Shown in pieces: positions 1-64,000 of a stretch of DNA of 64,000 nt. Source of the DNA: Luteirhabdus salina (lineage in GTDB: Bacteria > Bacteroidota > Bacteroidia > Flavobacteriales > Flavobacteriaceae); the NCBI GenBank assembly GCA_025384855.1, contig JALAHT010000001.1:1307064-1371063 (forward strand), read 5' to 3'. The position numbers and the translations under genes were made by a program. Position 1 is the first letter of the stretch, and each line of letters starts with the position of its first letter. Below the pieces are notes generated by a model. It ran no database searches. It was not told where the DNA came from and worked only from the letters and a program-made list of their open reading frames with translations.

Positions 1-47
1 AAGTAATTCATTATCAGCACATTGTTAATGTAAATTTAACATTAAAT

Positions 48-914
48 CTATGTTAAGAGGTCGAGTTTCTTATGTGTACGCTGAATAGCCCGTTCATTCT
101 TTTGGTCGATCCACTCCTGGCCGCGAAGCCTTCGCATAAGATTGTCGTAATGACGCATTACTACAATATTGTAAACGGCTTTTGCTAAGTTTTTTGGATT
201 TCTAGGTATAGCGCGAAGACTCATGGAAAATCCAGGCGTTAGGTAACGCATATAGTGCCAATAGCCTTCCGGCATGTATAATACTTGGCCATGCTCCAAT
301 TCACCCACAAACCCCTTGGCTTTCTTTAAGGCAGGCCATTTATCATAATCGGGATCGTTAAAGTCGATATCCTCACGTACGATTAAGGAGTGCGGGATTT
401 TATAAAGGTAATCGTTCTGCTGTTGGTCAAATAAAATAACCCTTTTCTTTCCATGAAAGTGAAAGTGAAAAATATTGGCCAAATCGATATCGTAATGCAT
501 AAAGGTATAGCTGTCCTGGCCGCCGAAAAACAACATCGGCAGTCCTTTTAAAAGTTTCAACCCAAAGTCGGGCCAATTATAGTCATTCTGAAGCTCTGGG
601 ACCTCCTTTAATACGTTCCAGAGAAAAATACGATACCGTGTAGGCTCTTTCTGAAGCAGATCGATATACTCCGTCATTTTCATCTCGGCATGTGGCTGAT
701 TGAAGCCTTCCTCGTGGGTAACGGGCCTATCGTCGTACAGCGGAACTGTCTTGTCGCCAGCCATCTTTCGCATATATTCCAAATTCCATTTCTCATAAGC
801 GGGCCAATCTTCGATAAAGCGTTCGATGATGACAGGTTTTTGAGGCTTGAAATACTCTTGTAGAAATGTTTTTTTGTCGATTGTTTCGACACGTTCAATC
901 TGCGATAGTTGCAT
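48..914 (-). CDS. Cupin-like / JmjC-type Fe(II)-2OG oxygenase family protein
   Basis: A 288-aa soluble protein of the cupin_8 (JmjC-like) family, whose characterised members are 2-oxoglutarate/Fe(II) hydroxylases of proteins or small molecules. A metal triad is visible: H140-x-D142 in FMHYDID and a distal H220 in MPEGYWHYM. The basic strand GKKRVILF (155-162) is where such enzymes usually bind 2-oxoglutarate. The unusual run FHFHFHG (149-155) directly follows the first metal motif. There is no signal peptide, so it is probably cytoplasmic. The start is supported by a promoter-like TATTTTTG just upstream. The substrate cannot be deduced, and its neighbour is an unrelated sensor kinase on the same strand. 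Confidence 0.8.
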   Translation of the reverse strand: MQLSQIERVETIDKKTFLQEYFKPQKPVIIERFIEDWPAYEKWNLEYMRKMAGDKTVPLYDDRPVTHEEGFNQPHAEMKMTEYIDLLQKEPTRYRIFLWNVLKEVPELQNDYNWPDFGLKLLKGLPMLFFGGQDSYTFMHYDIDLANIFHFHFHGKKRVILFDQQQNDYLYKIPHSLIVREDIDFNDPDYDKWPALKKAKGFVGELEHGQVLYMPEGYWHYMRYLTPGFSMSLRAIPRNPKNLAKAVYNIVVMRHYDNLMRRLRGQEWIDQKNERAIQRTHKKLDLLT

Positions 915-930
915 GGTATAAAATAAGTAT

Positions 931-957
931 CAAAAATAAGAAACTTCCCCGAAACAA
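931..957 (-). promoter_or_regulatory. Predicted Bacteroidota-type promoter for the cupin-like gene
   Basis: On the minus strand TTG (955-957) is followed after 16 nt by TATTTTTG (938-931), matching the Bacteroidota TTG/TAnnTTTG pattern. The ATG lies about 17 nt downstream. Predicted by eye only. Confidence 0.4.
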
Positions 958-999
958 TAGGGTAACCTAAATTTTACAGAATTCAAAATCGCGAATGGG

Positions 1000-3255
1000 T
1001 TAATCTTCCGAAGTAGTAGATTCAGGTATAGATCTCGGGTTTTTCCGAAGGTGATTCAATATTTTTTGAACAAATTTTTTAGGATCATAAGGTTTCACGA
1101 TAATATCTTCCATGCCACTATCGTAAATATCCTTTCGCATTTCGGCAACTTCAACTGCAGTTAATGCAATGATAGGGGTGGTGGTGTCGAATTTCCGAAT
1201 TTCCTTCGTGGCTTCAATACCGTTCATTACAGGCATATTGATGTCCATTAAAACAATATCATAGGAATGCTGTTGCATACGCGCTACTGCTTCACGGCCA
1301 TTTTCGGCAAACCGGCATTGCATTTCGTATTTTTCAAGTAGTTTGCGGGTAACAGTCTGGTTAATTCTATTGTCTTCCACCACCAATACTGTTTTTCCGC
1401 GTAAGCTAGAAACATCTATTTCAGTATGATGTTCGATCATTTCTTCCTCAGAAACTATGGCATAAGTCAACTCGAATGAAAACGTAGCACCTTTCCCAAG
1501 CTCACTTTCTAGTTTCAATTCTGATCCCGAGAGATAGAGCAATTTTCGTGTAATTGGTAATCCGAGTCCCGTTCCTTGATAGGTATATTTGTGTGAATCT
1601 ACTTGAGAAAATTCTTCAAAGATATGCTGATGTTTGTCTTTTGAAATACCGATACCAGTGTCTTTAATCGAAAATCGAAGATCGATGGTTTCATCTTGAA
1701 AGCTAATAACTTCAACGATGATGTAGATATTACCTTTTTCGGTGAACTTGCAAGCATTTCCGATAAGATTCATCAGAATTTGGGAGAGTCGTACGGCATT
1801 TCCCTTTAACTGGGCAGGAATGCTTTCATCTATATTAAAGTGAAACAGGTTCTTGTTTTGCTGTCGCATATATTCAAAGGAAGATGCGATGGAATGAAGT
1901 AAGTTTCGTAATACAAATACGGTTTCCTCATCCTCAACATTGTTAGAATCTATTTTATTTATCTGAAGCACATCGTTAATCAAGGCCAGTAGATAATCGG
2001 CAGAAAACTTTAAGGATTCCAAATCTTCTTTATGCTGTTGTTGAAGGCTCTTGTCTTCTAAGAGAATGCTGCTCAACCCAATTACCCCATATAAAGGGGT
2101 TCGAAGCTCATGACTTACTGTTGAAAAGAAATTGCTCTTCGTTTTTGCTAATTTTTCGGAACGCTCTTTCGCTATGAGGTATTTGGCGTTTCGCAATTTT
2201 AATTCGCGGATTAGTCGTTTGCGATTCCTGACCAAAACCAGTAAAAAGATCAGGAGGATCAAAAAGCAACCGGAAACCATAAATAGAAAATTGTTAAGGC
2301 GACTTTTATTCTCTACTATTTCGGCCTGTAATCTGCTTCGGGTTTCGGCAGCCTCGATATCTTCCTTATATTCCGCTAATTGAAATTCACTTGAAAAGTT
2401 CGGGTTAATTTTCTGATGCTGCTGCTCGAAGAGTTTGTCTTTCAGTTTTTCATGTAGCCGTAGAATATCATACGCTTGCTGAAATCTGCCTGCATCGTAG
2501 AGCCTATTTCCGTACGTATCGTACAGCGGTTGAAGCAATGTTGAAAAACCTAATTGTTCGGCAGTTTCGATAGCCAGTTTCATATAGCTAAAAGAAGATT
2601 CCAAATCGCCACGGCGATAATAATAATCTGCTGCCTTTCCATCTAATGTAACCTTCAGTGCATCGGGCGCAGCGTTTTCATGTAGCCGTTTTGCGCGAAA
2701 GAGATGGAAATACATATCGTTAAGATTGTCTTTCTCCGAAGCAATTAATAACAATACTACATGTGCTTGCGCCTGAGCGGTCGAGTCCTCTATTGTTTCA
2801 AATAAACGCAATGCCGTTTCAGTGTTCTGCAATCCTTTTTCTAAAGCGCCTTTTAGCGTGAAGAAATTTCCATAGTCCAGCCAAGCATAGCCTCTAGCCG
2901 AAGTGTTATTGGCAAGTTTGGCATATTTCATCGATTTGTCCAAGACTTCACGAGCCTGTTCAAAATTATCGTTCGCTAGATAGTCATGTGCGATACGACG
3001 ATATCCTTTATGAATCCATAACGGATTTTGGCTTGCTAGCGCTTCATCCAAAATCAGGACATCTAGATCTAAGGCTTCCTGAAACGAGCCGGATAACTGT
3101 AGGGTGCGGGAAGAATCAATTAGACGCTGAAAGGATTCTTCTGTATAAGAATCCTGGTAAAGGGTGACATTTGCATTGCCACCAGTAGCTTCTGGTTGTG
3201 CTCCTTTGAATTGAAGAAATACCAATAAAGGGATGAAAAACGCTAACAGTTTCAT
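1000..3255 (-). CDS. TPR hybrid sensor histidine kinase / response regulator
   Basis: A 751-aa membrane hybrid kinase. The order is an N-terminal signal or anchor sequence (1-20), a periplasmic region with TPR-like helical repeats (about 40-290), a coiled coil, one transmembrane helix (about 323-343), a HisKA dimerisation domain with the phospho-acceptor H382 in FSTVSHELRTPLYG, and a HATPase_c domain with N-box LMNLIGNACKF and G boxes DTGIGI and GTGLGL. A C-terminal receiver follows, with acidic pocket VVEDN, phospho-accepting D671 in LMDINMP and the conserved lysine in VKPYD. It should sense an envelope cue through the TPRs and relay phosphate internally. No HTH output domain or partner regulator is adjacent, so the downstream acceptor is unknown. 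Confidence 0.9.
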   Translation of the reverse strand: MKLLAFFIPLLVFLQFKGAQPEATGGNANVTLYQDSYTEESFQRLIDSSRTLQLSGSFQEALDLDVLILDEALASQNPLWIHKGYRRIAHDYLANDNFEQAREVLDKSMKYAKLANNTSARGYAWLDYGNFFTLKGALEKGLQNTETALRLFETIEDSTAQAQAHVVLLLIASEKDNLNDMYFHLFRAKRLHENAAPDALKVTLDGKAADYYYRRGDLESSFSYMKLAIETAEQLGFSTLLQPLYDTYGNRLYDAGRFQQAYDILRLHEKLKDKLFEQQHQKINPNFSSEFQLAEYKEDIEAAETRSRLQAEIVENKSRLNNFLFMVSGCFLILLIFLLVLVRNRKRLIRELKLRNAKYLIAKERSEKLAKTKSNFFSTVSHELRTPLYGVIGLSSILLEDKSLQQQHKEDLESLKFSADYLLALINDVLQINKIDSNNVEDEETVFVLRNLLHSIASSFEYMRQQNKNLFHFNIDESIPAQLKGNAVRLSQILMNLIGNACKFTEKGNIYIIVEVISFQDETIDLRFSIKDTGIGISKDKHQHIFEEFSQVDSHKYTYQGTGLGLPITRKLLYLSGSELKLESELGKGATFSFELTYAIVSEEEMIEHHTEIDVSSLRGKTVLVVEDNRINQTVTRKLLEKYEMQCRFAENGREAVARMQQHSYDIVLMDINMPVMNGIEATKEIRKFDTTTPIIALTAVEVAEMRKDIYDSGMEDIIVKPYDPKKFVQKILNHLRKNPRSIPESTTSED

Positions 3256-3356
3256 CGTCCGTCAGATTTGGGGGGAGCAATAATATACTAATATACTGAA
3301 TTTCAGCTTATTTTATACTTTTTAAAACCGCGTTGCTTTTTTTATATTGACATTCT

Positions 3357-4502
3357 ATGATACAAAGCAAACTTCCAAATAGTACCGATAGTATTTTTAG
3401 CGTCATGAGCAAAATGGCACACGAAACCGGAGCGCTAAATTTATCGCAAGGGTTTCCCGACTTTGAAAGCGACGCCGAATTAATCCAGTTGGTGGCAGAC
3501 CAAATGAAAGCTGGCCATAATCAGTATGCACCCATGCCGGGCGATAAAGGCCTTCGCCAGGCAATTTCAGATAAAATGAATACACTTCATGAGAAAAGAT
3601 ATGATCCAGACCATGAAATAACGGTGACGGCAGGGGCAACCCAAGCTATTTTTACCGCTCTGGCTGCCACGATTCACAAAGGCGATGAGGTGATTTTATT
3701 TGCACCTGCTTACGATTGTTATGAACCAACCGTAACGTTGTTCGGCGGCATTCCGAAAGCCATTCAACTGCAGCCACCTGCCTATAGACCTGATTGGAAT
3801 AAGGTTGAAGACACCATCAATTCTAAAACCAAAATGATAATTATAAATACGCCTCACAATCCTTCAGGTGCGGTTTGGTCGGAAGAAGACATGAAACAGT
3901 TGGAAGCTCTAGCTGAAAAACATGATTTGTTGGTTTTGAGCGATGAGGTGTACGAACACATTGTATTCGATGGCAGACAGCATTACAGTGCGGCACGTTT
4001 TGAAGCCTTATCGAAACGTACGTTCATTACTGCCTCGTTTGGAAAGACCTTTCATAATACCGGTTGGAAAATGGGATATTGCCTAGCGCCAAAGCCATTA
4101 ATGGAAGAGTTCCGAAAAGTACATCAGTTTAATGTGTTTTCGGTGAATCATCCTATTCAAAAGGCGTTGGCGACCTATTTGCAGCAACCTTCGCACTACG
4201 AGGAATTGCCAAAACGCTATCAACAAAAACGTGATTTTTTCTTACAGGAACTTAAAGGATCAAGATTTTCCTTTACGCCTTCCGAAGGAACGTACTTTCA
4301 ATTGTTGAACTATAACGACATCACAGAAGAAAAGGATACCGAATTTGCAGAACGGCTTACGAAGGAATTCAATATCGCAACGATTCCTACTTCGGTCTTC
4401 AACAAAAACCAGCAGGATTTTAAACAATTGCGTATTTGCTTCGCCAAAGAAGAAAAGACCCTGAAAAAAGCAGCGGCTATTCTTCGAGAAATACAGCGAT
4501 AG
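3357..4502 (+). CDS. Methionine aminotransferase (class I PLP aminotransferase)
   Basis: A 381-aa fold-type I aminotransferase closest in pattern to YbdL/kynurenine aminotransferase-like enzymes, which in many bacteria transaminate methionine or aromatic amino acids. Visible features are the N-terminal substrate-binding LSQGFPDF, NPSG (168-171), SDEVYEH (195-201) and the PLP-binding K230 in SFGKTFHNTGWK. The C-terminal RICFAKEE carries the carboxylate-binding arginine. Length is normal for the family. It heads a same-strand run with an ankyrin protein and a nitrilase-family amidase. That pairing fits keto-acid handling, because omega-amidases hydrolyse the alpha-ketoglutaramate and similar products of transaminases. 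The methionine preference is inferred from the family. Confidence 0.85.
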   Translation: MIQSKLPNSTDSIFSVMSKMAHETGALNLSQGFPDFESDAELIQLVADQMKAGHNQYAPMPGDKGLRQAISDKMNTLHEKRYDPDHEITVTAGATQAIFTALAATIHKGDEVILFAPAYDCYEPTVTLFGGIPKAIQLQPPAYRPDWNKVEDTINSKTKMIIINTPHNPSGAVWSEEDMKQLEALAEKHDLLVLSDEVYEHIVFDGRQHYSAARFEALSKRTFITASFGKTFHNTGWKMGYCLAPKPLMEEFRKVHQFNVFSVNHPIQKALATYLQQPSHYEELPKRYQQKRDFFLQELKGSRFSFTPSEGTYFQLLNYNDITEEKDTEFAERLTKEFNIATIPTSVFNKNQQDFKQLRICFAKEEKTLKKAAAILREIQR

Positions 4503-4562
4503 GATTCTTAAATGAACGATAAAAGAGGCCTTTTTCTACCGATAGTTTCTTACTTTTAAAAC

Positions 4563-5036
4563 ATGAAAAAAGAACTTTTTGCGGCCATTCGTGAAAACGA
4601 TGAAAAGCAAGTTGCCAACCTTTTAAACGAAAACCCTTCGCTGGCATCGGAAACCGATGAAAGAGGTTTCACACCCTTATTGCTAGCCAGTTATTTTGGA
4701 TTTGAGAGGATTTCAGAAATCATCATTCAATATCCACAGGGTATCGATGCGCAGGATGCCTCTGGAAATACCGCCTTGATGGGCGTTTCTTTCAAGGGGC
4801 ACGCCGGCCTTGCTTCGCTATTATTGAAGCATGGCGCAAATCCTGATAAGACAAATTTTAATGGTAGTACTGCACTAATTTTTGCGGCCACCTTCGGGAA
4901 GGAGGATATCATCTCTTTGTTGTTAAAACATCATGCAGATACTTCCATAGCGGACGATAGCGGTAACACAGCTGCAGATCATGCGAAAATGAGGGGGTTC
5001 TCGAATATTGTGTCGCTGCTCGAATCCAAAAAATGA
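4563..5036 (+). CDS. Ankyrin repeat protein
   Basis: A 157-aa protein made almost entirely of ankyrin repeats (about four, residues 4-155). Recognisable repeat cores include DERGFTPLLLAS, DASGNTALMGVSFKGHAGLASLLL, NFNGSTALIFAATFGKEDIISLLL and DDSGNTAADHAKMRG. There is no signal peptide or membrane segment, so it is a cytoplasmic protein-protein interaction scaffold. It lies 60 bp after the methionine aminotransferase and 9 bp before the amidase gene, suggesting co-transcription. The partner cannot be inferred; ankyrin proteins of this size often sit beside enzymes they may regulate. Confidence 0.85.
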   Translation: MKKELFAAIRENDEKQVANLLNENPSLASETDERGFTPLLLASYFGFERISEIIIQYPQGIDAQDASGNTALMGVSFKGHAGLASLLLKHGANPDKTNFNGSTALIFAATFGKEDIISLLLKHHADTSIADDSGNTAADHAKMRGFSNIVSLLESKK

Positions 5037-5045
5037 TACGATTGT

Positions 5046-5822
5046 ATGTCTGAAAAACTTTCGGTTACCTTACTTCAAAAAGAATTGCATTGGGAAGATC
5101 CTGAAGCCAACCGTACCATGTTTTCAAAGGCACTAGCATCGCTTCAGGAGCAAACCGATCTTATCATACTACCGGAAATGTTTCCAACTGGGTTTTCCAT
5201 GCATGCAGAAGCATTGGCAGAACCAACAGAAGGACCCAGTATGAAGTGGATGCAACAACAGGCGAAGAAGAATGAATGTGCGATAACGGGAAGTGTAATT
5301 GTTGAAGATGATCGAAATTTTTATAACAGACTCTATTTTGTGTTTCCAGACGGAACTTTTTCAACATATGACAAAAAACACACCTTCACATTGGCGGGCG
5401 AACATAAGGTCTATAGCGCAGGCGAAAAACGTGTAACGGTAGATTATAAAGGGTGGAAGATTTGCCCTTTGGTTTGCTATGATCTTCGGTTTCCGGTATG
5501 GGCACGAAACACGGATGATTACGATCTATTGCTCTATGTTGCTAATTGGCCAGCAAAGCGAGTGGCCGCTTGGGATGCGCTGTTGAAGGCTAGAGCCATC
5601 GAGAATATGAGTTACTGCATTGGAGTGAATCGTGTTGGTAAGGATGGAAACGACCATGAATATGTAGGTCATTCGGCGGTGTACGATGTGCTAGGCGAAC
5701 GAATATCCAAAAATTGGGAAGGCGAATTCATCGAAACTGTCACCCTTGAAAAGCAGCATATCGCTACTCTTCGGGATCAGTTGCGGTTTCTACAGGACCG
5801 AGACGCTTTTCATTTAGATTAA
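5046..5822 (+). CDS. Omega-amidase-like nitrilase-superfamily hydrolase (YafV type)
   Basis: A 258-aa C-N hydrolase. The catalytic triad is visible as E44 in LPEMFPTGF, K110 in YDKKHTF and C144 in VCYDLRFP, the arrangement of the nitrilase superfamily. The motif set is most like YafV/Nit2 omega-amidases, which hydrolyse alpha-ketoglutaramate or alpha-ketosuccinamate. This fits the neighbouring methionine aminotransferase, which could generate ketoglutaramate from a glutamine donor in methionine salvage. The C-terminus FLQDRDAFHLD resembles the family's usual ending, so the full length is credible even though the last 59 bp overlap the convergent gene. Cytoplasmic. Confidence 0.87.
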   Translation: MSEKLSVTLLQKELHWEDPEANRTMFSKALASLQEQTDLIILPEMFPTGFSMHAEALAEPTEGPSMKWMQQQAKKNECAITGSVIVEDDRNFYNRLYFVFPDGTFSTYDKKHTFTLAGEHKVYSAGEKRVTVDYKGWKICPLVCYDLRFPVWARNTDDYDLLLYVANWPAKRVAAWDALLKARAIENMSYCIGVNRVGKDGNDHEYVGHSAVYDVLGERISKNWEGEFIETVTLEKQHIATLRDQLRFLQDRDAFHLD

Positions 5823-7413
5823 ACGTTTCATTTAAACTCCAATTCGCACGGATTTCCAATACCGTAGGATAGTATACTACTTTTTCTGGCTGTGTCCGGC
5901 TTAAGAAACGGCCGGTATCCCATCGTTTGTTTTGGTTGGAGTCGTAGATAAGGCGGACGTAATAATTTCCAGGGGAAATATTTTCAAAAAGTATGGGGGT
6001 GTTCTCTACTCTATATTTTTCTGCAACTACCTTAAATTTCGAATTTACCAATTGCACGAGTAGTGGAAACGATTGTGTGTTGGTAAGGTTCAGGGTAAGC
6101 GTTCCATATTCGGAAACAGCTTGTGTGCGAATCTTATAGGTGAGTGTGTCGTTCGACTTACCGAAGAAGTCGGTAAAAGCTTCAGGCAAAATAGTTACAT
6201 TATACTGTTTTTCATACTCTTTCTGAAAAGCTATTTCAATAATGTTATACTGGTTATCGATTCGAGAAGACGTATTTACAGGAATGCTATCGCTTACTAA
6301 AATTTGAATTTTACTACTATCTATTGCCGTAATGGGTGTGTTTGCCTGTAAACGCAAGGTATCCTTGGGGACCATTAGCCCAGCATTTAAGGCATCAATT
6401 TTTAGGGAATCGCTAAACAAGTCACGAATTCGGGTTACTAAGGTGTCTGTTTGTTCCTTATTGGATGCTAGGAATACCAGCGAATCCTTTGTGATTTCTG
6501 GAGTAAACCAGTAATGAAGGGTGTCCTTTTCGCGATCCCAATACGAAGCAGTGGTGAACGTTTCGGGAACTTCGCTCAGAACTTCAAGTGAAGTGGCTTG
6601 CTGCGAATTTTCGAATCCGAACACAATATGATTTTTGGTCAGATGCCTTGGAGTGTTAGCCTTGTAATCTGGAATTTCCTTAAATAATTGAAGTGTATAG
6701 CTGCTATCGGTAGGTAAGGTAACGGTTTCTTCAACAAATGCGATTTTGTCAGATTTCGGTTGAAAGATATAGTCACTATTTTGTTCTTTCAATGCTAAAA
6801 GCAAATAATCGCCTTGTTTTAAATTGGTAAGTTCAAAAGATCCCAAACTATCGGTAGTGGTGGTGATGTAAGTAGGCTTTTCATTAAAAATTGTTGAGTC
6901 GTTGAAAGTTTCATTCCTTTCGTAAAGCATGACGGTAGCGGGTATCTCAGGATTTGGTAAGAGTGCGTCGCGGACCTTTCCAGATAGTTTTAAGCTATCG
7001 ATATAGTCTCCAGTGGAAAATACATATTTATAATATTCAAAAGGATTTTCTTCATTGTTATCTACAATGCTTTCCCCAAAATTTATACTGTAGGTGGTAT
7101 TTTCGCGCAGGGTATCCAAAAATCGAATGCGAATCGATTTTGAGGTGGTTAGGGGTGTTATTTCAGGTGAATTCTCCATCGGTGGAGAAATAATCAAATT
7201 TTGCTGAAGGTTCTTAAGTTTAATAAATTCGTCGAAAGTAATACGGACTTCCTCTGCGTCGAAATTGGTAGTGTAGTTATCAGGATTACTCCGAACGATG
7301 ATCGGGGGAATGGAGTCGCGAATCCCTCCTGTAGGAGTTCCCCTTTTGGCACAGCGACCAAAGGACAGGACTAATAATAGGCCGACAATCGTATATAGGA
7401 AACGAAACTTCAT
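5764..7413 (-). CDS. Ig-like domain lipoprotein (SbsA-type Big_5 domain)
   Basis: A 549-aa exported lipoprotein. The signal peptide ends in a lipobox with C21 (SFGRC-AKRG). Next comes a bacterial Ig-like domain of the SbsA/Big_5 type (about 35-130; signature DSIPPIIVRSNPDN then VRITFDEFIKL), followed by beta-rich segments including a stretch with DSLGSFELTNLKQGDYLLLAL, which looks like a carboxypeptidase-regulatory or prealbumin-like fold. It is widespread in Flavobacteriia as an uncharacterised surface protein. It lies 23 bp downstream of comF on the same strand and is probably co-transcribed. Its 3' end overlaps the omega-amidase gene by 59 bp in convergent orientation. Role: probable periplasmic or outer-membrane structural protein. 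Confidence 0.8.
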   Translation of the reverse strand: MKFRFLYTIVGLLLVLSFGRCAKRGTPTGGIRDSIPPIIVRSNPDNYTTNFDAEEVRITFDEFIKLKNLQQNLIISPPMENSPEITPLTTSKSIRIRFLDTLRENTTYSINFGESIVDNNEENPFEYYKYVFSTGDYIDSLKLSGKVRDALLPNPEIPATVMLYERNETFNDSTIFNEKPTYITTTTDSLGSFELTNLKQGDYLLLALKEQNSDYIFQPKSDKIAFVEETVTLPTDSSYTLQLFKEIPDYKANTPRHLTKNHIVFGFENSQQATSLEVLSEVPETFTTASYWDREKDTLHYWFTPEITKDSLVFLASNKEQTDTLVTRIRDLFSDSLKIDALNAGLMVPKDTLRLQANTPITAIDSSKIQILVSDSIPVNTSSRIDNQYNIIEIAFQKEYEKQYNVTILPEAFTDFFGKSNDTLTYKIRTQAVSEYGTLTLNLTNTQSFPLLVQLVNSKFKVVAEKYRVENTPILFENISPGNYYVRLIYDSNQNKRWDTGRFLSRTQPEKVVYYPTVLEIRANWSLNETFNLNEKRLGPVETATDPEE

Positions 7414-7436
7414 GCCGACAAAAATAAAGAATCTTT

Positions 7437-8099
7437 CTACGCAATGGCCATGGTGGCTACACTAAGTTGCGTGGTAGGTGATGCCAACAATTGTTGGGCG
7501 CAGTTCTCCAAGGTGGCTCCAGTGGTAACAATATCGTCTACCAACAATATGTGTTTGTTCTCTAATTCCGATGTGGTAACAACAGAAAATACGGGTGTTG
7601 CTTGAAAACGCATACTTCGCTTTTTGAAAACCTGCGAGTTGTTTTTTCGCTTCTTTACTAAAATGTCATCTCGATAGGATGTGTGTAGCGCTTTGGCAAT
7701 TTCTTTCCCAAACCCAGCGACTTGATTGTAGCCACGCTTTCGAAGCCGCTTTTTGTGAAGTGGAACAGGAATAACCATATCGATATTTTGGTACGATGGT
7801 ATTTCTGAAAGTTCGGCTCCTAGCCAGGCACCAAAGAATGCGCTTAGTTTTTCTTGATTTTTATATTTTAACTTATGAAGCAAGAGCTGTGTGAGTCCTT
7901 TTTTCTGAAATTGAAGCAATGCAGTAGCATTTTGTAATGGAATTCTTCCATAGAAGATACGTTTAAAGGCTTCATCATCGCGCCGATGGTGACAGCTTAA
8001 TGGTAACGCATTTCGGCAGCTAGCGCAAAGGGTTTCTTCCCTACCCACCAACAACTCGGAACATCCTATGCATATCTTGGGAAATAGTATATTTAACAT
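7437..8099 (-). CDS. ComF family phosphoribosyltransferase-like protein
   Basis: A 220-aa ComF-type protein. Two CxxC pairs near the N-terminus (CIGC and CASC, residues 11-28) form a zinc-binding finger. The C-terminal PRTase domain has the PRPP-loop signature ILLVDDIVTTGAT preceded by the MVIPVPLHKKRLRKRGYNQ region. ComF homologues are needed for natural DNA uptake in several bacteria, acting on the cytoplasmic side of transformation; enzymatic activity is unproven. The downstream gene follows after 23 bp. Length is typical of the family. Confidence 0.88.
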   Translation of the reverse strand: MLNILFPKICIGCSELLVGREETLCASCRNALPLSCHHRRDDEAFKRIFYGRIPLQNATALLQFQKKGLTQLLLHKLKYKNQEKLSAFFGAWLGAELSEIPSYQNIDMVIPVPLHKKRLRKRGYNQVAGFGKEIAKALHTSYRDDILVKKRKNNSQVFKKRSMRFQATPVFSVVTTSELENKHILLVDDIVTTGATLENCAQQLLASPTTQLSVATMAIA

Positions 8100-8187
8100 T
8101 TTTTAAAAACTTTTACCATTTTGTAAACAAAAGCTATTCACCGACTTACTAATTTAGCATATTCAAAACAATTTATCCTAAACAACT

Positions 8188-9069
8188 ATGAGCGAGGAAA
8201 ATAACGGCACAAAGTTTAAGGTCCTGATTGGGGTATTATCGGTATTGTTAATTGCCTTAGCAGTATACACCGTAACCCTTTATAACGATAGTAAGGATAC
8301 GGTAAGCAACCTAGAGCAGCAGAAAGAAACCATTGAAAATGAACTCGAGGAGCTCATTGCAAATTATGATGAAGTAATTCAAGAAAACGAGTTGAAAGAC
8401 AAAGATCTTTTGGCTGCGCGAGAACGAATCGAGGTGTTATTAGACTCGGTAAAGGATGCAAAAGCAAATGCAGCATTGATAGATCGGTATAGAGCCGAAA
8501 TTGGGCGCTTGAAGGAAGAACGAAAAATGCTTTTTAAACGAGCGGATAGCTTAATAGCAGTTAATGAGCGCTTAGCAATAGAGCGCGATAGCACCACTAC
8601 GGTATTGACCGAAACACGTAAAGTGGTCGACTCTGTAAACGAACAAAATACGGAAATGGCTGAAACCATCAAAAAAGGATCTATTGTAAATGCGATCGAT
8701 TTAAAAGGTGACGCTGTAATTGTTCGAAACAGTGGAAAGGTAGTCGATACGCGCCGGGCTAGCAGAGCCGATAAATTACGCGCCTGCTTTACCTTGGCAC
8801 CAAATCCAATTGCTAAAACTGGCGATCGAGATATCTATGTACAGGTTATCAATCCAAAAAACAATCTATTGGGTGTAAAGGAGGCCACCGAATTTGAAAA
8901 CGGCGTCTTAAGTTACAGTAACAAAACAACGGTATTCTACGAAAACGAAGAGTTGGACGTATGTGTTTATGTGGATGCTACTGAAAATAATTTAATTGAA
9001 GGCCGTTATATAATTAATGTATTCGACGGCGGTACGCAAGTAGCAACAACAACAATGGAGTTGCGATAA
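8188..9069 (+). CDS. Membrane-anchored coiled-coil protein of unknown function
   Basis: 293 aa. A short cytoplasmic N-terminus precedes one transmembrane helix (about 11-29, FKVLIGVLSVLLIALAVYTV). A long heptad-rich coiled coil follows (about 35-160, many E/K/L/D), and then a compact beta-rich C-terminal domain (about 165-293). There is no catalytic motif. Similar flavobacterial proteins are often mislabelled chromosome-partitioning proteins because of the coiled coil; I see no ATPase motif to support that. It is a single-gene unit ending in a strong terminator and divergent from comF. The topology suggests an inner-membrane protein with a periplasmic coiled coil. Confidence 0.75.
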   Translation: MSEENNGTKFKVLIGVLSVLLIALAVYTVTLYNDSKDTVSNLEQQKETIENELEELIANYDEVIQENELKDKDLLAARERIEVLLDSVKDAKANAALIDRYRAEIGRLKEERKMLFKRADSLIAVNERLAIERDSTTTVLTETRKVVDSVNEQNTEMAETIKKGSIVNAIDLKGDAVIVRNSGKVVDTRRASRADKLRACFTLAPNPIAKTGDRDIYVQVINPKNNLLGVKEATEFENGVLSYSNKTTVFYENEELDVCVYVDATENNLIEGRYIINVFDGGTQVATTTMELR

Positions 9070-9088
9070 AAATCTAATTAAAAAAACC

Positions 9089-9124
9089 AAAACCGCTACA
9101 GCTTAAGTTGTGGCGGTTTTTTAT
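9089..9124 (+). terminator. Rho-independent terminator after the coiled-coil gene
   Basis: AAAACCGC (9089-9096) pairs with GCGGTTTT (9113-9120). The inner bases extend the stem (with G-T wobbles) to a TTAA loop, and a T-run follows. An in-frame ATG at 9108 lies inside this hairpin, which argues that glyS starts further downstream. Confidence 0.85.
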
Positions 9125-9134
9125 TTTTGTGCCT

Positions 9135-10673
9135 ATGGCAAACAACGACGATCATTTTAAGAATGTGATATCCCATGCAAAGGAGTATGGGTATATTTTT
9201 GGCTCAAGTGAAATCTATGATGGCCTTAGTGCTGTATACGATTATGGTCAGAATGGAGTAGAACTGAAGAAGAACATACGCGAATACTGGTGGCGAAGTA
9301 TGGTGTATATGCACCAAAACATTGTTGGCCTTGATGCTTCTATCTTGATGCATCCTACTACATGGAAAGCTTCTGGCCACGTCGATGCCTTTAATGATCC
9401 GTTAATTGATAATAAGGATTCTAAAAAGCGATACCGTGCCGATGTGTTGATAGAGGATTATGCCGAAAAGCTTGAGCAAAAGGCACAAAAGGAAATCGCA
9501 AAAGCTAAAAAGCGCTTTGGTGATGATTTTGATGAAGAACAGTTTGTTACTACCCATCCACGGGTAGTCCGATACCGAACGGAACAAAAGGAAATTCTTC
9601 AGCGAATGGCGCGCTCTTTGGAAGCAGAGGATTTGGCAGATGTGAAGGCCTTGATCGAAGAGTTGAAAATTGCCGATCCCATCAGCGGTAGTCGCGAGTG
9701 GACCGATGTTCGACAGTTCAATCTTATGTTTGGCACCAAATTGGGTGCCTCTGCCGATAGTGCTACGCAACTTTACTTACGTCCAGAAACGGCCCAAGGG
9801 ATTTTCGTAAACTTTTTAAATGTCCAAAAGACTGGGCGAATGAAAATTCCTTTTGGGATAGCGCAGACAGGAAAGGCCTTCCGTAATGAGATCGTGGCCC
9901 GTCAATTCATATTCCGTATGCGCGAATTCGAGCAGATGGAAATGCAGTTTTTCGTGCGTCCTGGCGAAGAGTTGAAGTGGTACGAATACTGGAAAGAAAC
10001 ACGTTTGAAATGGCACCTTTCTTTAGGATTGGGTGAAGAAAACTATCGCTTCCACGACCATGAAAAGTTAGCGCATTACGCGAACGCTGCCGCTGATATT
10101 GAATTTAATTTTCCGTTTGGATTCAAGGAATTGGAAGGAATTCACTCTAGAACCGACTTCGACTTAAAAGCGCATGAAGAGCATTCAGGGAAGAAACTGC
10201 AGTTCTTCGATCCGGAATTAAAGGAAAGCTACGTTCCTTATGTGGTGGAAACATCCATCGGGTTAGACCGAATGTTCTTGGCGGTTTTAAGCAATGCCTT
10301 ACAAGAAGAAACCTTAGAAGATGGGAATACGCGTACGGTCATGAAGATACCATCTATTTTAGCTCCCGTAAAGGCAGCCATCTTTCCATTGTTAAAGAAA
10401 GACGGACTTCCAGAGATAGCTGATGAAATCGTCGAGCTTTTGAAATGGGATTATAATGTGCTATATGATGAAAAGGATGCCGTAGGACGTCGTTATAGGC
10501 GTCAGGATGCAGCTGGTACACCGTATTGTATTACAGTGGATCATCAAACCAAAGAAGATCGAACGGTAACATTACGAGATAGGGATACAATGGAACAGGA
10601 GCGCATCGCTATAGAAGATCTTCCGCAGCGATTACGTAAAAGCATTTCGTTTCAGTCTTGGTTAACGACATAA
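9135..10673 (+). CDS. glyS: Glycyl-tRNA synthetase (class II, alpha2 type)
   Basis: A 512-aa single-chain class II synthetase charging tRNA-Gly, of the eukaryote-like homodimeric type rather than the alpha2beta2 type. Visible signatures are RPETAQGIFVNF, motif 2 FRNEI followed by FIFRMREFEQMEMQFF, and motif 3 region SIGLDRMFLAVL. The C-terminal anticodon-binding domain (about 395-512) has APVKAAIFPL and RYRRQDAAGTPYC. I chose the ATG at 9135 (MANNDDHF) because it starts the conserved family sequence. The upstream in-frame ATG at 9108 is inside the preceding terminator hairpin. The gene ends 7 bp from a convergent gene's stop. Confidence 0.95.
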   Translation: MANNDDHFKNVISHAKEYGYIFGSSEIYDGLSAVYDYGQNGVELKKNIREYWWRSMVYMHQNIVGLDASILMHPTTWKASGHVDAFNDPLIDNKDSKKRYRADVLIEDYAEKLEQKAQKEIAKAKKRFGDDFDEEQFVTTHPRVVRYRTEQKEILQRMARSLEAEDLADVKALIEELKIADPISGSREWTDVRQFNLMFGTKLGASADSATQLYLRPETAQGIFVNFLNVQKTGRMKIPFGIAQTGKAFRNEIVARQFIFRMREFEQMEMQFFVRPGEELKWYEYWKETRLKWHLSLGLGEENYRFHDHEKLAHYANAAADIEFNFPFGFKELEGIHSRTDFDLKAHEEHSGKKLQFFDPELKESYVPYVVETSIGLDRMFLAVLSNALQEETLEDGNTRTVMKIPSILAPVKAAIFPLLKKDGLPEIADEIVELLKWDYNVLYDEKDAVGRRYRRQDAAGTPYCITVDHQTKEDRTVTLRDRDTMEQERIAIEDLPQRLRKSISFQSWLTT

Positions 10674-10680
10674 AAATCGC

Positions 10681-11019
10681 TTAACGCGTTTGGATTTCAT
10701 CGATTCTTACAGGATTGGCATCCTCACAGCGATTTGCCATTCGTAGGCCCGTAAATTTTATCCATACCTTCATTGCATCTTTCTTATAGGAAGCATCGAG
10801 ATTGGTAGGGTCTATTTTATAGGATAAACCTTCAACGTCCATGATATAGGGACAGCCCTCAGAGGAGCGATTTGCCATGATGGTTGCTTTGCTATATCCG
10901 CCTTCCGTCATTTGTACTGAATCGGACTCACTGGAAGTTTCAGAATCATTCATGTTTTTAGTGCTATTGCAGGCAAATATTAATAAGAAACTGCATAGGT
11001 ATATAACTTTTGCTATCAT
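10681..11019 (-). CDS. Small putative lipoprotein
   Basis: 112 aa. The hydrophobic signal peptide ends in a lipobox with C17 (LLIFAC-NST). A Ser/Glu/Asp-rich linker follows (about 18-36), then a small beta-rich domain (about 40-112) with SSEGCPYIMDVEG, a tyrosine/proline motif YKIDPTNLD and KVWIKFTGLR. Two further cysteines (C55 and one in NRCEDA) could form a disulphide in the periplasm. The pattern resembles a small flavobacterial lipoprotein family of unknown function. It is convergent with glyS. Confidence 0.65.
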   Translation of the reverse strand: MIAKVIYLCSFLLIFACNSTKNMNDSETSSESDSVQMTEGGYSKATIMANRSSEGCPYIMDVEGLSYKIDPTNLDASYKKDAMKVWIKFTGLRMANRCEDANPVRIDEIQTR

Positions 11020-11192
11020 AAGGTATAGTTTTTCAAGATTGAAATTACAAATTATATGCCAGTTAAGTATTGTTTATTTACTGAATTTTAACAAAAACAG
11101 CGAAAGTCGAGAGAGGTTGTTTTAGGGTTCAAATCTTTTTGAAAATATTGGGTGTCAATGGTTTATTGTAATAAAAATCTTTATATATCGCA

Positions 11193-11222
11193 TTGTTTTC
11201 TTAGTAATTGCTTGTATTTTTA
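11193..11222 (+). promoter_or_regulatory. Predicted promoter of T9SS paralogue 1
   Basis: TTG (11193-11195), 19-nt spacer, TATTTTTA (11215-11222), about 35 nt before the ATG. The -7 element matches TAnnTTTG except for the last base, and the same TATTTTTA occurs at equivalent positions in front of both downstream paralogues, which strengthens the call. Confidence 0.5.
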
Positions 11223-11257
11223 TGTTTCCCTTAAGAGATTAACTTAAATCAATTACT

Positions 11258-13930
11258 ATGAAGTTGAAGTATTACTTAGTAACACTGCTTTTTCTAGGCG
11301 CTTTATCACTTTCGGCTCAAGATAAATTTGGGCCGACATCAAGCGGAACCTTAGAGGGTCCAGTTTATGTACCTAGTATTGCAGAACAAATTCAAAATGG
11401 AACCCTTAAGCTTGCGGAAGACTCAAGCGACAAGATGGGTCATCCTAAAGGCCGCCACGGGAATAGAGTGGTGCCAGGTAAAGGATTCCCAAAGGAAGGT
11501 CAAATTGACGAAAAACTTCAGGAGCAGCAAGCAACTGAATTGCAGCGTGTTCAGCCGCCGACATTAACTTTTTTATCGACAACTAATACGGCTACCCCTT
11601 CGGATCCGACAGGAGCGGCAGGCCCAAACCATTACGTTGCTGCATGGAATACCGCATTCCGAATATTCGACAAAAATGGAAATCCGCTAACGCCAGCAGC
11701 CTCTCTTGCAACGCTGTTTCCGGGAAATGCAATTGGTGACCCAATTGTTTTTTATGATGCAGAAGCAGATCGTTTCGTAGTCACAGAATTCGATAATAAT
11801 CCGAACGGATTTAACGTTGCGGTTTGTCAAGGATCAGATCCCGTTAATGATGGATGGCATGTCTATACCACTGGCTTCGGGACTGGGGCATTTCCAGATT
11901 ACACAAAATTTTCTGTATTTGGAGATGTTTACATGGTTACGGCCAATGTAAATAATGGAGCGAATGGTGACCGTGTATTTGCGGTGGAGCGAAATGAAAT
12001 GTTGAACGGAGACCCTGCGCAGTTCGTGGGCTTCCCACTACCAGGAATCTCAACATTTGGTTTTTATAGTCCACAGGCTTTTCATACCACAGACGATCAG
12101 TTAGCACCTGCTGGTACACCTGTGCCAATTGTTTATATGCAGGATGATGCTTGGGCTGGAGTAAGTGATGACCATCTTAAGATATGGAACGCTGAAGTAG
12201 ATTGGAGTAATATTGCGAATTCTACTATTTCAGCGGCTCAGGAAATTACTACCGAAGACTTTATTGGCGTATTTGATGGGGGAAGCTTTAGTAATTTACC
12301 CCAACCCGTTGGACCCGATCAGGATGCCTTACAAGCCACAATTATGAACCAAGCGCAGTATCGTCGTTTTGGGACTTATAACTCCGCGGTTTTTAACTTT
12401 GTAATCGATACGGATACAGGTGGTGGTGAGTTAGCCGGTATTCGGTGGTATGAGCTGCGTCAAACAGCAGATGGACAACCTTGGACCATTCATCAAGAAG
12501 GAACCTATGTTTCACCGGTTAACAATAAAAATGCATTTTCTGGTAGTATGGCCATGAACAGCAATGGAGATATTGGTATGGGCTATACAACGGTAACGAG
12601 TACCGAGCGTGTTGCCATTTATTATACGGGACGTTTCGCTAGCGATCCGCTTAACGTTATGACGGTTTCTGAGGAACTTATTTTCCAGAGTACAGGTAAC
12701 AATCCGTCTAACCGACTGGCAGATTATACTCATCTAACAGTAGACCCTGTAGATGATTCATTCTGGCACGTCGCTGAGGTATTTGATCCGACACGCCGTG
12801 ATGTGGTGGCTAATTTTTCACTTACACCTCCCCAACCAGACGATATAGGGGTTACAGAAATTACTACACCAGTAGACGGTCCATTAACTGCTGCAGAAGA
12901 TGTTAGTGTCATGATTCGAAATTTTGGTAGTAATGATGTTACAGATCCTGAGGTACAATATACAATTGATGCAGGGACACCTGTTGTGGAAACTTATAGC
13001 GGAACAATCGCCGCGGGTGAAATGGTACCGTACCTTTTCTCTACCACTGCAGATTTATCTACAGCCGGGCAGACATATACAATAGAGGCACGTACCAATC
13101 TTCCTGGCGATTCTAATCCGACCAACGATGCAACTACCAAAGATGTTACGAATGGTCTAATTTATTGTATCCCTACTGCCACTCAAGGATGTAATGTTGA
13201 TGGTATAAAGAAGTTTGTCCTCAATACTATTGATGCAGATGACGGAGGAAGTGGTTGTAATACAGAGCCTTCGGGAAGTCCTCAAGGATATTCTGATAGA
13301 ACAGATCTGTCAACACAATTGAGCAACGAAAGCGGTTCGAATGTCTATACTTTACAGGCACAGCAGAATTGGTCTGGTGGACCTGGCGTTGAAGCGCTTT
13401 CTGTTTGGATCGACTTCGATGATAATGGTACTTTTGATGCTTCTGAACAACTTATTGCTGGTGAATTCTTCCAGGAGGCAGGTGTTTTAGAGGATTTCAC
13501 TCTTACAATTCCGGTGGGGGCTGCTTTAGGTTCTCACGTTTTGAGAGCGAAGGCGATTGATACTTCTGCCGATGGCGACATTAACAATCCTTGTAGCGAT
13601 TTTGCTTTTGGAGAAGTTCAGGATTATACCGTGGTAATTGAGGGAGTGCTGTCTACTCCGGATCCAACGATTTCCGAAGGTGAATTAATTGTTACCTCAC
13701 TGCCAAACAATCAGTTTGAAATTTCGTTAGTAACATCTTTCGACGGTACAGCGTCTATAGCTGTTTATAATATGTTAGGTCAAACATTAGCCTTTAATAA
13801 TCTATCGAAAGATGGAGATCGCTATGTTTACGATTTAGATATGTCGTATGTTTCATCTGGAGTTTACCTAATTAAAATAGGAGATGAAGCAAGTAAAACG
13901 TATCAATCAGCTAAAATTGTGGTAAAATAA
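11258..13930 (+). CDS. T9SS-secreted multidomain protein, paralogue 1 (core + CARDB + GEVED)
   Basis: 890 aa. Signal peptide (1-20, ending SLSA-Q), a short conserved pro-region with PSIAEQIQNGT and VVPGKG (71-76), and a large core domain (about 110-520) shared with the next two genes. Core landmarks are PSDPTGAAGPNH, FDNNPNGFNVAVCQG, MQDDAWAGVSDDHLKIW, DALQATIMNQAQ and WYELRQT. A CARDB-like adhesion domain (about 527-630), a GEVED domain (about 635-795, WIDFDDNGTFD, FGEVQDYTV) and a type A T9SS sorting domain (about 800-890, YNMLGQ and DMSYVSSGVYLIKI) follow. It should be exported across the outer membrane and cell-attached or released. The core's function is unknown to me; repeated Asp/Gly turns suggest a beta-propeller. 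Confidence 0.85.
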   Translation: MKLKYYLVTLLFLGALSLSAQDKFGPTSSGTLEGPVYVPSIAEQIQNGTLKLAEDSSDKMGHPKGRHGNRVVPGKGFPKEGQIDEKLQEQQATELQRVQPPTLTFLSTTNTATPSDPTGAAGPNHYVAAWNTAFRIFDKNGNPLTPAASLATLFPGNAIGDPIVFYDAEADRFVVTEFDNNPNGFNVAVCQGSDPVNDGWHVYTTGFGTGAFPDYTKFSVFGDVYMVTANVNNGANGDRVFAVERNEMLNGDPAQFVGFPLPGISTFGFYSPQAFHTTDDQLAPAGTPVPIVYMQDDAWAGVSDDHLKIWNAEVDWSNIANSTISAAQEITTEDFIGVFDGGSFSNLPQPVGPDQDALQATIMNQAQYRRFGTYNSAVFNFVIDTDTGGGELAGIRWYELRQTADGQPWTIHQEGTYVSPVNNKNAFSGSMAMNSNGDIGMGYTTVTSTERVAIYYTGRFASDPLNVMTVSEELIFQSTGNNPSNRLADYTHLTVDPVDDSFWHVAEVFDPTRRDVVANFSLTPPQPDDIGVTEITTPVDGPLTAAEDVSVMIRNFGSNDVTDPEVQYTIDAGTPVVETYSGTIAAGEMVPYLFSTTADLSTAGQTYTIEARTNLPGDSNPTNDATTKDVTNGLIYCIPTATQGCNVDGIKKFVLNTIDADDGGSGCNTEPSGSPQGYSDRTDLSTQLSNESGSNVYTLQAQQNWSGGPGVEALSVWIDFDDNGTFDASEQLIAGEFFQEAGVLEDFTLTIPVGAALGSHVLRAKAIDTSADGDINNPCSDFAFGEVQDYTVVIEGVLSTPDPTISEGELIVTSLPNNQFEISLVTSFDGTASIAVYNMLGQTLAFNNLSKDGDRYVYDLDMSYVSSGVYLIKIGDEASKTYQSAKIVVK

Positions 13931-13957
13931 CAATTTGTTTTTCATTCATAAATTTAG

Positions 13958-13986
13958 AGCGGACCCATAGTGGTCCGCTTTTTTTC
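13958..13986 (+). terminator. Rho-independent terminator after T9SS paralogue 1
   Basis: AGCGGACC (13958-13965) pairs with GGTCCGCT (13972-13979), followed by a T-run. Confidence 0.88.
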
Positions 13987-14060
13987 TATCTCAGGCTATT
14001 ACCCTATTAATCCTGTAGGCGTTTCTATTTTGTTAATTCCTGAAATTTAGCTCATAATAA

Positions 14061-14091
14061 TTGTTAAGAGAACTTTAAAGTTTTATTTTTA
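14061..14091 (+). promoter_or_regulatory. Predicted promoter of T9SS paralogue 2
   Basis: TTG (14061-14063), 20-nt spacer, TATTTTTA (14084-14091), 35 nt before the ATG. Same -7 octamer and similar spacing as in front of the other two paralogues. Confidence 0.5.
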
Positions 14092-14126
14092 TCCCTCTTT
14101 AATTAAAATTAACTAAACTATTTCTA

Positions 14127-16301
14127 ATGAAAATTAATTACGTAATCACAGCCATTCTTATGATGGCAGGATCTTTTGCTTTTGCTCAAGATGCGAGTAA
14201 TTTAGGTCCGACAGATGCTGGGCTGATGGCACCACCGCACGTGGTTCCTAGTATTGCTGAACAAATGCGAAACGGCACTTTTATTGAAGCAGATAATACT
14301 CCGATGGAAGGTAAGCCAAAACGAAAAATAGGTAATACTATCGTCCCAGGGAAAGGCTCTAGTGGTATCGATGGTGCGCTTCAGACAGACCCTCCCTTCA
14401 GAACTGGGAAAGCACCAATATTAACATTCGAAGCAGATATTTCTCAAGCAACCCCTTCAGATCCGACAGGAGCAGCAGGGCCGAATCATTTTATCGGCGG
14501 CTGGAATTCTGCTTTCCGAATTTTTGATAAAACAGGAACGCCATTAACTGGTGAAGCGTCGCTTGCTACCATTTTTCCAGGAAATGCTATCGGAGACCCA
14601 ATTATTTTCTTCGACCCCTATATCGAAAATGAACCAGGAGAACCAAGAGGGCGTTTTGTAATCACAGAATTCGACAACAATCCAAACGGATTTAACGTCG
14701 CGGTTTGTCAAGGGCCAGATCCTGTAAATGATGGATGGTATGTATACACCACTGGTTTTGGAACAGGTGCTTTTCCAGATTATACAAAATTTGCACTTTG
14801 GTCAGATGCGTACTACGTAACCGCTAATATCGGCTCCTCGAACCGTGTATTCGCTGTCGAACGCGAAAAAATGGCAAAAGGTGAGCCGGCACAATTTTTA
14901 GCATTCCCGCTTCCAGGAATTGCTACTAACGGATTCTATAGCCCACACGGCTTCAATGCAACAGGAGGTTCTGAGCCAGAAATAGGAAACTTTCCGCTTG
15001 TGTATCTTCAGGATGACGCTTGGGGCGGAGTTTCCGAGGATCATTTAAAGATTTGGACCATTAATGTCGATTGGGATACGCCGAGTAATTCTACAATTTC
15101 AAACCCAGCACAGATCATTCCGACAACCGATTTCATCAGCGTTTTCGATTTCGGATCCTTCGCAAATTTAGATCAGCCTTCGGGACCAGATATCGATGCA
15201 CTTCAGGCGACGGTAATGAATCAAGCACAGTTTAGAATGTTTGATGGTTATAATTCAGCATTGTTGAACTTTGTAGTTGACACCGATCCTACTGGTGGGG
15301 AATTGGCAGGAATTAGATGGTACGAATTGCGCCAAACAGAACAAGGAGAGCCATGGACTATTCATCAAGAAGGTACGTATACCGCTCCTGATGGAAGACA
15401 TGCTTTTTCGGGAAGTATGGCAATGGACATCTTCGGAAATATCGGGATTGGATATAGTAGCCTAAGCAGTACCGAAAGTCTTTCTATTCGTTATACGGGT
15501 CGATTGGCTGATGATCCACTTGGGGATATGACTATTGCTGAAGAGCTGATAGCTCAGGGTGGAAATAGCCCAACGACTCGAGTGGCCGATTATGTACATT
15601 TGAGTATAGATCCTACTAACGACCAAACGTTTTGGCATATTGCAGAATACTTCGATCCTACACGTCGTGACATTGTTGGTGTTTTTGAACATGCTGTACC
15701 AGAAGCAAATGATGTAGCAATTATTAATTTAACACCAAATACAGGTGAACTAACAGATGCTGAGGAAATTACAGTCGAGATCCAAAATTATGGTACGGCT
15801 ACACAGAGCAATATTCCGGTAAGCTATTCTATAGATGGCGGAGCATTGGTGGAAGAAACCTATACTGGTTCGTTAGCACCGGGTGCTGTTGATACATATA
15901 CATTCTCTGAAACTGCAGATTTATCAGGTCTTCAAACCTACAGAATAGAGACTCGCACATCTTTGGGTACCGACGCTGTTCCAGAAAATGATATCTATGG
16001 AGAAAATGTTCGAAACGAAGAAGAACTATCCATTGCAGATCTTCAAATTGAAAACGCAGAACTTATTATCTCTTCTGCCGATAACAAGCATTTCGATATT
16101 CAATTACGAACTATTTATGACGACAAGTTACATTTAGCCGTATATGATATTAATGGTAAATTGCTAACCTCCAATTACCTTGTTAATGAAGGTGGTCGCT
16201 ATACATATAATTTAGATATGTCATATGTGGCATCTGGAACGTATCTAGTTTCATTAGGAGAAGGAGAGCTTCAAAAATCTTCAAAGATTATTGTTAGATA
16301 A
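14127..16301 (+). CDS. T9SS-secreted multidomain protein, paralogue 2 (core + CARDB)
   Basis: 724 aa. Signal peptide (1-20, FAFA-Q), pro-region with PSIAEQMRNGT and IVPGKG (72-77), a core domain (about 105-520) closely similar to paralogue 1 (PSDPTGAAGPNHFIGGWNS, LQDDAWGGVSEDHLKIW, DALQATVMNQAQFRMF, WYELRQTEQGEPW), one CARDB-like domain (about 526-626) and a T9SS type A domain (about 634-724, YDINGK, DMSYVASGTYLVSL). It lacks the GEVED domain of its neighbours and is therefore the shortest of the three. It has its own promoter and terminator, so it need not be co-transcribed. Function is unknown; an adhesive or substrate-binding surface role is inferred from the modules. Confidence 0.85.
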   Translation: MKINYVITAILMMAGSFAFAQDASNLGPTDAGLMAPPHVVPSIAEQMRNGTFIEADNTPMEGKPKRKIGNTIVPGKGSSGIDGALQTDPPFRTGKAPILTFEADISQATPSDPTGAAGPNHFIGGWNSAFRIFDKTGTPLTGEASLATIFPGNAIGDPIIFFDPYIENEPGEPRGRFVITEFDNNPNGFNVAVCQGPDPVNDGWYVYTTGFGTGAFPDYTKFALWSDAYYVTANIGSSNRVFAVEREKMAKGEPAQFLAFPLPGIATNGFYSPHGFNATGGSEPEIGNFPLVYLQDDAWGGVSEDHLKIWTINVDWDTPSNSTISNPAQIIPTTDFISVFDFGSFANLDQPSGPDIDALQATVMNQAQFRMFDGYNSALLNFVVDTDPTGGELAGIRWYELRQTEQGEPWTIHQEGTYTAPDGRHAFSGSMAMDIFGNIGIGYSSLSSTESLSIRYTGRLADDPLGDMTIAEELIAQGGNSPTTRVADYVHLSIDPTNDQTFWHIAEYFDPTRRDIVGVFEHAVPEANDVAIINLTPNTGELTDAEEITVEIQNYGTATQSNIPVSYSIDGGALVEETYTGSLAPGAVDTYTFSETADLSGLQTYRIETRTSLGTDAVPENDIYGENVRNEEELSIADLQIENAELIISSADNKHFDIQLRTIYDDKLHLAVYDINGKLLTSNYLVNEGGRYTYNLDMSYVASGTYLVSLGEGELQKSSKIIVR

Positions 16302-16325
16302 CAATGATAAATAGTTTAGATGTTA

Positions 16326-16358
16326 ATAGCCCGGCCAATCTGGCCGGGCTATTTATTT
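16326..16358 (+). terminator. Rho-independent terminator after T9SS paralogue 2
   Basis: A perfect 12-bp stem: ATAGCCCGGCCA (16326-16337) with TGGCCGGGCTAT (16341-16352), a 3-nt loop and T-rich sequence after it. Confidence 0.9.
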
Positions 16359-16492
16359 GTAATTTTATAAAAACAAGTATCTATATGACTTAAATCATTC
16401 TTCGACAAACACTTACATTGGAGCTCGACAACCATTAGTATTCCATGTTTAAATTTCGATAAGTTAATAAATGTCAATAGTTCCTAAAAGCC

Positions 16493-16523
16493 TTGTTAAA
16501 TGCTCTTCAATCCATTATTTTTA
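16493..16523 (+). promoter_or_regulatory. Predicted promoter of T9SS paralogue 3
   Basis: TTG (16493-16495), 20-nt spacer, TATTTTTA (16516-16523). It matches the elements before paralogues 1 and 2. It lies downstream of an in-frame start at 16500, which supports the ATG at 16551 as the real start. Confidence 0.5.
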
Positions 16524-16550
16524 GGGCTTTTAATTTTAAACCCAACATTC

Positions 16551-19481
16551 ATGAAAATTAGATTTTCTACTTTTATTTTTCTCTTTGCCATGATTTTGGG
16601 AGTTTCTGCTCAAGAAACCGATCAGCATAAGCCCATAGAGATCGGGACGGTAGACAACTTCCAACATGTGCAATCAATTGCTTCCAGAACGAATTTACCT
16701 CCGGCAACCACCAAAAAAGCAGAAATGCAAGATGGTCGTTCCTCAAGAAACGTAGTTGTTCCTGGAAAAGATCAACAAACCGAAAACGATTTCTTTGCCT
16801 CAAATCCACATCAATTGGAAAAGGCGTATCAAGCGAAATCACCATCCCTTGTTTTTGATGCTGCAGCGTCAAACTCACAACCTACAGACCCTTCATTGGC
16901 AGTAGGACCAGACCATGTATTTGTAGTTTTTAATACTGGTTTCACAATTTATGATAAATCTGGTAACCAATTGGTGCCTCAAACCGCTCCAACGGCAATT
17001 TTCCCTAGCGGAGGATGCTGTGATTTAACGGTATCATACGATAACCTCGCGGAACGATGGGTTATCACTTTCCTTGGAGGGGGTGCTCAAGTGGCCGTTT
17101 CCGATGGGCCAGACCCAATAAATGATGGTTGGTATACATATACCATTAATACTATCAATGACTATCAAAAACTATCTGTTTGGAGCGATGGGTATTATAT
17201 TACTGATAATACTTCAAACGCTAGCAACCGAGTGTATGCGTTGGAACGTGATGCTTTCCTAGCGGGAGACCCTTCCGCTCAGGTGTTGACTTTCGATCTA
17301 CCCGGAATTGCTACAAACGGATTTTACAGCCCACAAGCTCTAAACATTACAGACGATAATCATCCAGCTCCTGGAGCTGCTCCAATTGTTTATCTACAGG
17401 ATGATGCATGGAGTGGAGTTTCTGAAGATCATGTGAAACTATGGACCATCGATGTAGACTGGGATACACCATCAAACTCTACCGTTTCTAGTCCAACAGA
17501 ATTGGTTACGACAGAATTTATTTCAGTTTTCGACGGTGGTAGCTTTTCAAACTTGACACAGCCTGGTGGTGGTATTCCGATTGATGCACTTCAAGCGACT
17601 ATCATGAACCAAGCACAATTTAGAAAATTTGGTAGCCATAACTCTGCAGTTTTCAACTTTGTTGTAGACACAGATGCATCTTCAGGTGAGCGTGCAGGTG
17701 TTCGTTGGTTAGAGCTTCGTCAAGCTGGCGATGGACAACCATGGAGCATTTATCAGGAAGGAACCTATACTTCACCAGATGGAAAACATGCATGGCATGC
17801 GAGTATGATGATGGACCTTCAAGGAAATATTGGTATGGGATACTCAGGAATGGCTGGTCCAGATACGCCTAACCCAACCGATTTTAGAGTTAGTTCTTAT
17901 TACACAGGCCGCTATGCTGCTGATCCACTAGGAACCATGACAGTAGGTGAAGAGCTTATAGCTTCAGGTAATGCAAACATTCCAGGTTTACGTTATGGGG
18001 ATTATAGTAAAATAGACCTTGATCCAGTAAACGACAAAGAATTTTGGTTCATCAATGAATATATGAACAGTGGTCGTAAGGATGTCGTTGGGGTATTCCA
18101 AATTGCACCAAATTTCAACGATGATGTAGGAGTGGTAAGTATCGATCAGCCTGTTACAGGTACATTAAGTGCTACTGAAACAGTAGAGATTACCATTTTC
18201 AACTATGGGCAGAATCCGGCTTCAAACTTTGATGTTACATATCAAGTCGATGGAGGTCCTGTAGTGACTGAAACCTTCACAGGAACCATTAACTCTGCTG
18301 AAACAGCTACGTATACATTTACAGCAACAGCAGATCTTTCAACAGTAGGTCAAACGTATTCTATTACTTCATCAACCGATTATGGAGCAGATGAAGACAA
18401 TACTAACGATAGCACAACCAAAGAGGTTACCTATCTTGAACCTAATGATATTGGTGTTAGCAGTATCCTTTCTCCTAATTCAGGTGAAAACTTAACGGCT
18501 TCTGAAACGGTTACAGTAACCATCAATAACTATGGAGGTGAACCTCAAAGTGATTTCGATGTAAGCTATACCATAAACGATGGAACTCCAGTTACCGAAA
18601 CTGTTGCAGGTCCGTTGGAAGGAAACTCAGATGTTGATTATACTTTTACCCAAACAGCCGATTTGTCAGCGTTTGGAACGTATAACTTCACTGCATATAC
18701 CGATTTAGCAGGCGATTCTGATGAAACAAACGATGAAGCTACCAAAACGGTAGTGAATTCAAACTGTCAACCTCAAAGTGACTGTACATTAGGTGACGGT
18801 ATCCGTTTATTCGAATTGGGTACTATTAGCAACGCTTCAGATTGCGAGCCTGATGGTTATGGCGACTTTACAAACTTAATTACCGACCTTCAGCAGGATA
18901 CAACGGTACCTTGTACTGTTACTACTGAATACGGAAATCAGTTTGTGACGGTTTGGATCGACTTTAATGACGATTTTGTATTTACGAGCGATGAAAAAAT
19001 TGTTGATAATTATGAAATTGCCGATGGTGAAACTACCGGTACGTTTACAGAAACGTTCGATGCGGTAATCCCTGCAGGAGCAACTCTTGGTGAGCACTTA
19101 ATGCGTGCCAAAACAAACTGGAACGCAGCAGTGCCAGAAGATGCTTGTGATGAGACAACTTTTGGTGAAACAGAAGATTATCGCGTGAATATCGTGGAAG
19201 AATTAGGTGTGAATGAAAATGCTTTGGCTGACAGTGAATTGATTATTTCAAGTTCAGATCAAAAGATTTTTGATATTTCATTGACGACCCAAAGCGATAT
19301 CGATAAGCTAGAAGTTACCGTTCATAATGTATTAGGACAACAGTTGGTTTTCTATCGTAAGGATCTAGAAAACGGATCGTTCAACTATACTTTAGATATG
19401 TCGTATGTAAGCAGCGGCGTGTACCTAGTACGTGTTGGAAACAGCCAATTCGGAAAAGTTGAAAAGATTATTGTTCAATAA
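16551..19481 (+). CDS. T9SS-secreted multidomain protein, paralogue 3 (core + 2 CARDB + GEVED)
   Basis: 976 aa from the ATG at 16551, which opens a clean signal peptide (1-20, GVSA-Q). The pro-region has VVPGKD (69-74). The core (about 105-520) is more divergent: the loop around FPSGGCCDLTVSYD differs, but LQDDAWSGVSEDHVKLW, DALQATIMNQAQFRKF and WLELRQAGDGQPW are kept. Then come two tandem CARDB-like domains (about 522-627 and 631-733), a GEVED domain (about 738-881, WIDFNDDFVF, FGETEDYRV) and a T9SS type A domain (about 885-976, HNVLGQ, DMSYVSSGVYLVRV). It has the longest stalk of the three. An earlier in-frame start would include the predicted promoter and mask the signal peptide. Confidence 0.85.
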   Translation: MKIRFSTFIFLFAMILGVSAQETDQHKPIEIGTVDNFQHVQSIASRTNLPPATTKKAEMQDGRSSRNVVVPGKDQQTENDFFASNPHQLEKAYQAKSPSLVFDAAASNSQPTDPSLAVGPDHVFVVFNTGFTIYDKSGNQLVPQTAPTAIFPSGGCCDLTVSYDNLAERWVITFLGGGAQVAVSDGPDPINDGWYTYTINTINDYQKLSVWSDGYYITDNTSNASNRVYALERDAFLAGDPSAQVLTFDLPGIATNGFYSPQALNITDDNHPAPGAAPIVYLQDDAWSGVSEDHVKLWTIDVDWDTPSNSTVSSPTELVTTEFISVFDGGSFSNLTQPGGGIPIDALQATIMNQAQFRKFGSHNSAVFNFVVDTDASSGERAGVRWLELRQAGDGQPWSIYQEGTYTSPDGKHAWHASMMMDLQGNIGMGYSGMAGPDTPNPTDFRVSSYYTGRYAADPLGTMTVGEELIASGNANIPGLRYGDYSKIDLDPVNDKEFWFINEYMNSGRKDVVGVFQIAPNFNDDVGVVSIDQPVTGTLSATETVEITIFNYGQNPASNFDVTYQVDGGPVVTETFTGTINSAETATYTFTATADLSTVGQTYSITSSTDYGADEDNTNDSTTKEVTYLEPNDIGVSSILSPNSGENLTASETVTVTINNYGGEPQSDFDVSYTINDGTPVTETVAGPLEGNSDVDYTFTQTADLSAFGTYNFTAYTDLAGDSDETNDEATKTVVNSNCQPQSDCTLGDGIRLFELGTISNASDCEPDGYGDFTNLITDLQQDTTVPCTVTTEYGNQFVTVWIDFNDDFVFTSDEKIVDNYEIADGETTGTFTETFDAVIPAGATLGEHLMRAKTNWNAAVPEDACDETTFGETEDYRVNIVEELGVNENALADSELIISSSDQKIFDISLTTQSDIDKLEVTVHNVLGQQLVFYRKDLENGSFNYTLDMSYVSSGVYLVRVGNSQFGKVEKIIVQ

Positions 19482-19502
19482 TATTTTTGAATCTTATAAT
19501 TG

Positions 19503-19532
19503 AAAAGCTCCCTTTCGAGGGAGCTTTTTTAG
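19503..19532. terminator. Bidirectional rho-independent terminator
   Basis: AAAAGCTCCCT (19503-19513), TTCG tetraloop, AGGGAGCTTTT (19518-19528), flanked by A- and T-runs. It lies between the convergent T9SS paralogue 3 and the large outer-membrane protein gene and can serve both strands. Confidence 0.9.
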
Positions 19533-19534
19533 TT

Positions 19535-22500
19535 TTAAAAGAACGCACGTAGCTGAACACTACCTGTATGAACCGCCTTACTGGTTTCGCTCTTCCTTCC
19601 GAAATAGGAAAGGTTGGCATCTAAATATTTTGTAATACGCTTTTGAAATAATAGTTGCCACGTAAAATTTGTACCCGGCTGCAAACCTTCCAACATCTGA
19701 TAGGCCACTGGCGAAAAGGCACTTCCTGAAAATTCATTTTGAATAAAGGTGAATTCCCCATTAATTGAGATTTTCGCAGCATTCGCATACGCAAAGGCCA
19801 AGCCGGCTTTTTGTTGATCCAAGGATTCTTCTGCTCCCAAAGCGTTGTTCTTATTGCCAAACTGATAAAAAGCGTCAAACCTTGTTTGTGGATTCAGCAA
19901 ATACGACACTTTAGGTTGAAACTCATACGTATCCAATTTGAAATTCCTACCTGGAAAGTTCTGCGAGGTACTTTCATTAATGCCTAAGGCACCGTTGAAG
20001 TTCAATAGCCAACTTTCCCATATTTTATGGTTAAACTTCAACTGATGACTCTGTAATTCTGAAGACTGAAGTCCAACCGATAATAAGTTGTCATTCGATG
20101 TCGAAACAAATGTATAGCTAGTAGTATACTGCTGTTTCCCTCTGTTGAAGAACAGCGCATTTCTAAAATTCAAGGTCAACCCCAATTGATCGTCTCCACC
20201 ATCCTTAAACGGATTCAAATTGAAACCATCATCATTTCGCCGAACCCTACGATCAATAACATAAGAGGTCTGGTTATAAAATTTTGACAATAGCTTTAAA
20301 AAGCCCTCTTTTTGCGACCATTGCTGCGGATTTAACGTTAGTATCTGACTAAACTTATTCTGTCGCGTTTTGATGAAAATCTGGTTGGGTAATAACACCC
20401 GAACATACTCCGCTTGATCTTGAAATTGGGCGATTTCAAATTCCTCTAATTCCTGAATTCCGTTATCGTTATAATCGTTCCAGGTATAAATACCCTGTCC
20501 CGGCTCGGTTTCTACATAGGTGAATTCCTGTTGGGGTACCACCCCATTGCTGGATTCCAAAGCAGTATTCAATCGGATCGCATTTTGAAATAGCGATTGG
20601 TTGTACAAAATTCTTGAATTCAAGGATTTTTCCGTCTGCCGCAAGTTATTTCCCAAACTGTCCACCCGATTTGCATACTCCACTTCCCGATAATTGGCAA
20701 AGACCGAAAGTTGTGATGTCTTGGATTGAATGATCTTTGAACGTGCATAAATAGTCTGTGCCCTGTTGGCGCGTTCCAAAGCACCCTCCCGAACACTATC
20801 ATTAATCTGCTGTCGATACCCTGCCGTTACATACACATCGGTGCTGTCACCAATACCTGCAAATACTTCATACGATTGAAGCCGTTGGCTAATTGGGTCT
20901 AATTGCTCTGTTTCCTTGATTAATACCTTATTCTCCTCTAACCCCAGCTTTCCGCCAATCCAAACCTTATCTAAAGAGTAGGCCATCACATTGTATAATC
21001 GACTAAACTCAGTGTCCAGCGAATCGCTTTTGCTGTTCAATACGCTGGCCTGTAATGTGTTGGTGAGTTTTTTCATCTTAATGGCCGAAGAAATAACATG
21101 TCGTACCCCACTAAAATTATCAGAATATCCCAAATGTTGAAACTCGTAGCGCCCACCGCCAACATCGGGATCGGCTACTTCAAATCCTGCCGTAATATAC
21201 TGTTGATTGCCCATTGGGTTCGTAAGGTTCCAGTCGCGATTGAATTCAATATTGTACAAACGCTCGATTGTCCTAAAATCACGTTGAATAAAATCCCCCG
21301 TCGCGAAGGCATTCACCACTAAAGTATCTGCCGTCTTCAAAAGTTGTTGCTTTGCGGCTAATCGGCCTGCAAAGCCATCATTATTGGTATCATCCAAATT
21401 CGAAAATAAATTCAGGTCATTCCGACTTCCAGCGACTTCAAAAGCCACATCCGTTTTTTCGGTGGGAGTGTAACGACCATTTACACCAGCAATCTGTAGC
21501 TTCGTTGGAGCATTCAACGGAATAATCGGAGCGTAATTTCCCTGGGGAACACCGCCGACCGGGGCCACATATTCAAAAATTCGGTTAATGGCACCCGTTT
21601 CACTAATGATATAATCCCCTTGATTGTCGCCAACCAAAGTGAAGCGAACCGTAAATAATTCATCTTCAGGATTGTTCGAATACACAAAGATCTCTTCACC
21701 ATTCAAGATTTCCTTTCTGTATAGAATCTTATTTTCTGAAAAGGTCGTAGGTACCGCCGACGGAGCTGTCATTTCATCTTGATCATCGCCCGCATTACTC
21801 AAAATTTCAACCTGCTCTTCCGAGAGGTTTTGTTGAAGTGGTTGGTTCTTTGCATCGCTTTCAGAATAGACATAGGTCCCAATTTGAAGCTTTTCTGAAG
21901 TATGTTCGGCACCGCCATAGCCTATAAAGCGCGTATAATTCCTATCCGTGTATTGGTATTCCACCACGATTCGCATATTGGAAGTTATAGGATAGGTAGG
22001 ATTGAAGCGAATTTCACCCGCATTGTAATCGATGACATAATCATTATTCTCACCGCGCTCCAACAACAGTCCGTTGACATACACCCGTTCACTTCCTGAA
22101 ACGATCAGAATAAATAATTCACCATTGGGTCCGACCAATTTATAAGGCCCTTGATTTCCCTCTTCACCCTGAAACTGACTTCGCTGAAAAACACCTCTAA
22201 CCAAGGCGCCCGAGGCAAATGCTGAGGTCTGCGAGCCGTTTTCATGCGTCATGGTGCCGCCTAGAGAAATTCCCTGCACCTTTTTGGTAAACCGCGCAAA
22301 ATAGCTGTCATTATTCTGTAAATCGACATCCCCGGCACGTATCTTCCAATTGTCGCCGAACAGTTCAATAAAAATTTGATCGAATTCATCTAAATTCTGG
22401 GAATAACCACCTTCTTGATTCGGGATATTGGCGTCCTGAATCGATGCCCGAATTCCCACCTTATCGCTTAACTTTCCCGTTATTTGTAAATCCAACTGCG

Positions 22501-22975
22501 AGTTCACTACCACATTCTGATTATTTCCGATCGTGATCCCCCTAGAAATACTTCCCGAGGTATTCAGCCCGTCAAAAGGAATGATCGGTTCTTGATCTGA
22601 AGGTTCGTCTAAAGAATACAGTCGCTCGATTGCACCAGTATTCTCAACAATTTGGGAGGGATCGAATTCAAAATAATCGCGGGTCAAGAAGTCGGGATAC
22701 CGAAGGTATTCCACTGTAATGGAATCTTCCGACGTTGTTGTTTCTTCTGTAAAGTATAGCAACGCCTTTTGAAAATCGACACGGTACAAGGAGGTGTCAA
22801 TTACCTTTCCCTGTCGGTCCAAAATACGAAAGCGATTAGGGTTCAGTGAAACCGAATCCAATACAATGCTATCAGAAACAGGAACACGAATCGATCGTTC
22901 GTTCGAAGGTATCTCCTGTGCCAAGGCTAAGCTTCCAATACACAAAGCAAAAAGTAAGGGCCATACTTTCATCAA
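19535..22975 (-). CDS. Very large outer-membrane beta-barrel protein
   Basis: 1146 aa with a signal peptide (1-19, SLALA-Q). After an N-terminal beta domain, residues about 135-240 contain a striking segment: SGSISRGITIGNNQ, VNSQLDLQITGKLSDKVGIRASI, DANIPNQEGGYSQNLDEFDQIFIELFG, then WKIRAGDVDLQ. This resembles a segment found in SprA-like giant translocon proteins and related barrel proteins of Bacteroidota. Much of the rest (about 450-1146) alternates amphipathic strands ending in aromatic residues, as in a large barrel, and the protein ends in LRAFF with a C-terminal phenylalanine typical of outer-membrane proteins. It is far shorter than SprA itself (over 2000 aa). Role uncertain; surface export or structure is possible. 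Confidence 0.65.
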   Translation of the reverse strand: MMKVWPLLFALCIGSLALAQEIPSNERSIRVPVSDSIVLDSVSLNPNRFRILDRQGKVIDTSLYRVDFQKALLYFTEETTTSEDSITVEYLRYPDFLTRDYFEFDPSQIVENTGAIERLYSLDEPSDQEPIIPFDGLNTSGSISRGITIGNNQNVVVNSQLDLQITGKLSDKVGIRASIQDANIPNQEGGYSQNLDEFDQIFIELFGDNWKIRAGDVDLQNNDSYFARFTKKVQGISLGGTMTHENGSQTSAFASGALVRGVFQRSQFQGEEGNQGPYKLVGPNGELFILIVSGSERVYVNGLLLERGENNDYVIDYNAGEIRFNPTYPITSNMRIVVEYQYTDRNYTRFIGYGGAEHTSEKLQIGTYVYSESDAKNQPLQQNLSEEQVEILSNAGDDQDEMTAPSAVPTTFSENKILYRKEILNGEEIFVYSNNPEDELFTVRFTLVGDNQGDYIISETGAINRIFEYVAPVGGVPQGNYAPIIPLNAPTKLQIAGVNGRYTPTEKTDVAFEVAGSRNDLNLFSNLDDTNNDGFAGRLAAKQQLLKTADTLVVNAFATGDFIQRDFRTIERLYNIEFNRDWNLTNPMGNQQYITAGFEVADPDVGGGRYEFQHLGYSDNFSGVRHVISSAIKMKKLTNTLQASVLNSKSDSLDTEFSRLYNVMAYSLDKVWIGGKLGLEENKVLIKETEQLDPISQRLQSYEVFAGIGDSTDVYVTAGYRQQINDSVREGALERANRAQTIYARSKIIQSKTSQLSVFANYREVEYANRVDSLGNNLRQTEKSLNSRILYNQSLFQNAIRLNTALESSNGVVPQQEFTYVETEPGQGIYTWNDYNDNGIQELEEFEIAQFQDQAEYVRVLLPNQIFIKTRQNKFSQILTLNPQQWSQKEGFLKLLSKFYNQTSYVIDRRVRRNDDGFNLNPFKDGGDDQLGLTLNFRNALFFNRGKQQYTTSYTFVSTSNDNLLSVGLQSSELQSHQLKFNHKIWESWLLNFNGALGINESTSQNFPGRNFKLDTYEFQPKVSYLLNPQTRFDAFYQFGNKNNALGAEESLDQQKAGLAFAYANAAKISINGEFTFIQNEFSGSAFSPVAYQMLEGLQPGTNFTWQLLFQKRITKYLDANLSYFGRKSETSKAVHTGSVQLRAFF

Positions 22976-23097
22976 CTATACAACTTACAACAATGCGATT
23001 TATTTTGTGGACTAATTCTTGAAAACCTTTCAAAGTGGGGGTGGACTTAAAAAACAATCTTCCGTACTTTAGCCGAGAACTAAAAAATTCAATTGGT

Positions 23098-23862
23098 TTG
23101 AAAATACTTTCCTATAACGTAAACGGAATTCGTGCCGCCATGCGAAAGGGATTTTTGGAATGGCTACAACAGGCAAACCCAGATGTTATCTGCCTTCAGG
23201 AAACAAAGGCGATGAAAGAACAGGTAGATACCGAAGCCATTGAAGCAGCCGGCTATCCATATCACTATTGGTTTAGCGCCCAAAAAAAAGGCTACAGCGG
23301 TGTGGCAATTCTTTCAAAAAAGGAGCCTAAGCATGTGGAATATGGTACCGGCATCGATTATATGGATGCAGAGGGACGAAACCTGCGGGCCGATTTCGAT
23401 GAGGTGTCGGTTATGAGCCTGTATTTGCCAAGTGGCACCAACATTCAACGATTGGACCATAAGCTGACCTTTATGGACGACTTTCAAATCTATGTGAATG
23501 AGTTGAAAAAGTTCATTCCTAATCTAGTCATTAGTGGCGATTATAATATATGTCACAAGCCCATCGATATCCATGATCCGGTTCGCAATAAAAACGTTTC
23601 AGGTTTTCTGCCGGTCGAACGTGAATGGTTAGGGCAGTTTATCGATAGCGGTTTTATCGATAGCTTCCGGCATTTTAATAAAGATCCGCATCACTATACT
23701 TGGTGGAGCTACCGCGCCAATGCCCGAAACAACAACAAAGGATGGCGTATCGATTATAATATGGTTTCCGAATCCTTACAAGAAAAACTGAAACGAGCCG
23801 TTATATTGCCTGAGGCCAAACACAGTGACCACTGTCCGCTGTTGGTAGAACTTGACCTATAA
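23098..23862 (+). CDS. xth: Exodeoxyribonuclease III (AP endonuclease family)
   Basis: 254 aa from a TTG start at 23098, giving the family's usual beginning (M)KILSYNVNGIRAA. An upstream in-frame GTG at 23035 would add 21 atypical residues. EEP-fold nuclease motifs are visible: catalytic-metal N7 in YNVNG, E38 in CLQETKA, the ISGDYNICH segment with its Asp-x-Asn pair, the WWSYRANARNNNKGWRIDY loop and the C-terminal SDHCPLL. The enzyme incises abasic sites and removes 3' nucleotides in base-excision repair. The OmpA lipoprotein gene starts 10 bp downstream and is likely co-transcribed. Confidence 0.93.
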   Translation: MKILSYNVNGIRAAMRKGFLEWLQQANPDVICLQETKAMKEQVDTEAIEAAGYPYHYWFSAQKKGYSGVAILSKKEPKHVEYGTGIDYMDAEGRNLRADFDEVSVMSLYLPSGTNIQRLDHKLTFMDDFQIYVNELKKFIPNLVISGDYNICHKPIDIHDPVRNKNVSGFLPVEREWLGQFIDSGFIDSFRHFNKDPHHYTWWSYRANARNNNKGWRIDYNMVSESLQEKLKRAVILPEAKHSDHCPLLVELDL

Positions 23863-23872
23863 CCTATATACC

Positions 23873-24823
23873 ATGAGAAAACCCTTCATCTTACTTATAA
23901 GCGTAGCCTTTTTTACCTCCTGTGTGTCATCAAAAATTCATGAGGATTTGCAAGATCGGTACGACGCACTAAAAGCCGAAAACGAGAGTTTGATGGCGCA
24001 ACTCGATAATGCCGATAGTAGCGGTAAGACGTATTCTGCCGATTATTTACGGGATGAAATTGAAACCTTAAAAGGCGAAAAAAGCCGGTTGGAAATGGAA
24101 TTGTCGGCCTGCGAAAGTAATTACGATCGACTGAAAACCTCTTACGATGCGTTGGAAGAAAATAGCTCTTCGGCCTTAACCGAAAATTTAGAACGCAATC
24201 GCAATTTGCTGAAGCAGTTGGAAGAAAAGGAAAAAGCTTTGAATGCTGAAGCCGCTCGATTGGAACAATTACAGAAGGAATTAACCGCTCGTTCCCAGCG
24301 GGTGGACGAATTGGAAGGTATCATCGCTGCCAAAGATGCCAAGATGCGAAACTTGAAGGATGCTATTTCCGCAGCGCTTACCAACTTTGAAGGCAATGGC
24401 CTTACCGTCGAACAACGCGATGGAAAGGTATATGTTTCTATGGAGAATAAACTTTTGTTCGAAAGTGGAAGCTGGTCTGTTAATGGTCGCGGTCGTGAAG
24501 CGGTACAACAATTGGGAGGCGTTTTGGCGCAAAACCCTGAAATTGCCGTCCTGATTGAAGGCCATACCGATAATGTTCCATACGGTGGTAATGGTCCCCT
24601 CCAGGATAATTGGGATCTTTCAACTAAACGTGCAACCGCCATTGTAACGCTGTTAACACAGAATTCGAGCATTCCAAAGGATAATCTTACTGCGGCGGGA
24701 CGAGGAGAATACGCTCCGGTAGCGACAAATAGTACTTCGGAAGGCCGGGCAAAGAACCGTCGAATAGAAGTGATTTTAACACCCAAATTAGACGAGATTT
24801 CCAAACTCTTGAACGAGATGTAG
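23873..24823 (+). CDS. OmpA-family lipoprotein with coiled coil
   Basis: 316 aa from the ATG at 23873. The signal peptide ends in a lipobox (FFTSC-VSS, C16). A long coiled coil (about 22-165, E/L/K/A-rich heptads) and a C-terminal OmpA peptidoglycan-binding domain (about 185-305) follow. The latter shows LLFESGSWSVNGRGREAV, the meso-DAP binding signature IEGHTDNVPYGG, and NRRIEVIL. It should tether the outer membrane to peptidoglycan. The stop codon directly abuts the ATG of the next gene (TAGATG), indicating tight co-transcription with the aldo/keto reductase despite no obvious functional link. Confidence 0.9.
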   Translation: MRKPFILLISVAFFTSCVSSKIHEDLQDRYDALKAENESLMAQLDNADSSGKTYSADYLRDEIETLKGEKSRLEMELSACESNYDRLKTSYDALEENSSSALTENLERNRNLLKQLEEKEKALNAEAARLEQLQKELTARSQRVDELEGIIAAKDAKMRNLKDAISAALTNFEGNGLTVEQRDGKVYVSMENKLLFESGSWSVNGRGREAVQQLGGVLAQNPEIAVLIEGHTDNVPYGGNGPLQDNWDLSTKRATAIVTLLTQNSSIPKDNLTAAGRGEYAPVATNSTSEGRAKNRRIEVILTPKLDEISKLLNEM

Positions 24824-25861
24824 ATGAAGCATTCCCTTTTGCCAAATACCGATTTGTCTGTAAGTGAAATTTGCCTTGGCACCATGACTTGGGGTGAACA
24901 GAACTCCGAAGTGGAAGCGCATGAGCAATTGAATTATGCGGTTGAAAATGATGTAAACTTTATCGATACGGCTGAAATGTATCCCATTCCCGCAAATACT
25001 GAAACGCAAGGCAGAACCGAATCCTACATCGGCTCTTGGCTGAAACAGACAAGAAAACGAGAGGATATCATCTTGGCTTCAAAAATTGCGGGTCCCAATC
25101 GGAAGATGAGTCATATTCGAAATCCGCTCGACTTTAGCAAAGCTTCCATCGAAAAAGCGTTACATGCTAGCCTAAAACGATTGCAAACAGATTATTTGGA
25201 TCTGTACCAATTGCATTGGCCCGAACGTCATGTTAATGTGTTTGGCATTCGAGAGTATTCGTACGGAAGAAATGCTGAGTGGGAAGAAAATTTCGAGGCA
25301 GTGTTGGATGCATTACAGGAATTCGTGAAGGCTGGAAAGATTCGATATGTAGGATTGAGCAATGAAACCCCATGGGGAGCGATGAAGTATGCAGAAATAG
25401 CAAAGAAGGGCGGACTAAAAATGGCGACTATCCAAAACGCGTATAACCTACTAAATCGACGTGATGAAATTGCCTTAACCGAAGTGTTGGAACAAGAAAA
25501 CTATGGGTATTTGGCGTATTCACCGTTAGCTTTTGGTATATTGACGGGTAAATATCTAAACAGTGCTAAGCCGGAAAAATCGCGGGTGACATTATTTCCC
25601 AGTTACCAACGGTACAGTAGTGAATCAAGTCGAAAAGCCACGGAAGCGTATCATCAACTTGGTTCAGAAAATTATCTTTCGCTCACTCAATTAGCATTGG
25701 CATTTGTCAATCAGCAGCCCTTTGTGTCTTCCACCATTATTGGGGCTACCAATCTTCAACAATTGGAAGAAAATATCAATAGTGCAATGGTGACGCTTTC
25801 ACCAGAAATCCTACGAAAAATTGAGGCAATTCACCGAGAACAACCAAATCCGGCACCTTGA
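24824..25861 (+). CDS. Aldo/keto reductase (Tas-like)
   Basis: A 345-aa TIM-barrel NAD(P)H-dependent oxidoreductase resembling E. coli Tas. The catalytic tetrad can be placed: D and Y in FIDTAEMYPIP (about 47-57), K in ILASKIAGP and H in YQLHWPERH. The C-terminal cofactor-phosphate region has STIIGATNLQQLEENI. Length matches the family. Substrate unknown. Its TGA is immediately adjacent (0 bp) to the convergent acyl-CoA dehydrogenase stop with no terminator between them, so read-through antisense to the dehydrogenase is possible. Confidence 0.88.
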   Translation: MKHSLLPNTDLSVSEICLGTMTWGEQNSEVEAHEQLNYAVENDVNFIDTAEMYPIPANTETQGRTESYIGSWLKQTRKREDIILASKIAGPNRKMSHIRNPLDFSKASIEKALHASLKRLQTDYLDLYQLHWPERHVNVFGIREYSYGRNAEWEENFEAVLDALQEFVKAGKIRYVGLSNETPWGAMKYAEIAKKGGLKMATIQNAYNLLNRRDEIALTEVLEQENYGYLAYSPLAFGILTGKYLNSAKPEKSRVTLFPSYQRYSSESSRKATEAYHQLGSENYLSLTQLALAFVNQQPFVSSTIIGATNLQQLEENINSAMVTLSPEILRKIEAIHREQPNPAP

Positions 25862-27226
25862 TTAGCTTACGAAAGCACTATATCCTGTAATTGCACGACC
25901 CACAATTAATGAATTGATTTCCTTAGTGCCTTCATAGCTGTAAATTGCTTCGGCATCGGCGACGAAACGTGCAACATCGTGTTCAAGTAAAATACCGTTT
26001 CCACCCATCACTTCACGGGCGCGGCTTACTACATCGCGCGTTCGTAGGCTACAAAATACCTTTGCCAAGGAAGCATGCTCATCGGTCAATAAGTCTTCAT
26101 CCTGTAATTCTGAAAGACGAAAACACAGCGTTTGCATGGCCGTAAGGTTACTGACCATCTCTACCAAATGATTTTGGATTAACTGAAAGGAAGCAATTGG
26201 CCTACCGAACTGTTCCCGTTTTTTGGTATACTTCAACGCACTTTCATAGGCGCCACGAGCACAACCAACCGCCTGCCACGCCACAGCGGCACGTGTCATT
26301 TTCAATACTTTCGCTATGTCTTTAAAGCTTTCACACTTTTGAAGGCGATCGCTTTCAGGAACCCGACAGTTCTTCATCGTAATTAATGCATTTTGGACCG
26401 TCCGAAGCGCCATTTTGTTTTCCATCTTCTCAGCCTTGAAACCTTCAGTACCTTTACGGACCAAAAATCCTTTGGCGCGGCCACTATCTTCATCCGTAGC
26501 CCAAATCACTACTACATCAGCAAAGGTGGCATTCCCGATCCATTTCTTCTGACCGTTTAAGACCCATTCATCACCTTCTCTTCTACAAGTAGTTCCTAAA
26601 CCACCTGCCACTCCAGAACCTACATCGGGTTCTGTTAGTCCAAAGGCGCCAATTTTTTCCATCTTTTGCATAACCGGTAACCATTCTTGCTTTTGTTCTT
26701 CGCTACCGCAAACATAAATGGAGCCCATGGCCAATCCGCTATGGACGCCGAAAAAGGTTGAAATAGACACATCGATTCTAGCCAACTCCATCGCAATGAT
26801 TCCTTCCATTAAAAAGGTTTGTTCTTCTGGGCCGATACCGTCATAGGCAATACCGCAAATATCCAATTCGGCCATTTTCGGAATGATTTCAAACGGGAAT
26901 TCAGCACGATTCCAATATTCATTGGCGATTGGCTTCACCTCTTTTTCCATAAACTGTCGAACCTCCAATTGTATCTTTCGCTGGCGCTCGGTGAGTTTTA
27001 AGCTTAGATCATAAAAATCGCCATCGATGGGAGGGAGTTTGTGTTGTCCTTTTTTGCCCTGGCTTTTCAACATCTTCATCAAACCTTTCAGCTGTCGATC
27101 ATCCAATTCACCTACTGCGGTCATTACTTCTGGCAAATCGACTTTCTGTGATAGTTTACCGAGTGCGTCGAGATCGACGTCCTTCATCAATTGAATGGTT
27201 TGCTTGATTTTTGAAAAAATAGACAT
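25862..27226 (-). CDS. Acyl-CoA dehydrogenase (glutaryl-CoA dehydrogenase-like)
   Basis: A 454-aa FAD-dependent acyl-CoA dehydrogenase. Family features are GAFGLTEPDVGSGVAGG (FAD/substrate loop), WVLNGQKKWIGNATFAD, a helical C-terminal domain with QLIQNHLVEM, RVREVMGGNGI-like RAREVMGGNGILLEHDV, and the glutamate in IYSYEGTKEINSLIVGRAITG, which is the catalytic base position of glutaryl-CoA dehydrogenases. An N-terminal extension of about 55 residues before the dehydrogenase domain is highly charged. Probable role: oxidation of an acyl-CoA from amino-acid or dicarboxylate breakdown, passing electrons to ETF. A TATCTTTA element (27249-27256) lies just upstream. Confidence 0.88.
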   Translation of the reverse strand: MSIFSKIKQTIQLMKDVDLDALGKLSQKVDLPEVMTAVGELDDRQLKGLMKMLKSQGKKGQHKLPPIDGDFYDLSLKLTERQRKIQLEVRQFMEKEVKPIANEYWNRAEFPFEIIPKMAELDICGIAYDGIGPEEQTFLMEGIIAMELARIDVSISTFFGVHSGLAMGSIYVCGSEEQKQEWLPVMQKMEKIGAFGLTEPDVGSGVAGGLGTTCRREGDEWVLNGQKKWIGNATFADVVVIWATDEDSGRAKGFLVRKGTEGFKAEKMENKMALRTVQNALITMKNCRVPESDRLQKCESFKDIAKVLKMTRAAVAWQAVGCARGAYESALKYTKKREQFGRPIASFQLIQNHLVEMVSNLTAMQTLCFRLSELQDEDLLTDEHASLAKVFCSLRTRDVVSRAREVMGGNGILLEHDVARFVADAEAIYSYEGTKEINSLIVGRAITGYSAFVS

Positions 27227-27296
27227 AGCGGCAATTTTAGTTGATACCTAAAGATACACGCTCTGTTTGCGTCCTTCGCTTAACGAAACGTTAATT

Positions 27297-28418
27297 CTAA
27301 GGACTCACTTTCAGTAGGGAACGGTGCATAAAGCCTTTGAGTGAATCGGAAGGTTGAATGTGAAACCAGTTTCCTGTTTTACCTAATATTTCAACGGTAT
27401 CTTTTTGTTGAAGGGAAGCGATTTGTGTGAATGAGGTGGAGGGCCCCAACCGTAATTCAGCCTTATTTCTAATAACAGCAGCTACTTTTGATGAGAATGT
27501 GGCTTCTTGAGACGGAATCTCCCGTTCTTCAATAAAAGGTAAAGGGTTGATAGCACCCGAGTAGCCTTTATAGATCCCAAAATGTAAATGGGGTGCTGTC
27601 GTACGAGCATTTCCACTATTTCCGACCAAGCCCAAGGTGTCACCTTTCTTTACGCGTTGGCCGCGGGTTGCAATGATGCTGTCAAGGTGAGCATAATACA
27701 AGGAACCACCAAATAGACCTTCGCGAAGCCATACCTGTTTTCCACCAAGACCTCGATTTCCTGTACTGCTAATGCGACCGTCTGTTGCGGCGACCACCGG
27801 AGTTCCGCGTGCTGCAAAAATATCAACCCCTTCGTGGCTTCTTTTTCCGCCATCCCGTGTAGCGCCCCAATAGCTTTGAATATCTTTATTTCCCTTCCCA
27901 ACTACCGGAAACCCGAAGGTGGGTTGTGTGAAAACGGATACTTGAAAAGGAGTGTTTGCCTCCATTTCGGGTTGAATAATGAGTTTATACATTGCGGTTT
28001 CTTTTGCCTCAAAAGTTAACCGAGTTTCATTTTCCTCTGCTTGTGCCAGTGGTTTTTGTTGAAGTTGACCTTCTTCAATTTTGAATAGGTCGATAAACAC
28101 TTGCAAACTATCCAGTTCTTTCACTAAACGAACGTGAAGCTGTTCTCCTTCTTGTAGGTTTAGGTTATAGCTATAGGCATTGCGATTTGGAGTTTTGTAT
28201 TGACCACTTTCCAGATAAGGAAGTGAAATTGTTAAACTATCCTGTTTGCCCTTTTCATAGGACTTTATCCATTGTTGATATTGAACGTTTTCTTCGGAAA
28301 AGTTACGGGCATACACTTCACGAGCGGTGGGATTGGTAATCACATCCGTCGCCTTTTGAATTTGGGAACAGGCGGTAAGTAAGACAAACGCCAACATCCC
28401 TATAAGAATCTTTTTCAT
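27297..28418 (-). CDS. M23 metallopeptidase lipoprotein with SH3 domain
   Basis: 373 aa from the ATG at 28418, giving a lipoprotein signal peptide (LLTAC-SQI, C17). The peptidase M23 (LytM) domain spans about 165-290. Metal ligands are in SHEGVDIFAARGTPV (H and D) and in PHLHFGIY (HxH), preceded by ALID-like YYAHLDSI. A C-terminal bacterial SH3 domain (about 310-372, AELRLGPSTSFTQIASLQQKDTVEIL) probably binds cell-wall peptides. It should cleave peptidoglycan cross-bridges or activate amidases from the outer membrane's inner face. The gene starts 31 bp downstream of radA's stop on the same strand. Confidence 0.9.
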   Translation of the reverse strand: MKKILIGMLAFVLLTACSQIQKATDVITNPTAREVYARNFSEENVQYQQWIKSYEKGKQDSLTISLPYLESGQYKTPNRNAYSYNLNLQEGEQLHVRLVKELDSLQVFIDLFKIEEGQLQQKPLAQAEENETRLTFEAKETAMYKLIIQPEMEANTPFQVSVFTQPTFGFPVVGKGNKDIQSYWGATRDGGKRSHEGVDIFAARGTPVVAATDGRISSTGNRGLGGKQVWLREGLFGGSLYYAHLDSIIATRGQRVKKGDTLGLVGNSGNARTTAPHLHFGIYKGYSGAINPLPFIEEREIPSQEATFSSKVAAVIRNKAELRLGPSTSFTQIASLQQKDTVEILGKTGNWFHIQPSDSLKGFMHRSLLKVSP

Positions 28419-28449
28419 AGCACGTAAAAGGTGCAGAAATTGTGCCGAA

Positions 28450-29811
28450 CTATCCAAAGAGATGCTGTACCACATCGTGCACCTTCGCCACGCGAATTAC
28501 ATTGATGGTATACTCTTGTTTCGGCAATTTGCAGTACTTCGAAATAACAATACTGCCAAAACCTAATTTCTCAGCCTCCAAGATACGCTGGTCTACGCGT
28601 GTTACCGGTCGAACTTCGCCAGCCAAACCGATTTCCGCGGCAAAGCAGAGCCGTTTATCGATAGCAATATCTACATTCGAAGAGAGTACAGCTGCCACCA
28701 CCGCCAAATCGATTGCGGGATCGTCGACTGTTATTCCTCCCGTTACATTCAAAAATACATCCTTAGCGCCAAGCTTAAAGCCGGCACGTTTCTCCAACAC
28801 CGCCAAGAGCATGTTTAGGCGTTTCACGTTATAACCGGTAGCACTGCGTTGAGGCGTTCCATAAACGGCGGTACTGACCAAGGCTTGAATTTCGATCATC
28901 AGCGGTCGCATACCTTCGAGGGTTGCCGAAATAGCTGTTCCGCTCAAGTCTTCTTCATTCTTGGAAATCAAAATTTCGGAAGGATTTGCCACCTCCCGAA
29001 GTCCGCTACCCTGCATTTCATAAATGCCGAGTTCGTTGGTACTTCCAAAGCGATTTTTATGGGCGCGAAGAATGCGATAAATATGGTTGCGATCGCCTTC
29101 AAATTGCAATACGGTATCGACCATATGTTCCAAGATTTTAGGTCCGGCGATGCTGCCTTCCTTTGTAATATGACCGATTAAAATAACCGGCGTATCAGTT
29201 TCCTTGGCAAACTTGATTAATTCTGAAGTCGATTCCCGAATTTGGGAAATGCTTCCAGGGCTACGTTCAACGTAATCAGTGTGAAGGGTTTGAATAGAAT
29301 CGATGACCAAAATATCCGGCTCAATTTCTTCAATGTTACGAAAGATATTTTGGGTTTTGGTTTCGGTAAGGATGAAACAGTTTTCTGATACTGGCTGAAT
29401 GCGTTCCGCCCGCATCTTAATTTGCTGCGCGCTTTCTTCACCTGAAACATACAAGGTTTTATACGGCAATTGTAGCGCTACTTGAAGCATTAGGGTACTC
29501 TTTCCGATACCGGGTTCGCCTCCCAAGAGTGTAAGCGATCCAGGAACTAACCCGCCTCCCAACACGCGGTTGAGCTCGTTGTCTTTAGTGTCCATTCGGG
29601 CTTGTGGACTGGTAGAAATTTCGGAGACTTTTTGTGGCTTCGCGGCTCGTTTTTTTGAAGTGGAGGGTGATTTCCAATCCTTTTTATCCGCCTTTTGAAC
29701 GACTTCTTCCACAATCGTGTTCCATTCGCCACAAGAGGTACATTTTCCTTGCCACTTAGCGTACTGACTGCCACAATTTTGACAGAAAAAAGTTGTTTTT
29801 GTTTTCGCCAT
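28450..29811 (-). CDS. radA: DNA repair protein RadA
   Basis: 453 aa, the normal length. An N-terminal C4 zinc finger (CQNCG at 10-14 and CTSCGEW), a RecA-like ATPase with Walker A GGEPGIGKSTLM (about 97-108), Walker B DILVIDSIQT, the RadA-specific motif AHKNRFGSTNELGIYEM, and a C-terminal Lon-protease-like domain (about 290-453, ending VHDVVQHLF). RadA drives branch migration in recombination and, in transformable bacteria, uptake of single-stranded DNA. The start is 44 bp from the divergent sensor kinase, so the two promoters share a very short region. Confidence 0.95.
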   Translation of the reverse strand: MAKTKTTFFCQNCGSQYAKWQGKCTSCGEWNTIVEEVVQKADKKDWKSPSTSKKRAAKPQKVSEISTSPQARMDTKDNELNRVLGGGLVPGSLTLLGGEPGIGKSTLMLQVALQLPYKTLYVSGEESAQQIKMRAERIQPVSENCFILTETKTQNIFRNIEEIEPDILVIDSIQTLHTDYVERSPGSISQIRESTSELIKFAKETDTPVILIGHITKEGSIAGPKILEHMVDTVLQFEGDRNHIYRILRAHKNRFGSTNELGIYEMQGSGLREVANPSEILISKNEEDLSGTAISATLEGMRPLMIEIQALVSTAVYGTPQRSATGYNVKRLNMLLAVLEKRAGFKLGAKDVFLNVTGGITVDDPAIDLAVVAAVLSSNVDIAIDKRLCFAAEIGLAGEVRPVTRVDQRILEAEKLGFGSIVISKYCKLPKQEYTINVIRVAKVHDVVQHLFG

Positions 29812-29855
29812 AGACCTGCTAAAATAAATATATTTACCGTAGGAAATGACGACTT

Positions 29856-31871
29856 ATGAAACGATTTGCCCTCTTGCTATGCCTACTCCCTATTTCGCTT
29901 TTTGCGCAAGAGCGCAATACAGAAGAAGACGTCCAGCAATTAAAAGCGAAAATTGCAGCTTCCGAGAAGGACAAAAAATTGGTTTGGATGGACAGTCTCG
30001 CAGAGTACATGATTACCTATACCAGTGTTCAGAGTGATAGTATTTTCAAGGAAACCGTAAGCTACGCACTGCAAGTGGACTCTTTACGAATCGCTACGTG
30101 GCATACCGCAAACCTTATTTTTATTCAAAATAATGAAAAAGGTGCTCCAGCGAAAGGGAAAGAGTTGTTCCTTAATTTTTTACCAAAGGTACAAACCCAT
30201 TCCTTTGATCAAGCGGCATCCAAATTCTATATTGAAGGGGCCGACAGTCACTATTTTTTGGATGAACACGAAGAGGCTATTCGTTTTTACGATTCTGCCA
30301 TAGTGAAAGCGATTAAAGCAAAGGATAAGCGCTTTGAAGGATTAGCGAAATTGTATAAAGGAGGCTCATTAAGCTTCGCAGGTGAATTTGCGGAAGCTTC
30401 CAAAATTCTTCAGGAAGCAGCCGCAATATTTTCCGAAACCAAGGATTCATCGAATATCCTTGGAGCGAAGAATTCCCTTGCAATTCTCTATAGTCAAAAT
30501 GCCTTTTTTGAAGAAGCTGAAAAGGAGCGAACGGAGGCAATCGAGCTTGCCAAAAAGATGGGAAATAATGGGCAGCTAATATCACTTTATTATAATGCTG
30601 CTACCGATGCTAGAAAGCAAGGTAACGATAAGGAGCGAATTCAATATTTAAAATTAGCAATCGCTTCCAACGAAAAGATAAGTCGTAACCAGTTTTTTAA
30701 AGCACCGCTCTATTCTGCAATGGCAATAGCGTATGCACAGGCAGATAGTCTAACGTTGGCGGAAAGCTATTTGGAAAAAATGGAAAACGAGGTAGCAGAT
30801 CTGGAAGGCAGAAATCGAGAAACGTATGTTGAGGCACTCAAGAACTTTGAATTTGCTAAAGGAAGTTATGGCCGGGCCTTACGCTACGGAAAAGAGCACT
30901 TAGAAATAGAGCGTTCAGGGTCTCATTATGAAGAGGTTCAAGAGGCTGAAAAGTTTTTAGCCGATGTGTACGAAAGGATGGGAAATAAATCGGCTGCATA
31001 CGATCATTTTAAGAAGTTTGAAGCAATCAAAGATTCCTTGGGAAATGCCCAAAAAATAAAAGGATTATCGTACTATCAAACCCTTTATGAAACGGAAAAG
31101 CGAGATGCTACGATTGAGGCCCAACAAGATGATATTGCGTTGCTGGATGCTGAAAATCGCTTAAAAAACCAATGGATTGTTTTTGGAGGAATCGGGTTGT
31201 TGTTGTCGTTCGGAGGAGTGCTGTTATTTCGTTCCAGACGAAGTGCGGAAAAGAAGCGCATGATGCAGGAGCGTTTCTCGCAAGATTTGATTAAGGCGCA
31301 AGAAGAGGAACGGACCCGTGTTGCCCGAGAACTTCATGATAGCGTTGGTCAAAAATTGATGTTGTTAACAAAACGTACAAAGTCTAGCGGCGACCCAGAT
31401 ATGGAAACCTTGGCTGGAACAACATTGGAAGAACTTAGAAGTATTTCTAGAGGATTACACCCAGCAGCATTGGAACGTTTGGGCGTAACGAGGGCGATTG
31501 AAAGTTTGGTGAATGAGGTAGATGCGAATACGCCAATTTTCTTTACCAATGAGATTGATAATATTGATGATGCGATTCCGACCACAGAAGCCTTACATTT
31601 GTATAGAATCGTGCAGGAAGTATTGAGCAATATGGTGAAGCATGCCGAAGCGAAAGCAGCCTCCGTGGTAATCGAAAGGGAGGGAAAGGCTATTCATGCT
31701 ACCATTAAGGACAATGGAAAGGGCTTTCTGTATTCCGAAAAGATGAACCTAAATACTAGTTTAGGCATGAAAACATTGATGGAGCGAGCTAAGATACTCC
31801 ATTCAAAACTAGCGATCGATTCGGCGCCAAATAAAGGAACAACCGTAAAACTAACCATCCCCCTGCCATGA
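29856..31871 (+). CDS. TPR sensor histidine kinase (NarL/HisKA_3 family)
   Basis: 671 aa: signal peptide (1-18, LFAQ), TPR-rich periplasmic region (about 25-400), coiled coil, one transmembrane helix (about 438-458, IVFGGIGLLLSFGGVLLF), HisKA_3 domain with phospho-acceptor H494 in ARELHDSVGQKLM, and HATPase_c (about 575-671, VQEVLSNMVKHAEA, IKDNGKGF, GMKTLMERA). Its TGA overlaps the next gene's ATG (ATGA), so kinase and regulator are translationally coupled. The signal is unknown; TPR ectodomains of this type are common in Bacteroidota. Confidence 0.92.
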   Translation: MKRFALLLCLLPISLFAQERNTEEDVQQLKAKIAASEKDKKLVWMDSLAEYMITYTSVQSDSIFKETVSYALQVDSLRIATWHTANLIFIQNNEKGAPAKGKELFLNFLPKVQTHSFDQAASKFYIEGADSHYFLDEHEEAIRFYDSAIVKAIKAKDKRFEGLAKLYKGGSLSFAGEFAEASKILQEAAAIFSETKDSSNILGAKNSLAILYSQNAFFEEAEKERTEAIELAKKMGNNGQLISLYYNAATDARKQGNDKERIQYLKLAIASNEKISRNQFFKAPLYSAMAIAYAQADSLTLAESYLEKMENEVADLEGRNRETYVEALKNFEFAKGSYGRALRYGKEHLEIERSGSHYEEVQEAEKFLADVYERMGNKSAAYDHFKKFEAIKDSLGNAQKIKGLSYYQTLYETEKRDATIEAQQDDIALLDAENRLKNQWIVFGGIGLLLSFGGVLLFRSRRSAEKKRMMQERFSQDLIKAQEEERTRVARELHDSVGQKLMLLTKRTKSSGDPDMETLAGTTLEELRSISRGLHPAALERLGVTRAIESLVNEVDANTPIFFTNEIDNIDDAIPTTEALHLYRIVQEVLSNMVKHAEAKAASVVIEREGKAIHATIKDNGKGFLYSEKMNLNTSLGMKTLMERAKILHSKLAIDSAPNKGTTVKLTIPLP

Positions 31872-32518
31872 TAGATAAATCGTCTCTTACTTTAGTTATT
31901 GCCGATGACCATCCAATGCTCCTAAGTGGATTGTACGATGAAATGACTCGTAATGGCTATAATGTTATAGCTAAAGCGAATAATGGTGAATTGGCCTTGC
32001 AGGCCATTCTTACTGAAAAGCCCACCATTGCCTTATTGGATATCGATATGCCAAAGCTTTCAGGGTTTGAGGTCATTAAGGAAGCAAAAGAAAAAGGAAC
32101 GAAAACGAAATTTATAATCCTTTCCTTTCACAAGGAAACCGAATATGTCATTCAGGCAAAGAAGCTTCAAATAGATGGTTATTTGTTGAAGGAAGATGCT
32201 TTCGAGGAAATAGAGCGCTGTTTTGAAGTGGTTTTAAACGATGGACAATACTTCAGCAAATCGTTCGCTAAAGCAGCATTGGAAGATGCTTCCTACGAAT
32301 TGCAAAAACTTAAATTATTAACCCCTTCAGAAGTTACCATTCTAAAGCTAGTGGCACAACAGAAATCTACCAACGATATTGCCGATACCTTATGTGTCTC
32401 TTCACGTACGGTCGAAAAACATCGCAGCAATATTATCGATAAGCTAGTCCTGGAAAAAGGCACCAATATGCTTACCAATTGGGCCTTGGTCAATAAAAAA
32501 TTGATTCTCGAGCTTTAG
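31868..32518 (+). CDS. LuxR/NarL-type response regulator
   Basis: 216 aa. Receiver domain (about 8-125) with acidic pocket ADDHP, phospho-acceptor D58 in LLDIDMPKLSG, and the lysine in GYLLKED. The C-terminal HTH_LuxR domain (about 150-210) has LTPSEVTILKLVAQQKSTNDIADTL followed by VSSRTVEKHRSNI. It is the cognate output of the overlapping kinase gene. Its stop overlaps by 3-4 bp the stop of the convergent esterase-like gene, with no terminator between them. Confidence 0.93.
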   Translation: MIDKSSLTLVIADDHPMLLSGLYDEMTRNGYNVIAKANNGELALQAILTEKPTIALLDIDMPKLSGFEVIKEAKEKGTKTKFIILSFHKETEYVIQAKKLQIDGYLLKEDAFEEIERCFEVVLNDGQYFSKSFAKAALEDASYELQKLKLLTPSEVTILKLVAQQKSTNDIADTLCVSSRTVEKHRSNIIDKLVLEKGTNMLTNWALVNKKLILEL

Positions 32519-33663
32519 TATCCGAAATCGGCCTTTATTTTATCGGCTTTGTCCAACATCATATCAACTGTAATAAAATCGGTTTCCTCTTTGTCGAAGG
32601 CCCCTTGAAAAACGCGCATCGCTTTTTTAGGCTCACCGGTTTCTTCATAGTAGCGACCCATATAGTAATCGCCGATATTTTTATCCGGATACTGCTTTTT
32701 CGCCATTTTTGAAATTTCTAAAAGCGCCTCCCACTGCTCTTTCTTTTCTGCAGCTGTAGCAGTGGCAATATAATCGTTGATACGAATAGGATTTGTTAAC
32801 CCGAAGAGGTCTTCAATTATTTGATACTTTTCAACTAAGTAGGTGTGCGGATTTGTAGTTTTATCCATCAACTTATCACTGAACTCTTTTTTGCTAATCG
32901 GGCGGTAGACAGCGAAGATTTTCTCCAAGGCATTTGGGATGCCTCTTCCCACCAATGAATAGTGCGTAGCATCCTGAAAATCGTCGAAATAATAATTGAA
33001 GTTTTTCGCTTCAACACCTTTTAACGAATTGTTTAAGGCATTTGTGCTTTCCCGTAACCCTTGTATATCGTCGGTACCAGTTGCTAGATAATAAAACAAT
33101 TTATTTTCTATGGCTGGGATTCGTTCTGGGATGCGGCCTTCCATCATTGGAGCTAAATCTGGACTTAAAACGATAAGACCGTTAAATAGGATAGGATCTT
33201 TAAAGAGGTAGTAATTGATAAAGTTTGCGGTATAATCGTGTCCGACCGCGATGATAAACTTAGCGGTACGATATTGCTCGTCGATATACGGCATTAACTC
33301 TAAGCCTAAGAATTCAAAAAACGCGGCTCCTGAATCGGCAGGCATAAAGTTGGTATCGTCATAATAGCCGTCATCATATCGTTTATCTCCCTGCATCACT
33401 CCAACGACAATACTTTCGGGCATGTCTTCCCAATAACTAAAGTAATCTACATTTCCGGCTACGGGTTCAAAAAGGTAATCGGCATCCAATACCAATACGA
33501 TAGGATACACTTTTTCTTGGTTGGTATCGTAATTTCGAGGCAATTGAATCTTCAACTTTCGCGATTCTCCCAGACGTTCACTCTGAAACGTTTCATAAAT
33601 AATTTGGGCTGTTAATAGTTGAAAGGAAAATAAAAATGCAGTAAGTAGGAATAGTTTTTTCAT
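32515..33663 (-). CDS. Alpha/beta-hydrolase-fold esterase-like protein, nucleophile replaced
   Basis: 382 aa from the ATG at 33663, which starts a signal peptide (1-20, LLTA-Q). A putative esterase (esterase D/Fes-like) domain covers about 22-280, with RKLKIQLPRNYD and YPIVLVLDADY. At the nucleophile elbow the sequence is FIIAVGHDYTANF, so the expected GxSxG serine is Asp (D143). A C-terminal helical, TPR-like region (about 285-382, MGRYYEETGEPKKAMRVFQGAF) follows. It is probably periplasmic and may be a non-catalytic member of the fold. The gene belongs to a minus-strand group with the flippase-like protein and panD, separated by 53 bp. Confidence 0.75.
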   Translation of the reverse strand: MKKLFLLTAFLFSFQLLTAQIIYETFQSERLGESRKLKIQLPRNYDTNQEKVYPIVLVLDADYLFEPVAGNVDYFSYWEDMPESIVVGVMQGDKRYDDGYYDDTNFMPADSGAAFFEFLGLELMPYIDEQYRTAKFIIAVGHDYTANFINYYLFKDPILFNGLIVLSPDLAPMMEGRIPERIPAIENKLFYYLATGTDDIQGLRESTNALNNSLKGVEAKNFNYYFDDFQDATHYSLVGRGIPNALEKIFAVYRPISKKEFSDKLMDKTTNPHTYLVEKYQIIEDLFGLTNPIRINDYIATATAAEKKEQWEALLEISKMAKKQYPDKNIGDYYMGRYYEETGEPKKAMRVFQGAFDKEETDFITVDMMLDKADKIKADFGY

Positions 33664-33716
33664 TGGTGCGTTTGGTTTAAACGATTCGAAAGATACTAAA
33701 ATTTGAAAAAGTGAAA

Positions 33717-34694
33717 CTATCCTTCTCTTGCGATTCGATTCTTGTTGAACAGCGGAAGAAATAGGAAGGATAGTCCGCCAAAAACGATAATTGATGCGAT
33801 GTTTGACGACCATACAATCCATCCAAAAGCAGTTCCAGCAGTTAGCGAAATACCGAAAAGTGCTAGAATACCCGCTACAAAAACAGGATACGTCCCAAAA
33901 CCACTATTGGTGAAGGCGAAACTGAAACTTCCTACTACGAAGGCGATAATAATCGTGCCCAGGGGTATATTGGTTGTTTCAGGTAACGCGAAAAGCGCCA
34001 CATAAAAAGATAAAAGGTAAAGGCTCCAAATAAGTACGGTATGAAAAAGAAACGCTATTTTGTGCTTCATCTTAAAGATACTCAGGACGCCTTCTTTAAG
34101 TCCCTTTAGAAACCCTACAATCTTATTTCGAAGTGTCGAGTTCGATAGCTTTAAAAAAGCAAGGAATATGATGCCTACTGCCACCATCGCTCCCAATAAG
34201 TAGAATATTTTTTGAGGTTCCATTTCGGATGTCAGAAATCCATAAAGGGTATCAAATTCTAAAGAGAGCGCCAATAGGGTTAACAGAAATAAAAACAGCA
34301 AGTCGACCACGCGTTCAGAAATGATGGTGCCAAAGCCTTTATCGAAGGGTATCCCTTCATATTTGTTGATTACCACACCGCGTGATATCTCACCACTCTT
34401 CGGAATAAAGAGGTTCATGAGGTATGCTATGGAAATCGCCATAAAATTGTTTAGAAAGTGCGGACGATATCCTAAGGGCTGCAACAAATAATTCCATCGG
34501 TAGGCACGCGACATATGGCTTAAGATGCTTAATGCCACTGATAATGCTACAAAGCCATAGTCGGCTTTTTGGAAATACTGTTGTATTTCGGCTAATTGTT
34601 CTGGTGTAAATTTTAAGTAGGAATAAATCACCAAAAAAATCCCCAAGGCTAGGGGTATGACGATTTTCAGTAATTTGGAGAGTGACTTCGACAC
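33717..34694 (-). CDS. Lysylphosphatidylglycerol synthase/flippase-like membrane protein (UPF0104)
   Basis: A 325-aa polytopic inner-membrane protein with about eight hydrophobic helices, matching the UPF0104/YbhN (MprF flippase-domain-like) family. Recognisable stretches are HMSRAYRWNYLLQPLG, FLNNFMAISIAYLMNLFIPKSGEISRGVV (the conserved GExxR region) and SFAFTNSGFGTYPVFVAGIL. Members are presumed to flip lipids or lipid-linked precursors; the substrate here is unknown. It starts with GTG two bases after the panD stop, so it is almost certainly co-transcribed with panD. Confidence 0.87.
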   Translation of the reverse strand: MSKSLSKLLKIVIPLALGIFLVIYSYLKFTPEQLAEIQQYFQKADYGFVALSVALSILSHMSRAYRWNYLLQPLGYRPHFLNNFMAISIAYLMNLFIPKSGEISRGVVINKYEGIPFDKGFGTIISERVVDLLFLFLLTLLALSLEFDTLYGFLTSEMEPQKIFYLLGAMVAVGIIFLAFLKLSNSTLRNKIVGFLKGLKEGVLSIFKMKHKIAFLFHTVLIWSLYLLSFYVALFALPETTNIPLGTIIIAFVVGSFSFAFTNSGFGTYPVFVAGILALFGISLTAGTAFGWIVWSSNIASIIVFGGLSFLFLPLFNKNRIAREG

Positions 34695-34696
34695 CC

Positions 34697-35047
34697 TTAT
34701 TCTAACAGATTGTTTTCTTCATTAGGAAAGACCAAAGCAGGAGAGAATTTTTTGGCTTCTTCAACCTCCATGATCGCATAGGTAATCAATATCAAAACAT
34801 CACCAGGGGCTACTTTTCGGGCAGCTGCACCGTTTAAGGTGATTTCACCGCTGTTGCGTGGACCAGGTATTGCGTAGGTTTCCAAACGTTCGCCGTTGTT
34901 GTTATTGACGATCTGCACTTTTTCACCTTCCACAATATTTGCGGCATCCATCAGATCTTCATCTATCGTAATACTGCCGATATAGTTGAGGTCGGCTCCA
35001 GTAACCTTAACGCGGTGAATCTTCGATTTTACAACGTGTATTTGCAT
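34697..35047 (-). CDS. panD: Aspartate 1-decarboxylase
   Basis: A 116-aa pyruvoyl-dependent decarboxylase converting L-aspartate to beta-alanine for pantothenate and CoA. The self-cleavage site G24-S25 is visible in [12 protein letters not shown]25 becomes the pyruvoyl group. The conserved [17 protein letters not shown] and [11 protein letters not shown] blocks follow. Length is normal. It lies 99 bp downstream of panC but has its own promoter, whose position predicts a transcript beginning at or within a few bases of the ATG. Confidence 0.96.
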
Positions 35048-35051
35048 GGTG

Positions 35052-35078
35052 CAAAGATAATAAAAGGGGTTAAAACAA
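35052..35078 (-). promoter_or_regulatory. Predicted panD promoter
   Basis: On the minus strand TTG (35078-35076), 16-nt spacer, TATCTTTG (35059-35052), a full match to TAnnTTTG. Only four bases separate it from the ATG at 35047, so the predicted mRNA would be leaderless or nearly so. Confidence 0.55.
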
Positions 35079-35146
35079 AAATCTAAGGAATCTTTTTTAT
35101 CAGATTCGAATTTCCCTCAGGAAAATAAGCAAAAGACATGCCCAAA

Positions 35147-35998
35147 TTATTGTGGAGAGACCTGCATATTATCGATTAAGCGAACATCGCCAGCGAAAAC
35201 CGCTAAAAAAGCGCGATAAGCGGTGTTAGGGACTTTTCTTTCAGCTGTTTTCAGAGTAGTTGCATTGGCGATTTCAAAATATTCCAATGAAAGAAAAGCG
35301 TTATTGGCAAAGGCTTTGGAGCCCATTTCATTCAATTCTGCCAAAGAATAATTAGAAAAATTTTCACGAATTTGAACGAGTGTTTGATACAGTAGCGCGG
35401 CTTCCTCTCGTTCCGCTTGCGACAGTCGTTGATTGCGACTGCTAAGGGCTAAGCCATTCGTTTCCCTGACAATTGGACAGCCGATAACATCGACATTAAG
35501 TTTTTCAATCTCAACGAGCTTCTTAACGATTTGAAGTTGTTGAAAGTCCTTTTCACCGAAATAAGCACGGTTTGGCCGGATTAGTCTGAAAAAAATGTTG
35601 AGTACGGTGCCAACTCCATCGAAATGGCCCGGGCGGTGCTTGCCTTCCATTTCATTTTCCAATCCGCCAAAATCGTACGATTTCGACAATACCTTTTGAT
35701 CGTAAACAACTTCAGCCGTAGGGGCGAAGATGACAAGGTTTCCCGTAAGCGTTTTTAGTAATTGAAGATCATTTTCAAGCGTTCTTGGATATTTTTCCAA
35801 ATCAGCCTGATTATTAAACTGGGTCGGATTCACAAAAATACTCACAACCGTGATATCGTTTTCGGAAACAGACTGAGCTATCAACGCCAAATGACCACGA
35901 TGAAGGGCTCCCATGGTAGGTACAAAGCCGATAGTCTTGTTTTGTCTGTAGGAAGAGAGGGTGTCTAATAGCGACTCTCTGGTTTTGTGAAGCTTCAT
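35147..35998 (-). CDS. panC: Pantothenate synthetase
   Basis: A 283-aa ligase joining pantoate and beta-alanine with ATP. The signature nucleotide-binding GFVPTMGALHRGH (about 24-36) and FVNPTQF are intact, as are YFGEKDFQQLQIVKK and GLALSSRNQRLS (KMSKS-like). It acts with PanD just downstream on the same strand; panB is not in the window. It is divergent from the glycogen-synthase-like gene across about 100 bp. Confidence 0.96.
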   Translation of the reverse strand: MKLHKTRESLLDTLSSYRQNKTIGFVPTMGALHRGHLALIAQSVSENDITVVSIFVNPTQFNNQADLEKYPRTLENDLQLLKTLTGNLVIFAPTAEVVYDQKVLSKSYDFGGLENEMEGKHRPGHFDGVGTVLNIFFRLIRPNRAYFGEKDFQQLQIVKKLVEIEKLNVDVIGCPIVRETNGLALSSRNQRLSQAEREEAALLYQTLVQIRENFSNYSLAELNEMGSKAFANNAFLSLEYFEIANATTLKTAERKVPNTAYRAFLAVFAGDVRLIDNMQVSPQ

Positions 35999-36031
35999 GT
36001 AATACTGTCTATCCGTGCCAAAATTAGCAGA

Positions 36032-36065
36032 TTGCGGGCAATCTACATAAATTTTCGTAATTTTG
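36032..36065 (+). promoter_or_regulatory. Predicted promoter of the glycogen-synthase-like gene
   Basis: TTG (36032-36034), 23-nt spacer, TAATTTTG (36058-36065), a full TAnnTTTG match, about 37 nt before the ATG at 36102. Confidence 0.5.
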
Positions 36066-36101
36066 CACTTTTGAAACCTATAGCCAATAAAGTAAATCTG
36101 T

Positions 36102-36908
36102 ATGAAAGATAAAAGAATCTTGTATGTGTCTTCTGAAGTAATTCCTTACCTACCAGAGACCGAGATTTCTTCGATGTCGTTTGAAGCTCCCAAAATGGTC
36201 AATGATAACGGTGGCCAAATACGAATTTTCATGCCTCGGTATGGAAACATCAATGAGCGCCGCCATCAATTGCACGAAGTAATTCGCTTAAGTGGAATGA
36301 ACTTAGTTGTAAACGATTTGGATATGCCGCTTATCATAAAAGTAGCGTCAATACCAAAGGAGCGGATGCAGGTGTACTTTATAGACAATGATGATTATTT
36401 TAAAAGGAAAGCTACTTACGCCGATGAAGATGGTAATTATTTCGACGATAATGATGAGCGTGCTATTTTCTTTGCTAAAGGTGTTATTGAAACTGTAAAA
36501 AAATTGAACTGGGGCCCCGATATCATCCACGTGCATGGATGGTTGGCCTCTTTTTTACCATTATATCTCAGAAATTACTACGGAACCGAACCATTGTTTG
36601 AAAACAGTAAAATAATTACTTCTGTATACAATCAAGGCTTCCCTGGAACGTTAGCAGATAACGTAACAGAGAAATTGTTGTTCGATGGTATGGAAGACGA
36701 TGCAGTTGCCAATCTCAAAGAGTCTACTTATGAAAATTTGATGAAGGTAGCTGTAACCAATAGCGATGCTGTAGTTAAAGGTTCGGAAGAATTGCCAAAA
36801 GAATTGGAGAACTACATTGAAGCGAGCGACAAACCTGTGCTTCCTTACCAGAAGAAAGAAGAGTTTGCTCAGGCGTATCTCGATTTTTACGAGAACAAAG
36901 TATTGTAA
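36102..36908 (+). CDS. Truncated glycogen/starch-synthase-like protein (GT5 N-domain only)
   Basis: 268 aa resembling only the N-terminal half of GT5 glycogen synthases (usually about 470 aa): ILYVSSEVIPYLPETE, MPRYGNINERRH, YFIDNDDYFKRK, DIIHVHGWLASFLPLYL and SVYNQGFPG. The C-terminal nucleotide-binding Rossmann domain is absent. The ADP-glucose motif KTGGL expected after SSEV is replaced by ETEISS. It is therefore probably not a glycogen synthase. It appears intact, with no frameshift: its own promoter, a clean stop, and a DUF4270 gene 30 bp downstream. It may be a sugar-binding or regulatory derivative conserved in Flavobacteriia. Function unknown. Confidence 0.75.
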   Translation: MKDKRILYVSSEVIPYLPETEISSMSFEAPKMVNDNGGQIRIFMPRYGNINERRHQLHEVIRLSGMNLVVNDLDMPLIIKVASIPKERMQVYFIDNDDYFKRKATYADEDGNYFDDNDERAIFFAKGVIETVKKLNWGPDIIHVHGWLASFLPLYLRNYYGTEPLFENSKIITSVYNQGFPGTLADNVTEKLLFDGMEDDAVANLKESTYENLMKVAVTNSDAVVKGSEELPKELENYIEASDKPVLPYQKKEEFAQAYLDFYENKVL

Positions 36909-36938
36909 AAACACATTTTCAGAATTTTAAAATTGCTT

Positions 36939-38564
36939 ATGAAAAGAACCCATTTCCTGCCTGGAATGATGGCGTTGATAGTGGCGATAATCTTTTTCGC
37001 CTCCTGTGAAGAGGATTTTGATGTATTGGGATCGGAAATAGTGGGTGACAACACCTTAATCCAAGAGCCCGATGAGACCAAAACGGTGGTCGCTTTTAAT
37101 AAAATTTTAAAGTCGGTCCAGAGTAATGGCCTTTTATCCTATCAATTAGGAACATATTACGACCCCGTATATGGAAAGACTACTTCTAATTATCTAACAC
37201 AGGTATTATTAAGTTCCACGGAACCTACTTTTGGTGATAATGCTACACTCGATAGTGTAGCACTATATATTCCATTTTATAGTCAGAGTACTACTGATGG
37301 CGAGGATACAACCTTCGAATTGGATTCAGTATATGGTGATGATCCTATAAATATTTCAATTTATGAATCAAATTATTTTCTTCGTGATTTAGATCCGAGT
37401 AGTAATTTTGAAGTACCCCAAAAATATTACTCAAATCAAGGAAGTTTGTTCGAATCATCTGCGCAATTGGGAGAATTGATTTATGAAATCGACGATTTCG
37501 TTCCAAATGATGAGGCTATAGAGTTGGTAGAAGAGGTCGAAGGACAGGATTCCATTACACAAACCTTGAATCCTGGATTACGCGTGCTATTACCCACTGA
37601 GTACTTTCAGGAGAAAATTATCGATCAAGAAGGATCTAATGACTTGATTAGCAATAGCAATTTCAAAAACTACTTTCGAGGACTCTATTTTAAGGTAGAG
37701 AATCCAAACAATGAGGGTAACATGTTTGTGTTTGACCCAGTAAGAAACGACAATAGCGGTTTCCCTGGGGCATATATTACATTGTACTACTCTTATGAAG
37801 AGGAGCCTGATGAAGATTCCGGTAACGATGATCCCGTAATAGAACAGGATTCTTATGATTTGAATCTTTTTGGGGGTATTGCTGTAAACGTTTTTGAAAC
37901 CGATTTGAATTCAGATGTAAGAGCTTCTATTGAAGATCAAGATCCAGAAATTGGAACTGAAACCCTATACCTGAAAGGTGGGCCAAACGTGGCAGCTATT
38001 ATCAATTTGTTTGGGGATGATCTTGACGGTAACGGAGTGGCTGATGAGCTTGAGGACTTACGCGATCGTGAATTATTGATTAATGAGGCCAACCTTGTTT
38101 TTTATGTTGATCAGGAAAAAGTTTCGCCATTGGCAAAAGAACCAGAGCGTATTATGATTTTTGATGCAACTAATGGCACTGTATTGGTCGATTATGTTTT
38201 AGACCCAACAGTCGCTAGCAATCCTGGTAATGCAAAAACACTACACCTAGGTCCTTTACAACGAGATTCAGATGACAACGGCGAATTCTATAAAATCCGT
38301 CTTAGTGCGCATGTTAGTAACCTGATCAATAACGACTCAACCAATGTTCCATTAGGAGTGGTTGTGTCAAATAATGTGAACATTAGCAATTTTAAAACAG
38401 TAAGAAGCAACGGAATTCAGGGTGCTTCCCTAGAGAATCAACAACTTCAAGAAATACCCGGACCTGCTTTATTGTCCCCCTACGGTACGGTGCTTCACGG
38501 GAATAATTCTCCCAACGAGGAAAAACGATTGAAATTGCAATTATACTATACTGAACCTAACTAG
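36939..38564 (+). CDS. DUF4270 family lipoprotein
   Basis: 541 aa from the ATG at 36939, with a lipoprotein signal peptide (FFASC-EED, C23). The remainder is beta-rich and acidic, with the pattern of DUF4270 proteins: EIVGDNTLI near the N-terminus, TYYDPVYGKTTSNYLTQVLL, a central LDSVALYIPF, and a C-terminal LKLQLYYTEPN. These are outer-membrane or surface lipoproteins of Bacteroidota with no assigned function. It is 30 bp downstream of the glycogen-synthase-like gene and 8 bp before glmS, implying one transcription unit. Confidence 0.8.
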   Translation: MKRTHFLPGMMALIVAIIFFASCEEDFDVLGSEIVGDNTLIQEPDETKTVVAFNKILKSVQSNGLLSYQLGTYYDPVYGKTTSNYLTQVLLSSTEPTFGDNATLDSVALYIPFYSQSTTDGEDTTFELDSVYGDDPINISIYESNYFLRDLDPSSNFEVPQKYYSNQGSLFESSAQLGELIYEIDDFVPNDEAIELVEEVEGQDSITQTLNPGLRVLLPTEYFQEKIIDQEGSNDLISNSNFKNYFRGLYFKVENPNNEGNMFVFDPVRNDNSGFPGAYITLYYSYEEEPDEDSGNDDPVIEQDSYDLNLFGGIAVNVFETDLNSDVRASIEDQDPEIGTETLYLKGGPNVAAIINLFGDDLDGNGVADELEDLRDRELLINEANLVFYVDQEKVSPLAKEPERIMIFDATNGTVLVDYVLDPTVASNPGNAKTLHLGPLQRDSDDNGEFYKIRLSAHVSNLINNDSTNVPLGVVVSNNVNISNFKTVRSNGIQGASLENQQLQEIPGPALLSPYGTVLHGNNSPNEEKRLKLQLYYTEPN

Positions 38565-38572
38565 AAAATATT

Positions 38573-40423
38573 ATGTGTGGAATTGTAGGCTATATCGGAA
38601 AAAAAGATGCCTATCCTATTGTCTTAAATGGATTGAAGCGTTTGGAGTACCGTGGTTATGATAGTGCCGGAATAGCATTATATGATGGAAACGATATTCA
38701 ATTGTGTAAGACACAAGGAAAGGTTTCTGAACTCGAAGCCAAAGCAGAAAAAAATATCCCGCTTAAGGGAAATTTAGGAATCGGACATACCCGATGGGCA
38801 ACACATGGTGTTCCGAACGATATTAATAGTCACCCGCACTACTCAAACAGCGGCGATCTTGTCATTATTCATAATGGGATAATCGAGAATTATTCCTCTA
38901 TAAAAAAAGAGCTACAAAATCGAGGGTATACATTCACAAGCGATACCGATACCGAAGTGTTGGTAAATCTAATCGAGGAGATTAAAAAACAGGAAGATGT
39001 AAAACTTGGGAAGGCAGTCCAAATTGCTTTGAACCAAGTAGTAGGTGCGTATGCCATTGCAGTTTTCGATCGCAATAAACCTGATGAGATCGTTGTAGCG
39101 AAACTAGGAAGTCCTTTGGCCATTGGAATTGGTGACGATGAATTTTTTGTGGCCAGCGATGCGACGCCGTTTATTGAATTTACCAATAATGCCATTTATC
39201 TAGAGGATGAAGAAATGGCTATCGTGCGACTCGGACGTGAAGTGCGTGTGCGTAAGATTAAAAACGATAAATTAGTCGAAAACCCATACGTTCAAGAGCT
39301 TCAACTTAATTTAGAACAAATTGAAAAAGGCGGCTACGAGCATTTTATGCTGAAGGAAATCTACGAACAGCCTAAGGTGATTCACGATACGTATCGCGGA
39401 AGATTGTTGGCCGATCAAGGCATTATCCGATTAGGTGGGCTCGAAGACTACATCAAGAAATTCGTAAATGCAGATCGAATTATCATTGTAGCCTGTGGAA
39501 CTTCATGGCACGCCGGTTTGGTAGCAGAATATATTTTCGAGGATATGGCGCGAATTCCAGTGGAAGTAGAATATGCTTCCGAATTTCGCTATCGAAATCC
39601 CATCATAACCGAAAATGATGTGGTTATCGCCATTTCACAAAGTGGGGAAACGGCCGATACACTTGCGGCAATTAAATTAGCAAAGGAAAAGGGAGCTTTT
39701 GTTTATGGTGTTTGTAACGTGGTAGGGTCAACCATTTCTCGTGAAACGCATAGTGGTACTTACACCCATGCGGGGCCGGAAATTGGAGTGGCCTCTACGA
39801 AAGCATTTACGACCCAAATTACCGTGCTAACCATGATGGCGTTGCGCATTGCAAAGTCGAAAGGAACCATTTCGCAAAGCGATTACATTAAACACCTTCG
39901 GGAACTCGATATGATTCCGGATAGTGTTGAAGAAGCGCTGCAGGGCGATGAAAAAATCGTTGAAATAGCGAAGGTATTCAAGTCGGCGGCAAATTTCCTT
40001 TATTTGGGAAGAGGCTATAATTTCCCCGTTGCCTTGGAAGGGGCCCTGAAGCTTAAGGAGATTTCCTATATCCATGCGGAAGGGTATCCTGCAGCAGAAA
40101 TGAAGCACGGTCCGATCGCCCTTATCGACGAACAAATGCCGGTAGTTGTAATTGCTACCAATAGCAACCATTACGATAAGGTGGTGAGTAATATTGAAGA
40201 AATCAAGGCGCGAAAAGGAAAGATTATTGCCGTAGTTACAGAAGGAGATACAACTGTTCGCGACTTGGCCGATTATATTATTGAAGTGCCCTTAACACCT
40301 GAGGCTCTTTCACCATTAATTAATACGATTCCGCTGCAATTATTGTCCTATCATATTGCGGTAATGTTGGAGAAGAATGTCGACCAACCACGGAACCTTG
40401 CAAAGTCGGTAACCGTGGAATAA
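38573..40423 (+). CDS. glmS: Glutamine--fructose-6-phosphate aminotransferase
   Basis: 616 aa, full length. Mature N-terminal nucleophile C2 (M-CGIVGYIG), glutaminase domain (1-220) with RWATHG and HNGIIENY, then two SIS isomerase domains (about 290-425 and 460-600; ACGTSWHAG, AISQSGETADT, and C-terminal LAKSVTVE). It makes glucosamine-6-phosphate from fructose-6-phosphate and glutamine, feeding peptidoglycan and LPS synthesis. The upstream genes of the same unit encode a surface lipoprotein and a GT5-like protein. A strong terminator follows. Confidence 0.96.
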   Translation: MCGIVGYIGKKDAYPIVLNGLKRLEYRGYDSAGIALYDGNDIQLCKTQGKVSELEAKAEKNIPLKGNLGIGHTRWATHGVPNDINSHPHYSNSGDLVIIHNGIIENYSSIKKELQNRGYTFTSDTDTEVLVNLIEEIKKQEDVKLGKAVQIALNQVVGAYAIAVFDRNKPDEIVVAKLGSPLAIGIGDDEFFVASDATPFIEFTNNAIYLEDEEMAIVRLGREVRVRKIKNDKLVENPYVQELQLNLEQIEKGGYEHFMLKEIYEQPKVIHDTYRGRLLADQGIIRLGGLEDYIKKFVNADRIIIVACGTSWHAGLVAEYIFEDMARIPVEVEYASEFRYRNPIITENDVVIAISQSGETADTLAAIKLAKEKGAFVYGVCNVVGSTISRETHSGTYTHAGPEIGVASTKAFTTQITVLTMMALRIAKSKGTISQSDYIKHLRELDMIPDSVEEALQGDEKIVEIAKVFKSAANFLYLGRGYNFPVALEGALKLKEISYIHAEGYPAAEMKHGPIALIDEQMPVVVIATNSNHYDKVVSNIEEIKARKGKIIAVVTEGDTTVRDLADYIIEVPLTPEALSPLINTIPLQLLSYHIAVMLEKNVDQPRNLAKSVTVE

Positions 40424-40450
40424 TTGAGTTGAAATAAATTTTTATACGGA

Positions 40451-40485
40451 AAGCGTTTCTTACTGGTAAGAAGCGCTTTTTTGTT
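40451..40485 (+). terminator. Rho-independent terminator after glmS
   Basis: AAGCGTTTCTTAC (40451-40463) pairs with GTAAGAAGCGCTT (40466-40478) with one G-T pair, then a run of T. Confidence 0.85.
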
Positions 40486-40532
40486 TTTGGGTGAAGAGTA
40501 GTTGAAAATAAAGAATTGATTATTTTAGTGGC

Positions 40533-41258
40533 ATGAACACCATCGTGAATCTACTCTCAGGACCGCGGAACCTTTCAACAGCGCTGATGTACTCCTTCGC
40601 CCAACATAGCAGTTTTGAAGTGTTGGATGAACCTTTTTATGGCTATTATCTGAAGCATTCCGATCGAAAAGAACAGCATCCCATCGCGGATGAAATAATG
40701 GAGAGTTTGCCAAAGAAGTTGAATGAAATAATCGAAGGAATCGAAAATCAGGCGACCGTAAAGAACGTTTTCGTAAAGGGAATGGCACATCATATTTTAC
40801 CAGAAAGCCCTGACTTCCTATTGAATTGGACCAATGTAGTTTTAATTCGAAATCCACATAATTTAATCGCTTCATTTTCTAAAAAGATCAAAGAACCCAC
40901 CCTCGAAGATATCGGGTATCAGAAGGCGTTGCAATTATTTCGATACCTGCGTGAGCACGGTAAAAAACCTATCGTTATCGATAGTGACGAACTGATGAAG
41001 AATCCGAAACGCTATTTAGAATTGCTTTTTGAAGAAATAGGGCTACCGTTTCGAGAAAATATGTTGCATTGGTCCGTTGGAGGTATAGTAGAGGATGGCA
41101 TTTGGGCTTCGTATTGGTACGGGAGTGTTCACAAATCGACTGGATTTGAAAAACAAAAGAGCGCCGATGTAACATTGGGAAAAAGACTTCAGAAACTTGT
41201 TGAGGAGGCTGAACCGCTTTATAACTCACTTTACAAACACGCCCTTAAAAACGACTAA
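40533..41258 (+). CDS. Sulfotransferase-like P-loop protein
   Basis: 241 aa. The 5'-phosphosulfate-binding P-loop variant NLLSGPRNLSTALMYSF (6-22) and the 3'-phosphate-binding VVLIRNPHNLIASF (about 107-120) are the two sulfotransferase signatures. HSSFEVLDEPFYGYYL matches the substrate-side motif of PAPS-type enzymes. No signal peptide. Only 3 bp separate it from the class IV aminotransferase gene, so the two are co-expressed. I recall plant proteins in which a sulfotransferase-like domain is fused to a branched-chain-aminotransferase-like domain, which would make this a recurrent partnership. Substrate unknown; PAPS use is inferred only. Confidence 0.75.
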   Translation: MNTIVNLLSGPRNLSTALMYSFAQHSSFEVLDEPFYGYYLKHSDRKEQHPIADEIMESLPKKLNEIIEGIENQATVKNVFVKGMAHHILPESPDFLLNWTNVVLIRNPHNLIASFSKKIKEPTLEDIGYQKALQLFRYLREHGKKPIVIDSDELMKNPKRYLELLFEEIGLPFRENMLHWSVGGIVEDGIWASYWYGSVHKSTGFEKQKSADVTLGKRLQKLVEEAEPLYNSLYKHALKND

Positions 41259-41261
41259 ACA

Positions 41262-42155
41262 ATGCTGCAAAAATATGACGACCGGAATAAAAACATTCAG
41301 GTATTTATAAAGGATCGATTGTATCCTAGGGAAGAAGCCAAGGTTTCGGTTTTTGACAGTTCGGTTCAGGGCGGCGATGCCGTATGGGAAGGCTTGCGTG
41401 TCTATCCCGAAGGAATTGTGTGCTTAGAAAAGCATTTAACGCGACTGCATGAAAGTGCGAAGGCACTTCATTTTAGCGATATTCCGAATAAGAAAGAAAT
41501 AAAAGCAGCTATTCAAAAAACATTGGAGGCGAATGAAATGACCGACGATGTTCATATTCGGCTAACGCTCACACGAGGTGAAAAGATTACCAGCGGTATG
41601 GATCCAAGAGTGAACCAATCGGGGCCGTGTTTGATCGTGCTTGCCGAATGGAAACCGTTGGTCTATGACAATGCTTCTGGGATAACGGTAATTAGCAGCA
41701 GTCAACGTCGAAATGCACCACAGTTTTTGGATAGTAAAATCCATCATAACAATTTGCTGAACAATATCATCGCGAAAATACAGGCGAATGTGGCGGGAAA
41801 AGATGCGGGATTGATGCTGGACGAGCGTGGTTTTGTAGCGGAACTAAATGGAAGCAATCTTTTTATGGTGAAAGATGGGGTGGTGTACACCCCCTTTGCC
41901 CATGCTTGTTTACCAGGAATTACACGAAATACAGTGTTGGAAATGTGTAAGAAAGAAGAAATTCCTATCGTTGAAGCTGACCTCTCTTTGACGCAGTTTT
42001 ATAATGCAGACGGAGTGTTCGCTACCGGTACTATGGGCGAGTTAACCCCTGTAGTGGAGATAGATGGAAGAAAAATTCCGAAGGAGACCACGTTAATTGT
42101 ACGTGTGCTAAAACTGTTTAAAAATAGCATTCGCGATTACTGTGAGCCGCTCTAG
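41262..42155 (+). CDS. Class IV PLP aminotransferase (branched-chain/D-amino-acid type)
   Basis: A 297-aa fold-type IV aminotransferase. Features are VFDSSVQGGDAVWEGLRVY, substrate-side RLHESAKAL, the PLP lysine K159 in FLDSKIHHNNLLNN, GLMLDERGFVAELNGSNLFMV, and the phosphate cup FATGTMGELTPV. The pattern is close to IlvE-like and D-amino-acid aminotransferases, but HHNN replaces the common LNYL after the lysine, so the specificity may differ. It is translationally adjacent (3 bp) to the sulfotransferase-like gene. Its TAG stop sits in the loop of a G+C-rich hairpin. Confidence 0.8.
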   Translation: MLQKYDDRNKNIQVFIKDRLYPREEAKVSVFDSSVQGGDAVWEGLRVYPEGIVCLEKHLTRLHESAKALHFSDIPNKKEIKAAIQKTLEANEMTDDVHIRLTLTRGEKITSGMDPRVNQSGPCLIVLAEWKPLVYDNASGITVISSSQRRNAPQFLDSKIHHNNLLNNIIAKIQANVAGKDAGLMLDERGFVAELNGSNLFMVKDGVVYTPFAHACLPGITRNTVLEMCKKEEIPIVEADLSLTQFYNADGVFATGTMGELTPVVEIDGRKIPKETTLIVRVLKLFKNSIRDYCEPL

Positions 42156-42276
42156 CGGCTCGGGGCAGCGACCTGCCGTCGGCAGGCTGGTAGCAGCGGA
42201 AACCCTGCAGCCGAATGGCTAAGCGTTGCAGCGAATAGCGCGGTGCACTGCAGCCTCGGCGAAAGTGCAGCCCCCA
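42144..42276. repeat. G+C-rich block of short hairpins
   Basis: Conspicuously G+C-rich in an A+T-rich context. It contains GAGCCGCT/AGCGGCTC (42144-42161, including the aminotransferase stop codon), CCTGCC-GTC-GGCAGG (42172-42186), and repeated CTGCAG/TGCAGC motifs around 42205-42270 that can form further hairpins (for example GCACT with AGTGC). No reading frame and no T-run. It looks like a REP-type intergenic palindromic element or an mRNA-stabilising 3' structure. Confidence 0.55.
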
Positions 42277-42301
42277 CACTAAGAAAAATAACAATTTTAC
42301 A

Positions 42302-42333
42302 TTGTGTTATTAGAATAGAAAAAACTATCTTTG
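42302..42333 (+). promoter_or_regulatory. Predicted atpD promoter
   Basis: TTG (42302-42304), 21-nt spacer, TATCTTTG (42326-42333). This gives an untranslated leader of about 55 nt containing a weak hairpin around 42342-42369. Confidence 0.55.
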
Positions 42334-42377
42334 CAGCGATTTTTAGGGGTAGGTTTTTATCCTCCTAACAGTACTAA

Positions 42378-43901
<1,524 letters not shown>

Positions 43902-43908
43902 AGTAATT

Positions 43909-43980
43909 TAGAATTAAGAATGCAGAATTGTGAATAGTTACTGCTACTCATTCTGAATTCATAATTCATAATTCATAATT
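43909..43980. repeat. Imperfect palindrome with ATTCATA tandem repeats
   Basis: The left arm (from about 43911, AGAATTAAGAATGCAGAATTG) is an imperfect inverted repeat of the right arm ending in three 7-bp ATTCATA copies (43957-43977), with a TTACTG-type loop. It lies between atpD and atpC and could fold in the mRNA. Non-coding. Confidence 0.55.
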
Positions 43981-43987
43981 TGAAAAA

Positions 43988-44263
43988 ATGTATTTAGAAA
44001 TCGTAACCCCAGAAGCATCTTTAGTGAGCGGCGAAGTAGATTCGGTAACTGTTCCTGGTGTGGAGGGCGAATTCCAAATGTTGAATAACCACGCACCTAT
44101 CGTTTCGCTATTAGGCGAAGGAAAGGTGAAGTTTTCAGGAAACCCGACTATTGCTGAAGGATTTGAAAAGAAATTCACGAAGGAAGGCGATAAATGGGTC
44201 CTGCAAATTAGCAGTGGAACCTTGGAAATGAACAACAATAAAGCAATCGTACTGGCCGACTAA
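43988..44263 (+). CDS. atpC: F1-ATPase subunit epsilon
   Basis: 91 aa, containing only the N-terminal beta-sandwich domain of epsilon (LEIVTPEASLVSGEVDSVTVPGVEGEFQML, NHAPIVSLLGEGKV). The C-terminal helical inhibitory domain of longer epsilons (about 130-140 aa) is missing, as is usual in Bacteroidota. Function: central-stalk subunit coupling rotation to the beta subunits. Co-transcribed with atpD and followed by a terminator. Confidence 0.93.
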   Translation: MYLEIVTPEASLVSGEVDSVTVPGVEGEFQMLNNHAPIVSLLGEGKVKFSGNPTIAEGFEKKFTKEGDKWVLQISSGTLEMNNNKAIVLAD

Positions 44264-44292
44264 GCTGAGATTGCCATTATAGAATAAGTAAG

Positions 44293-44322
44293 AACCCATC
44301 GATATCTCGATGGGTTTTTTGT
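44293..44322. terminator. Bidirectional terminator between atpC and nhaA
   Basis: AACCCATCGA (44293-44302), loop TATC, TCGATGGGTT (44307-44316), then a T-run. It serves atpC and may serve convergent nhaA. Confidence 0.85.
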
Positions 44323-44324
44323 TG

Positions 44325-45644
44325 TTAGTCTGGTCGCGCTGCTTTTTGCTGTTCCTTTCGTTTCAATTGATATTTAAGAATGAAATAGCCTAGCACACCC
44401 GCTACTATTGTTCCGACTAGAATACCGATTTTAGAAGAGGTGAGCAGGTCGTTTGATCGGAAGGCCAATTCTGCGATAAAGAGCGACATGGTAAACCCGA
44501 CGCCTCCAAGGAACCCAACGCCAATAATTTCACGGAAGCCGATACCGGTAGGCAGATCAGCAATTTTAAGCTTATACGCGAAATAGCTAAATGAGGCGAT
44601 TCCGATTACTTTTCCTGCCACCAGGGCAATTGCAATCTGTGAAATTAAGTGTGTTTGACTCAAGGAATCCAAATTGATTGTGATGCCTGCGTTCGCCAAG
44701 GCAAAAATGGGCATAATAACAATTGTTACCCAGCCACTCAGTCCATGTTCCAATTGCTGCATAGGCGATTGCACGCGATCGGTAATAACGTTAATCTTGT
44801 CTACTGCTTCTTGTTGCTTATCGGAAAGAATAACCCTTCGAGGTTCTGTTTTTTGAAAGATATTGACCGATTTTCGTATTTCTTGGAAAAAATTATCCAA
44901 ATCGACACTACGGGTGGCCGGAATCACCATTGCAATGAGTACGCCGGCGATAGTCGGATGAATGCCTGATTTCAGAAAGAGTATCCATATGGCAATGGAG
45001 CTTATCAGCAGTAAGTATTTTGAATGAAATTTCTTATAGGCTAAAAATCCTAGGAATACGAGAATTGCCAAAGCGATACCTAGATATAAAAAGTGCATAC
45101 CATGGCTATAAAAGAAGGCGATAACCAAAATAGCACCAATATCATCGATGATGGCGAAGGCGGTTAAGAAGATTTTTAGGCTTAAGGGCACTCGTTTTCC
45201 CAACAGATTTAGAATTCCTAGTGAGAAAGCGATATCGGTGGCCATAGGAATCCCCCAACCGGCTGTACCGCGCTCTTGGTCATGTAAGATGAAGAATATA
45301 GCGATGGGAACGATAATGCCACCAAGCGCTGCGAAAACAGGCATGGTCGCTTTTCGCATAGAGGTAAGTTCGCCATCAAGGATTTCACGTTTTATCTCCA
45401 ATCCAACGTAGAAGAAAAAGATGGTCATCAGGCCATCGTTAATCCATAGGTACAATGGTTTTGAAATAATAAAATCGGTTTCTGAAAAACCGATGGAGAA
45501 TGTTTCGTTGAAGAAGGAGTGATAGCTTTCTTGCCAGGGGGAATTCGCCCAAACCAAGGCAATGATGGTGAAAAGCAATAATATAAAACTACCGGCGGTA
45601 GATTTGTTTATAAAGGACTCTACAGGATTTTTGCTTATTTTCAA
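44325..45644 (-). CDS. nhaA: Na+/H+ antiporter NhaA
   Basis: A 439-aa inner-membrane antiporter with about 12 helices. Key acidic residues are D137 in MATDIAF and the ion-site pair D167-D168 in AIIDDIGA, corresponding to E. coli D133 and D163/D164. The KSGIHPTIAGVL signature is present. A charged insert of about 60 residues (about 245-300, with DRVQSPMQQLEHGLSGW) matches NhaA proteins of marine bacteria. It extrudes Na+ using the proton gradient. The MgtC-like gene starts its unit 23 bp upstream. Confidence 0.94.
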   Translation of the reverse strand: MKISKNPVESFINKSTAGSFILLLFTIIALVWANSPWQESYHSFFNETFSIGFSETDFIISKPLYLWINDGLMTIFFFYVGLEIKREILDGELTSMRKATMPVFAALGGIIVPIAIFFILHDQERGTAGWGIPMATDIAFSLGILNLLGKRVPLSLKIFLTAFAIIDDIGAILVIAFFYSHGMHFLYLGIALAILVFLGFLAYKKFHSKYLLLISSIAIWILFLKSGIHPTIAGVLIAMVIPATRSVDLDNFFQEIRKSVNIFQKTEPRRVILSDKQQEAVDKINVITDRVQSPMQQLEHGLSGWVTIVIMPIFALANAGITINLDSLSQTHLISQIAIALVAGKVIGIASFSYFAYKLKIADLPTGIGFREIIGVGFLGGVGFTMSLFIAELAFRSNDLLTSSKIGILVGTIVAGVLGYFILKYQLKRKEQQKAARPD

Positions 45645-45667
45645 TCTAGGTGTTTTTTAAACTACAG

Positions 45668-46096
45668 TTAGCTTTCGTTTCTGTTTATTTGTTTATCGAT
45701 ATGGCCGAAAATGTAATTTATAATAACGACCACTATCGTTAGAATGCCTAGTTCCCAATACATTCCCATACCAGCCACACAACCCGCGGCAGCACTGCAC
45801 CAAATGGTGGCCGCAGTGGTAATCCCTTTCACGGTATTGCTTTCCTCTTTCTTGAGAATGGTACCCGCACCAATAAATCCGATTCCGACAACTACTTGGC
45901 CTAGCACCCGCGTAATATCTACGTATTTTTCACCATAGTACTGAAGGGATATCATAATGAAGGCTGCAGCGCCAATGGCGACAAGCATATTTGTTTTTAA
46001 TCCGGCTTCCTTGTTCTTCCATTCCCGTTCCAAACCGATGAGAAGCCCTGCTAAAGTAGCGGCTCCCAATCGTATCGCGAACTCATAGACTTCCAT
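45668..46096 (-). CDS. MgtC/SapB family membrane protein
   Basis: 142 aa with four or five hydrophobic helices. Family motifs are LGAATLAGLLIGLEREWKNKEAGLKTNMLV, QVVVGIGFIGAGTIL and VKGITTAATIWCSAAAGCVAGMG. MgtC-type proteins modulate Mg2+ adaptation or the F-ATP synthase in some pathogens. Here only membership in the family can be claimed, although the proximity of atpD/atpC is notable. Co-oriented with nhaA, 23 bp apart. A short core-only version without the cytoplasmic ACT-like domain. Confidence 0.87.
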   Translation of the reverse strand: MEVYEFAIRLGAATLAGLLIGLEREWKNKEAGLKTNMLVAIGAAAFIMISLQYYGEKYVDITRVLGQVVVGIGFIGAGTILKKEESNTVKGITTAATIWCSAAAGCVAGMGMYWELGILTIVVVIINYIFGHIDKQINRNES

Positions 46097-46171
46097 GGAA
46101 TTATGAATTTATGCTAAGGTAGCAAAAGCCTATAGGAAATTCTGTTAAAGGGGTATTAATCAATAGTAATT

Positions 46172-46195
46172 GAAAACCCCGCTTGATTAGCGGGG
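46172..46195 (-). terminator. Terminator after asnS
   Basis: On the minus strand CCCCGCT (46195-46189), 5-nt loop, AGCGGGG (46183-46177) followed by TTTT. Confidence 0.85.
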
Positions 46196-46203
46196 ATTAT
46201 TAT

Positions 46204-47649
46204 TTAAAACTCTGCATTTCCAGGGGTACGAGGATACGGTATCACATCCCGTATATTTCCCATTCCGGTAACGAACTGAACCAATCGCTCGAACCCAAGT
46301 CCGAAACCGCTATGCACACAGGTACCAAACTTACGAAGCTCCAAATACCACCATAGTTCTTCCTCTGGGATATCCATATCCTCCATTTTCTTTTTCAGCA
46401 CATCGTAGCGTTCCTCACGCTGCGAACCACCAACGATTTCACCAATCCCAGGAAATAAGACATCCATAGCGCGTACGGTTTTTTCGTCTTCGTTCAAACG
46501 CATATAAAAGGCCTTTATCTTAGCTGGATAATCGAATAGGATTACAGGACATTTAAAGTGTTTTTCAACCAGATAGCGTTCGTGCTCGCTTTGAAGGTCG
46601 GCGCCCCATTCATCGATTAGATAGTTGAATTTTTTCTTTTTATTCGGCTTACTATTGCGAAGAATTTCGATGGCTTCCGTATAGGTTACCCGCTTGAAAT
46701 TATTTTCTAATACAAACTTCAGCTTTTCGCGCAAGGCCATATCGCTACGCTCGTTTTGAGGCTTTCGTTTTTCTTCATCCAACAGTCGTTTTTCTAAAAA
46801 CTCAAGATCATCGGCACAATGCTCCAAGGCATACTTCAAAACATGCTTGATAAAGTCTTCAGCCAAATCCATATTTCCGTCCAAGTCGCAAAAGGCAACC
46901 TCGGGTTCAATCATCCAGAATTCGGCTAAGTGACGCGATGTATTGCTGTTCTCCGCTCGAAAGGTTGGTCCGAACGTATAAACCTTTCCAAGCCCCATCG
47001 CATAGGTTTCAGCTTCTAACTGACCGCTTACTGTAAGGTTGGTTTCCTTTCCGAAGAAATCTTCTTCATAATTAAATGTGCCATCTTCCTTTTTAGGTGA
47101 ATTTTCGTTGAAGGTAGTCACCTTAAACATTTCACCCGCACCTTCCGCATCGCTACCAGTAATAATGGGCGAATGCATATAGTAAAAGTTGTTCTTCTGA
47201 AAGTAATCGTGAATGGCAAAGGCCAATTTGCTTCGTGTTCGCATCACTGCTCCAAAGGTATTGGTTCGTACACGTAGATGCGCTTGTTCCCGAAGTTTTT
47301 CAAAGGTATGGCGCTTTGGCGAAAGGATGGTTTTCTTTACGTCCTCCGTATCGGCATCGCCCAAAACGGTGACTTCCTTAACTTCTACTTCAACCGCTTG
47401 ACCGTGCCCTTGGCTCTCGACCAAAACCCCTGTTACTTCAATGGCCGCTCCAACGGTAATACGTTTCATCGTATGTTCATCAAAATTTTCAAAATCGATG
47501 ACACATTGAAGGTTCTTGATGGTAGATCCGTCGTTTAAGGCGATAAAACGATTGCTTCTAAAGGCCCGTACCCAACCGCGAACGGTTATTTCATGCAAGG
47601 AAGGTTCTTTCGTTAGGGCAGTAACTATTTCGGTATGCGGTTGCATCAT
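46204..47649 (-). CDS. asnS: Asparaginyl-tRNA synthetase
   Basis: A 481-aa class IIb synthetase attaching asparagine to tRNA-Asn. An N-terminal OB-fold anticodon-binding domain (about 15-110, [19 protein letters not shown]) precedes a catalytic core with motif 2 [21 protein letters not shown] and motif 3 [27 protein letters not shown], which is characteristic of AsnRS rather than AspRS. Two consecutive methionines open the frame; the second may be used. It has its own promoter and terminator, so it is monocistronic. Confidence 0.96.
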
Positions 47650-47717
47650 GGTTTTTTCATTTAAAACTGAGGTTTGCCTTCATTGTATAGGAGTCGCGCC
47701 CCAATGTTTATGAGGGT

Positions 47718-47748
47718 CAAATATAATTTTTTAATGGGGAATTGGCAA
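47718..47748 (-). promoter_or_regulatory. Predicted asnS promoter
   Basis: On the minus strand TTG (47748-47746), 20-nt spacer, TATATTTG (47725-47718). The leader would be about 65 nt. Confidence 0.5.
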
Positions 47749-47773
47749 CGGAAAGCCTATCGAGTAATATGTT

Positions 47774-50200
47774 CTATTCTGAAGTACGCTTTTCTTCATT
47801 TTGCTCCGATTCATCATCGGTATCGATTTCCTCGGGGATAATCCGTAACGCTGGTTTTTTGAAAGTAGTCTTATTGGCAATTTCCTTCTCTAATGATAAT
47901 AGCAAGGCTGGTAATAGCAACAAGTTTGCAAGCATTGCAAACAGCAAGGTTGCCGATACCAAGGCACCTAGCGCAACCGTTCCGCCAAAACTTGAAATCG
48001 TAAAGACCGAAAAGCCAAAAAATAATACGATAGATGTATAAAACATGCTTACGCCTGTTTCACGAAGGGCAGCATAGACCGATTTTTTCACGCGCCAATT
48101 ATTCGCCATTAATTCTTGTCGGTATTTCGCTAAAAAGTGAATGGTATCGTCGACCGAAATACCAAAGGCAATGCTAAACACTAAAATAGTGGAAGGCTTG
48201 ATTGGCACCCCGATAAAGCCCATCAGTCCGGCGGTGATGATGAGCGGCAATAAGTTTGGGAGTAACGATATCAAGATCATTTTAAAACTTCGGAACATCC
48301 AAGCCATAAACAGGGCGATAAGTAAAATGGCAAGCGATAGTGAGATGACCAGGTTGGTGACTAAATATTTTGTTCCTTTTTGAAATACGAGCGCCTTACC
48401 CGTAAGCGTCACCTCATAGCGTTCTGAAGGAAAGATCTTTTCAATCTCTTGCTTGATGTTCTCTTCTATCCGTTCATAGCGTTCGGTTTCCGTATCCTTC
48501 ATATAAGTGGTGATACGGGCAAACTGACCGGTGCTGTCCACATAGCTATTCAATAAATCGGTATCGGCACCGCTATTTTTCGCGTAGGATAGGATAAAGG
48601 TCCGTTCTTGGCTATTTGGGAGTTGGTAATAATCTGGATTGCCATTGTAATAGGCTTGTTTCGAATACTTCACCAATTCGGCTACTGAAATCGGTTTGGC
48701 AAGCTCTGGAATCTCTTCTAAATACTCCTGAAGGCGATCCATTCGCTTTAAAGTCGCCAACTTCATCACACCTTTTTTGCGCTTGGTATCGACAAGGATT
48801 TCTAACGGCATAATGCCTTCATATTCTTTTTCAAAGAAGCGGATATCTTTGAAGAATTCAGCTTTCTTCGGCATGTCTTCAATAATGCTCCCGGAAATAC
48901 GAATGTTGTAAATACCGATGATACCACCACAAAGCAAGCAAATGGAAGCGATGAAAATTGCGATACGGTGTTCCTTCACCATACGTTCCATCCAATCGAC
49001 AAAACTTCCAATCCATCGTTTGTTCAAGTGTTTTAAGTGCTTGTACTTCGGAATCGCCATATAGCTGTAGACGATCGGAATGATGAAAAGGCTTAATAGA
49101 AAAATCGCGATGATATTGATAGAGGCTACGATACCGAATTCCTTTAGCAACTGACTGTTAGTGAGGATGAAGGTTGCAAATCCTGAAGCCGTGGTAACGT
49201 TCGTCATCAAGGTTGCGTTTCCAACCTTTGTGATAACGCGTTGCAGCGATTTCGCTTGGTTTCCGTGCCGTTTTATTTCCTGTTGATATTTGTTGATCAG
49301 GAAGATACAATTTGGAATACCAATCACGATGATTAGCGGAGGAATCAAGGCCGTTAACACGGTAATTTCATAGTGAAGCAATCCCAGAATTCCGAAAGCC
49401 CACATCACACCAATAATTACAGTTACCATCGAAATGATGGTCGCGCGAACACTTCTAAAGAAGAAGAAAAAGATAAGGGAAGTGACGAGTAGCGCAGCAC
49501 CGATAAACAAGCCAATCTCGTCGATGATATTTTTTGAATTCAGCGTTCGAATATACGGCATTCCAGACGTATGGACGGTAATACCTGTTTCCGCTTCGAA
49601 GCGATCGATTTGTGGGATTAGGTCTTCTAAAATGAAGTCTTTTCGAGCCGCGGTATTGACGATATCCTTTTTGAGGTATACAGCAGTTCGGACCGACGTT
49701 TCATCAGGATTATAGACTAAACCTTCATAAAAGGGTTGTTTTTTGAAAAGTTGTTCCGTAAAGTTTTCAATACCTTTTTGGGAAGTGATAGAATCTTCCA
49801 ACAAGGGCTTCATTTCAAAACCTACGGTATCTTCACGTTTTGCGAGTTGTTGAAGATTCCCAAGAGAAAGCGTCATCGCTACTTCATCATATTGTTGAAG
49901 CTGAGATGCCAGGGCATTCCACTTATTGAAATTTTTTGGTGTGAAGAGCGCGCTATCCTTCACCCCGATTACGATAAGGTTTCCTTCTTCCCCAAACTTT
50001 TGAAGGAACTGATTGTATTGAAGGTTTATTTCATGATTGTCGGGCAGAAGATTGGCTTCGGTATAGGTAAACCGCATGTTTTTCCACTGTAGACCAAAAA
50101 AAACGGTCACTGCGGCTATGGCAATAAGAATAAAAAGTCTATTCCGTAAAATAAACCGTGCCACTGCACTCCAAAAACCGATACTGAAAAGTTTATCCAA
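47774..50200 (-). CDS. RND/MMPL-family transporter
   Basis: About 808 aa from a TTG at 50200, with two repeats of one helix, a large periplasmic domain and five helices (12 TM in total), the RND/MMPL plan. The N-terminal half has GIGIPNCIFLINKYQQEI and the second half FSIAFGISVDDTIHFLAKYRQEL, where the paired aspartates are typical proton-relay residues. Such sterol-sensing-domain-like exporters move lipids or hydrophobic compounds. An earlier TTG at 50221 is in frame, but the predicted -7 element TACCTTTG (50226-50219) overlaps it, so I prefer the later start (the next ATG is far inside). The C-terminal tail is acidic. Confidence 0.82.
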   Translation of the reverse strand: MDKLFSIGFWSAVARFILRNRLFILIAIAAVTVFFGLQWKNMRFTYTEANLLPDNHEINLQYNQFLQKFGEEGNLIVIGVKDSALFTPKNFNKWNALASQLQQYDEVAMTLSLGNLQQLAKREDTVGFEMKPLLEDSITSQKGIENFTEQLFKKQPFYEGLVYNPDETSVRTAVYLKKDIVNTAARKDFILEDLIPQIDRFEAETGITVHTSGMPYIRTLNSKNIIDEIGLFIGAALLVTSLIFFFFFRSVRATIISMVTVIIGVMWAFGILGLLHYEITVLTALIPPLIIVIGIPNCIFLINKYQQEIKRHGNQAKSLQRVITKVGNATLMTNVTTASGFATFILTNSQLLKEFGIVASINIIAIFLLSLFIIPIVYSYMAIPKYKHLKHLNKRWIGSFVDWMERMVKEHRIAIFIASICLLCGGIIGIYNIRISGSIIEDMPKKAEFFKDIRFFEKEYEGIMPLEILVDTKRKKGVMKLATLKRMDRLQEYLEEIPELAKPISVAELVKYSKQAYYNGNPDYYQLPNSQERTFILSYAKNSGADTDLLNSYVDSTGQFARITTYMKDTETERYERIEENIKQEIEKIFPSERYEVTLTGKALVFQKGTKYLVTNLVISLSLAILLIALFMAWMFRSFKMILISLLPNLLPLIITAGLMGFIGVPIKPSTILVFSIAFGISVDDTIHFLAKYRQELMANNWRVKKSVYAALRETGVSMFYTSIVLFFGFSVFTISSFGGTVALGALVSATLLFAMLANLLLLPALLLSLEKEIANKTTFKKPALRIIPEEIDTDDESEQNEEKRTSE

Positions 50201-50218
50201 ACCCCTAATTTTGCGGCG

Positions 50219-50226
50219 CAAAGGTA
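50219..50226 (-). promoter_or_regulatory. Predicted -7 element of the RND transporter gene
   Basis: TACCTTTG on the minus strand, a full TAnnTTTG match. No clear TTG at the usual spacing upstream. It positions transcription start around 50212-50215 and so argues for translation from 50200. Confidence 0.4.
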
Positions 50227-50270
50227 CGGAATCCCTTAAAGGCTTTCATGGTTTCCCTATCTTTTTATTC

Positions 50271-51536
50271 CTAAACTTTCAGGTAGAAAGTGAATTTGAA
50301 AGAGATGTTATCCTCGAAGTCGGGTAAGTTGTAAAATCCGTAGCGATAGGCGAAGCTTAAGCCGAATCCAAAGAACAGTTTATTCAATTCGAAACCAGAT
50401 TCTGAATACAGCTGATCGAGGGTGTTGAAGGTAACACCTAAATGTTTATTGGTGTCGTCCATATTTCCTAAAGCATGACGGGTAATCAATACCAATTCGG
50501 GTTTAAAGCGTTCTGAAAACTTAAAGCGACGAAGGCTGTGCTTCACCTGAAAAGTGACTAATTTATCGGAAAAGAATTCGCCAAAGTACATGGTTTCGAA
50601 ACTTTGCCGTCCAGCTACCGAAAAACGTTGTAGGATTTCATCTTTAGTCGGACTATTGGGGTATGCATGAAACAGATGGGTTAACGGAACGTCGCCAAGC
50701 GCATATTTTCCTTCCAACAGGAAATTGGTAGAGGAGAGGTCGGTTCGTTTGATGTAGTAATCTAATTTCAATCCGAATTTGGTGTAATTGAAATCGCTAC
50801 GCGTAATCCCGGCAATGCCCTGTGTTACTTGTGCGCTGATTTTAGGAAAGCCATCAAAGTATTCAACACGGCCATCTTTGGTGGTAATAAAATCTGTTTT
50901 GGGACTAATTCTGAAAGATGCGGTAGCTTCAGCAATTTCATAGGAATCGTAAAGCGTGCCATCGTTTAAGTATTTATACGATAAGGTTTGTTCGATTCTA
51001 CTTCTGGAGAAGCGGACTTCTGCCAATATTTTTTCGGCAAATTCGTGCTGTATATTCGTTTGCCAGGTTCGGTGTTTGAAGAACTGGGTAACGTTTACCA
51101 AGCGCGGTTCAAAAACAGAATAGACCCTAGAGTCGGTTAGATAGGCAAAGGATCCTACCTCTCGAATATCGTCGATATAGTATAGGTTAATCCATGTTTT
51201 GTAATCCTTATTTACGCGAACACTTCCTCCCAAACTAAACTTGATATCCCGATCTTTGAAACCGCGTGCAAAATAGCCACCGAATTTATAGCGCTCGAAG
51301 AGCTTGTCATTTGTTACGCCACCAATTCCCAAGCGAATCCCTTCGTAGTTGTTATACTTGATGAGATAACGCATATCCACATCGAAAAAACCAATGGGAT
51401 AAAAGCCTGTTTGAAAGGGGTTGTCTTTTTTCTCTTCGCGGGTTGCCGTAGTATCTTGCTCAGTTTCTATTGTGGGAACCTGCGCGAAGCTATTGATCGC
51501 TATAAGGAGAACGAACAAAACGAACAAGTGACGCAT
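50271..51536 (-). CDS. Outer-membrane barrel protein, DUF5686-like
   Basis: 421 aa with a signal peptide (1-18, NSFA-Q). The body is a series of amphipathic beta strands and resembles the C-terminal barrel of DUF5686/carboxypeptidase-regulatory outer-membrane proteins: YNNYEGIRLGIGG, KFGGYFARGFKDRDIKFSLGGS, FSDKLVTFQVKHSLRRFKF and C-terminal ISFKFTFYLKV. The N-terminal carboxypeptidase-regulatory domain of full-length DUF5686 proteins (about 800 aa) is absent, and no frameshift remnant is visible upstream. Probable integral outer-membrane protein. Promoter TATCTTTG lies about 25 nt upstream, inside the frr terminator's T-run. Confidence 0.65.
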   Translation of the reverse strand: MRHLFVLFVLLIAINSFAQVPTIETEQDTTATREEKKDNPFQTGFYPIGFFDVDMRYLIKYNNYEGIRLGIGGVTNDKLFERYKFGGYFARGFKDRDIKFSLGGSVRVNKDYKTWINLYYIDDIREVGSFAYLTDSRVYSVFEPRLVNVTQFFKHRTWQTNIQHEFAEKILAEVRFSRSRIEQTLSYKYLNDGTLYDSYEIAEATASFRISPKTDFITTKDGRVEYFDGFPKISAQVTQGIAGITRSDFNYTKFGLKLDYYIKRTDLSSTNFLLEGKYALGDVPLTHLFHAYPNSPTKDEILQRFSVAGRQSFETMYFGEFFSDKLVTFQVKHSLRRFKFSERFKPELVLITRHALGNMDDTNKHLGVTFNTLDQLYSESGFELNKLFFGFGLSFAYRYGFYNLPDFEDNISFKFTFYLKV

Positions 51537-51559
51537 AGAAGGGCTGCAGGTTTTGAAGG

Positions 51560-51591
51560 CAAAGATAAAAAGAAAGCGGCCTAAGGGCCGC
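51560..51591 (-). terminator. frr terminator overlapping the next promoter
   Basis: On the minus strand GCGGCC (51591-51586), loop CTTA, GGCCGC (51581-51576), then a T-rich tract. The tract contains TATCTTTG (51567-51560), a -7 match for the downstream barrel gene. Confidence 0.7.
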
Positions 51592-51624
51592 CCGTTTGTA
51601 TAATGTTTAACGAAAAAGAATGAC

Positions 51625-52179
51625 CTATACCGTCATGATTTCCTTCTCTTTTTTCTCTAACATTTGTTCGATTTTTTCGATATGTGCATCGGTCATCGCC
51701 TGAATATCGATTTCAAGGTTTTTCTGAAGGTCTTCAGAAATATCCAGTTTCTTAATATCATTATTGGCAACTTTCCGGTCGTTTCGGACTCCGACTTTTG
51801 CTTCTTCAGCTTCGGCTTTGGCCTGTTTCACTAAGTCTTTTCGACGTTCTTCCGTTAATGGTGGAACATTAATGATCACGCTTTCACCATTATTCTGTGG
51901 ATTAAAGCCTAGGTTTGCTATTTGAATTCCCTTTTCAATTTCAGGGATCATCGACTTTTCCCATGGCTGAACACTAATGGTCATCCCGTCGGGTGTATTG
52001 ATGTTAGCAACTTGGCTTAACGGTGTTTCTGAACCGTAATAGTCTACTTTCACACCATTTAGCATAGAAGGAGAGGCTTTTCCGGCACGAATATTTGCCA
52101 ATTGTCTCTCTAAGTGTTTTACGGCTTTATCCATAGCCTCTTTGGCTTCATCTAAAACCAATTGAATATCGTCTTCCAT
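51625..52179 (-). CDS. frr: Ribosome recycling factor
   Basis: 184 aa, the normal length. Splits post-termination ribosomes with EF-G. Recognisable are LANIRAGKASPSMLNGVKVDYYGSETPLSQVANI, the MISVQPWEKS-type TISVQPWEKSMIPEIEKGI, PPLTEERRKDLVKQAK and RNDRKVANNDIKKL. It sits 46 bp downstream of pyrH on the same strand, the common pyrH-frr pair, and is followed by a terminator. Confidence 0.97.
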   Translation of the reverse strand: MEDDIQLVLDEAKEAMDKAVKHLERQLANIRAGKASPSMLNGVKVDYYGSETPLSQVANINTPDGMTISVQPWEKSMIPEIEKGIQIANLGFNPQNNGESVIINVPPLTEERRKDLVKQAKAEAEEAKVGVRNDRKVANNDIKKLDISEDLQKNLEIDIQAMTDAHIEKIEQMLEKKEKEIMTV

Positions 52180-52225
52180 AATTATTTCAATTTACGCATT
52201 CAAATTTCATCAATCGTGCCAACAT

Positions 52226-52933
52226 TTACAAATTTACTTTTGTTCCTATTTTTTCACCGGAAACTACCTTGAATAAATTACCCTTGGTATTCATGTCGAA
52301 TACGATGATGGGCAATTGATTTTCTTGGCTTAAGGTGAAGGCGGTAGTATCCATAACCTTCAACCCTTTCTTCAGAACATCTTCAAAGGTGATATAATCG
52401 AATTTTGTAGCTGCCTTGTCTTTTTCTGGATCGCTGGTATAAATTCCATCAACACGGGTTCCTTTCAAAATAACATCGGCATTAATTTCAATAGCGCGAA
52501 GAACCGCTGCACTATCGGTAGTGAAGTAAGGATTTCCTGTACCGCCACCGAAAATTACCACACGGCCTTTTTCCAAATGGCGAATCGCTTTTCTTCTGAT
52601 AAAGGGTTCTGCTACTTCATTAATCTTTACGGCACTCTGCAAACGGGTTGGAACCTCTTCATTTTCTAAGGCACTCTGTAGCGCCAAACCATTAATAACC
52701 GTTGCCAACATTCCCATGTGGTCGCCTTGTACACGGTCCATACCGCGACTGGCACCCGCAACACCCCTGAAAATATTTCCGCCACCGATTACGATGGCAA
52801 CTTCTACGCCTTTTTCGGTAATGCTTTTAATTTCTTGGGCATATTCCTGAAGGCGTTGTGGATCGATACCGTATTGACGACTACCCATTAAGGCCTCGCC
52901 AGATAATTTTAGGAGAATTCGTTTGTAAATCAT
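52226..52933 (-). CDS. pyrH: Uridylate kinase (UMP kinase)
   Basis: 235 aa from the ATG at 52933 ([17 protein letters not shown]). An upstream in-frame ATG would add 13 atypical residues and run into the promoter region. A hexameric amino-acid-kinase-fold enzyme phosphorylating UMP. Motifs: [50 protein letters not shown] and [21 protein letters not shown] (52977-52970) on the minus strand is a plausible -7 element about 37 nt upstream. frr follows. Confidence 0.96.
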
Positions 52934-52969
52934 GGAATTTGTAATGGTGTTGAATTGAGAATGCTGATG

Positions 52970-52977
52970 CAAAAGTA
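52970..52977 (-). promoter_or_regulatory. Predicted -7 element of pyrH-frr
   Basis: TACTTTTG on the minus strand, matching TAnnTTTG. No confident -33 element is seen at the usual distance. Confidence 0.4.
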
Positions 52978-53160
52978 AGCAAAAGTGAATTTTAATACAG
53001 AATTAATATAGACTTTACCAAAATTCTATTCCAAGCGTTTTCGTTACTCTTATAAAACTGATGCTTACCCGATTAGTCTGTTATTTTAGAACAGGTTTTG
53101 AAAACAATTCCTATTTTTAAGGAATCAATCGCTTGTAATTCCCTCTTTTCCAATTTTATT

Positions 53161-54552
53161 ATGAAGAAACTTACCCTTGTTTTCAGCATTCTTGTTTTGG
53201 CGATCTCTTCTTGCGGGGAGGCCGGACTCGACACTAAATTGATCGCTTCCGAATACTATCAAGGGGTCGTAAAAATTTTATTACTCGATTCTGAACTTGA
53301 AAAAACGGGTAAGGGAAAGGGGTATATGGGAAGGGGCTCGGGCTTTTTGGTAACTGAAGATGGCTACTTATTTACCAACAAACATGTTATTGAAATTTGT
53401 GTGAAAGGATATATTCAGTACTCGTATAAGGATAGCAACAATAAAATCCAAACAGCTTTATCTACGTACTCCGACGAGGTGGCCAACAGCAAAGATCTGG
53501 TTTCAGTATACAGAACAGGTTTTGCCGATCCCTATGTTCAGGTGTTTTATGGTTCTGGTGAAAACGATTTCAAGCTATATAAAGCCGAAGTGGTATCTGT
53601 AGGGGAAGGAGCCTACGATGGAGCGATGTTGAAAATTATTGGAGATGCCGAAGGAAACCCGATCCGAAAGAAGTTTAAACCCGTTCCGTTGGATAATGCC
53701 GACGAGATTGCGCAGGGAGAACAACTTTGTGTATATGGTTTTCCGGCCCAATATGAAGGGACTTCCGAAATGATGATGCGCGATTTAAGCACACTAAGTA
53801 TTGGAATTATGAGTGGCTACGACTATGTGATGAATCCTGATTACGGATATATTAAAACCGATGCCGAAATTCATAAGGGAAATAGTGGTGGCCCAGTTTT
53901 TAATGAAAAAAACAAGGTGATTGGAATTGCCACGGCCAAAGGTCACAAAACAGGAATTGGATTAGTTGGTGGTATTAATGGAATGTATTTTATTTCAGCA
54001 CTAGACAATCATGCGCATAAGCAATTGGTGGAATCAGGGCTTACATTTCCCAAGAGAGCCTCATCTATCAATACCATTCCGGGAGTACGTCAAGAAATAA
54101 AGTCGGCAAAGGACTTGAACAGTTTAATTGCTAAAAGAACCATAAAAAAATCAACATATTCTTCACCTAAAACAAAGACTTCCTATACCTGGGCAAGTAT
54201 GTACTTTTCTAATGTAAATAGGGATCAGAATGGGGGTAAATTTCCAACAAAAGAGGAGCGGTATGATCGATTCCGAATTAACCCCAGTGCTGGAGAAAAT
54301 GTGATACATATGTATGTTAGCAGTGGGCTAACCCCCTTTAGAACAAAAACATTCAAGGTGTATGTCGACAAACTATCCTCAACTGGGAAATATGTCGTTT
54401 ACAAAAGTTTCTATGTAGATAATATTCCCTCGACCAAGTACCTGACGTATTTCTCTTATAAGTTTCAGGACATCGGTACGTATAAGGTTAGTATTTATTC
54501 CAATGAGAATAAATATATCACTTCAAAAAAAATAACTTTAGTTCGAAAATAA
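53161..54552 (+). CDS. Trypsin-like serine protease lipoprotein
   Basis: 463 aa from the ATG at 53161, which opens a lipoprotein signal peptide (AISSC-GEA, C18); an earlier in-frame start would bury it. A chymotrypsin-fold protease (about 33-300) has a complete triad: H75 in FTNKHVIE, D145 in YDGAMLKI and S234 in KGNSGGPVFN. There is no PDZ domain, unlike DegP. A beta-rich C-terminal region (about 350-463) is unassigned. It lies on the plus strand between pyrH-frr and tsf-rpsB, which are otherwise often neighbours. Envelope quality control or substrate processing is a reasonable inference. Confidence 0.85.
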   Translation: MKKLTLVFSILVLAISSCGEAGLDTKLIASEYYQGVVKILLLDSELEKTGKGKGYMGRGSGFLVTEDGYLFTNKHVIEICVKGYIQYSYKDSNNKIQTALSTYSDEVANSKDLVSVYRTGFADPYVQVFYGSGENDFKLYKAEVVSVGEGAYDGAMLKIIGDAEGNPIRKKFKPVPLDNADEIAQGEQLCVYGFPAQYEGTSEMMMRDLSTLSIGIMSGYDYVMNPDYGYIKTDAEIHKGNSGGPVFNEKNKVIGIATAKGHKTGIGLVGGINGMYFISALDNHAHKQLVESGLTFPKRASSINTIPGVRQEIKSAKDLNSLIAKRTIKKSTYSSPKTKTSYTWASMYFSNVNRDQNGGKFPTKEERYDRFRINPSAGENVIHMYVSSGLTPFRTKTFKVYVDKLSSTGKYVVYKSFYVDNIPSTKYLTYFSYKFQDIGTYKVSIYSNENKYITSKKITLVRK

Positions 54553-54580
54553 AAAGGCCGCTACATGAGCGGCCTTTTCA
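54552..54580. terminator. Bidirectional terminator between protease gene and tsf
   Basis: Perfect 11-bp stem: AAAAGGCCGCT (54552-54562), loop ACATG, AGCGGCCTTTT (54568-54578), flanked by A and T runs. It can terminate both convergent genes. Confidence 0.9.
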
Positions 54581-54598
54581 ATTCTGTTTCGAAAAGTA

Positions 54599-55426
54599 TT
54601 ATCCTTCCAACGCTACGCGCTCGAAAGCTACTACAGATACATCTTTTCCTATTGTTTGCACATAGTCGGAAACGCTCTGCTTGTTATCTTTAATAAATGC
54701 TTGGTTTACCAAGGTGTTGTCCTTAAAGAAACGGTTCAATTTACCTTTGGCGATCTTGTCCAACATTTCTTCAGGCTTTCCTTCTTCACGAAGCTGATCT
54801 TTCGCAATCTCGATTTCCTTATCGATTGTTTCCTGATCTACACCCTCTTCATTCAAAGCAACTGGGTTCATGGCAGCAGCCTGCATAGAAACATCTTTTG
54901 CTACTTCTTCAGCGCCGTCTACATCTTTAGACAAACCTGTAAGAACGGCAATCTTGTTTCCAGCGTGGATATACGATCCTACGAAAGGAGCTTCCAATGT
55001 CTTAAAGGCTCCAATCTCTAGTTTTTCACCGATAACACCTGTTTGCTCGGTCAATTTTTCTTGAACGGTCATTCCGTTGAAGTCTGCATTTAAAAATGCA
55101 TCCTTAGAATCATAATTCAACGCCATTCCAGCAAAATCGTGCGCTAATTTTACAAAGTCGTCATTCTTCGCTACGAAGTCGGTTTCGCAGTTAAGGGAAA
55201 TGATAACACCTTTTTTATTGTCGTCGTTTACCTTTGCGATAACTGCACCTTCGCTAGACTCACGGTCTGCACGTTTCGCTGCGATTTTTTGACCTTTCTT
55301 ACGAAGGATTTCAATCGCTGTGTCAAAATCACCATCGGCTTCAACCAAGGCCTTTTTACAGTCCATCATTCCGGCACCGGTGGTTTTACGTAGTTTATTT
55401 ACTTCTGCGGCGGTTATTTTAGCCAT
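54599..55426 (-). CDS. tsf: Elongation factor Ts
   Basis: 275 aa. GDP/GTP exchange factor for EF-Tu. The N-terminal UBA-like domain (1-55) shows EVNKLRKTTGAGMMDCKKALVEADGD, then the core starting with KKGQKIAAKRADRESSEGAV and NCETDFVAKND. Located 93 bp downstream of rpsB on the same strand, with a hairpin between them that may adjust the S2:EF-Ts ratio. Confidence 0.96.
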   Translation of the reverse strand: MAKITAAEVNKLRKTTGAGMMDCKKALVEADGDFDTAIEILRKKGQKIAAKRADRESSEGAVIAKVNDDNKKGVIISLNCETDFVAKNDDFVKLAHDFAGMALNYDSKDAFLNADFNGMTVQEKLTEQTGVIGEKLEIGAFKTLEAPFVGSYIHAGNKIAVLTGLSKDVDGAEEVAKDVSMQAAAMNPVALNEEGVDQETIDKEIEIAKDQLREEGKPEEMLDKIAKGKLNRFFKDNTLVNQAFIKDNKQSVSDYVQTIGKDVSVVAFERVALEG

Positions 55427-55452
55427 CTCTTTTGGTTTTTATAGAATTATGT

Positions 55453-55500
55453 AAAAGGTCGCTCAATGTACTTCCAATGAAGTGTATCAAACGACCTTTT
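55453..55500 (-). terminator. Long hairpin between rpsB and tsf (attenuator or terminator)
   Basis: Outer stem AAAAGGTCG (55453-55461) with CGACCTTTT (55492-55500). The inner part ATGTACTTC/GAAGTGTAT pairs with two wobbles around a CAAT loop. On the rpsB transcript it sits just after the stop codon, so partial termination before tsf is plausible. Confidence 0.65.
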
Positions 55501-55519
55501 CATTTTAAAAAATCGTTAT

Positions 55520-56440
55520 TTATTCTTCTTCTTTCGTTGCTTTCTCCAGCGTTTCCTCTTTCGACTCCAACTTCACAGGCTTCTTGGCCTCTTTCATGTC
55601 TTTTTTGTCTTCTTTGTCGGTAGAAGGAACTTCGGTCTCTAGCTTTTCAGCAGCACGTGTCTTTCCTTTCGACTCCTTCTCCTTTTTGGATTTCTTTTCC
55701 TTTTTTGGAGCATCAGAATCATCACCTTCATTTTTGCTGTCCTTGTTCGACTTACGCTCTTTCAAGCCTTCGATAACCGCTTCGGAAACATGCCCAACGA
55801 TTTTTTCGATTGACTTAGACGCATCATCGTTCGACGGAATTGGGAAATCGATGTCTCGAGGATCACTATTGGTATCGACCATAGCAAAGATTGGGATGTT
55901 CAATTTCTGTGCTTCCTTTACAGCGATGTGCTCACGTGTAGTATCTACGATGAAAAGCGCTCCTGGAAGACGGCTCATGTCGCTGATAGAACCTAAGTTC
56001 TTTTCAAGCTTTGCACGAAGACGGTTTACTTGTAAACGCTCCTTTTTTGAAAGGGTGTTGAATGTTCCGTCTTTCTTCATACGGTCGATAGAAGCCATTT
56101 TCTTAACAGCTTTACGAATCGTAACGAAGTTGGTTAACATACCACCTGGCCAACGCTCAGTAATATACGGCATGTTTGCATTGCCTGCTTTATCGGCAAC
56201 GATATCTTTTGCTTGCTTTTTGGTAGCAACAAAAAGAATCTTACGTCCACTAGCAGCAATTTTCTTCATTGCTTCGCTAGCTTCCTGAAGCTTTGCTTCG
56301 GTTTTGTAAAGGTTGATGATGTGGATTCCGTTACGCTCCATGTAGATATAGGGCGCCATATTCGGATTCCATTTACGGGTTAGGTGGCCAAAGTGCACAC
56401 CAGCGTCAAGAAGTCCCTTGACCATTTTGTTATCTGCCAT
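55520..56440 (-). CDS. rpsB: 30S ribosomal protein S2 with long charged tail
   Basis: 306 aa. The conserved S2 body (1-227) has LLDAGVHFGHLTRKWNPNM, FVATKKQAKDI, RWPGGMLTNF and PIFAMVDTNSDP. Residues 228-306 form a lysine/glutamate-rich, probably disordered extension found in S2 of several Flavobacteriia. S2 is the last-assembled large 30S protein and usually represses its own synthesis. The leader between rpsI and this gene contains several stable stem-loops (see 56494-56689), a plausible site for that control. Confidence 0.95.
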   Translation of the reverse strand: MADNKMVKGLLDAGVHFGHLTRKWNPNMAPYIYMERNGIHIINLYKTEAKLQEASEAMKKIAASGRKILFVATKKQAKDIVADKAGNANMPYITERWPGGMLTNFVTIRKAVKKMASIDRMKKDGTFNTLSKKERLQVNRLRAKLEKNLGSISDMSRLPGALFIVDTTREHIAVKEAQKLNIPIFAMVDTNSDPRDIDFPIPSNDDASKSIEKIVGHVSEAVIEGLKERKSNKDSKNEGDDSDAPKKEKKSKKEKESKGKTRAAEKLETEVPSTDKEDKKDMKEAKKPVKLESKEETLEKATKEEE

Positions 56441-56493
56441 TTTGTACTAGTTTACGTTCCTGTTTAGATAGCAACCTCCTTTTTTGATTTCTT

Positions 56494-56564
56494 CACCGCT
56501 AAGTGCTGAAATGCCTAGGTGGTTTAGATGCTAAACTAATTGCAACCTTCTGGCTGAAGGCTGC
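56494..56564 (-). ncRNA. Structured leader upstream of rpsB (candidate cis-regulatory RNA)
   Basis: On the minus strand, read toward rpsB: stem GCAGCCTTC (56564-56556), loop AGCCA, GAAGGTTGC (56550-56542); then stem GTTTAG/CTAAAC (56536-56531 with 56527-56522) with a 3-nt loop; then a CACC/GGTG-closed element (56521-56518 with 56497-56494). Three consecutive hairpins about 55-125 nt before the start codon suggest an autoregulatory leader. Not matched to a named family. Confidence 0.45.
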
Positions 56565-56603
56565 TAACAGCTTGATTAATAAAAAAACATATGAACTTAA
56601 AAT

Positions 56604-56689
56604 GAGAGTCGTGCCGTACTTGTTACGGCACCGCTTTAAGGCAAGCACCTTGTAGGTTATAAGACCACAACAAGTGCGGCACGACTTTC
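56604..56689 (-). repeat. 25-bp inverted repeat between rpsI and rpsB
   Basis: Arms 56604-56628 and 56665-56689 match at 21 of 25 positions as inverted repeats (core AGTCGTGCCG...ACTTGTT), separated by 36 nt. In the transcript it starts about 10 nt after the rpsI stop. No immediate T-run, so processing site or transcript end stabiliser is as likely as terminator. Confidence 0.7.
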
Positions 56690-56698
56690 AAAAAAATA

Positions 56699-57085
56699 TT
56701 AACGTTTAGAGAACTGGAATTTCTTACGGGCTTTCTTCTGTCCGTATTTCTTACGCTCCACCATTCTTGGGTCACGTGTCAACAGTCCTTCTGGCTTTAA
56801 GATGCCACGGTTTTCTTCGTTCAATTCGCACATGGCACGGGAAAGTGCTAGACGAATTGCCTCTGCCTGACCAGTAATTCCGCCACCTATAACATTTACA
56901 GAAATGTCGAAATTCTTATCGTTTTCGGTCATTAGCATCGGTTGCTTTACCTTGTATTGAAGCATACCAGTGGTAAAGTATTTTTCCATTTCACGCTTGT
57001 TTACGGTGATGTTTCCTTTTCCTTCGGAAAGGTATACACGCGCAACAGCGGTTTTTCTTCTTCCTATTTTGTGAATTGTATCCAT
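56699..57085 (-). CDS. rpsI: 30S ribosomal protein S9
   Basis: 128 aa. Conserved IGRRKTAVARVYL at the start, GGGITGQAEAIRLALSRAM in the middle and the C-terminal basic tail YGQKKARKKFQFSKR that reaches the P-site tRNA. Follows rplM by 7 bp, the universal rplM-rpsI pair. Confidence 0.97.
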   Translation of the reverse strand: MDTIHKIGRRKTAVARVYLSEGKGNITVNKREMEKYFTTGMLQYKVKQPMLMTENDKNFDISVNVIGGGITGQAEAIRLALSRAMCELNEENRGILKPEGLLTRDPRMVERKKYGQKKARKKFQFSKR

Positions 57086-57092
57086 TTACTTA

Positions 57093-57542
57093 CTACTGGT
57101 TAAGGTTAATGGTTTTTGGTTTTTGCGCTTCTTGGTCGTGCTCAGCTCCTGCATATACTTTTAGGTTTCTGAACATTTCCGCACCCAATTTATTCTTTGG
57201 CAACATTCCTTTGATGGCTTTTTCAACCAAACGGGTGGAGTCTTTTTCAAAAAGCTCTCTTGCGGTAAGGCTTCGCTGACCACCAGGATAACCAGTGTAA
57301 CGAATGTATTCCTTCGAATCCCATTTTTTACCGGAAAGTTGAATTTTTTCAGCGTTTGTAACGATTACATTATCGCCACAATCTACGTGAGGGGTAAAGT
57401 TAGGCTTGTGCTTTCCGCGAAGCAATTTTGCTACTTCACTTGCAAGGCGTCCTAACGTTTGCCCATCGGCATCAACGTGCAACCACTCTTTGTTTACAGT
57501 TGCCTTATTGGCCGATACAGTTTTATAACTTAGTGTATCCAC
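57093..57542 (-). CDS. rplM: 50S ribosomal protein L13
   Basis: 149 aa from a GTG at 57542, giving (M)[14 protein letters not shown], which matches the flavobacterial L13 N-terminus. A start upstream would add 16 unrelated residues. Features: [46 protein letters not shown] and [22 protein letters not shown]. First gene of the rplM-rpsI(-rpsB-tsf) unit; a good promoter lies 75 bp upstream. Confidence 0.95.
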
Positions 57543-57616
57543 TTGTATTATTATTTTCCGTTGGCATTCACCTACCAACAGGTTAAACATTCCTTCTTTT
57601 TGGATAAATCGGGGTG

Positions 57617-57646
57617 CAAATGTACTATTATTTATTTGAATAACAA
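57617..57646 (-). promoter_or_regulatory. Predicted rplM-rpsI promoter
   Basis: On the minus strand TTG (57646-57644), 19-nt spacer, TACATTTG (57624-57617), a full consensus match about 75 nt before the GTG start. Confidence 0.55.
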
Positions 57647-57683
57647 GCAGTGAGAATTTTATTTTTTAGATTGAAAAATCAGC

Positions 57684-60600
57684 TTATTCCCCCACCGTCA
57701 CCACCAAATCACCCTTCATCACCATCGTGCCTGTCGGTAAATCGATGGAGGCTACTTTTCCTGCCTTGGAAGCGGTAACGGTCGTTTCCATTTTCATGGC
57801 TTCAATGACGAAGAGTGGGTCGTTTTCTTCCACCGTCTGACCTTTCTTCACCAATACCTTATATAACATTCCCTGAAGTGGAGCGCCATACTGACCCGGG
57901 CTTTCCGAATCGGCTTTGATGTGGGTCTCCGTCTTCGATTCGATGGAGCTATCCTTTATTTGTACAAATCTGTTCTCGCCATTCACCGAAAAGAATACCG
58001 TTCGCATGCCTTCATCGTTCGGAATGCTTACCGATAATAGCTGTACACTGATGGTTTTTCCAGCTTCCAGTTCGATCATGGCCTCTTCCCGAAGCTTCAT
58101 ACCGTAGAAAAACAATTTGGTAGGTAAGATTGAAGTATTTCCGAATCGCTTATAGCGTTCATGGGCTTGCTCAAAGACTCGGGGATATAAGCTATACGAC
58201 AAGAAATCCTCAAATTCGATCGGTCTGCTGAAGCCTTTCTGAAACTTTCGTTTGAAAGCCTTAAATTCGGTATCGAAATCGATGGGTTCCAAATGTTCAT
58301 TTGGTCTGTCTGTATACGGCTCCACATTTTTTAGAATGATCTTTTGAAGTATTTCCGGGAATCCGCCCAAGGGCTGCCCTAAGTCGCCTTTGAAAAAGCT
58401 GATGACCGATTCAGGAAACGAGAGTTCTTGTCCGCGTTCCATCACGTCTTCAACCGTAAGATCGTTGGTGACCATAAAAATTGCCATATCGCCTACGACT
58501 TTTGAACTCGGGGTCACCTTAATCAGGTTTCCGAAGAGCTTGTTCACCTTCTCATACATCCGCGTAACTTCCAAAAAGCGATCACCCAAACCGAGGGCTT
58601 CCGCCTGCGGGCGTAAATTAGAATACTGGCCACCGGGAATTTCATGACGATATACTTCGGCGGTTCCCGCTTTCAATCCGCTTTCGAATGGATAGTAATA
58701 ATCGCGAACGTCTTCCCAGTAATTTGAGAAGCGATTTAACTTCTCCATATCGAAATCATGGTAACGTTCGTTCGACTTGGTCATTTCCACCACCGAATTA
58801 AAATTCGGCTGCGAAGTCAAGCCTGATAATCCGCCTAGGGCGACATCCACTACATCAACCCCAGCTTCGATAGCTTTCATATAGGTAGCCGATTGGATAG
58901 AAGAAGTGTCATGCGTATGCAGGTGAAGTGGTACCGAAACCGTGTCCTTTAAGGCCGAAACCAACTCCGAAGCGGCATAGGGCTTCAACAAACCGGCCAT
59001 ATCCTTAATCGCTATGATGTGGGCACCCGCATTTTCAAGGTCCTTTGCTAATTGTGTGTAGTATTGAAGGGTATATTTTGTTTCATTTGTATCGAGGATA
59101 TCACCCGTATAACTGATGGCTGCTTCCGCCAGTCCACCTGTCTTGGTGCGAACATATTCCATACTCGGCGCCATGGCCTTCACCCAATTGAGCGAATCGA
59201 AAATACGGAAGATATCGACCCCATTTTCCCAAGAGGTTTCCACAAACTTTTCAATTAAATTATCAGGATAGGCCTTATAGCCAACGCCATTGCTTCCACG
59301 CAGCAGCATCTGGAATAGAATATTCGGAATGCGCTTTCGAAGTTCCCGCAGGCGCGACCACGGACTTTCGTTCAAAAACCGCATACACACATCGAAAGTA
59401 GCACCGCCCCACACTTCCATACTGAATGTATTGGGATGGTTCTTGGCGAAACTCTCCGCTACCTTCACCATATCGTAGGTTCGCATACGGGTGGCCAATA
59501 GCGATTGGTGCGCATCGCGCATAGTGGTATCGGTATAATGAATCTTCTGTTCCTTCTTCAACCATTTGGAGAATTCATCGGGGCCCAATTCGGTAAGCAA
59601 ATCTTTGGTTCCTTTGGGGTACTCGCTGTTAGGATTGAATTGAGGTACCGTTGGATTGCGAAATATTCTATTTTCGTTGAACTTCTTCACATCTGGATTT
59701 CCGTTTACGATGACTTCCCCTAAATAGGTTGTAATTTTGGTCGTACGGTCTTGCGATAGTTTTATATCGAATAGGGATGGCGTATTTTGAATGAAGTTTA
59801 CTGTTGCCTTTCCATCCTTAAAGGTTTCATGTTGAATTACATTCTGAAGAAAATGAATATTGGTTTCCACCCCGCGAATTCTGAATTCCTTTAAGGCCCG
59901 AACCATCTTTCGCACCGCGCCGTCCAAGGTACGTCCATGGGCTGAAACCTTTACCAGCATCGAATCGAAGAATGGACTTACACTATAGGACTGGTAAATA
60001 CTTCCCGCGTCCAGTCGAATGCCCATACCCGAGGCACTTCGGTAGGTGGTGATTGTACCATAATCTGGCGTAAAATTGTTGTTTGGGTCTTCGGTGGTAA
60101 GACGACATTGAAGGGCAAAACCGTAAGTGCGCAGCGACTCCTGATCGTAAATCTTGATTTGTTTGTCGGATAATTTGTAACCGCCAGCGATAAAAATCTG
60201 CGATTTAATAAGGTCAATGCCCGTTACCATTTCGGTAACCGTATGCTCTACCTGAATCCGTGGATTTACCTCAATAAAATAAACGTTATCATTTGGGTCG
60301 ACTAAGAATTCGACCGTTCCAACATTATTATAGTTTACTTCGTTGGCAATGGCGAGCGCATACTTATATAACTGCTGCTTCACGCTATCGGAAACATTAT
60401 AGGAAGGTGCTACCTCTACCACTTTTTGATGCCGCCGTTGTACGGAGCAGTCGCGTTCATATAAATGGCGAACGTTTCCGTGTGTATCGGCTACGATTTG
60501 GATTTCCAAGTGTTTGGGATCTTCCACATATTTTTCCAGAAACATGGTATCGTCGCCAAAGGCATTTCCCGCTTCACTTTTGGCCGATTCGAAGTTGTTC

Positions 60601-61139
60601 TTCAGTTCCTCTTCATTGCGAACAATTCGCATCCCGCGTCCACCACCGCCAGAGGCAGCCTTCAACATAATGGGATACCCAATTTTTTTGGCTTCCGTAA
60701 TCGCGATGGAAAGATCGGTTAGTTCTTTCTTATTGCTTTCAATGATAGGGACTTCACATTTTCGGGCAATTTTCTTGGCTTGTATTTTATCGCCTAAGGC
60801 ATCCATTACCTCGGGATTGGGACCGATAAAAATGATATCGTTCTCTGCACATTTTCGTGCGAAGGTTGAGTTTTCAGAAAGAAACCCATACCCAGGGTGA
60901 ATGGCATCCACATTTTTCGATTTTGCCAAGACGATAATAGCGTTCATATCGAGATATGGCTTCAAGGGTTCATCGTCGGCACCGATTTGATAGGCTTCAT
61001 CGGCTTTATAACGATGCTGCGAGTAGCGATCTTCGTAGGTGTAAATGGCAACGGTCTGCAAGTTAATCTCGGTGCAGGCACGAAACACCCGGATGGCGAT
61101 TTCACTACGGTTGGCGACTAGGACTTTCTTAATTTTCAT
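57684..61139 (-). CDS. pyc: Pyruvate carboxylase
   Basis: 1151 aa from the ATG at 61139 (MKIKKVLVANRSEIAIRVFRA). A single-chain biotin enzyme forming oxaloacetate from pyruvate, bicarbonate and ATP. The N-terminal biotin carboxylase and ATP-grasp domain (1-450; KAASGGGGRGMRIV, EVNPRIQVEHTVTE) is followed by a carboxyltransferase TIM barrel (about 530-800; YTDTTMRDAHQSLLATRMRT, HLHTHDTS), a tetramerisation/PC domain, and a C-terminal biotinyl domain with the modified K1116 in VIEAMKMETTV. Anaplerotic supply of the TCA cycle. Transcribed from its own promoter containing a 16-bp palindrome. Confidence 0.96.
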   Translation of the reverse strand: MKIKKVLVANRSEIAIRVFRACTEINLQTVAIYTYEDRYSQHRYKADEAYQIGADDEPLKPYLDMNAIIVLAKSKNVDAIHPGYGFLSENSTFARKCAENDIIFIGPNPEVMDALGDKIQAKKIARKCEVPIIESNKKELTDLSIAITEAKKIGYPIMLKAASGGGGRGMRIVRNEEELKNNFESAKSEAGNAFGDDTMFLEKYVEDPKHLEIQIVADTHGNVRHLYERDCSVQRRHQKVVEVAPSYNVSDSVKQQLYKYALAIANEVNYNNVGTVEFLVDPNDNVYFIEVNPRIQVEHTVTEMVTGIDLIKSQIFIAGGYKLSDKQIKIYDQESLRTYGFALQCRLTTEDPNNNFTPDYGTITTYRSASGMGIRLDAGSIYQSYSVSPFFDSMLVKVSAHGRTLDGAVRKMVRALKEFRIRGVETNIHFLQNVIQHETFKDGKATVNFIQNTPSLFDIKLSQDRTTKITTYLGEVIVNGNPDVKKFNENRIFRNPTVPQFNPNSEYPKGTKDLLTELGPDEFSKWLKKEQKIHYTDTTMRDAHQSLLATRMRTYDMVKVAESFAKNHPNTFSMEVWGGATFDVCMRFLNESPWSRLRELRKRIPNILFQMLLRGSNGVGYKAYPDNLIEKFVETSWENGVDIFRIFDSLNWVKAMAPSMEYVRTKTGGLAEAAISYTGDILDTNETKYTLQYYTQLAKDLENAGAHIIAIKDMAGLLKPYAASELVSALKDTVSVPLHLHTHDTSSIQSATYMKAIEAGVDVVDVALGGLSGLTSQPNFNSVVEMTKSNERYHDFDMEKLNRFSNYWEDVRDYYYPFESGLKAGTAEVYRHEIPGGQYSNLRPQAEALGLGDRFLEVTRMYEKVNKLFGNLIKVTPSSKVVGDMAIFMVTNDLTVEDVMERGQELSFPESVISFFKGDLGQPLGGFPEILQKIILKNVEPYTDRPNEHLEPIDFDTEFKAFKRKFQKGFSRPIEFEDFLSYSLYPRVFEQAHERYKRFGNTSILPTKLFFYGMKLREEAMIELEAGKTISVQLLSVSIPNDEGMRTVFFSVNGENRFVQIKDSSIESKTETHIKADSESPGQYGAPLQGMLYKVLVKKGQTVEENDPLFVIEAMKMETTVTASKAGKVASIDLPTGTMVMKGDLVVTVGE

Positions 61140-61181
61140 GATGGGATAGGAATTCAATATGATGAAACAGACTTTACCCCT

Positions 61182-61218
61182 TAAAGATACGATTCATTAT
61201 GCATGCATAATAAAACAA
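61182..61218 (-). promoter_or_regulatory. Predicted pyc promoter with 16-bp palindrome
   Basis: TATCTTTA (61189-61182) on the minus strand, with a possible TTG (61218-61216) 26 nt upstream. A perfect palindrome ATTATGCATGCATAAT (61196-61211) occupies the spacer, the position expected of an operator that blocks RNA polymerase. Confidence 0.4.
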
Positions 61219-61250
61219 TCCTATCTTTTTCATAAAGAATTAACGTGCTG

Positions 61251-62309
61251 CTATTTGATGATAAACGGATTTTCGTTTTTGTAGTTTCGAATCACGAAAT
61301 CCAAGGCGCTTTGTAGTACTTCTCCCATGTTTCCCGACTTTTTAAAACGAACATCGCCGGTAAGTTCGAACAATCCCATTTTTAATTGTTCGATTTTCTC
61401 TGGAGGTGAAATAGCATCATTCTTCATACAATCCATCACTTCTTTCAATCTTCTGCTTTCGCTTACAGCTCGCTTGGCCAAAAGGGAGCGTTCTTCACGT
61501 TTGTATTGTTCTATCGAGGCTTCCTGGAGAACATCCATGGTCATGTTGACCAGCTTATTATTCTCCTTCAAAAATTGCGGTTTATACACCTTTGCATTCC
61601 CTTCGTAACTCTGTTGATCGAAGTCGATGGCACGAATTCGATATTGGATTCTATCGAAATCATGGGTTAGCACCATAACATAATTATAGGAACGCATATC
61701 GCCCAGCAATCGTACAAAACAGCGTTCGTTGAACTTCACAAATTCCTTCGCTATCTCGCGCTTGTCGCGATCGGAGCAATCATCCAAGTTATCCTCTAAA
61801 AAATCGTCGCCCGGAATTCCGGAGATGTGTTCTTCAATCAAGGTCGTATCATGCACCAAAAAATTGATATGGTTTGGTGAAAGCAGGTGTTCCAATTCCA
61901 AACCGTAGATGCGCGAAGCATCCGCTTTTTTGATGTAGAGAAAGATGTAGTTGTCATTCAGAATGTTTCGAACCTTCACTCTAAAAGGTTTCGAATTTCC
62001 GAAAGTACAAAAATCGATGCTGTCGATATTCAAGTAGGGCAGTAGCGAATCACTTCCATCGGAATGAAGGATAGAATACATCTGCTTCAAACTATATTCA
62101 ATCTCGTCGCGCTCGCTTTCAGCATAATATACACTTACCCACAGGGTATCCTCGCCCTTTTCATCATGGATGGCGATCGAACCTTGAAACCGAAGCAAAT
62201 CGTCATAATAAATAGGGATCTTAATCGTCCGACCATGCTTTTGCAGATATGCCAATAGGTCTTCGGAAATAGGGTAAGCAGGTTTTTTCTTCGAAATGAG
62301 CTTTCGCAT
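61251..62309 (-). CDS. Unassigned protein with kinase-like catalytic core
   Basis: 352 aa, no signal peptide, predicted soluble. I do not recognise a named family. However, the layout of a small-molecule or protein-kinase-like fold can be read: YIFLYIKKAD (125-130, possible ATP-lysine strand), a hinge-like LIEEHISGIPGDDF (157-170), a catalytic-loop-like LLGDMRSYNYVMV (D204, N209) and a metal-site IRAIDFDQ (D229). The C-terminal third is helical (about 255-350). It precedes pyc on the same strand with its own TATCTTTA promoter. Alternatives: a nucleotidyltransferase or a degenerate non-catalytic fold. Confidence 0.6.
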   Translation of the reverse strand: MRKLISKKKPAYPISEDLLAYLQKHGRTIKIPIYYDDLLRFQGSIAIHDEKGEDTLWVSVYYAESERDEIEYSLKQMYSILHSDGSDSLLPYLNIDSIDFCTFGNSKPFRVKVRNILNDNYIFLYIKKADASRIYGLELEHLLSPNHINFLVHDTTLIEEHISGIPGDDFLEDNLDDCSDRDKREIAKEFVKFNERCFVRLLGDMRSYNYVMVLTHDFDRIQYRIRAIDFDQQSYEGNAKVYKPQFLKENNKLVNMTMDVLQEASIEQYKREERSLLAKRAVSESRRLKEVMDCMKNDAISPPEKIEQLKMGLFELTGDVRFKKSGNMGEVLQSALDFVIRNYKNENPFIIK

Positions 62310-62328
62310 AAAATTGGATTCAAGCCCT

Positions 62329-62362
62329 TAAAGATAGGCATTCGAGAAGGGAATTCTATCAA
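62329..62362 (-). promoter_or_regulatory. Predicted promoter of the kinase-like gene
   Basis: On the minus strand TTG (62362-62360), 23-nt spacer, TATCTTTA (62336-62329) followed by AGGG, the same TATCTTTAAGGG string found in the pyc promoter. Confidence 0.45.
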
Positions 62363-62452
62363 GTAAAAAATGTTAAAAATGAAAGTTTTACTATTAAAAG
62401 TGTCACGAAACGACTGAGTGTCGGTCTATTAAGGTGAATCAATCAACCAACC

Positions 62453-64000
62453 ATGCCGCGTTCATCAATTGCTTTAGCCATTAGCATACTGTTTTCATTT
62501 GTTGGAATTAGCCAAACAGAAACACCTTCCGACAGTCTCAAAACACCAGAAAAACGGGTCTATACGACCACCTCCATTGGCCAAAATGAAGCGCCCAAAA
62601 TCGATGGGAATTTAGATGACGCAGCATGGTCGTTGGTCGATTGGGCGACGGACTACGTAGAAAACCAACCCGATAATGGGACGCCTCCAACCGAACAGAC
62701 AAAATTCAAAATCCTATACGATGACAAAAACTTGTATGTAGCGTTTCGATGTTATGATGCAGAACCAAGTAAAATTGAAAAACGTCTTTCACGTCGTGAT
62801 GGATTTGCGGGCGATTGGGTAGAAATAAATATCGACAGCTATAATGACGATCGAACTGGATTCTCCTTTACGGCATCTGTTTCTGGAGTGAAGGGCGATG
62901 AATTTATTTCAAATAATGGAAATAACTGGGACAGTAGCTGGAACCCGATTTGGTATTTGAAAACGCAGGTAGATGCGGAAGGGTGGACAGCTGAAATCCG
63001 AATCCCATTAAGTCAGTTACGGTTTGGGAAAGCTGAAAATCAGGTTTGGGGATTGCAAAGTACCCGACGTTATTTTAGAAATGAAGAACGCTCCTTATGG
63101 CAACCGGTGCTGCCAAATGCGCCTGGTTGGGTGAGTGAATTTGGTAAGCTTCGTGGGCTGAAAGGCTTAAAGCCACAAAAACAGATCGAGATTCAGCCGT
63201 ACGGATTGGCACAATTGGATACCTATGAAGGAGAAGAGGATAATCCTTTTCTCGACGGCAGCGATACGCGGTTTACCGCTGGACTGGATGCGAAGATTGG
63301 CGTAACCAACGATTTAACCTTAGATGTAACCATAAACCCCGATTTTGGTCAAGTAGATGCCGATCCTGGCGCGATTGCATTGGACGGTTTTGAGATTTTC
63401 TTTCAGGAACGACGCCCTTTTTTTGTAGAGAACAAGAATATTTTCGATTACAATTTTGCAGGAAATCAGGATAACTTGTTTTTCTCTCGCCGTATCGGAA
63501 GAACGCCGCAAGGTTCGGCGGTGGGAAGTGCTATTGCTTTTGTAGATCAACCTGATAATACCACGATTTTAGGAGCTGCGAAGTTCAGTGGAAAAACCCA
63601 GGATGGCTGGTCTATTGGCGTGTTGGAAAGCGTAACAGATAAAGAATATGCAGATGTTATTAATGAGGATGGTTCTGAAGAGGAGGTATTGGTTGAACCC
63701 CTAACAAATTATGTAGTGGGAAGGGTTCAAAAAGACTTCAACAACCGAAATAGTTTTATAGGAGGAATTATTACGGGTACTCATCGCGATTTGGAAGGCA
63801 AATTGAACTTTCTTCACCAAAATGCGTATTCTGGCGGACTGGATTTTAAGCACAATTGGAAAGAACGAAAGTACTATGTGGAAGGAAGTGCGGTGATAAG
63901 TCAGGTGAATGGTAGCGAAGAAGCCATCACCCAAACCCAACAAAGTATTGTACACCTTTTTCAGCGGAGCGACGCCAGTCATGTGTCGGTCGATACGACC
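62453..64000 (+). CDS. DUF5916/CBM9-like outer-membrane protein (5' part, truncated by window end)
   Basis: An open frame of 516 codons from the ATG at 62453 to the last base with no stop, so the gene continues beyond the window. Signal peptide (1-21, FSFVGISQT), a carbohydrate-binding family 9-like domain (about 35-215: APKIDGNLDDAAWSLVDWATDY, FKILYDDKNLYVAFRCYDAEP, DRTGFSFTASVSG, WTAEIRIPLSQLRFG), then the DUF5916 barrel region with NPDFGQVDADPGAIALDGFEIFFQERRPFFVEN and LFFSRRIGR. Such proteins are predicted outer-membrane barrels of unknown substrate, common in Flavobacteriia. Divergent from the kinase-like gene. Confidence 0.85.
   Translation, partial: MPRSSIALAISILFSFVGISQTETPSDSLKTPEKRVYTTTSIGQNEAPKIDGNLDDAAWSLVDWATDYVENQPDNGTPPTEQTKFKILYDDKNLYVAFRCYDAEPSKIEKRLSRRDGFAGDWVEINIDSYNDDRTGFSFTASVSGVKGDEFISNNGNNWDSSWNPIWYLKTQVDAEGWTAEIRIPLSQLRFGKAENQVWGLQSTRRYFRNEERSLWQPVLPNAPGWVSEFGKLRGLKGLKPQKQIEIQPYGLAQLDTYEGEEDNPFLDGSDTRFTAGLDAKIGVTNDLTLDVTINPDFGQVDADPGAIALDGFEIFFQERRPFFVENKNIFDYNFAGNQDNLFFSRRIGRTPQGSAVGSAIAFVDQPDNTTILGAAKFSGKTQDGWSIGVLESVTDKEYADVINEDGSEEEVLVEPLTNYVVGRVQKDFNNRNSFIGGIITGTHRDLEGKLNFLHQNAYSGGLDFKHNWKERKYYVEGSAVISQVNGSEEAITQTQQSIVHLFQRSDASHVSVDTT

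What the first reader, a model, noticed from the sequence alone, without database searches (positions are those of the whole stretch)
11258..19481. Tandem array of three T9SS-secreted paralogues with shuffled stalk modules
Seen: three consecutive genes share a core of about 410 residues (LQDDAWxGVS-DH-K-W, DALQATxMNQAQFR, W-ELRQ) but differ in what follows: CARDB+GEVED, CARDB only, and CARDBx2+GEVED, each capped by a type A T9SS sorting domain. I do not recognise the core. Paralogue 3 is the most divergent. This reads as duplication followed by module gain or loss, giving surface proteins with the same head on stalks of different length.
Basis: partly seen in the sequence, partly recalled or inferred. 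Interest (0 to 1): 0.62.

Follow-up and report, generated by a model that had tools for sequence, protein, structure and literature searches.

The report
Propeller heads on interchangeable surface stalks
Three neighbouring genes of a marine bacterium make predicted surface proteins that share one highly conserved, unnamed seven-bladed propeller head but carry stalks of different length; in related bacteria the stalks appear to be traded between heads, and what the head binds or cuts is still unknown.

Summary
Three ORFs (11258-13930, 14127-16301, 16551-19481) share a head (66% and 56% identity to paralogue 2) and differ in stalk: CARDB+GEVED, CARDB, CARDBx2+GEVED, each ending in a type A T9SS sorting domain. 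The genome has the T9SS sortase and SprA. AlphaFold models of paralogues 2 and 3 give a confident propeller, seven-bladed by its structural matches. No Pfam or NCBIfam model was found over the head; relatives occur in Deinococcus, Streptomyces and Gemmatirosa. The three heads are old groups shared by several Flavobacteriaceae genera at one conserved site beside glyS. Heads and tails have different histories: tails of paralogue-3-type heads do not form a clade (AU p 2.4e-6), and in Altibacter-type relatives a P-domain sits where GEVED is. So 'shuffled stalks' is supported and goes beyond gain or loss. The genes are under strong purifying selection (omega 0.01-0.04; GlyRS 0.011). Function is inferred only: the head handles a conserved ligand or substrate, most likely a glycan; enzyme versus lectin is unresolved. 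Each gene is followed by its own terminator, so they are probably three units. New variant of a known kind: modular, fibrillar-adhesin-like T9SS cargo.

The parts
11258..13930 (+). Paralogue 1, 890 aa: signal peptide (by inspection), N-terminal VPSIA/VPGKG region, propeller head, CARDB-like, GEVED, T9SS type A sorting domain
11549..12847 (+). Propeller head of paralogue 1 (residues 98-530)
   Evidence: profile match; homologous to the modelled heads of paralogues 2 and 3; not modelled itself
12836..13147 (+). CARDB-like module of paralogue 1 (residues 527-630)
   Evidence: family model built here, which includes this stretch; not listed by Pfam
13166..13639 (+). GEVED module region of paralogue 1 (residues 637-794)
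   Evidence: Pfam PF20009 3e-17
13691..13927 (+). T9SS type A sorting domain of paralogue 1
   Evidence: TIGR04183 38.6 bits
13956..13981 (+). Terminator-like hairpin after paralogue 1 (10 pairs, 6 G-C, T tail)
14127..16301 (+). Paralogue 2, 724 aa: head, one CARDB, T9SS type A sorting domain
   Evidence: AlphaFold model pLDDT 90.7
14406..15716 (+). Propeller head of paralogue 2 (residues 94-530)
15705..16010 (+). CARDB module of paralogue 2
   Evidence: Pfam 3.3e-5
16068..16298 (+). T9SS type A sorting domain of paralogue 2
   Evidence: TIGR04183 30.6 bits
16325..16353 (+). Terminator-like hairpin after paralogue 2 (13 pairs, 8 G-C)
16551..19481 (+). Paralogue 3, 976 aa (ORF opens at 16500): head, CARDB x2, GEVED, T9SS type A sorting domain
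16830..18125 (+). Propeller head of paralogue 3
   Evidence: AlphaFold model pLDDT 93.9, pTM 0.93
18120..18752 (+). Two CARDB modules of paralogue 3
   Evidence: Pfam 5.1e-9, 2 stretches
18765..19193 (+). GEVED module region of paralogue 3
   Evidence: Pfam 4e-15
19245..19478 (+). T9SS type A sorting domain of paralogue 3
   Evidence: TIGR04183 29.3 bits
19502..19529 (+). Terminator-like hairpin after paralogue 3 (12 pairs, 5 G-C)

Best explanation
The array encodes three T9SS cargo proteins that display the same type of propeller head on the cell surface at different distances from it. Shown by sequence or prediction: sorting domain, T9SS genes in the genome, propeller fold, stalk modules, a terminator-like hairpin after each gene, old paralogy, and head and tail histories that disagree. 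Inferred: the protein crosses the outer membrane through the T9SS and is anchored there, the CARDB/GEVED modules act as spacer, and the head engages one conserved ligand or substrate, most likely a polysaccharide, through polar residues that the predicted strand order places at the mouth of the propeller (Asp at the start of the inner strand of blades 1, 2, 3 and 7, plus Arg485 and Gln350, paralogue 2 numbering). The tandem heads offer repeats through which recombination can trade stalk-anchor cassettes, so a cell keeps the same head chemistry at several reaches, probably under separate transcription. Whether the head cuts or only binds is left open.
For: Architecture; sortase family 1389 bits, SprA family 2897 bits, 65 sorting-domain matches in the same genome. 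Fold: pLDDT 90.7 and 93.9, pTM 0.82 and 0.93; best structural matches of the head are propellers (YncE Z 24.3, rmsd 3.0, 292 aligned; CIAO1 Z 24.2; CylK Z 23.9, rmsd 3.7, 331 aligned; PLL lectins Z about 22; differences under 1 are ties). 7 of Foldseek's first 10 rows for the head are glycosidases, a levansucrase or lectins, at about 10% identity. D112, D157, D218, D488, N127, Q350 and R485 are kept in at least 95% of 95 family heads, at least 85% of 14 mid-distance rows and 17 of 17 far rows. Whole-gene omega against Luteirhabdus pelagi 0.0125, 0.0234, 0.0394, GlyRS 0.0113; 1, 2 and 1 of the 3, 4 and 13 amino-acid differences lie in the heads. Head groups with SH-aLRT 98, 98 and 100; head-tail discordance AU p 2.4e-6; P-domain in place of GEVED. 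11 of 11 multi-gene arrays at the glyS site hold at least two different stalks (not independent: L009/L010 and L043/L046 are close pairs, L004 is the window's near twin). Hairpins after each gene.
Against: Ligand and chemistry are untested. Conserved residues are not clearly on one face: of 19 residues 9 lie in D-A/B-C loops (133 of 415 positions), 5 in A-B/C-D loops (98 of 415), 5 in strands; no significance test was run, loop borders were set by hand from the predicted secondary structure, and D218 was counted as loop though DSSP calls it strand. Some of these residues may be structural. Structural matches also include many WD40 and other propellers. Two pairs elsewhere (L018, L073) carry the same stalk type twice. 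CARDB as a spacer is recalled, not tested.
Confidence: 0.55

Rival explanations
1. The head is an enzyme: a new propeller family of glycoside hydrolases or lyases with acid residues at the channel mouth, tethered to the surface so that products stay near the cell.
For: Charged residues kept in rows from four phyla; omega near that of GlyRS; first three Foldseek rows for the head are glycoside hydrolases; in Bacteroidales a subtilase (L066) and a propeller with a weak BNR_2 match (L083) beside head genes carry a similar tail; two Deinococcus relatives have no stalk.
Against: No catalytic residue was mapped onto a known enzyme; no GH or PL family was listed by Pfam for the proteins scanned; solved structures by sequence gave 0 rows and, by profile, 107 rows at E<=10 of which the 60 shown are calmodulin and peroxiredoxin-like, best E 0.035; no glycan-degrading gene among the 10 flanking genes scanned.
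Confidence: 0.3
2. The head is a lectin-like adhesin and the proteins are fibrillar-adhesin-like: N-terminal binding domain, stalk, C-terminal anchor.
For: Architecture fits the definition of fibrillar-adhesin-like proteins in PMC8286594 (passages); GEVED was defined in CshA-like adhesins, where domain shuffling is put forward as a driver (PMC10952558, passages); PLL lectins are among the best structural matches (TMq 0.50; Z about 22).
Against: Stalks are short (1 to 3 modules) and absent in two relatives of 613 aa (L043, L046); very few amino-acid changes in the heads between the window's genome and L. pelagi, where a target-chasing adhesin would be expected to diversify (inference); the propeller match is not specific to lectins.
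Confidence: 0.3
3. The proteins have a structural or self-directed role (matrix, cell-cell contact, envelope) rather than acting on an environmental target.
For: Very strong constraint; a conserved long neighbour gene of unknown function beside the heads in 21 of 80 loci.
Against: The neighbour gene is in 28 of 60 genomes, 22 of them without a strong head match, and match coordinates put it within 1 to 753 bp of glyS, too close for a head gene, in G025, G010, G030, G026 and G028, so no functional pairing is shown; strong head matches occur in only 8 of 60 genomes, own included (8 of the 37 of the same family), so the head is dispensable in the family.
Confidence: 0.15
4. Head-tail discordance is an artefact of fast or convergent evolution of short tail domains, and the history is simple duplication with loss of modules.
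For: Root state CARDBx2+GEVED under parsimony (cost 16, others 17-18); single-copy Leeuwenhoekiella genes at the same site have the long stalk; the tail alignment has 242 columns and 7 of 24 inner branches are open.
Against: AU p 2.4e-6 with a likelihood difference of 364; tails of two P3-type heads (L011, L049) are 69% and 73% identical to tails of P1-type heads; P-domain in place of GEVED; tails shared at up to 88% identity between neighbouring genes whose heads show no detectable similarity (L083).
Confidence: 0.12

Closest known systems
Fibrillar-adhesin-like proteins (definition in PMC8286594; CshA NR2-GEVED proteins in PMC10952558; passages seen)
   Same: Extracellular, N-terminal head, stalk module (GEVED), C-terminal anchor (Por_Secre_tail is in the anchor list of PMC8286594), domain shuffling
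   Different: Head is a propeller instead of NR2; no adhesion shown; 0 to 3 CARDB/GEVED modules in the Flavobacteriaceae members; T9SS sorting domain
T9SS type A cargo proteins
   Same: TIGR04183 sorting domain, T9SS genes in the genome, signal peptide by inspection
   Different: Head without any named family; tandem array with differing stalks
Glycoside hydrolase propellers BACINT_00347 and BT3686 (GH145; family name recalled)
   Same: First Foldseek rows for the head (5mum E 5.6e-6, TMq 0.42; 5muk TMq 0.46); from Bacteroides (recalled)
   Different: 10% identity, rmsd about 10 A over the Foldseek alignment; no active-site residue mapped
Photorhabdus PLL lectins
   Same: Propeller, Z about 22, 303-309 aligned, rmsd 3.4-3.6
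   Different: 5-7% identity in those rows; no shared motif looked for
YncE and the CylK propeller
   Same: Among the highest Z-scores for the head (24.3 and 23.9)
   Different: 6-11% identity; fold level only

Membership tests
Fibrillar-adhesin-like proteins (PMC8286594) | Extracellular | tested here: met
   By sequence only: hydrophobic N-terminus with an A|Q site by inspection (no signal-peptide program run) and T9SS sorting domain
Fibrillar-adhesin-like proteins (PMC8286594) | Adhesive region near a terminus | not testable with these tools
   Head is N-terminal; binding needs an experiment
Fibrillar-adhesin-like proteins (PMC8286594) | Stalk domains | tested here: met
   GEVED (called a stalk domain in PMC10952558) in paralogues 1 and 3; CARDB in 2 and 3. 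CARDB occurs 0 times in the main texts of PMC8286594 and PMC9210967, so paralogue 2, with CARDB only, is the weaker case
Fibrillar-adhesin-like proteins (PMC8286594) | Surface anchor | tested here: met
   Por_Secre_tail in all three
Fibrillar-adhesin-like proteins (PMC8286594) | Rigid rod formed by one or few chains | tested here: inconclusive
   Model of paralogue 2 has confident CARDB and sorting domains; rod shape was not measured
T9SS type A cargo | Type A C-terminal sorting domain over the curated cut-off | tested here: met
   38.6, 30.6, 29.3 bits; cut-off 23
T9SS type A cargo | T9SS sortase and translocon in the genome | tested here: met
   NF033707 1388.9 bits, TIGR04189 2897 bits, both over cut-off; other components not searched
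T9SS type A cargo | Secretion, cleavage and anchoring | not testable with these tools
   Experiment needed
Seven-bladed beta-propeller | Fold | tested here: met
   AlphaFold models of paralogues 2 and 3 and their structural matches; prediction, not a solved structure; blade count from matches and strand order
GH145 / GH43 / sialidase propeller glycosidases | Catalytic residues of the family in place | not testable with these tools
   No residue-level structural alignment or coordinates available
GH145 / GH43 / sialidase propeller glycosidases | Sequence membership | tested here: inconclusive
   No GH family listed by Pfam or NCBIfam for the proteins scanned; none among the 60 rows shown by profile against solved structures
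PLL-type lectins | Repeated sugar sites between blades | not tested
   Only fold similarity seen

The most novel reading that the evidence does not exclude
The locus is a small combinatorial display system: an unnamed propeller enzyme or receptor found in several phyla is kept nearly invariant while recombination between tandem copies trades stalk-anchor cassettes, and in Bacteroidales even passes similar tails between this propeller, a BNR-like propeller and subtilases, so that reach and anchoring evolve independently of head chemistry.
Probability: 0.3. Interest if true: 0.65.

Novelty: new variant of a known kind. Interest (0 to 1): 0.45.

Why it matters
It describes a head domain that the Pfam and NCBIfam copies searched here do not cover although relatives occur in four phyla, gives its predicted fold and most conserved residues, and shows T9SS cargo in which heads and stalk-anchor tails have separate histories. 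It makes two things testable: what the conserved head recognises or cuts, and whether stalk length sets reach at the cell surface.

Tried and rejected
Solved structures by sequence: paralogue 2 gave 0 rows; the profile of 95 heads gave 107 rows at E<=10, of which 60 were shown, calmodulin and peroxiredoxin-like, best E 0.035, taken as chance. Phages: no match; PHROGs and PADLOC: none. The idea that the neighbouring 1146-aa gene is a functional partner was dropped: it is in 28 of 60 genomes and lies next to glyS with no room for a head in five. The idea that conserved residues mark one face was tallied (9 of 19 against 133 of 415 positions) and not pressed; no test was run. Parsimony of stalk state on the head tree gives the long stalk at the root but CARDB+GEVED at the ancestor of the three groups (16 against 17 for the long stalk); since tails move between heads this has little force. 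Whether the second CARDB of paralogue 3 was kept or regained is unclear: mean identity 0.47 to outgroup CARDB-b, 0.44 to CARDB-a. A recalled Bacteroidota promoter motif was not found in 196-308 bp upstream of the three genes, and sigma-70-like sites were not above chance (19 found, 25.2 expected). Papers: 'type IX secretion' with 'domain shuffling' gave 0; in the listings (20 of 31; 2 of 2; 20 of 67; 10 of 14; 2 of 2) no title or abstract opening was about this head; this library only. Structural families absent from the rows shown are not excluded. In the head-tail test the P3 group was defined by the head tree beforehand; the pair L011/L049 was picked after seeing its sorting-domain neighbours. 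In that nearest-neighbour check 22 of 34 sorting domains and 28 of 34 N-termini had their nearest row in the same head group.
Full report
Observation. Three + strand ORFs at 11258-13930, 14127-16301 and 16500-19481 encode 890, 724 and 993 aa. The third most likely starts at 16551 (976 aa), where MKIRF aligns with the other starts. Pfam and NCBIfam confirm GEVED in 1 and 3, CARDB in 2 and 3, and a type A T9SS sorting domain in all three. CARDB in paralogue 1 is not listed by Pfam but is homologous to the others. The head is 66% (1) and 56% (3) identical to that of paralogue 2, and three matches, all in this array, were found in the genome.

The head. No Pfam, NCBIfam, PADLOC or PHROGs family was listed over it in the window proteins. 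Pfam families found in 38 family members include no propeller and no glycosidase (which gives no positions), and 13 more distant relatives had no Pfam match over the head. AlphaFold with 88 and 95 aligned sequences gives all-beta models of mature paralogue 2 (pLDDT 90.7, pTM 0.82) and of the head of paralogue 3 (pLDDT 93.9, pTM 0.93). Structural matches are propellers: YncE Z 24.3 (rmsd 3.0, 292 aligned), CIAO1 Z 24.2, CylK Z 23.9 (3.7, 331), many WD40 domains and PLL lectins Z about 22, all within a few units; paralogue 2 gave propellers too. Foldseek ranks three glycoside hydrolases first (best E 5.6e-6), with lectins, GH43, GH93, levansucrase and sialidases further down, but also a semaphorin, a BAM-complex chain, clathrin and nucleoporins. 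Identity is about 10%, so this is fold, not membership. From the strand order, the N-terminal strand of the head seems to supply the outer strand of the last of seven blades (inference).

Distribution. A scan of one genome per species found 343 encoding stretches, of which the best 80 were kept; their titles are Bacteroidota names apart from one MAG labelled Chlorobiota. In 60 relatives, 8 genomes (own included, all among the 37 of the same family) have a strong match (E below 1e-100) and 13 any match. In 296 genomes of the phylum 39 have a match, 13 of them over nearly the whole head; the others match in pieces near its two ends. On plasmids there are four relatives at 31-33% identity: two Deinococcus, one Streptomyces, one Gemmatirosa. 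The two Deinococcus genes are annotated as hypothetical protein and end with the head. P110, D112, N127, D157, D163, R176, P199, D218, Q350, R485, D488, Y489, D495, P496 and W503 are kept in at least 95% of 95 family heads, at least 85% of 14 mid-distance rows (which include the four plasmid relatives) and at least 88% of 17 far rows. D112, D157, D218 and D488 stand at or just before the inner strand of blades 1, 2, 3 and 7, which would place them around the channel mouth; this is inferred from predicted strands. A tally of 19 conserved residues by loop type shows no clear one-sidedness.

History. A quick tree of 95 heads puts the three window heads into three groups (9 rows, SH-aLRT 98; 6 rows, 98; 12 rows, 100) within one clade of 29 rows (97), nearly all Flavobacteriaceae. 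The duplications therefore predate Luteirhabdus. Of 80 loci, 22 have glyS and 21 the 1146-aa gene flanking the heads as here. Single-copy Leeuwenhoekiella genes at this site have the long stalk. In G025, G010, G030 and G026, which have no head match, and in G028, whose heads lie on other contigs, glyS and the 1146-aa gene are 1 to 753 bp apart. So the site can be empty.

Stalks. Among 129 full-head ORFs (some near-identical, from overlapping fetches), 59 are CARDBx2+GEVED+sorting domain, 18 CARDB+sorting domain, 14 CARDB+GEVED+sorting domain, 8 sorting domain without these modules, the other 30 something else or incomplete; in the 95 tree rows 51 have the long form. In 38 members Pfam also finds PKD (11), CUB (9), BACON, MAM, fn3, P-domain and others. 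More than one full head occurs in 17 of 80 loci; 11 arrays at the glyS site each hold at least two stalk types, whereas L018 and L073 hold the same type twice. In three relatives of paralogue 3 (L010 and L046 Altibacter, L043 a Flavobacteriaceae MAG) the GEVED place is taken by a proprotein convertase P-domain.

Exchange of tails. For 27 chosen proteins with GEVED, heads form clean groups but tails (GEVED to the end) do not: holding the tails of the seven P3-type heads together costs 364 log-likelihood units, AU p 2.4e-6, and joining the P1 heads with L011 and L049 is rejected for heads (p 2.6e-85). All P1 tails plus these two are not one clade either (p 5e-40): P1 tails fall in three groups, each mixed with P3 tails. 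L011 and L049 heads are P3-type with tails 69% and 73% identical to P1-type tails. These are quick trees. In 9 of 99 family members the tail also matches another ORF of the same locus, up to 88% over 737 residues; only two such partners were identified, a subtilase (L066) and a protein with a weak BNR_2 match below cut-off (L083), and repeated modules such as BACON and PKD inflate some of these matches. The window heads contain direct repeats of 161-194 nt at 70-80% identity, possible substrates for recombination (inference).

Constraint and expression. Against L. pelagi (L004), whole-gene omega is 0.0125, 0.0234, 0.0394 for paralogues 1-3 and 0.0113 for GlyRS; 1, 2 and 1 amino-acid differences fall in the heads, of 3, 4 and 13 in all. 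Each gene is followed by a strong hairpin with a T tail (13956-13981, 16325-16353, 19502-19529), the three longest of 11 terminator-like sites (6.2 expected), so the genes are probably separate units. The T9SS sortase and SprA are present, with 65 sorting-domain matches.

Function. Export and anchoring follow from known biology of type A cargo (abstract openings seen), and GEVED as a stalk domain from PMC10952558 (passages). For the head, strong constraint, polar residues kept across phyla, stalkless relatives and tail sharing with an enzyme point to a conserved ligand or substrate, most likely a glycan (inference). I cannot decide between cutting and binding. L. pelagi is described as a non-motile seawater bacterium (PMC8590676, listing with abstract opening only), which weakly fits an environmental target.

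Verdict. It is a new variant of a known kind, modular fibrillar-adhesin-like T9SS cargo, with an unnamed propeller head of unknown chemistry.

Noticed in passing
window 19535-22975 (-): 1146-aa gene without Pfam match, flanking the heads in 21 of 80 loci; a stretch at about 21869-22105 matches the SprA family weakly (17.6 bits, E 5e-4, below cut-off).
   Followed up: partly
L083:7704-16595, L067:854-8856, L066:2802-11441: In Bacteroidales, genes beside the head gene carry a similar tail on a different N-terminal part: up to 88% identity over 737 residues in L083, 57% over 834 in L067, 59% over 190 in L066 (a subtilase).
   Followed up: partly
L117-L133: Far relatives match the head profile near its two ends but not in the middle, suggesting a larger unnamed propeller clan with a variable part.
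   Followed up: partly
L137:907-3996: Gemmatirosa plasmid relative of the head matched in two parts with an insertion between them; the record has no annotation.
   Followed up: no
window 10681-11019 (-): Small gene between glyS and the array; found in 15 of 80 loci, at 36-45% identity outside L004, at varying places relative to the head genes.
   Followed up: no
window about 14244-14357 (paralogue 2 residues 40-77): Conserved N-terminal region with VPSIA and VPGKG motifs ahead of the propeller, confidently modelled in part; role unknown.
   Followed up: no
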